Both the position numbers and the translations under genes were made by a program. Shown one piece after another: positions 1-32,120 of a stretch of DNA of 32,120 bases (within the stretch, counting starts at the first letter, position 1; each line of letters starts with the position of its first letter). The stretch is from Verrucomicrobiales bacterium. Lineage in GTDB: Bacteria; Verrucomicrobiota; Verrucomicrobiia; Limisphaerales; UBA9464. The stretch lies in NCBI GenBank assembly GCA_005805505.1, contig SYMJ01000058.1:1-32120 (forward strand), in the 5' to 3' direction. A model generated the notes under the pieces. It searched no databases. It was not told the origin of the DNA and worked only from the letters and a program-made list of their open reading frames with translations.

Positions 1-186
1 CCTGAGCTCGTCGGTTGCCCTAACAAATTCTTATCAAGTTTGGCGGGCCCCGGTCGTATTCGGTCTTATGTAGAAGACAGAAGAACCGTTGGTGCTCGTC
101 TTGGGAAAAAAGGATCCGAGATTCCAGCCAAACCGCAGATTCCAAAACGGGACAATTCCGAGGATTTCGGAACGTAGCTGAAACAA

Positions 187-212
187 GAGGAAATAACCGA
201 GAGGAAATAACC
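187..212. repeat. Short tandem direct repeat at the tRNA 3' flank
   Basis: GAGGAAATAACC occurs at 187-198 and again at 201-212 (period 14), touching the encoded CCA end of the tRNA. Its function is unknown. In the rest of 1-186 I see no gene or clear terminator. Confidence 0.5.
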
Positions 213-289
213 TGGTGCACCCGCCAGGAGTTGAACCTGGAACCTGCTGATCCGTAGTCAGCCGCTCTATCCAATTGAGCTACGGGTGC
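213..289 (-). tRNA. tRNA-Arg (anticodon ACG), CCA encoded
   Basis: Read on the minus strand this folds as a full cloverleaf. The acceptor stem GCACCCG pairs with CGGGTGC, the D-arm contains GCTC/GAGC, the anticodon stem GCTGA/TCAGC carries the loop CTACGGA (anticodon ACG, read as ICG after deamination), and the T-arm CCAGG/CCTGG has loop TTCAACT. The 3' CCA is encoded at 213-215. It would decode CGU/CGC/CGA arginine codons. It stands alone, downstream of the kinase gene on the same strand. Confidence 0.97.
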
Positions 290-304
290 ACAAAGGAGCC
301 GCGA

Positions 305-332
305 AGCTAAGGATGAGGATGCCTTGGATCAA
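305..332 (-). promoter_or_regulatory. Possible sigma-70 promoter for the tRNA
   Basis: On the minus strand TTGATC (327-332) lies 16 nt before TTAGCT (305-310), about 15 nt upstream of the tRNA 5' end. The -10 match is weak (3 of 6). Position is the main argument. Confidence 0.25.
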
Positions 333-432
333 GCGTTTTCCGACGGAGTTTTTTAATCCTCCTCTGTCACTTCTCCCATTTTTGGCGGAAGTGATTTGTT
401 AGTTGGACCACCCCGCTCTATGCCGCCGGCCG

Positions 433-463
433 GAATTACGAGGGTCTCCGTTGGGGGTAATTC
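433..463. repeat. Inverted repeat GAATTAC-N17-GTAATTC
   Basis: A perfect 7-bp dyad (433-439 and 457-463) lies in the gap between the kinase stop and the tRNA. No T-tract follows on either strand, so it is not an obvious terminator. Nothing else was found in 290-538. Confidence 0.35.
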
Positions 464-538
464 GGTTGGCTGCAAATTCTGCCCGCGGATACGGATGTGG
501 AAGTCTTCGTGGCCTAAGGAGTGACACCGTTTGAAGAC

Positions 539-2392
539 TCAGGCGGCCCGGATCTTGACCGTAAAGATCCCCTCATCTGCGAAGACCCAAAGATCCCCCG
601 AACCGGGTTCGACGAGCAGCGTCCAGCATCGGAACAGTGGAGGAGGGGAGTCGCCTCGGTTGGGGAGGGCTTGAGGCAGGTGCTCTCCGGATTCGGTCCA
701 CAGATGAACGTGTGCTGGAGTCGGACGGGTCGGTTCGCTGCCCGTGAGGAAGAGCACCGAATCCAGAGTTGGGTGATAAATCCCTTTTTGCAGTCCCGGT
801 GGGGTCCATTCCTGGATCCCCAACAACGGACGCCACTGTTGGGTGGTCAGATCGAGTCGCCAAAAATCCCCCAACGGGTAAAAGGTGCCTGTGAAGGATT
901 TGAGGTTCGCTTCCCGAAGCCCTTCCTGCCCTTCTCGATTTCCTGAGCCGCCCATCATGAACCAAGTCTTACGGTCTTTTCCGGGAAAAATCTGTGTGCC
1001 TCCCCGCGGCCAAGGCAATTGGGGAGAGGTCTCGGAGATTTGTTCCCAAAGCCCGGTCTTGGGGTCGTATTCGTGGCGGCGGTTGTGCACCCGGAAATTG
1101 CCGTATCCGCCAAACTGGCCGATGCGCTGTTGGATCGGGTTGACGTAACCCGAACCCGTAAAATCCAACTGGTTCAATAGCTGGGTAGGCAGGGGCTCCG
1201 GTGGGGATCCATCCAAGGGCATCCGGAACACCTGACCGGAAACCGATTCACAGAAAATGAGTTCCTCCGACCATGGCGAGAAGGTGGAAAAGAGGATGCG
1301 ATGCGGGCCTTTAGGGTAGGCAGTGTACTTCCATTGAAAGCGCTCCAAGTCGTAGCGCTGAAAGAAGGACCCACGGGCATCGGCCGTGACGCAGTAGAGC
1401 ATCCGGGTGTTCCAGTCACAGGTGAGCTCGCTGGCGATCCATTGCTCGTAGCCGAACCGGGCCTTGGATCGGTGGTGCCACACCGCATGGTGGGAGGGTA
1501 GGTTTCGGACGATAGAGAATCCGCCAACCGCGGCACCCAGGGTCAGCAGCGCTGCGGCCGCCTTGCGTCGGGAGAGTCGGGTTCGCCCCTCATCGGCCTC
1601 GGAGAGCGCCTGCCCGAACTGGGCTGCCACTGAGAAACGTCGGGTGACCCGCACGTCCGTGGCCCGGATCAACGACTCGTTCAACATCCAGCCATGCGAT
1701 TCCCACTCCGGGGCCTTGAGCAAGCGGGTTGGCAGGTTGGGAAAGTGGTAGCGGTCAAAGCCGCTCCAGACCTCGTAGAGGGTGCGTCCGAGAGCAAAGA
1801 CATCGAGCGCGTGTGAACCGTGCTTGTCGGGAGGGTAGTAACCATCGGAGCCCATGTGCCGATGGGGCTGCGCCGATCGGCTTACCGACCCGTAGTCGCC
1901 CAAGGTGGGAAGCCCATCGAGGAAGAGGATGTTTGAGGGCTTGATGTCCAGGTGGAGCAACCCTTCGTCATGAAGTGCAGTGAGCGCGGAGGCCAAACGG
2001 ATGCCCCATGAAATCACAGTCTGGGTGGTGGGCTCGGGGTTTTGCCGACACCACTCGGCCAAGGTCATGGGGCGGTAGGCGGCAGGATCCTCGGGCATGG
2101 TCCCGGTCACATCGTCAGCCAATGGGAATTTCTCCCACAGGATTCCAGTATTGGTGTTGACCCCCCAATCGAGCATCGGCAGCAGGCCGGGAGTCTTCAG
2201 GGACACGCGCATGAGCGCGTTGCGCAAGGTGATTTGCTCCTGAAGTTCGGCTGGGTCTGTCGAATAATTCAGTTTGAGGCAGCAGGGGCGGTACTGGGAA
2301 TCTCGAACTAGCAATACCCAGGAATTCGGCCGCTGGGAAATAGATCGGATCAGCTCGTAATCCGGGGGCAACGCTGGTCCAGACCCGGTCAT
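539..2392 (-). CDS. Transmembrane Ser/Thr protein kinase with kelch-like C-terminal domain
   Basis: 617 residues. The N-terminal kinase domain (about 10-265) has the ATP lysine K40 (CCLK), catalytic loop HLDIKPSN (147-154), metal-binding DYG (166-168) in place of DFG, and GSDGYYPPD (181-189) in the APE region. The catalytic loop has HLD rather than HRD, so this is a non-RD type kinase. After basic residues RRK (275-277) comes one hydrophobic segment (about 278-295), then about 320 residues with kelch-like turns such as YDPKTGLWEQI and RLDLTTQQWRPL. This suggests a beta-propeller sensor outside the membrane. Its ATG overlaps the stop of the sigma factor gene (ATGA), so the two are probably co-transcribed and translationally coupled. 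The inferred role is to sense a signal and phosphorylate the sigma factor or another partner. The substrate is unknown. Confidence 0.88.
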   Translation of the reverse strand: MTGSGPALPPDYELIRSISQRPNSWVLLVRDSQYRPCCLKLNYSTDPAELQEQITLRNALMRVSLKTPGLLPMLDWGVNTNTGILWEKFPLADDVTGTMPEDPAAYRPMTLAEWCRQNPEPTTQTVISWGIRLASALTALHDEGLLHLDIKPSNILFLDGLPTLGDYGSVSRSAQPHRHMGSDGYYPPDKHGSHALDVFALGRTLYEVWSGFDRYHFPNLPTRLLKAPEWESHGWMLNESLIRATDVRVTRRFSVAAQFGQALSEADEGRTRLSRRKAAAALLTLGAAVGGFSIVRNLPSHHAVWHHRSKARFGYEQWIASELTCDWNTRMLYCVTADARGSFFQRYDLERFQWKYTAYPKGPHRILFSTFSPWSEELIFCESVSGQVFRMPLDGSPPEPLPTQLLNQLDFTGSGYVNPIQQRIGQFGGYGNFRVHNRRHEYDPKTGLWEQISETSPQLPWPRGGTQIFPGKDRKTWFMMGGSGNREGQEGLREANLKSFTGTFYPLGDFWRLDLTTQQWRPLLGIQEWTPPGLQKGIYHPTLDSVLFLTGSEPTRPTPAHVHLWTESGEHLPQALPNRGDSPPPLFRCWTLLVEPGSGDLWVFADEGIFTVKIRAA

Positions 2393-3003
2393 GGCTTGGG
2401 AATGATCATCTCCTCGCTCAGGAGTTGATTGTAAGACTGGCGAGCCACCTTTTTAATACGGTGGGCAATCAGGCGAACATTGAAGTGGCTGGTGTTGAAG
2501 TGCCGGGCGACTTCCTGAGAGGAAAGCCCCTGGATCACGTAGGTGTCAAAAATTTGCCAGTGACGGGGTGACACCTGACTGCGGGCTCGGTTGAGAGAAA
2601 GGGCCCAAAGGTGGGATTCGGCCTCGATACGTTCTTCAGACGAGATTCCACCCCCGTTCGCTGGATCCATCCATTGCTGCACCAAGGTGAGCACCTTGGG
2701 GGAGAGGTACTGGTGGGGTGTTTTTTTGAAGTAGTGGATGATGTGCCGGTTGACGATGTCGGTCAGCCAAGCGCGAAGGGTTTTGTGTTCCCAATGGCCT
2801 CCGGTCTTTTCAATTTGGAGGGCCAGTTGGCAGAAGGTTTCCTGAGTGATCTCTTCGGCCTCCTGAGGCGTCAGGCCACCCTTCGCGCAGTGGTCGAGGA
2901 TTGGGACTCGGTATGTGGTTGAGAGCTGCTCCCAAGTCTTATTGTCCGAGAGGTCCTTAGCGGCAGTCAGCCACTGGGCATTCGTTGTAGGAGCGTCGAT
3001 CAC
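2389..3003 (-). CDS. ECF-like sigma-70 family RNA polymerase sigma factor
   Basis: 204 residues, GTG start (no alternative ATG). Region 2 spans about 25-95, including TPQEAEEITQETFCQLA, which resembles the helix that binds core RNA polymerase and the -10 element. Region 4 spans about 133-190, with SPRHWQIFDTYVIQGLSSQEVARHF followed by a helix-turn-helix for -35 recognition (shown here only as landmarks S145 to F169). The linker is short, without regions 1 or 3, as in ECF factors. It overlaps the kinase gene by four bases. Sigma factors controlled by a linked Ser/Thr kinase are known (for example EcfP/PknT in Vibrio). No anti-sigma gene is adjacent, so kinase control is the likely mode here by inference. 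Confidence 0.85.
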   Translation of the reverse strand: MIDAPTTNAQWLTAAKDLSDNKTWEQLSTTYRVPILDHCAKGGLTPQEAEEITQETFCQLALQIEKTGGHWEHKTLRAWLTDIVNRHIIHYFKKTPHQYLSPKVLTLVQQWMDPANGGGISSEERIEAESHLWALSLNRARSQVSPRHWQIFDTYVIQGLSSQEVARHFNTSHFNVRLIAHRIKKVARQSYNQLLSEEMIIPKP

Positions 3004-3085
3004 AGTAAGCGGTGGGATTTGCTTTCTTTAATACAGTGATCGGCATCGGAAAGGGGATTTCGAAATTTCCTAAAAATGAATTATT

Positions 3086-3108
3086 TTTTGTAACGAATTT
3101 TTACAAAA
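3086..3108. promoter_or_regulatory. Operator-like perfect dyad in divergent promoter region
   Basis: TTTTGTAA (3086-3093) and TTACAAAA (3101-3108) form a perfect 8-bp inverted repeat with a 7-nt spacer. It sits in a sharply AT-rich island between the divergent sigma-factor and oxidoreductase genes. Spacing and symmetry suit a dimeric regulator. Its length and AT content make it a good candidate for control of both directions. No -35/-10 pair can be assigned securely. Confidence 0.5.
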
Positions 3109-3128
3109 CAGAGCAACGGAGCATCCGG

Positions 3129-4883
3129 ATGAGTCAGGCATCGCGCTCGCAACTCAGTCCTTTTGATGTCAGCTTGCCCGTCATGGATCGGCGAGCGTTT
3201 TTGGCGGCGATGGGGTGGGGTGGCGGTTGGCTTGCGGCCCCAGATTTGGGCGCCTCGGAGCGACGAAAGACCTCAATGTCTGCCACGGTGCTCATTGTCG
3301 GAGGTGGGGTAGGCGGTGTAGCGGCAGCCTTGGCAGCGTGCCGCGCGGGACAGCGGGTTGTGCTCTCCGAAGAGACCCTTTGGATCGGAGGTCAACTCAC
3401 CTCTCAAGCGGTGCCGCCCGATGAGCATCCTTGGATCGAGGAGGCGGGCTGTACTCGGAGTTACCGACAGTTCCGAGATGAGGTTCGGTTGGGTTTTCTG
3501 CGGCACTCGTCGCTGAACGCAGCCTCGAAGTCCGTGGCGCGGATCAATCCAGGTGGCGGATGGGTCTCCCGGTTGTGCCATGAGCCGCGACTGGCTTTGG
3601 CTGTTTTGGAATCGATGCTGGCTCCGCACATTGCCAACGGACGACTGACCCTTTTGCTGGGGCATCGTCCTGTCGCCGCTTCGGTGCAGGGAGATCGAAT
3701 CGAATCGGTGACCTTTGAGGCAGTGACTGGAGGTCGTCGACGGGTGGTGTCGGCGTCGTGGGTGCTGGAAGCCACGGAACTCGGTGATTTGCTGCCATTG
3801 GCCGGAGTGGAACATGTGACCGGGGCCGAATCTCGATCGGAAACCGATGAGCCCTCCGCTCCAGAGAAAGCCGATCCGCTCGATCAGCAGGCCATCACTT
3901 GGTGCTTTGGCTTGGAACACCATGCAGGCCAAAATCATGTAACCCAACGCCCGGACGACTACGCCCGGTGGCGGGATTATGCACCCAAGATGACGCCACC
4001 GTGGCCGGGTCGATTATTTGCCTGGGAACATTCCCATCCCATCACCCTTCAGCCTCGGACCTTGCCCTTCGATCCGGTGGGGGAAGGGGCTTTTCCCAAC
4101 TTGTGGACCTATCGTCGCATTCGCGATGCGTCCCGCTTCCAGGATCCAAAGAAATTCCCCTCGGTCTGCCTGGTGAACTGGCCTCAGAACGATCACTGGT
4201 TGGCCCCGCTGGTGGGTCCGGGTGTTACCCTGGAGCAACGTCGACAGCGTGAGGCTGAGGCCAAGGCGTTGAGTCGGAGTCTCATCTATTGGTTGCAAAC
4301 CGACGCGCCGCGTCCGGACGGTGGGACGGGTTGGCCGGGTCTTAAGCCCAGTGCTGGCGTGCTGGGTACTCCCGACGGGTTTGCCCTGGCTCCGTACATT
4401 CGTGAAAGCCGTCGCATTCGCGCGAAGTTCACGGTCACCGAACGCCATATTTCCACCGACCTCCGTAAGGCCGAGACCGGTGCCGCCGCCGAGACGGTTC
4501 GGGCCACGCCATTTCGGGATTCTGTGGGGGTTGGAGCCTATCGCATCGACCTGCATCCCTCAACCAGTGGTCGCAACTATGTCGATGTTTCCAGTCTCCC
4601 ATTCCAGATCCCGTTGGGTGCGCTGCTGCCGAGGCGGGTGGAGAACCTCATTGCTGCGGGCAAGTGCTTGGGGGTCACACATATTGCCAACGGTTGCTAT
4701 CGATTGCACCCCGTGGAGTGGAACATTGGAGAGGCCGCCGGGGCGTTGGCTGCCTTTTGCGTGGATCGTCAGCTCACGCCGGCCGCGGTTCATGCCAAGG
4801 CGGACTTGACGGCCGAGTTCCAGAAGCGGCTTCGGGAGGAGGGGTTTGAACTGGAGTGGAAAGCGGCGATTCGACCCTTGTGA
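3129..4883 (+). CDS. FAD-dependent oxidoreductase with Tat-like signal
   Basis: 584 residues from the ATG at 3129, chosen because GGAG lies 7 nt upstream; an ATG at 3183 is the alternative. MDRRAFLAAMGWGGG (19-33) looks like a twin-arginine signal, so export of a folded flavoprotein is plausible. The Rossmann dinucleotide-binding motif VLIVGGGVGG (54-63) and the following acidic strand end (VVLSEE) mark the FAD site. Length and layout suit the FAD_oxidored family (PF12831), which includes several uncharacterised verrucomicrobial and planctomycete enzymes. The C-terminal part keeps the second FAD-contact region (LIAAGKCLGVTHIANG). The substrate cannot be told. It is divergent from the sigma/kinase pair and may be under its control. 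Confidence 0.8.
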   Translation: MSQASRSQLSPFDVSLPVMDRRAFLAAMGWGGGWLAAPDLGASERRKTSMSATVLIVGGGVGGVAAALAACRAGQRVVLSEETLWIGGQLTSQAVPPDEHPWIEEAGCTRSYRQFRDEVRLGFLRHSSLNAASKSVARINPGGGWVSRLCHEPRLALAVLESMLAPHIANGRLTLLLGHRPVAASVQGDRIESVTFEAVTGGRRRVVSASWVLEATELGDLLPLAGVEHVTGAESRSETDEPSAPEKADPLDQQAITWCFGLEHHAGQNHVTQRPDDYARWRDYAPKMTPPWPGRLFAWEHSHPITLQPRTLPFDPVGEGAFPNLWTYRRIRDASRFQDPKKFPSVCLVNWPQNDHWLAPLVGPGVTLEQRRQREAEAKALSRSLIYWLQTDAPRPDGGTGWPGLKPSAGVLGTPDGFALAPYIRESRRIRAKFTVTERHISTDLRKAETGAAAETVRATPFRDSVGVGAYRIDLHPSTSGRNYVDVSSLPFQIPLGALLPRRVENLIAAGKCLGVTHIANGCYRLHPVEWNIGEAAGALAAFCVDRQLTPAAVHAKADLTAEFQKRLREEGFELEWKAAIRPL

Positions 4884-4965
4884 GCGCTCTGTCAACGCGC
4901 AGTTGTCGAATGAAACCCTTGGAGTCGGGGTGAATCCTGGTGTTCGATGGCTGAACATCGAATTC

Positions 4966-6267
4966 ATGAAGCCAATGCCCTCCAAGAAGTCGGCCCGTAC
5001 CGCAACGCCGGTTCAACGCCCCCAGGCGAAGTCCCCTCAGGCGGCTTCCAAAGTCGCCAAGATCCTGAAGAACGTCAAAAAATCGCCCGCCGCGACATCC
5101 TGGCCTGTGTCCCGGAAAACAGCCTCTTCCGCGCCCGTCGTTCGCGGAGGTTCGGCGAACCGCTTCGTGATCATTATGGCTGGCGGACGAGGCGAGCGGT
5201 TCTGGCCCGTCAGTCGTGAAAAGACACCCAAGCAACTTATCCGCCTCTTGGGGGAGCGTTCCTTTCTGCAGCAGGCCGTGGATCGGGTGCGACCGTTGGT
5301 GCCGTTGACTAACATTCTCATCATCACCAACGCCGTTCAGGCGGCGGAAGTCCGGCGGCAGTTGCCGGAGTTGCCCAAAGAAAATGTCATTGGCGAGCCC
5401 GTGGGTCGCGACACCTGCGCCGCAGTCGCATTGGGAGCGGCGGTGGTCGGGGCGCGTTCGACGACTGCGGTCATGGCGGTGCTGCCGGCCGACCATGTCA
5501 TCCACGACCAGAAGGGTTTTCGTCAGGTGCTGTCCGACGCCTTGGACGTTGCAGCGCGAGGGCAGGTGATCGTCACCATCGGAATTCAGCCCACCGGCCC
5601 GGAGACCGGCTACGGATACATCCATTCCGGGAAAGCCTTGCCGGCACCCGCAGCGGGCAAGGCACTCAAGACCCCTTTCTTCAAGGTCGAGCGGTTCGTG
5701 GAGAAACCCTCCCTGGAAAAAGCGCAGGAATACCTGGCCTCGGGGCATTACCGATGGAATGCCGGAATGTTCGTATGGTCGTTTGTGACCCTCACCAACG
5801 CGTTGTCCGAGCACCAGCCGGAGATGCACCAAGCCTGTCAGCGCTGGTTTGCCGCAGCGGCCAAAGGTCCCAAGCGGCTTGAAACAGTCTTGGCCCAGGA
5901 ATACCCCAAGATTCCGAAGATTAGCGTTGATTTCGCCTTGATGGAAAAAGCTCAGAACGTGGTCGTGGCCGATGGTCGTTTCGACTGGGATGACCTGGGG
6001 GCTTGGCCGGCGCTGGCCCGCCACCTCAAGCAAGATGCCGATGGCAATGCCGCTGTCGGCGATGTGGTGCATGTGGATGCGGCCTGTAACATCGTCTTCG
6101 ATAGTCGCACCCGGGGTCGCACCCCCATTACCCTCGTCGGTGTGAAGGACTGCATCTTGGTGCTCACCGATGACGCCACCTTGGTGGCCTCCAAGTCTGA
6201 GTCCCAGAAGATCAAAGACTTGGTCCGCAAACTATCGGCCGACCCTCGCTGGGCTAGCCTAGTTTAA
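4966..6267 (+). CDS. Mannose-1-phosphate guanylyltransferase (GDP-mannose synthesis)
   Basis: Transfers GMP from GTP to mannose-1-phosphate, giving GDP-mannose for glycans. 433 residues from ATG 4966; an upstream in-frame start at 4846 would overlap the oxidoreductase gene and is unlikely. After a 50-65 residue Lys/Ala/Pro-rich extension comes the nucleotidyltransferase domain: IIMAGGRGERFWPVSR (pyrophosphorylase signature), KTPKQ, GEPVGRDTCAA, VLPADHVI, FVEKPS and WNAGMFVW. All are typical of ManC-type enzymes. The C-terminal phosphomannose isomerase half of bifunctional ManC/AlgA is absent. The stop lies one base from the end of the convergent lactonase gene. No Shine-Dalgarno is evident, so the exact start is uncertain. 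Confidence 0.9.
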   Translation: MKPMPSKKSARTATPVQRPQAKSPQAASKVAKILKNVKKSPAATSWPVSRKTASSAPVVRGGSANRFVIIMAGGRGERFWPVSREKTPKQLIRLLGERSFLQQAVDRVRPLVPLTNILIITNAVQAAEVRRQLPELPKENVIGEPVGRDTCAAVALGAAVVGARSTTAVMAVLPADHVIHDQKGFRQVLSDALDVAARGQVIVTIGIQPTGPETGYGYIHSGKALPAPAAGKALKTPFFKVERFVEKPSLEKAQEYLASGHYRWNAGMFVWSFVTLTNALSEHQPEMHQACQRWFAAAAKGPKRLETVLAQEYPKIPKISVDFALMEKAQNVVVADGRFDWDDLGAWPALARHLKQDADGNAAVGDVVHVDAACNIVFDSRTRGRTPITLVGVKDCILVLTDDATLVASKSESQKIKDLVRKLSADPRWASLV

Positions 6268-6268
6268 G

Positions 6269-7411
6269 TCACTTCAAAGACACGAACCGCAGGCACACTG
6301 GGGAACCAACCTCCCAGTGTTGCTCCGTCGGTGTAAGATGGCCCGTGGTCAGATCGATGCGAAACGAGCGGATGTCGTTCGAGCTTTGTCCTGCGGCCAG
6401 CAGGAAATGGCCTGACGGATCGATGACAAAGTTTCGGGGGGTCTGCCCGCCGATCTTGCGGACTTCCACCGGGGTCAGGGCCCCAGTGGTGAGGTCTCGG
6501 GAAAAAACGGCGATGGAATCGTGTCCCCGGTTTGAGCCGAAGACAAATTTCCCGGAAGGGTGAACCCTCACCTCAGCCGTGGACACCCCGGTCATGTCTG
6601 TTCCGGCCGGAACCGTAGGAACCGATCCCACTTCGGAGAGTCTGCCAGTAGCGGGTTCGTGCCGGAAAGCGGTCACCGTGCAGAGTATCTCGTTGATGAC
6701 GTAGGCGTGATGACCGTCGGGGCTGAAAGCGAAGTGACGGGGCCCGCTTCCCGGCTTCAAGCGGGTGTCGAGGTGGGGCTTGGCAGCGGTGAGTCCTCGG
6801 GCCGATTCAAAAACGTAGGCGTGGATGCGGTCCGTGCCCAGGTCGGCGACATAGGCGAAGCGATTGTCCGGCGAAAGATTTACCGAGTGGGCGTGCGGAT
6901 CCTTTTGTCGGGCCGGGTTCATGCTCCCGCCGGTGTGCTGCGAGAGGAAGGTATGTCGGGTGAGGCCGCCATCGGGTTGGATGGGCAGAGATAACACGCT
7001 GCCACCGCCATAATTGGCCACCAGGACGTGATTTCCGGTGGCGTCCACGGACAGATGGCACGGGCTGTTACCCATCGTGGATTGCTGGTTCAGTTCACGC
7101 AGTTTGCCCGTGGCGGTGTCGATGGCGAAGGCACTGACCGACCCACCGGGCTTGCCCTGCCATTGGTCAGTTTCATTGACCGCATACAGAAAACGCCCGT
7201 TGGGATGGATTGCCAGGAAGCTAGGGTTGGCAGACTTGGCTGCTAGGCCGAGGGGTTCGGCGGTTCCGGTGCCATCGTCATAGCGAAAGGCGTAAATACC
7301 CTCGCTCTTCGGGCCGGTGTAGGTGCCGACGTAGAGCAAGTGTTTGGCGGCGGAGAGAGGTAGGGCGGCCAAGGCGGCGGCAGTCATGAGCGCATGGGTC
7401 AAGGAAGCCAT
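6269..7411 (-). CDS. Lactonase-family beta-propeller protein (6-phosphogluconolactonase-like)
   Basis: 380 residues from ATG 7411, chosen because the protein then begins with a signal-like segment (TAAALAALPLSA, 10-21). A GTG at 7495 would add 28 residues and overlap the upstream gene. The mature part starts HLLYVGTYTG and shows repeated propeller strands such as PSFLAIHPNGRFLYAVNE, HLSVDATGNHVLVANYGGG and SVNLSPDNRFAYVADLGTD, matching PF10282. Some members hydrolyse 6-phosphogluconolactone; others cleave other lactones or are uncharacterised. The signal peptide argues against a cytosolic pentose-phosphate role. It is the last gene of a minus-strand run. Confidence 0.85.
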   Translation of the reverse strand: MASLTHALMTAAALAALPLSAAKHLLYVGTYTGPKSEGIYAFRYDDGTGTAEPLGLAAKSANPSFLAIHPNGRFLYAVNETDQWQGKPGGSVSAFAIDTATGKLRELNQQSTMGNSPCHLSVDATGNHVLVANYGGGSVLSLPIQPDGGLTRHTFLSQHTGGSMNPARQKDPHAHSVNLSPDNRFAYVADLGTDRIHAYVFESARGLTAAKPHLDTRLKPGSGPRHFAFSPDGHHAYVINEILCTVTAFRHEPATGRLSEVGSVPTVPAGTDMTGVSTAEVRVHPSGKFVFGSNRGHDSIAVFSRDLTTGALTPVEVRKIGGQTPRNFVIDPSGHFLLAAGQSSNDIRSFRIDLTTGHLTPTEQHWEVGSPVCLRFVSLK

Positions 7412-7491
7412 CCCGTGATTGAACCTCAACGGCGCCGGCAGTCCAGTCCAAGTGTGTTGGGGTGGACTTCCGTGCTCCGGTGGAAGGCGAT

Positions 7492-7881
7492 TCACTCGAG
7501 CACGTCGGAACTATTCAGTGGGGCGGGGGATAGGCCGAGTCCGACAATGCTGCAGGCCCGGATAATCGGCAGCCCCAAGCGCTGAGCCTCTGCGACCACC
7601 TCCAGACTATCAGTACCGGGATTAAGCCAGAGTTCGTCACAGCCCCTTTGGGCGATGGTCGGCAAAATTCCGAGCAAAATGAGGGGCGGCAAGTAGGCGC
7701 TGATTACCTCGGGGCGGCCCGGGAGAGAGGCAATGTCGCGGTAGGCGGGATGGCCGGCGATGTGCGGTTCCTTGGGGTTCACTGGCCAGACCGTGTAGCC
7801 CTGAAGGGCGTAGGCGAGGACGGCCTTGTGTCCAAATTTGGCAGGGTCTGCGGAGGCTCCGAGGATGGCGGCGGTCTTCAT
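7492..7881 (-). CDS. CoA-binding domain protein (YccU-type)
   Basis: 129 residues, a single Rossmann-like CoA-binding domain (PF13380). It begins with AAILGASADPAKFGHKAV (4-21) and continues with GYTVWPVNPKE (28-38), GHPAYRDIASLP and ELWLNPGTDS. Known relatives bind CoA, but their cellular role is not settled. The usual C-terminal DRC motif is replaced by RACSIVG. Its ATG overlaps the stop of the MEKHLA gene by ATGA, indicating coupling. Confidence 0.82.
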   Translation of the reverse strand: MKTAAILGASADPAKFGHKAVLAYALQGYTVWPVNPKEPHIAGHPAYRDIASLPGRPEVISAYLPPLILLGILPTIAQRGCDELWLNPGTDSLEVVAEAQRLGLPIIRACSIVGLGLSPAPLNSSDVLE

Positions 7882-8390
7882 GGTAGAAATTCCCAATCGG
7901 TGAATGAGGCAGCTTGGCCGGCGAACGAGCCCTGCCGGTCGCGCAGGTTCCACACTACGGCCTGCCAGATGCGGAAGCGTTTCCCGGTCTTGGAAATGCG
8001 GATCCCGGCATAATCGTCGATGAACCCGGCTCGTGTGACCCGGTCCAGCAGTTCGGCGCGCTCCTCGCGAAGGGGTGCTTCGGCTGTGTAGCGCGAAGGG
8101 GTCCGCGTGAAGGATTTCCAATCGAGTTCCCAGAGGGTCAGGGCTGCCTGATTCCCGTACCAGAAAACCGGGTCCTCCTCGATGCCGTGGGAGACCAGTA
8201 CCCTGGGCATCGACCACAAGGCTTCGTACCGCTCTGGAGTCCCCATCGCTGCCAATTCAGGAACCAGATCGCGACCGGTCCAGTGACGATGGCTCTCCAA
8301 CGCGAGGTCGAGTCGCGTCCGAGTTTCAAAGGATAGCCACGAGTCCATGGGGCGAGAGGAAAGGGCAGACGCGCCGTTGGGGTCGATCAC
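7878..8390 (-). CDS. MEKHLA domain protein
   Basis: 170 residues from a GTG; an in-frame ATG at 8348 would give 156 residues and is equally possible, as no ribosome site decides. From about residue 30 on it matches the MEKHLA domain (PF08670), a PAS-like fold: VFWYGNQAALTLWELDW, PSRYTAEAPLREERAELL, GFIDDYAGIRISKTGKRF and GQAASFTDWEF. Stand-alone bacterial members are uncharacterised; the domain is also found at the C-terminus of plant HD-ZIP III factors. A small-molecule or redox sensing role is conjecture. It is overlapped at its end by the CoA-binding gene and lies 24 nt after the PQQ-propeller gene. Confidence 0.78.
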   Translation of the reverse strand: MIDPNGASALSSRPMDSWLSFETRTRLDLALESHRHWTGRDLVPELAAMGTPERYEALWSMPRVLVSHGIEEDPVFWYGNQAALTLWELDWKSFTRTPSRYTAEAPLREERAELLDRVTRAGFIDDYAGIRISKTGKRFRIWQAVVWNLRDRQGSFAGQAASFTDWEFLP

Positions 8391-8414
8391 CGATTCGCTT
8401 CAAGGTCTCAAGAC

Positions 8415-9767
8415 TTAAGGTTTGGCCGTGGCGCGCAGGTCCAGGCACACCAGTCGGTCTTCGCTGCGTAGGTACAGGAGGCCGCCTGAAAGGACAGGTC
8501 CGGCCCAGCAGGGATAATGTAGCGAGGGGACCTGCCAGCGTCCGAGTTCTTCACAACGTCCCGGGTTCGGTTGGAAGAGCCCGAGCAAGCCGCCTTCGCC
8601 CAGAGCCAGGAGTCGGCCCTCGGCCAGAATGAAGGAGCCGCGGCCGAAGACTGGGGGCTGTTCGGCACTGTGGGGCGGCCAGCGTTCGCTGCGCTCCCAG
8701 GCCATCGTGCCGGTCTCGTACTCCACACAGCGCAAGACTGCGTCGGGCTCATTGCGTCCGCTGAAGCCATAGAGATGAGCCCCGACTCGGATGGGTTGAC
8801 TCCAGTGCATCTCCAATCCCAGACCGGACCAGATTTCGGTGAAGTTCGTAGCCCCGGGGCTTCCGCGCAGCAGCACCGATCCGGAACGGTAATAGGCGCT
8901 GGAGATGAGTACATCGTTCCCGATCACCAAGGGGGTCATGGCATTGACTGAATCATCGGCTCGAGCGCGGAACCAGCGGCTGAAGAGTACTTGGCCGTTG
9001 TTGGGATCGAGCACCGTGAGTCCCTGTCGGGTGAGGGCGTGAACCACACGTCGTCCGTGAATTTCTGAGGCGATCAGGGAGGCGTAGCTGGCGGTCTTCT
9101 CCCAGCGCCGCCACTCGACGGTTCGCTCACCGGGCCATCCGAGCATGGGTTGGCCAGTCCAATTCTTCTCGCCCACCGATTCCCAGAGCGTTTTCCCCGT
9201 CTTCGGATCGACCGCGATCACCGTGGCGTTGGGTTGTCCGCCCGCCATGATCAGCAGCCTCCCGCCTTCCATCAACGGGGTGCTGCCGACGCCGAAGAAA
9301 GCCCCAGGAATCTCAAACTCCGCGGCCGTGTTGCGCTGCCAGAGCTGTTTGCCGGTCTCGGCCTCGAGGCAGCTCAAAAGCCCTTCAGCCCCAAAGGTGT
9401 ACACCCGGTTGTCATGAAGGAGTGGTGTGCAGCGAGGTCCGTTATTGTAGCCATAGGGGTCGCGGTAGGAGCTCGGCTGCGTGTGCTTCCAGATCGGGGT
9501 GCCTGTTTGGGCGTCCCAAGCCTCGGTGAGTTCCTGGTTTCCCTGGCGGTGAAAGAGAAAGAGTCGACCCTGCGCGATCGATGGCGCCGCATATCCGGTG
9601 CCGATGGCCTTGTCCCAGCGTACTGGAGGGCCATTGCTAGGAATGCGGGGCAGGAGGCCGCTCTCGGAGCTGGTGGCATTGAGCCGTGGTCCCAAGAGTC
9701 GGGGCCAGTCTTCCGCCAGGAGTGGGCTGACCCACAGGCACAACGCGAGGACGAGTCGGTGAAGCAC
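8415..9767 (-). CDS. Secreted PQQ-like (Trp-docking) beta-propeller protein
   Basis: 450 residues from a GTG at 9767, which places a signal peptide (LHRLVLALCLWVSPLLA) at the N-terminus. Longer in-frame extensions run into the hydrolase gene and are not supported. The mature start EDWPRLLGPRLNATS is the usual opening of planctomycete/verrucomicrobial PQQ-like proteins. Propeller repeats follow: AWDAQTGTPIWKH, LEAETGKQLWQ, VDPKTGKTLWESVG and VEYETGTMAWE. Such proteins are BamB/quinoprotein-like in fold but mostly lack proven cofactor or enzyme function. It probably acts in the periplasm. No Shine-Dalgarno is seen at the chosen start. Confidence 0.78.
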   Translation of the reverse strand: MLHRLVLALCLWVSPLLAEDWPRLLGPRLNATSSESGLLPRIPSNGPPVRWDKAIGTGYAAPSIAQGRLFLFHRQGNQELTEAWDAQTGTPIWKHTQPSSYRDPYGYNNGPRCTPLLHDNRVYTFGAEGLLSCLEAETGKQLWQRNTAAEFEIPGAFFGVGSTPLMEGGRLLIMAGGQPNATVIAVDPKTGKTLWESVGEKNWTGQPMLGWPGERTVEWRRWEKTASYASLIASEIHGRRVVHALTRQGLTVLDPNNGQVLFSRWFRARADDSVNAMTPLVIGNDVLISSAYYRSGSVLLRGSPGATNFTEIWSGLGLEMHWSQPIRVGAHLYGFSGRNEPDAVLRCVEYETGTMAWERSERWPPHSAEQPPVFGRGSFILAEGRLLALGEGGLLGLFQPNPGRCEELGRWQVPSLHYPCWAGPVLSGGLLYLRSEDRLVCLDLRATAKP

Positions 9768-9850
9768 ACCGTCTTGATGGACGATGGATAGAGATTGGCA
9801 AGCCCTCGATCGCGGGGTTTGTCGCGGTTCCGCTGACGAAGGGGGCTGAT

Positions 9851-10825
9851 TCACACCGTGCAGAACGACTCCAGAAACTCGAGGGCCCGAACTTCGGACC
9901 AAAGATCGCACTGGGATCCCCAGCGGTCCATGAACCCGACGTGACCACCGTGCTTTGGAACCTCCAAATGAACCCAAGGGCTGTGGCGGGCGAATTCGTA
10001 CGGGAAACAGCTGGGGGCCAGGAACGGGTCGTCCGCCGCATTCAGGATGAGGGCGGGCACTCGGATCGACGGCAGGAAGGCGTTGGCCGAGCACGCTTGC
10101 CAGTAGGCCTCCGCATGGGTGAACCCGTGGAGAGGCGCGGTGAAGGTGTTGTCGATCTGGCGAAAAGTTCGCTGGTAGCGGGGATTGATCTCCGGAATCA
10201 GCCCTGGAAACAGTGCTTTTTTGAGGCTCCATTTGCGCAGGATTTCCTTCTGGAATCGGGACATGTAGGGCCAGACCCGGAGCCTCTCCATCGCGGCCGA
10301 GGCCGCCGCCAGGTCGCACGGGGTGGAAAGGGCAACTCCGGCGGCGACAGGCACCGTTGAGGCGTGGCGTTCGCCCAGGTATTTGAGCGTTAAATTACCG
10401 CCGAGGCTGAATCCGGCGAGTGCCAGCACCTCAAATCGGCCGGTCTGTGCCGCGTGGGTCACGACCGCAGCGAGGTCTTCGGAAGCCCCGCTGTGGTAAA
10501 ACCGCGGCAGGCGGTTGAGTTCTCCGGAGCAGCCTCGGAAGTTCCAGGCCAGCACCGACCAATTTCGGCGGGCTGCAGCCCGCGCTAGGCCGGCGACGTA
10601 CGGACGGCGGGAGTGTCCTTCCAGGCCGTGGGAAAGGATGAGCAATCGGCCATGCCCAGGATTGAGCCAATCCAAATCGAGAAAATCCCCATCCGCCAAT
10701 TCCAACCGTTCCCGAGACCAGGGCAGGGGAGGCATGTGTCGTGCGATGGCCGGAAGAAGGGTTTGCAGGTGGGGGTTTCCTAGCCCTATCAGGGGTTGAA
10801 AAGTTGATTGGGCCACCAGCGGCAT
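9851..10825 (-). CDS. YheT-like alpha/beta hydrolase
   Basis: 324 residues from ATG 10825, which is preceded by a GGAGAGGG ribosome site at good spacing; the longer in-frame extension upstream is not needed. The N-terminal GNPHLQTLLP (16-25) is the hallmark of the YheT family. The oxyanion region SHGLEGHS (65-72), nucleophile elbow GFSLGG with Ser140, an acidic residue in ADDPF and a histidine in KHGGHVGF form the expected catalytic triad. YheT relatives are predicted esterases with poorly defined substrates. It is first of the minus-strand gene run. Confidence 0.88.
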   Translation of the reverse strand: MPLVAQSTFQPLIGLGNPHLQTLLPAIARHMPPLPWSRERLELADGDFLDLDWLNPGHGRLLILSHGLEGHSRRPYVAGLARAAARRNWSVLAWNFRGCSGELNRLPRFYHSGASEDLAAVVTHAAQTGRFEVLALAGFSLGGNLTLKYLGERHASTVPVAAGVALSTPCDLAAASAAMERLRVWPYMSRFQKEILRKWSLKKALFPGLIPEINPRYQRTFRQIDNTFTAPLHGFTHAEAYWQACSANAFLPSIRVPALILNAADDPFLAPSCFPYEFARHSPWVHLEVPKHGGHVGFMDRWGSQCDLWSEVRALEFLESFCTV

Positions 10826-10883
10826 GGCGTTCACCCTCTCCCTGGAAGGGCTGGGAATGCATGCGGAAAGTGAGGGTAAACAA

Positions 10884-10947
10884 GGGAGGCGCAGGGCAGT
10901 GAATGCGATTTCTATGAAAAATCCGATTTGCATCTTCCACGCCTCCC
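10884..10947. repeat. Inverted repeat GGGAGGCG / CGCCTCCC in a divergent gap
   Basis: GGGAGGCG (10884-10891) and CGCCTCCC (10940-10947) are perfectly complementary across a 48-nt AT-richer spacer. The spacer also contains CGATTT twice. It lies between the start of the hydrolase gene and the small basic protein gene. It could be a long hairpin in the small-protein leader or a paired binding site. Confidence 0.35.
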
Positions 10948-11024
10948 GCTACAACCACGGGCTCGCTGGTTGCGGTCGGCCCATTCGAGGGGCCTTTATC
11001 GTCGCCAGCGGAACATTCGATTTT

Positions 11025-11180
11025 ATGTCGCAGCACAACAGCCTACGCGCCTCCGGGACCACCGGGGCCAAACGTAATGTCCTCAAGCGCTTCGAGCGCG
11101 TCGCCATACTCAAGGGCCGTTCCCAATGGAAGGAAGGCGATCGCGTGACCGGTCTGCGCAAGACTCGTCCGCCCGAGTAA
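11025..11180 (+). CDS. Small basic protein (Verrucomicrobiota/Chlamydiota family)
   Basis: 51 residues, strongly basic (about 12 Lys/Arg), beginning MSQHNSLRASGTTGAKRNVL and containing KRFERVAIL and WKEGDRVTGLRKT. These blocks match, as far as I recall, the small basic protein family seen in Verrucomicrobiota and Chlamydiota (TIGR04137-like). Its function is not established; the composition suggests binding to RNA or the ribosome. The start is the only sensible ATG. A longer upstream frame exists but lacks family similarity. No Shine-Dalgarno precedes the AT-rich leader. It is followed by a structured segment and terminator. Confidence 0.82.
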   Translation: MSQHNSLRASGTTGAKRNVLKRFERVAILKGRSQWKEGDRVTGLRKTRPPE

Positions 11181-11191
11181 TCGTGCGGACT

Positions 11192-11242
11192 GCCCGGTCG
11201 GAAAAGCTCTGCGTCTCCAACGCAGACTCCGATTTGCCGGGC
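11192..11242 (+). other. Structured RNA segment downstream of small basic protein gene
   Basis: Three nested perfect stems: GCCCGG (11192-11197) with CCGGGC (11237-11242); TCGGA (11198-11202) with TCCGA (11228-11232); and TCTGCGT (11208-11214) with ACGCAGA (11220-11226) closing a 5-nt loop. A further small hairpin GTCC-N8-GGAC lies at 11247-11262. Together with the terminator at 11275 it makes almost the whole 154-bp gap foldable. It may be a 3' UTR-derived small RNA or a leader element of the next gene. It is not a tRNA. Confidence 0.5.
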
Positions 11243-11274
11243 TAACGTCCAGAATTACGGACTCAAACTCCAAT

Positions 11275-11324
11275 GACGCCGATTGTGGGTGATTCAGGTA
11301 ACCCGCAGTCGGCGTCGCGATTTT
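11275..11324 (+). terminator. Long hairpin with short T-tract before the pseudouridine synthase gene
   Basis: GACGCCGA (11275-11282) pairs with TCGGCGTC (11309-11316). The pairing continues through T/G and TGTGGGT/ACCCGCA to make a 16-bp stem with two wobbles and a 10-nt loop, followed by GCGATTTT. The ATG of the next gene is only 10 nt after the T-tract. It may end the small-protein transcript or act as an attenuator. Confidence 0.6.
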
Positions 11325-11334
11325 CCCCCATCCC

Positions 11335-12051
11335 ATGTCCACTGTCCGACTTCAGAAGTTTCTTGCAGATGCCGGTGTCGCCTCGCGGCGTGCCTCTGAA
11401 AAATTAATTCTCCGCGGGGTGGTGACGGTCAACGGGCGTGTGGTGACCGAGTTGGGGTCCAAGGTGGACCCGCTTCACGACGCGGTCTCGGTGGAAGGGG
11501 CGCCGGTGCGGACCCGCAAGAAGTTCTACATCGCGCTGAACAAGCCGCCCGGCTTCATTTGTACCCGGATCGATCCGGAAACACGCCGTGTCGTCTCCCA
11601 CCTTCTGCCGGCCGAGTGGTCTAACTTGTTCACTGTGGGGCGTTTGGACCGAGATAGTCAGGGGCTGATCTTCCTCACCAACGACGGTGACTTCTCGCTG
11701 AAACTTACCCACCCGCGGTACGGCGTGCACAAAAAGTATGTGGCAGTCGTCGAGGGACGATTGGAATCCTCGCAATTGAACCGCTTCACTCAGGGAGTTG
11801 AGCACGAGGGTGAAATGCTGAAGGCCGAACGTATTCGATTGGTCGATGCCAACAACTCCCACAGCGTTGTTGAGTTGGAGTTGGCTCAAGGCAGGAATCG
11901 AGAAATTCGCCGTCTCTTCGAGGTCTTGGGGCACACGGTCGTTGAGCTACGACGGACTCAGATCGGACCTATCAAACTAGGAGAATTACCGCTGGGCAAG
12001 TGGCGCGCATTGACGCCGACCGAAATCCGGTCATTGCTTTCGAACGCATGA
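11335..12051 (+). CDS. RsuA/RluB-family rRNA pseudouridine synthase
   Basis: 238 residues. It converts a uridine of ribosomal RNA to pseudouridine; the exact site is not determinable here. The N-terminal S4 RNA-binding domain (about 3-50) includes RLQKFLADAGVASRR. The catalytic domain has GRLDRDSQGLIFLTNDG (102-118) with the catalytic Asp105, then KKYVAVVEG and the C-terminal GRNREIRRLFEVLGH block. The length is normal for RluB-like enzymes. The ATG is preceded by a hairpin and no clear ribosome site. The stop overlaps the next gene (ATGA). Confidence 0.92.
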   Translation: MSTVRLQKFLADAGVASRRASEKLILRGVVTVNGRVVTELGSKVDPLHDAVSVEGAPVRTRKKFYIALNKPPGFICTRIDPETRRVVSHLLPAEWSNLFTVGRLDRDSQGLIFLTNDGDFSLKLTHPRYGVHKKYVAVVEGRLESSQLNRFTQGVEHEGEMLKAERIRLVDANNSHSVVELELAQGRNREIRRLFEVLGHTVVELRRTQIGPIKLGELPLGKWRALTPTEIRSLLSNA

Positions 12052-13088
12052 ATTGTTCGTCCGTTTCGGTCCTTTTGTCCCTCAATCTTCGTCCTCGATT
12101 CCTTCTCTTCGCAGCGCTGACCTGCGCGATCCCAGCGTTGGCGGACACGGTTGTGATCCGGGGCGACCGAGTTAATGTCCGCTCCCAACCCTCCTTGGAT
12201 GGCGAAGTGCTTGTCTGGATGAAGCGAGGGGAAACGGTAGAAACCCAAGGGAGCAGCAAAGACGGTTTCATTCGCATCGCCTTGCCCGCCAAGGTTGCCG
12301 TCTGGGTCTATGGGCCACTGGTGGATCGGGCTTCACATCAAATCAAAGCCCCCGAGGCCCGGTTGCGGGTGGGCCCCGGCCGCAATTACGGCGAGTTGGG
12401 CGTGCTTAAGAAAGGCGCGACCCTGAGCGAGATCCGTGAATCGGATGGCTGGCTGCAAGTGGAACCGCCCGCGGGCCTGTCGGCCTACGTGGGAGCCCAG
12501 TTCACCGAAGTCTCAGGCGCTCCGGCGGCCAAGCTCGCGGCAGTAAAGACCGGTGGGATTCTCCCGGCAGAGGGTGATCCGGTTTCTGGTGATCCAGTTT
12601 TGCCGGCGGTTCCTCATCCGAATCCGACCCGTTCGAAGTCCTCCGCGATCTCTGTGGCTCCCGTGCCGCCATTGCCGACACCGCCGCCCTCGCTGGCCAT
12701 TCCGTCAGTTCCGGCTCCGGTTTCTGTGGCCGTGGCGGTCGATCCGATTTTGCCTAGCCCCAGGGCATCCGAGGCGACCTCCGCGGATCGCTCTGGTGGC
12801 GTCGCTCAGTCGTCGATCCAATATTCTCCCGAAAAGGTTCGCATCGTGACCCGGGTGGGCAAGGTGGTCCGGAGCCTGGAGCCTCAATCGCCCTCCTATT
12901 ACCAACTGCGCAGTCCGCAGGCGGGTGAGGGAATGTTAGGTTTCTTGGTGGGTCAGGACCCTAAGACTCCCATTGCGGGGTTTCGCGGTAAGACGGTTCG
13001 AGTGGTCGCCGAAGAATACGTGGATCCCCGCAATCGAACCCAAGTGCTCTTGCGCGTGCAATCCATTGAAGAAGTTTCAGCCCGTTGA
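12048..13088 (+). CDS. Secreted protein with two bacterial SH3 domains
   Basis: 346 residues starting at the ATG that overlaps the preceding stop codon. A signal peptide (about 1-32, ending IPALA) precedes SH3 domain 1 (about 34-92; RVNVRSQPSLDGEVLVWMKRG) and SH3 domain 2 (about 98-155; EARLRVGPGRNYGELGVLKKG). A proline/serine-rich linker (about 160-265) leads to a C-terminal beta-rich domain of about 80 residues that I do not recognise. Bacterial SH3 domains usually bind peptidoglycan or peptide ligands, so a cell-envelope role is likely. Translational coupling with the pseudouridine synthase may be mere compact packing. Confidence 0.8.
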   Translation: MNCSSVSVLLSLNLRPRFLLFAALTCAIPALADTVVIRGDRVNVRSQPSLDGEVLVWMKRGETVETQGSSKDGFIRIALPAKVAVWVYGPLVDRASHQIKAPEARLRVGPGRNYGELGVLKKGATLSEIRESDGWLQVEPPAGLSAYVGAQFTEVSGAPAAKLAAVKTGGILPAEGDPVSGDPVLPAVPHPNPTRSKSSAISVAPVPPLPTPPPSLAIPSVPAPVSVAVAVDPILPSPRASEATSADRSGGVAQSSIQYSPEKVRIVTRVGKVVRSLEPQSPSYYQLRSPQAGEGMLGFLVGQDPKTPIAGFRGKTVRVVAEEYVDPRNRTQVLLRVQSIEEVSAR

Positions 13089-13151
13089 GCGGCCTCAACC
13101 CTGCTCAGGTCTGATCGTGGCCTCGGCCCGATCCCGGCCTAACAAATCCCC

Positions 13152-14072
13152 ATGAACAATCTCATCGACGGTCGAGCCATTGCTGCCGACATCCACCAGG
13201 AGACGTTGGTTCGCGTCTCGGCTCTCAAGCATCAGGGCATCCAGCCGGGGCTGGCTTTTGTTCGAGTCGGAGAAGACCCGGCCTCCCAAGTGTATGTGGG
13301 CATGAAGGAGAAGAAGGCGCGGGAGTTGGGAGTTCTCTCCCACACCACGGTGCTTCCCGAGACGACGACCCAGACAGAATTGCTGGTGCTCATCGCTCGC
13401 CTCAATGCCGATCCGCACTGCCACGGCATTTTGGTTCAGGCTCCGCTCCCACGGCATATCGATGCGGCCGTAATCTACTCAGCGGTTCTGCCTCAAAAAG
13501 ATGTGGACGGCTTTCATCCCATCAATGTGGGGCGGCTCATGCTGGGTGATGCGGGAGGGTTCCTTCCCTGCACGCCTGTGGGCGTTCACGAATTGCTGGT
13601 GCGCAGCCGCGTACCGCTCAACGGCGCTGAGGTGGTGGTTCTAGGGCGTGGCAACATCGTGGGCAAGCCGATGGCGGCCATCCTGATCCAGAAGTCGTCT
13701 CGGGCCAATTGCACGGTCACGCTGTGCCACAGCGCCACGCGTGACATCGCTGCACACTGTCGCCGGGCCGATGTGATCATCGCTGCAATAGGGGTCCCGG
13801 AGTTTCTCCGAGCCGACATGGTTCGCGAAGGGGCCGTGGTCATCGACGTGGGGGTTAATCGCCTCAGCGATCCCTCCATCAAGAGCGGAACACGCCTGGT
13901 TGGCGACGTCGCTTTTGGTGAAGTGCAACCCAAGTGCCTTTGGATTACGCCCAATCCAGGCGGGGTGGGACCGATGACCATCGCTATGCTCTTGGCCAAC
14001 ACCGCCACAGCCGCCGAAAGACAGTTCGGTTTTTTTTCTGAAAAATCCGTTGACGCTCGCTTGAGGCCCTGA
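13152..14072 (+). CDS. folD: Bifunctional methylenetetrahydrofolate dehydrogenase/cyclohydrolase
   Basis: 306 residues. Interconverts methylene-, methenyl- and formyl-tetrahydrofolate in one-carbon metabolism. Clear FolD blocks are present: SQVYVGMKEK with Tyr48 and catalytic Lys52, GILVQAPLP with the conserved Gln, KDVDGFHP, PCTPVGV, the NADP-binding GRGNIVGKPMA and the C-terminal TPNPGGVGPMTIAML. A slightly long tail (about 18 residues) ends in FFSEKSVDARLRP and coincides with a T8 run in the DNA. It is transcribed in the same direction as its neighbours, 63 nt after the SH3 gene. Confidence 0.96.
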   Translation: MNNLIDGRAIAADIHQETLVRVSALKHQGIQPGLAFVRVGEDPASQVYVGMKEKKARELGVLSHTTVLPETTTQTELLVLIARLNADPHCHGILVQAPLPRHIDAAVIYSAVLPQKDVDGFHPINVGRLMLGDAGGFLPCTPVGVHELLVRSRVPLNGAEVVVLGRGNIVGKPMAAILIQKSSRANCTVTLCHSATRDIAAHCRRADVIIAAIGVPEFLRADMVREGAVVIDVGVNRLSDPSIKSGTRLVGDVAFGEVQPKCLWITPNPGGVGPMTIAMLLANTATAAERQFGFFSEKSVDARLRP

Positions 14073-14078
14073 CAGAAC
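14050..14078 (+). promoter_or_regulatory. Candidate sigma-70 promoter for the secreted repeat protein
   Basis: TTGACG (14050-14055), a 17-nt spacer and CAGAAC (14073-14078) lie at the folD 3' end, preceded by a T8/A5 AT tract like an UP element. It would give a leader of about 24 nt. The -35 is 5 of 6, the -10 only 3 of 6. Confidence 0.35.
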
Positions 14079-14108
14079 TTCCTCACACACGGAACAAATC
14101 AAACCACA

Positions 14109-14717
14109 ATGAACACTAAATCGCTCCTCTTGGCCGCTTTCGTCGCGGCTGTCGGTGCAGTCTCTGGCTCCGCCCAGGTGACCAGCCAGAACATCGTTGG
14201 ATATGTCCGACTGAGCCTCGCCAAGGGTTACAACCTAATCGGCAATCAGTTGAACAACGGCAACAACGCCATCGGCACTGTGCTGAACGTTCCGGATGGC
14301 ACTGCTGTCTACAAGTTCACCGGCGGCAAGTACGTCGCCAACGCCTTCGTTGACGGCGCTTGGGACGCTCCGGCCATGACCTTGGCTCCGGGTGAAGGTT
14401 TCTTCATCAACGTTCCGGCCGCCACCACGATCACCTTGATCGGTGAAGTGAGCTTGGCCAACAGCATGGCTTTGGCCGCTGGTTACAACCTCCTGACCGT
14501 CCCCGTGCCTCTGGCCGGTGGTCTGGCTGACGCCGCTGCTGGTGGTTTGACCGCCGCCGAGGGTGACACTGTTTATCAGTGGACCGGTTCCGGCTTCGCC
14601 GCCAAGGAATTCGTCGACGGCGCTTGGGCTCCTTCCGCTCCGACCGTCAAGGTTGGCGAGGGCTTTTTCCTCAAGGGCACTGCTCGCACCTACGCTCGTA
14701 ACTTCTCTGTCAACTAA
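14109..14717 (+). CDS. Secreted two-repeat protein, probably abundant (function unknown)
   Basis: 202 residues with a signal peptide (about 1-22, ending GSA-Q). The mature part is an internal duplication: repeat 1 (about 37-113) and repeat 2 (about 121-201). Both contain GYNL, a VYxxTG strand, FVDGAW and GEGFF. The motif SQNIVGY near the mature N-terminus recurs, to my memory, in uncharacterised verrucomicrobial secreted proteins. Codon use is strongly biased (AAG, AAC and TAC nearly throughout), as in highly expressed genes. The A-rich leader has no Shine-Dalgarno. A structural surface protein is a reasonable guess. It lies 21 nt before the PEP-CTERM gene and probably shares its transcript. 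Confidence 0.75.
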   Translation: MNTKSLLLAAFVAAVGAVSGSAQVTSQNIVGYVRLSLAKGYNLIGNQLNNGNNAIGTVLNVPDGTAVYKFTGGKYVANAFVDGAWDAPAMTLAPGEGFFINVPAATTITLIGEVSLANSMALAAGYNLLTVPVPLAGGLADAAAGGLTAAEGDTVYQWTGSGFAAKEFVDGAWAPSAPTVKVGEGFFLKGTARTYARNFSVN

Positions 14718-14738
14718 TCAGTCTTAACAGAATATACC

Positions 14739-15302
14739 ATGAATAAGTTCGCTTACCTCGTTGTCGCCTCGGCGCTGGCTGTTTCGGCCTTCGGTCAGGG
14801 ACAGATCGACCTCAACAACCGCGGTTTGGCCTTGGTCAATGACGCCGCTGGCAAGCCCCTGACGGGCACCACCTTCGTTGCTCAGGTTTGGTACGGTGCT
14901 TCCGCTAGCACCTTGACCAGCTCCTTCGCTCCGTCTCCGTTCCGCGCTTCCACCACTACCTACCCTGGTAGCTGGAATCCGGCCGCCGCCGGCGGTCCGG
15001 GCGCTCTCGGTACCCTGACGGGTTTCGCTGCGGGTAGCACCGTGACCTTGCAGGTCCGGGTTTGGGATTCCTCCGTCGCTGGTGTCGGTGCCGCTGAGGC
15101 TCTGACCAAGGCTGCCGGAACCGGTCTCTCCGAGACCTTCACCTATGCCATCCCGGCTGATCCTTTGGCGATCCCCGGCGGCATGGGCGGCTTGAAGAGC
15201 TTCAACTTGGCGGCCGCCGGTGGTCCCGTCGTTCCTGAGCCCACCACGATCGCTCTCGGCGCTCTCGGTGCCGCAGCACTCCTCTTGCGCCGTCGTAAGT
15301 AA
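14739..15302 (+). CDS. PEP-CTERM sorting domain protein
   Basis: 187 residues. Signal peptide (about 1-19, ending SAFG-Q), a beta-rich Gly/Ala/Thr-rich middle that starts QIDLNNRG, and a C-terminal sorting signal VPEPTTIALGALGAAALLL followed by RRRK. Such tails are recognised by exosortase, which cleaves and transfers the protein to the cell surface or exopolysaccharide. No exosortase gene is in view. Codon bias and the missing Shine-Dalgarno resemble the preceding gene. A strong terminator follows at once. Substrate and binding partners are unknown. Confidence 0.88.
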   Translation: MNKFAYLVVASALAVSAFGQGQIDLNNRGLALVNDAAGKPLTGTTFVAQVWYGASASTLTSSFAPSPFRASTTTYPGSWNPAAAGGPGALGTLTGFAAGSTVTLQVRVWDSSVAGVGAAEALTKAAGTGLSETFTYAIPADPLAIPGGMGGLKSFNLAAAGGPVVPEPTTIALGALGAAALLLRRRK

Positions 15303-15320
15303 TTTTTAGACTGTTTATTC

Positions 15321-15358
15321 AAACCCACCTTGGGCAACCAAGGTGGGTTTTTTCTTTT
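15321..15358 (+). terminator. Strong Rho-independent terminator
   Basis: AAACCCACCTTG (15321-15332) pairs perfectly with CAAGGTGGGTTT (15339-15350). A further G-C pair closes a GCAA tetraloop, and the stem is followed by a T-rich tract. It ends the two-gene secreted-protein transcript. The next 130 bases (to 15491) hold nothing I recognise. Confidence 0.93.
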
Positions 15359-15491
15359 AGAGTGCCCAACAGAGTTCACTCCTCTAACGGGGCCGGCTAC
15401 AACAGCCTCGGAACCGTAAGGTTGGTCTGTTTCCTCTGGAGGAGCGGTTGCTAATTTCTGCGCCAACAAGGCCTGTGCCTCGCGCCAGTGG

Positions 15492-16406
15492 TCAACACTC
15501 TTGCCGAGACAGGATGGCCTGACGCGCCGCGCCGTAGGCCCCGGCTAACTCGCTCAAGGCGGCTGGCAGAAGGCGCACGCGGGCACCCCTCGGACGCCAC
15601 TCATGCCCCTCCAGGATTTCTGAAAGTCGGTCAAACAGGTCAGGCCCAGCCTGGGCGATTCCGCCCCCTAGAATGACCGCTTCGGGGTCCAATACGTTGA
15701 TGAGTGAGTTGATGCCCAACGCCAATCCCCGCACCGATTCTTGCCAGAGAGCAACCGCTTTGGGATCGCCCGCTCGGGCGTGTTGAACCAAGGTTTCGGT
15801 GGAGGTGTAGCACCCATGGCTTCGCTCGGTCAGGGTTTTGTTGCCGATAGCCATTTCCAGAGATCCGGGTGTTCCGACGTCGTCGTTTTGGGCTCGAGAA
15901 TCGAGGGTGATATGTCCTAAGTGCCCGGCGCGCCCCAAATTTCCACGAAGCAGGCGCCCGTCGACGATAGCCGCCCCACCGACCCCGGTTCCCAAGGTGA
16001 GCATGAACACGTTCTCCAACCCTTGGGCCGCTCCCATCCAAGCCTCTCCTAAGAGGGCTGCGTGAGCGTCGTTGAGCACGGGAACCGGGGTTGGAACGGT
16101 GAGAAATCGCTGCCAATCTAATCCCTCTAACCCATGCAAACGCCCGGGCATGTGGAGGATGCACCGGCCATCCCGGGCAGCCAGTCCCGGTGCCGAAAGC
16201 CCCACCGCCGCTGGTTCACCTCGACGGAGGCGCAGGGCCTCCACTCGATCGCGGATCCGGTCCGCCCATTCCATCGCCCGATCTTCAAAGGGCATGGACT
16301 CGTGCTCGAGGGTCTGGCCGCTGGCATTCACGACCACCGACTTAATGCAGGACCCACCGAGGTCGATGCCCAAGAAATAGGGCTCGGTTTCCGAGGTTGA
16401 ATTCAT
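15492..16406 (-). CDS. ROK-family sugar kinase
   Basis: 304 residues. An ATP-dependent kinase of the actin-like fold, acting probably on glucose or an amino/acyl sugar. The phosphate loop DLGGSCIKS (15-23), catalytic LNDAHAA with Asp113, GTGVGG (139-144) and a late ILGGGI adenosine motif are intact. The ROK zinc motif after GHLGH (161-165) is altered: the cysteines of CxCGxxGCxE are gone and VGTPGSLE remains. This variant occurs in some ROK kinases. The ATG overlaps the stop of the SDR gene by four bases. Specificity cannot be read from the sequence. Confidence 0.88.
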   Translation of the reverse strand: MNSTSETEPYFLGIDLGGSCIKSVVVNASGQTLEHESMPFEDRAMEWADRIRDRVEALRLRRGEPAAVGLSAPGLAARDGRCILHMPGRLHGLEGLDWQRFLTVPTPVPVLNDAHAALLGEAWMGAAQGLENVFMLTLGTGVGGAAIVDGRLLRGNLGRAGHLGHITLDSRAQNDDVGTPGSLEMAIGNKTLTERSHGCYTSTETLVQHARAGDPKAVALWQESVRGLALGINSLINVLDPEAVILGGGIAQAGPDLFDRLSEILEGHEWRPRGARVRLLPAALSELAGAYGAARQAILSRQEC

Positions 16407-17275
16407 GGAGCCAGGGGTGCTGAACCCGATTGGGGCGAGAATCCTTGCGATGGAAATGCATCAGAAACCGACCACCCGCCGTCCACGGCAATGACTTGAC
16501 CCGTGACGAAGCGGCTGCTCTCGGAGAGGAGCCAAATGACCGCCGCATCGAGGTCCTCCGGACGACCCATGCGGCCGCCGTCCAGAGGTTGCTTGCGGGT
16601 GATGAACTCTTGGATGACGGGGTTGGATTGGGCCCGCAGGGACATAGGGGTTGCGGTGAGTCCCGGAGCCAAGAGGTTCACACGGATGTTGTGCGGGGCA
16701 TAGGCGGCCGCCGCGGCCTGAGTCAGGCCCACCAGAGCAGACTTGGCAGTCGCGTAAGCTGCGGTGCCGAACAAGTTGGGGGAAGGGGAACTCGCCAATA
16801 CTGATCCGCAGTTCAGGATACAACCCGGTTGATTTTTGCGAAGGAACCAACGGATCGCTGCGCCGTTGGAGAGGAAGGCTGTCGTTAGGTTCAGTTCCAA
16901 GGTTTGCTGCCAACCTTCCAAAGGAATGGTGTGCAAGGGTCCATCGCCCCAGGCCCGTCCACTGCCTCCAGCGACGTGGTACAGCGCGTGAAACTGACCG
17001 TACCGCTGCGCACAACGTTCGATGGCCTGATCGGCCACCCCGGTTTCCCGGGCGTCGGCCAGAATTACTTCCAACCGATCTTGCACATCCTCGGTTTGTG
17101 GAACCTCCGGGATGGGGTCTAGCCCCACCACGACCAACTGGGCGCCCTCGCGGAGGCACGCTTGCGCCGCGGACCAACCGAGGCCTTGGGTCCCCCCGAT
17201 GATCACCAAACAGCGTCCGCTTAGCGCCCCGTGGGGCGCTGGGTTAGTCCCGGTAGCGTCGTGTGAGGTCGCCAT
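16403..17275 (-). CDS. Short-chain dehydrogenase/reductase (SDR)
   Basis: 290 residues. A classical SDR using NAD(P)H on an unknown alcohol or ketone. The cofactor loop IGGTQGLG (26-33) is a variant of TGxxxGxG. Also visible are HVAGGSG in place of NNAG, Ser158 in NCGSVL, the catalytic Tyr174-x3-Lys178 (AAYATAKSAL), APGLTATPM and the closing VTGQVIAVDGGWSVS. The ATG at 17275 gives a 32-nt overlap with the upstream amidase gene; later starts would cut into the cofactor fold. The C-terminus overlaps the ROK gene. Confidence 0.9.
   Translation of the reverse strand: MATSHDATGTNPAPHGALSGRCLVIIGGTQGLGWSAAQACLREGAQLVVVGLDPIPEVPQTEDVQDRLEVILADARETGVADQAIERCAQRYGQFHALYHVAGGSGRAWGDGPLHTIPLEGWQQTLELNLTTAFLSNGAAIRWFLRKNQPGCILNCGSVLASSPSPNLFGTAAYATAKSALVGLTQAAAAAYAPHNIRVNLLAPGLTATPMSLRAQSNPVIQEFITRKQPLDGGRMGRPEDLDAAVIWLLSESSRFVTGQVIAVDGGWSVSDAFPSQGFSPQSGSAPLAP
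17223..17240. repeat. GC-rich hairpin next to the amidase stop codon
   Basis: AGCGCCCC and GGGGCGCT flank a GT centre, 3 nt past the amidase stop on the minus strand and inside the first codons of the SDR gene. No T-tract follows. It may influence coupling between the two genes. Confidence 0.4.
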
Positions 17276-18140
17276 AAGCGTCGATACGTCGGTCGCGCAG
17301 GAAGGGCCAGTGCGTCCGAGTGACGTCCACCTTCGCCAGGTCCACGGACACCAGCAGATTTTCAGGCTGGTCCACCGAAGCCTTGCCTAGCAATTGGCCG
17401 CTGGTGCCCGCGACAAAACTTTGCCCCCAGAATTCGAGCCCGTCGCCGCCGATGGGGCGTTCCAAACCGATTCGGTTCACGGCGGCCACGTAGCAGCCGT
17501 TGGCCACCGCATGGGAGCGTTGGATCGTCTCCCAGGCGCCGTGCTGATGGACGCCGTATTCGGCCTTCTCGGAAGGGTGCCAACCGATCGCGGTGGGATA
17601 GAAGAGAATCTCAGCCCCGCTCATCGCCGTGAGCCGAGCCGCCTCGGGGTACCATTGGTCCCAGCAAATGAGCACACCGATGCGACCGAAGCGGGTGTCC
17701 CATGTTCGGAACCCGGTATCCCCCGGGGTGAAATAAAATTTTTCGTAGAAGAGAGGATCGTCCGGAATGTGCATCTTCCGGTAGATGCCCAGCAAGGATC
17801 CGTCGGCATCGATGATTACGGCCGTGTTGTGGTAGAGGCCTTCGGCGCGCTTTTCGAAGAGCGATGCGATTACGACTACCCCGTGTTCTTGGGCGAGACG
17901 TTGGAATGCCCGCGTGCTGGGACCTGGAATGGGCTCTGCGAGGTCGAAATACCTGTGCTCTTCCGACTGGCAGAAATATTGCGATCGGACCAATTCCTGG
18001 GTGCAAAGGATGTGGGCTCCATTCTTTGCGGCTTGCGCGCCCGCTTCCAGACACAACCTCAAATTTTCCTCGGGATCGGGCCCGCAGGCATGTTGCAAAA
18101 GACCGAGAGTCACCGATCGGGTCTTTGGACGTGGGTTCAT
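17244..18140 (-). CDS. aguB: N-carbamoylputrescine amidase-like carbon-nitrogen hydrolase
   Basis: 298 residues from ATG 18140, the length usual for the family; a longer frame to 18242 adds unrelated residues. It is a nitrilase-superfamily enzyme with the Glu49 (CTQELVRSQYFC), Lys122 (YRKMHIPDDPLFYEKFYF region) and Cys159 (LICWDQWYPEAARL) triad. The sequences around Lys and Cys, and FYPTAIGWHP, are those of N-carbamoylputrescine amidase. That enzyme releases putrescine, CO2 and ammonia in the agmatine route of polyamine synthesis. Agmatine deiminase is not in the window. It heads an overlapping operon with the SDR and ROK genes. Confidence 0.9.
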   Translation of the reverse strand: MNPRPKTRSVTLGLLQHACGPDPEENLRLCLEAGAQAAKNGAHILCTQELVRSQYFCQSEEHRYFDLAEPIPGPSTRAFQRLAQEHGVVVIASLFEKRAEGLYHNTAVIIDADGSLLGIYRKMHIPDDPLFYEKFYFTPGDTGFRTWDTRFGRIGVLICWDQWYPEAARLTAMSGAEILFYPTAIGWHPSEKAEYGVHQHGAWETIQRSHAVANGCYVAAVNRIGLERPIGGDGLEFWGQSFVAGTSGQLLGKASVDQPENLLVSVDLAKVDVTRTHWPFLRDRRIDAYGDLTRRYRD

Positions 18141-18323
18141 GGTGGCGTTCTGGTTCAATCCCCGGGCAAGGGTGCTATGAGCTCTCTGTTTCGAATCGCC
18201 CGAAGAGGATCCCGATGGTGTTGGGGGAGTGGTGCAAGTCAAGGTCCCCGCGTGAGGAAACCGATATCAGGGCCACTGGAAGGGGTGAAATAGATAAAAA
18301 CCATGCTTTCATTGGGTTTTCTC

Positions 18324-18352
18324 TTGCGACGGCGTGTGACGCGTTGCTAAAT
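18324..18352 (+). promoter_or_regulatory. Candidate promoter of the HU gene
   Basis: TTGCGA (18324-18329), 17 nt, then CTAAAT (18347-18352), preceded by an AT-rich stretch (about 18285-18322). It would give a leader of about 50 nt without Shine-Dalgarno. The -10 match is weak. Confidence 0.3.
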
Positions 18353-18408
18353 CCGCACCGAAGTCACTTCAGGTCAATCACACATCCCAATTCTTAAACC
18401 CAATATTT

Positions 18409-18705
18409 ATGGCCAAAGCTGTTAAAGCCCTCACCAAGTCTCAGATCACCGCAGCCCTTGCCGAGAAGGCCGAGATCAGTAAGAAGCAAGCGTTGGCGGT
18501 TCTCGAGGCCCTCGCTGAGCTCGCCTACAAGAACGCCAAGAACACCTTCACCTTCCCTGGGGTAGGTAAGCTGGTGTTGGTCAACCGCAAGGCCCGTGTC
18601 GGCCGCAATCCGGCCACCGGCGCTGAGATCAAGATCCCGGCCAAGAAGGTCGTTAAGTTCCGCGTGGCCAAGGCCGCCAAGGACGCGATCCTCGGCACGA
18701 AGTAA
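18409..18705 (+). CDS. HU/IHF family DNA-binding protein
   Basis: 98 residues, rich in Lys and Ala. A small dimeric histone-like protein that bends and compacts DNA. Recognisable are LTKSQITAALAEKAEISKKQA at the N-terminus (helix pair; landmarks L8-A28), the FTFPGVGKLVLVNRKAR core and the arm motif RNPATGAEIKIPAKK with the DNA-intercalating proline region. The C-terminus FRVAKAAKDAIL is typical. Codon bias is strong. The leader is AT-rich with no Shine-Dalgarno. It is monocistronic, closed by a palindromic terminator. Confidence 0.95.
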   Translation: MAKAVKALTKSQITAALAEKAEISKKQALAVLEALAELAYKNAKNTFTFPGVGKLVLVNRKARVGRNPATGAEIKIPAKKVVKFRVAKAAKDAILGTK

Positions 18706-18734
18706 TCGAAAGATTCCCTTCGGTCATTCTTTTC

Positions 18735-18761
18735 AAGGCGCCCGGTACCGGGCGCCTTTTT
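18735..18761 (+). terminator. Rho-independent terminator of the HU gene
   Basis: AAGGCGCCCG and CGGGCGCCTT form a perfect 10-bp stem with loop GTAC, followed by a T5 tract. Confidence 0.93.
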
Positions 18762-18875
18762 GTTTCTTGGGGGGCAACAAATTTACCGATGAGATCGAGG
18801 AGTGGGGCTGAGTGGTGCCTTGTGGGATGAGCGATTCGGTGGTCTGCCTCATCTGGGAAGCCAAGGGATTGTAAC

Positions 18876-21731
18876 GTGTTTCGTTTTGAAACGACTTTGC
18901 CTTTCCTGCGGGTTTTCCAAACTATGTACCACCCTATGGATGACGCCCCCGTTTCCTCGAAACTCTTCGTCACCCGGAGATTGCCATGGATCTTGGCGGT
19001 AACGGCTTTCGTCGTCTTCCTGCTCACACGCAATGCCTGGATCGGAGTCAATAGCCTGCGGCCCGTTTACGAGGCGGCGGGTTGGGGCTTTGACAACGCG
19101 TTCTCCCAACCTCTCAACCAGATCTTCGGATTCGTGGTGTCCTCGCTGACGGGCGCCCAGTTTCCCGCTCAGGCCAATATCCTCACAGCAGCCATGGCTG
19201 CTGCAGTGGTCTATTTGCTGGCCCGCTGCGTGGCGTTGCTTCCCCATGATCGGCGCCACGAGGAGCGCATCCGTGAGTTCTCGGACATTGCGTTGCTGAC
19301 CATTCCCTTAGCCTGGGTACCGCCGGTTTTGGCGGTGGGTCTCTTGGCCTTCCAGTTGACGTTCTGGCAGCATGCCACGGCCTTTACTGGGGAGATGATT
19401 GATCTTTTGATCTTCGCAGCAGCGATCCGAAACCTGCTGGAATATCGACTCGATCGAAAGGAATCCCGCCTGTGGATTGTCGCTGCCCTCATGGGGGTCG
19501 GTATCGCCAACAGTCATGCATTCATCGGGTTTGCACCGATGTTCTTGGTGGCGATCGTCTGGATTCGTGGATGGGAGTTTTTCCACTTGGGTTTTCTGTC
19601 TCGGATGTTCCTGGCGGGGTTGGTGGGTCTTTCCTTGCTGATCTGGATTCCGTTGTCGGCGCGCATGACCGGACGATTTGACGAGAGCTTCTGGAGCCTT
19701 TTTCGGACGGGCCTGGAGCTCAAGGTGAACCACCTGCTCCTGTTTCCGCGGGGCCGCTTTCTGTTTCTCTTCCTGATGATGATCGCGCCGCTGGTGGGAG
19801 TCGGTATCCGCTGGCCTTCCCGGATGGGTGCCGGTTTGGACACCTTGGCCACGATGGTCGCCTGGCAGGTGTTGGTCCTCGCTTGGTTCGGCCTTTGCAT
19901 TGCTGTCGGTTTTGATTTGAAGTTCAGCCCCCGTCAGTTGGGCTATGGGGTTCCTCTGCTGACATTCTCCTTCTGTGCTTCCCTCGTGGTGGGCTATTTT
20001 GCGGGGTATTATCTCCTGATCTGGACCGGGCGAGCGGATTCTAGACACGCCTATTCGATCACGCCTTTGTCCTCGGGGTTGTCCCGTTTGGCCGGAGTCT
20101 TGGTGGTATCGCTGACGCTTCTAGTTCCTGCGGCCTTGGTTGCCAAAAACTGGAAGATTGTCTTAGCCGACAATGGTTCCAGTCTTCGGGATTACTCGCG
20201 CACCATGCTCGCTCCGCTCCATCGGGCTCCGGGGTTGGTGTTTGTCGATGACTCTACTCTGTTCATGGCCCTGACGGCCGGGAATGAGACGCTGGCCGGC
20301 AATGGAGGGCATTTGTTGGTCAACACCCGGTTGGCTCCAGTGCGGGTGTACCGACAGTTTTTGGCGAATCGGCATGCGGAGCGTTGGCCGGCATTGCGTG
20401 AAATCGCCGAGGCCAAGGACAACATCGCGGGACTTTGGCTGACGCTGGCCACCCGGGCTGCTCAAAGCAATCAGACCTTCTTCGCATCCACCGTCTTTAG
20501 CTTCTTTGCTGAGCCGTTCGACTTTCGGCCGGTCGGATCCTTGCACGGAGCCCTGCCTCGGAAAGCATTGCTACCGAGCGCAGCCAACGAGGCGGAGTTG
20601 GATCAGGTGCGCCGGTTTTGGGGTGAGGTGCAGCCTTCGTTGGATGCGGTGGTACGGGATGCCGCTCGAGGCTCTTCTAACGCGGTGATTGTGGCCGCGA
20701 TGTGGTCCCGCTCCGTCAATGCTTCCGGGGTATTCCTTCAGGAGGGCGGTCGCCTGAAGGAGGCTGGAACTCTTTTCACCGAGGCGCTTCGTTTGAACGC
20801 CGACAATGCCGCGGCGCGGGTTAATCTGGAGGTGAACCGTGCTTTGGTTGCTGGCAAACCTCTCTCGGCGGACCTGGTCAAGATTTGGGACGGAAAGCCG
20901 GGATTGCTCGACGTGCATGGACCGGTGGATGAGCCAGAATTCCTACGCATTTTCGGATCGACGCTCCTCGCCCAGAAGGACGACATGGTGCGTCGGGCCG
21001 CGGTGGGCTTTGCTCGGGCCACTCAGTTGTCACCCACCAATCATTTCAACCACTTCGGATTCATCGCGGCCGCGCTGGCCGTTGGTGATCTGACTTCGGC
21101 GACCAACGCCTTGAATTGGTTGAAAGCCGATTCTTCCCGCGCTGGCTGGACTCCGGTGGAAAAATCCGGCCTGGCTGAATCCGAGGGGCGTGTGCTTATC
21201 GCCATGAACCGATTGCAAGAGGCCGAGGTTTTTCTGCAGGAGGCTCGGCGCCTCAATCCCAGCAACCCAGAACTCTACGATTACCTTTCCTACCTTTACT
21301 TACTTTTGGGCAAGACCAATGAGGCTCTGGCCATGACGGAGTCTTGGGAAACGGTTGCCAAGTTGGATCCAGCGCCTGCCTCCCGTCGTGGGCTCATCCT
21401 GATGCAACTGGGTCGGTACGGGCCTGCATCCGAGGCCCTAACCAAGGTTCTCGACCAGGAGCCCGACAATTCGGTGGCCCGTGTCAATCGGGCCATCGCT
21501 CGACTGATGCTCAAACAACTGCCCGAGTCGCGTGCCGATTACGAGCGCCTGATTAAAGGCGGACGCGAGACCTTTCAAGTTCGCTTTGGTTTGGCTGAAA
21601 TTGCTCACCAACAGAACCAGTCGTCGGAGGAGCAGAAGCAATTGGAGCGTTATCTTGAGTTAGCTCCGAAGGGCACGGCTGAATTGACCAATGTCATGAG
21701 CCGATTGGCCGCCCTGAAGCCCTCGCGCTAA
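18876..21731 (+). CDS. Large multispanning membrane protein with TPR C-terminus (DUF2723-like)
   Basis: 951 residues from a GTG with AAGGGA 7 nt upstream; ATGs at 18924 and 18936 are alternatives. About ten hydrophobic helices lie between 34 and 423 (for example 34-51, 100-121, 140-162, 200-229, 240-260, 358-382, 404-423). The segment NQIFGFVVSS...NILTAAMAAAVVYLL resembles the start of DUF2723 integral membrane proteins, which are related to GT-C glycosyltransferases. A soluble half (about 430-951) contains TPR-like units such as LKEAGTLFTEALRLNADNA, LQEAEVFLQEARRLNPSNPE and YGPASEALTKVLDQEPDNS. Partner scaffolding or lipid-linked sugar transfer is inferred. The next two genes also fit polysaccharide synthesis. 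Confidence 0.7.
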   Translation: MFRFETTLPFLRVFQTMYHPMDDAPVSSKLFVTRRLPWILAVTAFVVFLLTRNAWIGVNSLRPVYEAAGWGFDNAFSQPLNQIFGFVVSSLTGAQFPAQANILTAAMAAAVVYLLARCVALLPHDRRHEERIREFSDIALLTIPLAWVPPVLAVGLLAFQLTFWQHATAFTGEMIDLLIFAAAIRNLLEYRLDRKESRLWIVAALMGVGIANSHAFIGFAPMFLVAIVWIRGWEFFHLGFLSRMFLAGLVGLSLLIWIPLSARMTGRFDESFWSLFRTGLELKVNHLLLFPRGRFLFLFLMMIAPLVGVGIRWPSRMGAGLDTLATMVAWQVLVLAWFGLCIAVGFDLKFSPRQLGYGVPLLTFSFCASLVVGYFAGYYLLIWTGRADSRHAYSITPLSSGLSRLAGVLVVSLTLLVPAALVAKNWKIVLADNGSSLRDYSRTMLAPLHRAPGLVFVDDSTLFMALTAGNETLAGNGGHLLVNTRLAPVRVYRQFLANRHAERWPALREIAEAKDNIAGLWLTLATRAAQSNQTFFASTVFSFFAEPFDFRPVGSLHGALPRKALLPSAANEAELDQVRRFWGEVQPSLDAVVRDAARGSSNAVIVAAMWSRSVNASGVFLQEGGRLKEAGTLFTEALRLNADNAAARVNLEVNRALVAGKPLSADLVKIWDGKPGLLDVHGPVDEPEFLRIFGSTLLAQKDDMVRRAAVGFARATQLSPTNHFNHFGFIAAALAVGDLTSATNALNWLKADSSRAGWTPVEKSGLAESEGRVLIAMNRLQEAEVFLQEARRLNPSNPELYDYLSYLYLLLGKTNEALAMTESWETVAKLDPAPASRRGLILMQLGRYGPASEALTKVLDQEPDNSVARVNRAIARLMLKQLPESRADYERLIKGGRETFQVRFGLAEIAHQQNQSSEEQKQLERYLELAPKGTAELTNVMSRLAALKPSR

Positions 21732-21786
21732 TCCCCAGGGCCACCGGCACCATTGGGAACGCTGGCCATCGACCTTTGTTGATCCC

Positions 21787-22962
21787 ATGCGTGTGAGTCA
21801 TGTCATCACTCGGTTGATTGTCGGCGGGGCGCAGGAGAACACTCTCAGCTCGGTTCTTGGCTTGGGACGAATTCCTGATTGGGAGGTGGAACTCATCTCG
21901 GGCCTCACCAGTGGACCGGAGGGGTCTCTTGAACCCATCGCCCGAGCGGTGCCTGGACTCCTGCGTTTGGAGTCCAGTCTTGTTCGGCCTGTTCACCCGC
22001 TGATGGATGCGCTGGCCTACCTGCGGCTTCGCAGTCACTTCCGTCGCACCCGTCCACACATCGTCCACACCCACAGCGGCAAGGCGGGCATCATCGGACG
22101 TTTCGCAGCCCGTCATGCCGGGGTTCCCCAAGTGATCCACACCATCCATGGGCCGAGTTTTGGTCCGTTTCAGGGTGCCGCTGCCAACACGATTTTCCGG
22201 GGCGCAGAACGGGCCGCCGGGCAGCAAACCGATCATTTTGTGGTGGTCGCTGAGGCAATGGCCCGACAATACCTCGACGCTGGCATCGGTGATTCAACTC
22301 AGTACACCCGGATTTTCAGCGGTTTTGATTTAGCTCCGTTCCTTGGAGTTCAGCGGGATCCGGAACTGGCCGAGCGACTGGGCCTCCGCCCCGGTGAGTT
22401 TGTTGTGGGCAAGGTGGCTCGCCTCTTCCAACTCAAGGGACACGATGAGCTGTTCAACGCCGCCGTTGAGATGGTGCGACGAGTCCCCACTGTGCGATTC
22501 CTGTTGCTGGGTGATGGTCCCTGGCGCGCGCGTTTTGAGACCATGGCCGCCACGATGCCCGGCTTGGCCGGACGTTTTGTTTTTGCGGGTCTGGTGCCGC
22601 CTTCGGAGGTCTCCCGATATCTGGGCTTGATGGATGTACTGGTGCACTTGTCGCGCCGAGAAGGCTTGGCTCGGGTGCTGCCTCAGGCCCTGGCTGCCGG
22701 GAAACCGGTGATTGCTTTTGATTGTGACGGTGCCGCCGAGGTGTGTCGGGATTTGGAGACAGGTTTTTTGCTTCAACCAGGAGACCTGCCCGGTTTGGTA
22801 GATCGAGTCGCCCGGTTGGCGGGGGATGCGGAGTTGGCTCGGAGGCTCGGAGTCACCGGGCGATCTTGGGTGCGGGAGCGTTTCTCGGAGGAGGCACTGG
22901 TGCAATCCCTAGATGCCTTGTACCGCCGCTTGCTCCATCGCTCGGGAGACCTCTTCCAATGA
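21787..22962 (+). CDS. GT4-type glycosyltransferase
   Basis: 391 residues. GT-B fold retaining glycosyltransferase. The N-terminal domain shows RVSHVITRLIVGGAQENTL and HIVHTHSGKAGIIGR, and the C-terminal domain GKVARLFQLKGHDELFNAA and FLLLGDGPWR. The usual E-x7-E donor motif reads REGLARVLPQALAAGKPVIA, so the second Glu is Gln. It probably adds a sugar from a nucleotide donor to a lipid-linked glycan or exopolysaccharide on the cytoplasmic side. Its stop overlaps the following WecA-like gene (ATGA), which supports a joint pathway. Confidence 0.9.
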   Translation: MRVSHVITRLIVGGAQENTLSSVLGLGRIPDWEVELISGLTSGPEGSLEPIARAVPGLLRLESSLVRPVHPLMDALAYLRLRSHFRRTRPHIVHTHSGKAGIIGRFAARHAGVPQVIHTIHGPSFGPFQGAAANTIFRGAERAAGQQTDHFVVVAEAMARQYLDAGIGDSTQYTRIFSGFDLAPFLGVQRDPELAERLGLRPGEFVVGKVARLFQLKGHDELFNAAVEMVRRVPTVRFLLLGDGPWRARFETMAATMPGLAGRFVFAGLVPPSEVSRYLGLMDVLVHLSRREGLARVLPQALAAGKPVIAFDCDGAAEVCRDLETGFLLQPGDLPGLVDRVARLAGDAELARRLGVTGRSWVRERFSEEALVQSLDALYRRLLHRSGDLFQ

Positions 22963-23939
22963 AATCCGAGGTCTCCGCCGTGCTCGGGGCATTCGGGTTG
23001 ACCTGCGTCATCTCGGTCGTCTCGTTGCCCCTGTGGCGAGCGTTGTGCCGTCGATGGGGTCATGTCGATGATCCCGGTCACCGGAAGATTCATGCTCAAC
23101 CTATTCCATTAGCGGGCGGGTTTACCGTATCGGCCGGTGGGCTCTTGGGCGGACTGCTCATATGGATCCTGGCATCGTCAGGAGTGCTGGGCAGCGTGGA
23201 GGTCGGATCTCTCTGGGTTGGAACCGAGGGGATGCGCCGCCTCGGAGTGCTGCTCGCCGGAGCCGTGGGCATGCTGGCTTTGGGAGCATGGGATGACCGT
23301 CGGGATCTCGGGGCCGGTGCGAAGTTTCTCGTGCAGGGCATCATTGCCGTCCTGGTCGCGAGATGGGGGGTCCAGGTGCCTGTTCCGGACGGGATGGCAA
23401 TTCTCGGGCCACCGCTCACGGTGTTCTGGATCGTGGCGGTCACCAACGCTTTTAACTTGAGCGATAACATGAATGGCCTGTCTGCGGGTCTCGGTTTAAT
23501 CGGGGCCACCGCCGTGTCGGCCTCATCGTTGTTGTGGCGGGGGCAATCCGAGTTGGCCTGTGGGGCGGCTCTGATCGCCGGAAGCCTGGCGGGCTATTTG
23601 CCCTACAACTATCCCCGCGCCTCGGTCTTTCTGGGAGACGCTGGGAGCCAATGGGTCGGCTATTGGATCTCCGTCTTGGCGCTGCTGTCCGTGACGCCCT
23701 CTACAATTTCCAACGGTGGGCTCCAACAGTCCTGGAGGGTCGCGTTTGCGGTGGTGGCCGTTCCCCTGATCGACATGGCTTTTGTGGTCGTCTCGCGCAC
23801 CTGGAGAGGGCAGCCCTTCTGGGTGGGTGACACTCACCACCTGAGTCACCGCCTAGCCCGAACGGGTCTGGGGAAGGCCGGCGCGGTGGCCGTCTTGTGG
23901 CTACTGGGAGCCCTTCTGGTGACCCTTTTCAGCCGCTGA
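22959..23939 (+). CDS. WecA/MraY-type polyprenyl-phosphate sugar-1-phosphate transferase
   Basis: 326 residues from the ATG overlapping the glycosyltransferase stop. A multispanning enzyme that moves a UDP-sugar-1-phosphate (often GlcNAc-1-P) onto undecaprenyl phosphate, the first step of many surface glycans. Family motifs: VDDPGHRKIHAQPIPLAGG (36-54), WDDRRDLG (111-118), NAFNLSDNMNGLSAG (163-177), FLGDAGS (224-230) and HHLSHRL near the C-terminus. In the DNMNGL motif the second acidic residue of the common DGxDGL form is Asn. MraY itself is unlikely, since no peptidoglycan genes are near. Confidence 0.9.
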   Translation: MKSEVSAVLGAFGLTCVISVVSLPLWRALCRRWGHVDDPGHRKIHAQPIPLAGGFTVSAGGLLGGLLIWILASSGVLGSVEVGSLWVGTEGMRRLGVLLAGAVGMLALGAWDDRRDLGAGAKFLVQGIIAVLVARWGVQVPVPDGMAILGPPLTVFWIVAVTNAFNLSDNMNGLSAGLGLIGATAVSASSLLWRGQSELACGAALIAGSLAGYLPYNYPRASVFLGDAGSQWVGYWISVLALLSVTPSTISNGGLQQSWRVAFAVVAVPLIDMAFVVVSRTWRGQPFWVGDTHHLSHRLARTGLGKAGAVAVLWLLGALLVTLFSR

Positions 23940-24042
23940 GCCAGTGGAGTGGCTCTGAAGCCGCTGGCCGGAAAGTTTTGCCCAGGCAGACGAATGGGTG
24001 GACTTCGGTTCCGCCCTGATCCCGTCACTCGCGGGAGATTTT

Positions 24043-24067
24043 CCTGATAAAACCCAACAAAATCAGG
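24043..24067. repeat. Short dyad CCTGAT-N13-ATCAGG upstream of flagellar promoter
   Basis: A perfect 6-bp inverted repeat just upstream of the sigma-54-like element. It might be an activator site; it could be chance. Confidence 0.25.
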
Positions 24068-24079
24068 TGTTCCATTGAT

Positions 24080-24095
24080 CGGCATGGTCGTTGCT
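24080..24095 (+). promoter_or_regulatory. Sigma-54-like promoter of the flagellar operon
   Basis: CGGCATG-GTCG-TTGCT fits the -24/-12 consensus TGGCACG-N4-TTGCW with two mismatches and the exact GG-N10-GC spacing (GG at 24081, GC at 24093). Transcription would start near 24105, leaving a short leader that holds the GGAGG ribosome site (24109-24113) 7 nt before flgB. Confidence 0.5.
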
Positions 24096-24120
24096 TTACA
24101 GCTAGAACGGAGGCGAGTCC

Positions 24121-24504
24121 ATGATTCAAACGCTGTTCAACCAATCCAACTATGTGGTCACCAAGAAACTCTTGGATGCCACGGTGCTGCGCCATCAGGC
24201 CATTGCCGGCAATTTGGCCAATGTTGAGACGCCGAACTACAAGCGAATCGATGTGGCACCGTCGTTCCAGGCGGAGTTGTCCAATGCGGTGAAGGCCAAC
24301 GATCCGGGTCAGATCGCCAATATTCCGGTCCCGACCCTTTCGGTCGATCCGATGGCCGTTGCCTCCAATCGCGACGGCAATTCCGTCAATTTGGAGCAGG
24401 AAATGTTGGCCATGAATGAGAACAGCTTGGCCCACACCCTAGAAGCCCAACTCATCACCGGTTCCATGCTCAAGCTGAGAATGGCCATCACGGGTCGTAG
24501 CTGA
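24121..24504 (+). CDS. flgB: Flagellar basal-body rod protein FlgB
   Basis: 127 residues. Proximal rod subunit, exported by the flagellar type III system. The N-terminal rod signature RHQAIAGNLANVETPNYKR is clear, and the C-terminal helix carries ENSLAHTLEAQLITGSMLKLRMAI. Its length matches the family. It is first in the flagellar operon, with the best ribosome site of the window (GGAGG) and a sigma-54-like promoter upstream. Confidence 0.95.
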   Translation: MIQTLFNQSNYVVTKKLLDATVLRHQAIAGNLANVETPNYKRIDVAPSFQAELSNAVKANDPGQIANIPVPTLSVDPMAVASNRDGNSVNLEQEMLAMNENSLAHTLEAQLITGSMLKLRMAITGRS

Positions 24505-24524
24505 ACCTTCGGACTAACACCCCC

Positions 24525-24947
24525 ATGATCGAACTCATCCCCAGCATTCAAAGCACCCGCTCCGCGTTGGATGCCGAACGGACCCGGATAGAGATCGTCT
24601 CCCAGAATCTGGCCAATGCCAATGTCACCCGCTCCGTCGATGGGCAGCCCTACAAGCGCAAGCAGGTGGTCTTCGAGACTCTAGTCAACAATGCCGGGAC
24701 CAATGCCAACAGTGGTTCCTCCATACGGGTGAGCCGTGTTGAATCCGATACTCGCCCCTTCCGTGAGGTTTTTAAACCGGATCATCCCGACGCCGATGCT
24801 CGGGGCTACGTCCGGTATCCGAACGTCAATGTCCACGAGGAGATGGTCGATCTCATCGCCTCCTCTCGGGCGTTTGAGGCGAACATCGCCGTGGTCAAGA
24901 ACGCCCGACAACTGGCCCAACAGGCCATGTCTATCGGCAAGCGCTGA
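24525..24947 (+). CDS. flgC: Flagellar basal-body rod protein FlgC
   Basis: 140 residues. Proximal rod subunit paired with FlgB. N-terminal STRSALDAERTRIEIVSQNL plus ANANVTRS gives the rod motif, and the C-terminal block YPNVNVHEEMVDLIASSRAF plus EANIAVVKNA is characteristic. It lies 20 nt after flgB; no Shine-Dalgarno is evident. Confidence 0.95.
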   Translation: MIELIPSIQSTRSALDAERTRIEIVSQNLANANVTRSVDGQPYKRKQVVFETLVNNAGTNANSGSSIRVSRVESDTRPFREVFKPDHPDADARGYVRYPNVNVHEEMVDLIASSRAFEANIAVVKNARQLAQQAMSIGKR

Positions 24948-24967
24948 GCCTCCACTGACACACTGCC

Positions 24968-25423
24968 ATGGAAGCGCTATCCGCACTCCGAATGTTCAAT
25001 CCGGCCGCCCTCCGGGAGTCGCCCCTCGGCAAGGCCGGGATGGAGTCTCTGCAGAAAGCGGGGATGGGAGACTTGGGAAAACTCATTCCCGACTCGGAGA
25101 TGGGAAAGCTACAGCCGTTCAACAAGGCATTCCCGGACGCGATGCCGCTGCCCACGGGGGTGAATCCGAGTGGTATCCCCTCGCTGGGGAGAGTCTCGGG
25201 GCGAGATGCCTTTGCCGACACCCTGGGTCGGTTTGTGGGCGAAGTGGCTGACAAGCAAGTGGCCGCTGGAGATTCGGTTCGCGGCTTGGTCACTCAGCAG
25301 GGAGTGCCTCTGCACCAAGCCATGATCGCCATGGAGGAAGCCAGTGTCTCTTTCCAGTTGATGGTCGAGGTGCGCAACAAGCTCCTCGAATCGTACCAAG
25401 AATTGATGCGGATGCAGGTCTGA
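24968..25423 (+). CDS. fliE: Flagellar hook-basal body protein FliE, with long N-terminal extension
   Basis: 151 residues against about 100-105 usual. FliE joins the MS ring to the rod. The conserved part starts near residue 75 (FADTLGRFVGEVADKQ) and ends VPLHQAMIAMEEASVSFQLM and VRNKLLESYQELMRMQV. The first 70 residues (rich in Gly, Met, Pro) are not part of the family core. The start at 24968 is the first ATG after the flgC stop; an internal start could shorten the extension. Confidence 0.92.
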   Translation: MEALSALRMFNPAALRESPLGKAGMESLQKAGMGDLGKLIPDSEMGKLQPFNKAFPDAMPLPTGVNPSGIPSLGRVSGRDAFADTLGRFVGEVADKQVAAGDSVRGLVTQQGVPLHQAMIAMEEASVSFQLMVEVRNKLLESYQELMRMQV

Positions 25424-25442
25424 GGATTAAGGGCCCCAAGTG

Positions 25443-27095
25443 ATGAACAACAGTTTCCAAGAACTCCTGCAGCAATTGGCTTCCGTCTGGAAGGAGATCG
25501 GCATCAACCAGCGAGTCTCGATCGTCCTCGCCGGATTGGTCGTCTTGCTCGGTTTGAGCGGCATCGCGGTTTGGTCGAGCCGTGAAGACTACACCGTTCT
25601 CTTTGGCAACCTTGCCGAGGCCGAGGCTTCCAAGGTGATCAATGCGCTCGATGAGAGCAAAATTCCTTACAAGGTCCGGGGCGGCGGTAGCATCTCGGTG
25701 CCCGCCGACAAGGTTCATTCCCTGCGCATCCAATTGGCTGGTAAGGGGATTCCCGGTGGCGGTACGACGGGGTTTTCTCTCTTCGATAAGCCTAATTTCG
25801 GCATTTCGGACTTTGTGCAGCGGGTCAATTACCTGCGGGCCATCCAGGGAGAATTGTCCCAGACCATTTCACGGGTCGATGGCATCGAATCCGCCCAGGT
25901 GATGCTCGTAATGCCCGAGAACCGTCTACTGGTGGAGTATCAGAAGAAACCCAGCGCCTCGGTGTTCCTGAAGCTGCGGGGTAACGTGCCCATCCCTGCC
26001 GCGACGGTGAATGCTATCCGCTTCCTCGTTGCCAATGCGGTCGAAGGGCTCAATCCGGAAGGGGTCTCTATCACCGACAACATCGGCAACCTCCTGACCG
26101 AGGCCTTTGATAATGATCCTATCACTGGGGCTACTTCGTCGCAGCTCAAGCAACGCCGCGAATACGAAAACTATTTAGCCAAAAAGGTAGAGTCGTTTAT
26201 GGCCCCCAACGTCGGGGGGTCGGCGCGGGTTATGGCGCGCGTGTCGGTCGACCTAGACTACACGAGCCTGCAGCGGAAGGAGACCAAGTTTGACCCGGAG
26301 AGTCAGGTGAAGCGCACGGAAACGATCACCGACGAGCGCATTGACAACACGAGCTCGGCCCTAGCGGGCGCGGTCGGCGCGCCGGGTGCGGCGACCAATG
26401 CCAATACGGACACCAACAGTCCGGCCGGCACGTCTCCGACGACCAAGAACAACACGAGCAAAAAAGTCACCCAGAACAATTACGAGATCAACGAGATTAC
26501 CACGACGCAGAGTCAAATCCCAGGTTCTACTAAGCGCCTTTCGGCCGCGGTCTTCATCCCCATCGAGTACACTGTGAGCGGGAGTAATCGTGTGGCCGTG
26601 CCCCGCAGCCCGGTTGAGATGATGAAGATCCGGTCTGCCGTCCGGTCTGCCTTGGGCATTGTCACAAATAGCGTGGACGGAAGGATTGACGAACTGTCGG
26701 TCGAAGAAATCGCCTTCAATGATCAACCCTCCCTCGAGCTGACCCAGCGTCTTGAGAAGAGTGAGCGCCAGCGTCTTTGGATCGATATTGCGCGTGATTC
26801 AGTTTTTCCGCTCTTGGGTGTCGGAGTGCTGGCCTTGTTCTGGCGGATCTTCCAGAAGACTAGCATCGATGAAATCCCCATCGGAATCCCACTCGGAGCC
26901 GCCTCCGGGGATGGCGGATCTCAGATGAATAGCTTCGCCTCCGGCCTCAGGGCCGGCCCCGCCAGCGAACCGGATGAAGTTCAACCCTTCGTGATGACTG
27001 CGGACATGATGAACCAGCTCATGAAGGAAAATCCCGCCAATATGACCCACGCGCTTCGCACCTGGATGACCCGCGGCGCCGAGAAATCGAAGTAA
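25443..27095 (+). CDS. fliF: Flagellar MS-ring protein FliF
   Basis: 550 residues from ATG 25443 (a GTG sits one codon upstream). Forms the membrane-embedded MS ring that holds the motor switch and export gate. A first membrane helix lies at about 26-46 (SIVLAGLVVLLGLSGIAVW). It is followed by ring-building motifs with YTVLFGNLAEAEASKVINAL, GTTGFSLFDKPNFGISDF and DGIESAQVMLVMPE. A Thr/Asn/Ser-rich loop lies near 300-345 and a second helix at about 455-473. The C-terminal tail (NPANMTHALRTWM) is the FliG-binding segment. Confidence 0.96.
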   Translation: MNNSFQELLQQLASVWKEIGINQRVSIVLAGLVVLLGLSGIAVWSSREDYTVLFGNLAEAEASKVINALDESKIPYKVRGGGSISVPADKVHSLRIQLAGKGIPGGGTTGFSLFDKPNFGISDFVQRVNYLRAIQGELSQTISRVDGIESAQVMLVMPENRLLVEYQKKPSASVFLKLRGNVPIPAATVNAIRFLVANAVEGLNPEGVSITDNIGNLLTEAFDNDPITGATSSQLKQRREYENYLAKKVESFMAPNVGGSARVMARVSVDLDYTSLQRKETKFDPESQVKRTETITDERIDNTSSALAGAVGAPGAATNANTDTNSPAGTSPTTKNNTSKKVTQNNYEINEITTTQSQIPGSTKRLSAAVFIPIEYTVSGSNRVAVPRSPVEMMKIRSAVRSALGIVTNSVDGRIDELSVEEIAFNDQPSLELTQRLEKSERQRLWIDIARDSVFPLLGVGVLALFWRIFQKTSIDEIPIGIPLGAASGDGGSQMNSFASGLRAGPASEPDEVQPFVMTADMMNQLMKENPANMTHALRTWMTRGAEKSK

Positions 27096-27101
27096 TTCGC
27101 T

Positions 27102-28127
27102 ATGGCTAATCCGATTCCCGAGATTCTGGCCTCGAGCCCTGCCGATTTTGCCCGTCTGACACGGACACAAAAGATCGCCTTGCTCCTGGTGGTTCTGGGA
27201 GAAGAGGCGGCGATCTCCTTTCTTCGAGGGCTTCAGCCCGACGAGTTGGAGGCGATCTGCGCTGAGATGGCCAAGGTGGGGATGCTCTCCATTGAGATGC
27301 AGAATACCGTCCTGAAGGAGTTTACAGATGTGGCCATCCACGCCAGCACCTCTCTGCGTGGCGGTTTAGATTTCACCCAATCGATGTTGGAAAAGGCCCT
27401 GGGCCTCTACAAGGCGGCCACGGTGATCACTCGGGTGCTGCCCACCCGCACGCCGGTCTCCTCGATGACGCAAATTGTCGATCTAGATGCCCGGCAAATT
27501 TTTAATCTGCTCAAGCTTGAACAGCCGCAGATGATCTCACTAGTCCTCTCCTACCTGCCACCCGAAAAGGCTTCCCAGTTATTGATCATGCTCCGGAGCG
27601 ATTTGCGGGATCAGGTCATTGAGCGACTGGCTACTCTGTCTGCGACCCCTATCGAAATTGTCGAGAAGGTGGTCGAACAGCTCAATCGCAAGCTCGGTAA
27701 CCAGCACACGCGCGCCCTCAATCAAACCGGGGGCCTGAAGAGCGCTGCCAACTTGCTGAACTCGCTCGATAAAAACATGACCAAGGCGCTCCTGATGAAC
27801 ATCGAGGAACGCAATCCGGAGCTCGGTCAGCAAATACGCCAGAAGATGTTCACCTTTGAGGATGTGGCCACTTTGGATACTCCGGTTCTCCAGCGGGTGC
27901 TGCGCGAGGTGGATTTGCGCGATCTGGCGGTGGCTCTCAAGACGGCGAGCGATTCACTCAAGGGAGCGCTTCTCAGTGCGGTGTCCAAGCGTGCCGCCGA
28001 AACGGTGCAAGAAGAGATGAGCTTCATGGGGCCGCTCAAGCTGCGCGATATCGAGGCAGCCCAGATGCGCATCATCGAACTGGTCCGCAAATCCGAGGCC
28101 GACAACGAAGGGCTTAGCTCTTCCTGA
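27102..28127 (+). CDS. fliG: Flagellar motor switch protein FliG
   Basis: 341 residues. Part of the C ring, binding FliF at its N-terminus and interacting with the stator at its C-terminus. Landmarks are QKIALLLVVLGEEAAISFLR (N-domain), LEQPQMISLVLSYLPPEKAS (the EHPQR-like middle domain) and the C-terminal torque helix region FTFEDVATLDTPVLQRVLRE followed by VALKTA. The closing GPLKLRDIEAAQMRI block is typical. It starts 6 nt after fliF. FliM and FliN are not in the window. Confidence 0.95.
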   Translation: MANPIPEILASSPADFARLTRTQKIALLLVVLGEEAAISFLRGLQPDELEAICAEMAKVGMLSIEMQNTVLKEFTDVAIHASTSLRGGLDFTQSMLEKALGLYKAATVITRVLPTRTPVSSMTQIVDLDARQIFNLLKLEQPQMISLVLSYLPPEKASQLLIMLRSDLRDQVIERLATLSATPIEIVEKVVEQLNRKLGNQHTRALNQTGGLKSAANLLNSLDKNMTKALLMNIEERNPELGQQIRQKMFTFEDVATLDTPVLQRVLREVDLRDLAVALKTASDSLKGALLSAVSKRAAETVQEEMSFMGPLKLRDIEAAQMRIIELVRKSEADNEGLSSS

Positions 28128-28129
28128 TT

Positions 28130-28720
28130 ATGCAACTCAAACCCAATCCGATCCCGATCGCTTTTATCGAAGCCCTCCGCGAGGTCCAAGTTATCAAGAT
28201 CTCGCTCTCGGAATTGGAGCGCAAATGGTGTCTGCGTGAGCAGGAGGCCTATGCGCGGGGGGTCGCCGATGGTGAAAGAGCTCTGAGCGAGCAACTCGTT
28301 CAGCAGCGCGCCGATTTGCGCCATCTCCAGAATCGGCTCTTCGTCCAGCTCGAGAACACGATTCCCCAGGTGGTGAGAGACTGCGAGCAGGCGCTCATCG
28401 GCATCGCATGGGAGACGGCTCGCAAAGTCGTCAACTGCATCGAGATCACTCCCAGCATGGTTGAGGCTGCCTTAGAGGAGGCGCTGGTTTCGCTCCGCCA
28501 GACGGGTCGGGTTCGGGTGCAGCTCCATGCCGAAGACCTTGCGCTCCTTGAGGGGGTCAACAGCCCGGTATTGCTCAAGGAGCTTGGAGGCGAGCGCATC
28601 CGCTTCGAAGTGTCCTCGGAGGTCGGGCGCGGGGGCTGCTTGGTGTACACCGATTTCGGGACAGTGGATGCCCGCCGAGAGGTGAAACTCGAACTGCTGC
28701 GGCAATCGATGGAATCATGA
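28130..28720 (+). CDS. fliH: Flagellar export ATPase regulator FliH
   Basis: 196 residues. Binds the export ATPase FliI and links it to the export gate and C ring. An amphipathic helical N-half (SELERKWCLREQEAYARGVA, then DGERALSEQL) precedes the C-domain with VVRDCEQALIGIAWETARKV and SEVGRGGCLVYTDFGTVDAR, as in FliH/YscL proteins. It starts 2 nt after fliG and overlaps fliI by ATGA. Confidence 0.9.
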   Translation: MQLKPNPIPIAFIEALREVQVIKISLSELERKWCLREQEAYARGVADGERALSEQLVQQRADLRHLQNRLFVQLENTIPQVVRDCEQALIGIAWETARKVVNCIEITPSMVEAALEEALVSLRQTGRVRVQLHAEDLALLEGVNSPVLLKELGGERIRFEVSSEVGRGGCLVYTDFGTVDARREVKLELLRQSMES

Positions 28721-30063
28721 ACTCTTCAGGCACATCGCCGGGTCAACGATTGGGAGGCATACTGGAGCGTGTGCGGAGTACTCGTGTGGTCGAGAATCGT
28801 GGACGGGTCGTTCAACTCATCGGCTTGGTGATTGAGAGCGAGGGACCTCTTTGCGCCGTGGGAGAACTTTGTCGGATCGAGGGTGGCCACAAGAAGGGCG
28901 ACGCGTTGGCCGAAGTGGTGGGCTTTCGTCAGGGTCGGGTGCTTCTCATGCCCTTGGCGGAGACCCATGGTATTCATCCCGGGTCCGAGGTCGTCGCCCT
29001 GGGGCACCCCTTGGAGGTTCCCGTGGGGGCAGATTTGCTGGGTCGCGTTCTCAATGGATTGGGGGAACCCATCGATGCGCTCCCACCCGTGAGGCCGGTG
29101 TTCCGGGCTCCGTGCATGGCGCCACCACCTCACCCCTTGCAGCGTCGCCGGATCCGCGAGGTCTTTGGTACCGGCATCAAGGCGCTCGATACGCTGATCC
29201 CCGTCGGCCGAGGGCAGCGTCTGGGAATCTTCGCTGGATCAGGCGTCGGAAAATCAACGCTCCTAGGCATGATGGCGGCCCGAGCTGAGGCAGACGTCAA
29301 TGTCATCGCTTTGATCGGTGAGCGGGGTCGTGAGGTGCGCGAATTCTTGGAGAAGGATCTCTCGGAAGAGGGTCGTGCCAAATCGGTGATCGTGGTGGCG
29401 ACCTCCAATGAGCCGGCATTGATGCGCCTTAAGGGGGCCTACTCGGCCATGGCCATCGCCGAGTATTTTCGGGACCAGGGAAAATCGGTCCTTCTGATGA
29501 TGGATTCGGTGACCCGTTTTGCCATGGCCCAGCGGGAGATCGGACTGGCGGTAGGTGAGCCACCCGCCACCCGGGGTTATACACCCAGCGTCTTTGCTCT
29601 CCTGCCTCAGTTGCTTGAACGGGCCGGCTCAGGACAGAGCGGGGCCATCACCGCGTTCTTCACGGTCTTGGTTGAGGGAGACGACATGAACGAGCCGGTG
29701 GCGGACACGGTTCGCGGCATCCTCGACGGGCATATCGTGCTCGACCGCATGCTGGCTCAACAGAACCACTATCCGGCCATTGATGTGCTTCAGAGCATCA
29801 GCCGTCTTACCCGGGATTTATGCTCCGAGGAGCAGCTCCGCCTGGCAGGGCAGGCCCGCGAGCATCTCTCTAACTACAAGCGCAACGCGGACTTGATCAG
29901 CCTGGGCGCCTACGCGGCCGGCTCTAATCCAGCCATTGATGCCGCCATTCGTCTGAAGGAACCCCTGGAGACCTTCCTCCGGCAGGGGGTCGACCAGGGT
30001 GTGACTCCCGCCCAGGCCTGGGCGGGTCTTCAATCGGCCGTGAACGGAGGAAAATCTTTGTGA
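28717..30063 (+). CDS. fliI: Flagellum-specific export ATPase FliI
   Basis: 448 residues. An F1-beta-like hexameric ATPase that drives unfolding and export of flagellar subunits. Walker A GSGVGKST is at 174-181. GERGREVREFLE follows near 201-212. Walker B ends in MMDSVTRFAMAQRE with Asp263, and the PATRGYTPSVFALLPQLLER block is fully conserved. Length and all key residues look intact, so this is a functional-looking gene despite lesions further downstream. Confidence 0.97.
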   Translation: MNSSGTSPGQRLGGILERVRSTRVVENRGRVVQLIGLVIESEGPLCAVGELCRIEGGHKKGDALAEVVGFRQGRVLLMPLAETHGIHPGSEVVALGHPLEVPVGADLLGRVLNGLGEPIDALPPVRPVFRAPCMAPPPHPLQRRRIREVFGTGIKALDTLIPVGRGQRLGIFAGSGVGKSTLLGMMAARAEADVNVIALIGERGREVREFLEKDLSEEGRAKSVIVVATSNEPALMRLKGAYSAMAIAEYFRDQGKSVLLMMDSVTRFAMAQREIGLAVGEPPATRGYTPSVFALLPQLLERAGSGQSGAITAFFTVLVEGDDMNEPVADTVRGILDGHIVLDRMLAQQNHYPAIDVLQSISRLTRDLCSEEQLRLAGQAREHLSNYKRNADLISLGAYAAGSNPAIDAAIRLKEPLETFLRQGVDQGVTPAQAWAGLQSAVNGGKSL

Positions 30064-30097
30064 GCACCTTGATTTCAAAACATCCACCCCGGTCCCG

Positions 30098-30568
30098 ATG
30101 AAACGATTTCGATCCCGAGTCACAGCCCTCCGAGAGCTTCGACAACGTCGCGAAGAGGACACCCTCCAAGTCCACGCTCGTGCAGTTCGGAATCGTCAAG
30201 CGGCCGAAGCGCAGTTTCAGGAGTGCCTCGGAGCCTTGTTGCGTCACCAGCAGGAAGTGCAGACCGATTTGATGCGCGGGTGTCCAGCTTCTCGACTCGT
30301 ACAACAGGACGGGTACCGACTGTTGCTGGAACAGCGGTGCCACGAGAGCCGTCAGCAGGTGGTTGAGGCGACTTCTGCGGCCGCAGCGTCACTTCAGGCA
30401 GTCCTGCTAAGCCGTCGTGACCGTGAATTGGTTGAGAAATTCTGCGCTAAGGAGTTGGTCGACCACCAACGTGAACAGTTGAAGGAAGATCAGAAGAATC
30501 TTGATGAAATGGCCTTGCGACGACGGCCGGTCGATTTCGCCGCCCTTGGAACCTCTCAAAACTTGTGA
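30098..30568 (+). CDS. fliJ: Flagellar export chaperone FliJ
   Basis: 156 residues. A coiled-coil chaperone that bridges FliI and the export gate. It opens MKRFRSRVTALRELRQRREE, a typical FliJ start, and stays helical and charged throughout, ending in EQLKEDQKNLDEMALRR. Position after fliI supports the call. Its stop overlaps the GTG of the next gene (GTGA). Confidence 0.88.
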   Translation: MKRFRSRVTALRELRQRREEDTLQVHARAVRNRQAAEAQFQECLGALLRHQQEVQTDLMRGCPASRLVQQDGYRLLLEQRCHESRQQVVEATSAAAASLQAVLLSRRDRELVEKFCAKELVDHQREQLKEDQKNLDEMALRRRPVDFAALGTSQNL

Positions 30569-30864
30569 AATCCATCGCTATTCCGCTCGTCGGATCATTG
30601 ATTGGCGCTCTGCTGTATCTGGCTGTCACCGCCGCCTTAATTCTCAAGGGATACAAGCCCCCCGCGCCGTCAACCGTATCCAAGGCTGCAAAGGTCAAGG
30701 AATCAGCCGGTATTTCAGGGTCGCCTCTCGCTGAAAAAACGGCAGATGAACTCAATGGGAGAACCCCTTCCTGGAAATACTACAACACGGACGTCGAGTT
30801 CCTCATCGAATACCTCAAGCAGACGAGTAATTCATTCCGGATTCGTCAGAAGGATTTGGACTAG
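30565..30864 (+). CDS. MotE-like protein, N-terminal part, ending at an in-frame TAG
   Basis: 99 residues from a GTG overlapping the fliJ stop. An N-terminal membrane helix (about 5-27, IPLVGSLIGALLYLAVTAALIL) is followed by a Pro/Lys/Ala-rich stretch and the start of a coiled coil (VEFLIEYLKQTSNSFRIRQK). The frame stops at TAG (30862-30864) but the same frame continues open for 115 codons with the rest of the coiled coil and the MgtE-N-like domain. The expected whole protein of about 215 residues resembles MotE, the stator chaperone often found near fliJ. Readthrough, a nonsense mutation or two separate products are possible. Confidence 0.65.
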   Translation: MKSIAIPLVGSLIGALLYLAVTAALILKGYKPPAPSTVSKAAKVKESAGISGSPLAEKTADELNGRTPSWKYYNTDVEFLIEYLKQTSNSFRIRQKDLD

Positions 30865-31209
30865 TTGGGTCAACGACTGACAGCCGAACGCGCTGAACTC
30901 GCGTCCGTGACCCAGTCGGTGGCCCGTCTGCGCGACGACATTGATCGTCAAGTGATCCGGATTCAGGACGATGAAGCCATCAATCTAAAGCGATTGGCCA
31001 AGACTTACGCGGGTATGGAGCCTTCCAGTGTCGCGAAGGTTTTTGTGGAGTTGGACGAAAAGCTCGTCGTGAAGGTCATGAGCCAGATGAAGGACGATCA
31101 AAATGCGTCCATTCTCGATGCCTTGGCCAAGACCAATGCCCAAGGAGCAAAACTAGCAGCGGCCTTGTCGGACAAACTGCGGTTGGTGCCCACCGGCAAA
31201 AAGTCATGA
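30865..31209 (+). CDS. MotE-like protein, C-terminal part (MgtE-N-like), directly after the TAG
   Basis: 114 residues if begun at the TTG that immediately follows the TAG; AGAAGGA lies 10 nt before it (30848-30854), so reinitiation is conceivable. A heptad-like region (RLTAERAELASVTQSVARL) continues the coiled coil of the upstream part. Then YAGMEPSSVAKVFVELDEKL and VMSQMKDDQNASILDALA resemble the MgtE N-terminal domain found at the end of MotE proteins. Without the membrane helix it would be cytosolic. The stop overlaps the next gene (ATGA). Confidence 0.65.
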   Translation: MGQRLTAERAELASVTQSVARLRDDIDRQVIRIQDDEAINLKRLAKTYAGMEPSSVAKVFVELDEKLVVKVMSQMKDDQNASILDALAKTNAQGAKLAAALSDKLRLVPTGKKS

Positions 31210-31904
31210 CCACTCTCAGTCCGCTGGGGGCGGAGACGCTGTTGCTTCCAACCCTAGCTGCGGTGGGAGGAGTCGGAGCTCTGGTGGTTCCAGAACGCAC
31301 GGATGGAGAGTCTTTGTTTGCGTCGATGGTCACGGGAGCACTGACATCGGTGCACGGTGATGGAGTTCTCCAGCCGCCCTCATCCGCTAGCGAAGCGGCG
31401 TTGGTAGTGCTTCCGGTCCAGGCATCGGAGTCTTCCGGGGGAGGGGCTAATAAGGTGGCTCATCCTGCGATGGTCATCGAGAAAACGGTGCCACCAGAAC
31501 AGGGATTTAGGGCTGTGCAATTACTCGTGGGTTCGGACTTGCGTCCGACGCCCGCCTCGTCCCATAGGCCTCACTGGGGTCTGCGACGGGGTGACTGTGC
31601 AACCCCGAAGGTTGCGGACGATTCCGAAGCGTCTCTCTGGGCGAATCGAGAACCCAAGGAGGGTCTCAACGATGAAGTGTCCTCCGGTGAGTCGAGTCTG
31701 GGGATCTCCGAGAATGGAGGGATGCCCACTTGGGCCCTAGTTCCAGGGGTGTTACCCCCTTGGGTTCCCCCTGTGATGACTCCGGTGGCGGAGTCCTCGC
31801 TTGCAACGGGTTTTTCAGAGGGTTCGGAACCTTCAGGCCCGCCCTTGTTCAACGACAATTATTCCTCCCCTTTGGCGACAATTAAAATTCCTCACTTGAG
31901 GTGA
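31206..31904 (+). pseudogene. Truncated FliK-position gene (probable hook-length control fragment)
   Basis: 232-residue frame, of which about 213 lie before the likely IS end. The N-terminus has ESLFASMVTGAL and a long low-complexity Ser/Pro/Gly/Glu region, as FliK N-terminal halves often do, and the place after fliJ-motE is where fliK usually sits. The conserved C-terminal hook domain of FliK is absent. The last residues (from about DNYSSPLATIKIPHLR) appear to be encoded by IS sequence. Identification as FliK rests on position and composition, not on a conserved motif. Confidence 0.5.
31853..31892 (+). repeat. Short direct repeat at the IS left end
   Basis: Two copies of CGACAATTA, spaced 23 bp, both leading into TTCCTC with a 3-nt length difference. 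They are candidate transposase binding sites. Confidence 0.55.
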
Positions 31905-31974
31905 GGGGTTTTTGGTTCGTCCGGCCAAGCCGGACTATGGGCGATTGCCCATTGGTCTTGTGGCTTGCCGCAAG
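31888..31974 (+). promoter_or_regulatory. Four consecutive hairpins before the transposase ATG
   Basis: Hairpin 1: CCTCAC/GTGAGG (31890-31906), followed by GGTTTTT. Hairpin 2: GTCCGGC/GCCGGAC with a 3-nt loop (31919-31935). Hairpin 3: ATGGGC/GCCCAT with loop GATT (31937-31952). Hairpin 4: CTTGTGG/CCGCAAG with loop CTTG (31957-31974), ending at the base before the ATG. Such a leader would limit read-in transcription and translation of the transposase. A structured RNA with another role cannot be excluded. Confidence 0.55.
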
Positions 31975-32120
31975 ATGATTACTGGAAAGCAATGCGGGCG
32001 GCTCCGAAGGGAGTTTGCCCGCACCCACAACATGAAGCTGAGTGCCATGAAAGCTGGGGTCGATCGCAAGACGGCCCGGAAGTATCTGCAAACCCAAGCG
32101 TCACCGGAACAACTCCAAAA
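31975..32120 (+). CDS. IS21-like transposase (IstA), 5' part only
   Basis: 48 codons before the window end. The N-terminal helix-turn-helix region reads CGRLRREFARTHNMKLSAMK and AGVDRKTARKYLQTQASPEQ. The block AMKAGxDRKTARKY, followed by a short acidic/proline segment, is what I associate with one subgroup of IS21 transposases. The catalytic DDE domain would lie beyond the window. The start ATG touches the preceding hairpin; no Shine-Dalgarno is free. Confidence 0.7.
   Translation, partial: MITGKQCGRLRREFARTHNMKLSAMKAGVDRKTARKYLQTQASPEQLQ

Follow-up and report, generated by a model that had tools for sequence, protein, structure and literature searches.

A probable recent nonsense mutation in a motE-like E-ring gene of a Verrucomicrobiales bacterium with two flagellar systems

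What has become of a flagellar motor gene whose frame is cut by one stop codon and then continues without a shift? The question is raised by a 32,120-nt stretch of DNA from a Verrucomicrobiales bacterium (here called the window), in which a first-pass annotation had noticed a motE-like frame split by an in-frame TAG with a TTG right behind it. This description was correct down to the positions: the plus strand at 30565–31209 holds a single frame of 99 codons, TAG (30862–30864), 114 codons and TGA, and TTG (30865) immediately follows the TAG. The GTG start at 30565 overlaps the stop codon of fliJ and the TGA overlaps the ATG of fliK at 31206; the gene order is flgB-flgC-fliE-fliF-fliG-fliH-fliI-fliJ-motE-fliK (Table 1). 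Shine-Dalgarno matches are weak at most starts of the cluster (24121–31209). The draft genome comprises 247 contigs at 79.6% completeness. We consider it likely that a recent Glu-to-TAG nonsense mutation inactivated an E-ring gene that belongs to one of the two flagellar systems present, in a cluster that also carries an IS21 lesion in fliK and a lesion caused by another element in flgE.

Table 1. Positions of the features discussed; coordinates refer to the window unless a locus is named.
Feature	Coordinates	Strand	Remarks
motE/flgY-like E-ring gene, 5' part	30565..30864	+	GTG start, membrane helix (residues 5-27), linker, first portion of the long helix; ends with TAG
In-frame TAG	30862..30864	+	GAG (Glu) in G004, G017, G010, G014 and other same-genus relatives
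motE/flgY-like gene, 3' part	30865..31209	+	Remainder of the long helix and MgtE_N/FliG-like head (read-through residues 153-206)
Shine-Dalgarno-like CAGAAGGA and TTG codon	30848..30867	+	Ordinary coding sequence, common to close relatives without the stop
flgB, flgC, fliE, fliF, fliG, fliH, fliI, fliJ	24121..30568	+	Remaining flagellar cluster; frames intact, dN/dS low
fliK, first ~213 codons	31206..31846	+	876 aa in G004; cut by IS element
IS21-family left end (istA start)	31847..32120	+	Continues to the edge of the contig; other contigs of the genome also have this element end at their edges
Second multi-copy mobile element, end	L101:18213-18351 (G000:C19)		Inserted at ~codon 73 of flgE; Pfam and NCBIfam give no family name

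The motE product belongs to the COG3334 group of flagellar E-ring proteins. This group unites MotE (Sinorhizobium meliloti, Cereibacter sphaeroides), FlbB (Borrelia), FlgY (Campylobacter, Helicobacter) and YlxF (Bacillus), and is described in a 2026 review as the sole component of the periplasmic E-ring, encoded by a gene that often adjoins fliJ and fliK (PMC13023049). Here, too, the gene sits between fliJ and fliK with overlapping starts and stops, and the read-through protein is predicted to share with the known members an N-terminal membrane helix, a long coiled-coil helix and a C-terminal head of the ARM-like MgtE_N (PF03448) or FliG type. Unlike in those proteins, the frame here is broken by a TAG midway along the long helix, and the family profile scores lie under the Pfam and NCBIfam cut-offs. 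The 3' part matched MgtE_N with an E value of 0.00039, a hit that does not reach the curated cut-off; the read-through protein matched the FlbB collar model weakly, and a search for sequence relatives in the PDB gave no meaningful match.

A model of the read-through protein, built with eight relatives, predicts a helix at residues 5–27 (low pLDDT), a long helix of 80 residues (70–149) and a head of four short helices (153–206). The long helix crosses residue 100, the site of the TAG, unbroken, in agreement with the earlier remark that the coiled coil passes through the stop. For the read-through model, the top fold match was YlxF of B. subtilis, taken from a FliF-YlxF model (E 0.018); the FliG middle domain and MgtE came next, and no match fell below E 0.001. 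Such matches are weak one by one but agree with each other. Formation of the E-ring is the best-supported role of the family, rather than that of a stator chaperone alone, and by analogy with the homologues it is expected here too. Thus, the label "MotE-like stator chaperone" in the first-pass annotation named the right family and, by keeping to an older view of its role, probably the wrong function. The head should be located in the periplasm, because this is the case suggested by the homologues and because the single N-terminal helix is preceded by lysine. Everything after that helix is expected to be periplasmic, so that the earlier portrayal of the downstream product as cytosolic is probably mistaken.

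An uninterrupted motE was found in 15 of 18 genomes of the same genus and also in further genera and families within the order. The read-through frame is 95, 92, 88 and 89% identical to intact relatives over residues 1–214, and since intact genes in related genomes match the split frame over its full length, its continuity is more than chance. The codon at the TAG site was compared in correctly oriented alignment rows only, and the site was rechecked separately. As the first-pass annotation had proposed, related Verrucomicrobiota were aligned at this position: the residue is Glu (GAG) in close relatives and a sense codon is present in more distant ones, while a stop occurs in none. TAG differs from GAG by one base, and the flanking codons are otherwise conserved. 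The flanking AGAAGGATTTGGAC and the TTG are identical or nearly so in close relatives without the stop; farther out, the Leu codon at the TTG position is CTC or CTG. Relatives in which motE consists of two separate genes, which the first-pass annotation had named as a refutation of its reading, were looked for and not seen, and no relatives of motE were found in viral contigs. A frame break that intact orthologues lack is a feature of pseudogenes, and motE shows it.

Because the frame behind the stop is still close to that of the relatives, the stop is probably recent. The dN/dS ratio of motE is 0.147 in comparison with G004, the closest relative, and this low value, together with those of the neighbouring genes, shows that motE was under selection until recently. 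Among branch-specific changes, counted as a measure of relaxed selection, one nonsynonymous codon was assigned to the source lineage in the 3' part of motE, the counts being small.

The two other lesions of the cluster are insertions. At 638 bp downstream of motE, fliK passes after about codon 213 into a sequence that begins with TGTTCAACGACAATTATT at 31847. G007 has the same sequence, at 92% identity, at the head of an istA gene of the IS21 family (istA/istB); IstA of the best-preserved copy in a relative scores above the NCBIfam cut-off for IS21, and the copy in fliK is represented by only 274 bp in the contig. The flgE gene of this cluster, on contig C19, is present only from about codon 73 onwards, where it is joined to the end of a second element. 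Three other contigs carry copies of this end at 99–100% identity, with flanking DNA that differs from copy to copy, and many copies of the same type of element occur in G010, G014 and G017. The assembly lacks some 2.8 kb that separate the break in fliK from flgE (the rest of fliK, flgD and the flgE start); the three lesions are thus read from separate draft contigs, fliK and motE on one and flgE on C19, and may not all be carried by one cell. By a rough estimate, some 18 other ends of the two elements in 3.6 Mb would by chance lead to about 0.05 per 10-kb cluster; two were seen.

Most of the genomes nearest to the source genome contain two flhA genes. In the source genome, a second flagellar system is found on contigs C57 and C8, with an flhA of its own and with open genes in the parts seen; its MotE-like protein is 22% identical to the MotE of an intact relative. 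An internal repeat of the second system's fliK lies where C57 and C8 break (L074:1-523, L078:8587-8968). The flhA gene of the first system is divided between two contigs with a gap of 8 bases. An IS insertion was considered here and rejected, as neither contig end carries IS sequence, and the interruption was treated as an assembly break. In other members of the genus, an in-frame TAA takes the place of the relatives' Glu codon in flhA of G017 (GIIN*QQARAR; L079:6622-7923, G017:C207), and in G008 no flhA was detectable and the flagellin match contains an in-frame TAG (G008:C182:5693-6100).

Translation across the TAG into a full-length protein, by a suppressor tRNA or by recoding, would be compatible with the conserved frame 3' of the stop and with the rarity of TAG as a terminator, which ends none of 25 genes in the window and two of 63 long ORFs in the source genome. 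TAG is equally rare in relatives, however (two of 59), and RF1 is present and intact, not lost or changed as recoding might lead one to expect. None of the 26 tRNAs found in this genome of about 80% completeness reads UAG (anticodon CUA), and other conserved genes contain no in-frame TAG. We therefore rejected a recoded TAG or suppressor tRNA, since RF1 is intact, TAG is a rare but ordinary terminator and a CUA tRNA is missing from the set; the amber readthrough considered in the first-pass annotation is extremely improbable. A special RNA structure at the motE stop was also rejected, as the sequence folds no better there than shuffled versions do (z −1.01). More can be said for termination at the TAG followed by a restart at the adjoining TTG, by which two working proteins would be made, one a membrane-bound fragment and the other the soluble head. 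The TTG is preceded by a 5-base Shine-Dalgarno-like match at good spacing, the 3' end of CAGAAGGA lying 9 nt before it. Among the start-like triplets of the cluster, only about 7% have a match of this length; it is longer than that of most real starts, and as an initiation site the TTG is no worse than these. Moreover, starts in the cluster overlap preceding stops, and coupling is therefore probably used. Yet the same Shine-Dalgarno-like stretch and TTG occur in close relatives whose frame is uninterrupted; the restart signal is thus coding sequence that happened to be present and was not built for the stop. With CTC or CTG in its place farther out, TTG is an ordinary Leu codon that more distant relatives do not keep, and no relative has the split form. 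Lacking the membrane helix, the head would stay in the cytoplasm although it is expected in the periplasm, the predicted helix runs on across the site, and fliK downstream is broken. Reinitiation, also put forward in the first-pass annotation, is physically possible, but two working proteins are a very improbable outcome, and it is more doubtful still that the E-ring protein is made in this way with a head that works without its membrane helix.

The main rival is of a technical kind: the TAG may be one wrong base, introduced when this draft metagenome-derived genome was sequenced or assembled, with the gene intact in the living cell. Only one base differs, the rest of motE is conserved and the genome is fragmented; the flhA stop of G017 likewise falls on a Glu codon, as G-to-T errors would produce. 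Against this stands a survey of stops in 61 ORFs (18,229 aligned codons) of the source genome and G004. Five alignments contained a stop, motE among them: two stops lie upstream of the real start (flgB; ORF 6269–7495), one at 8415 falls four codons short of the end of the relative's ORF, and one lies in an ORF that is probably spurious (dN/dS 2.8). motE is thus the only real gene broken mid-frame among the 61 compared ORFs, and the other real genes have no disabling stop. In addition, the same cluster holds two independent mobile-element insertions, and these are not base errors. We regard a base error as unlikely, though it deserves more weight than readthrough or restart.

The motE break is therefore best read as an ordinary case of gene decay, the recent pseudogenisation of a dispensable flagellar cluster, in a lake bacterium with a second flagellar system in reserve. 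Of the options listed in the first-pass annotation, a recent nonsense mutation is the one borne out by GAG in close relatives, by the lack of a stop in any of them and by the fliK and flgE insertions in the same cluster. In its favour are also that the gene is uninterrupted in every same-genus relative in which it was found and that breakage of flagellar genes recurs in the genus (G017, G008). Counting against it, flgB to fliJ, fliL, fliM and most of flhA are open, mostly with low dN/dS; with the rest of the cluster open, decay can be at most very recent. The change of a single codon, the intact gene in relatives, the IS junctions and a second system that is unbroken where seen are observations; the loss of motE function, relaxed selection and the order of lesions are inferred, as follows. 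The Glu codon would have turned into TAG recently, in a cluster whose hook assembly was lost or about to be lost through the insertions in fliK and flgE. Hook formation was probably lost already, and the motE stop would thus have been of little cost, while the second flagellar system would have remained as the first cluster decayed. The N-terminal product would consist of the membrane helix and a stub of the coil, and a product restarted at the TTG would remain in the cytoplasm for want of that helix; in neither case would an E-ring be expected to form.

Flagellar pseudogenes that arise by nonsense mutation and IS insertion are known from bacteria losing a flagellar system, and one nonsense codon and two insertions in one cluster are likewise found here. 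Unlike in those bacteria, a second flagellar system is kept, most genes of the broken cluster are open, which puts its decay at an early stage. Natural losses of the E-ring protein, an old motor part that was identified only recently, inform on how much it is needed. The source genome, G017 and G008 offer a snapshot of a two-system genus of Verrucomicrobiota in which flagellar genes appear to be breaking independently in several lineages, and this genus could show which flagellar system is dispensable and in what order its parts are lost. Between neighbours at 28130–30060, dS in comparison with G004 jumps from 0.37 in fliH to 0.085 in fliI, which suggests recombination between lineages.
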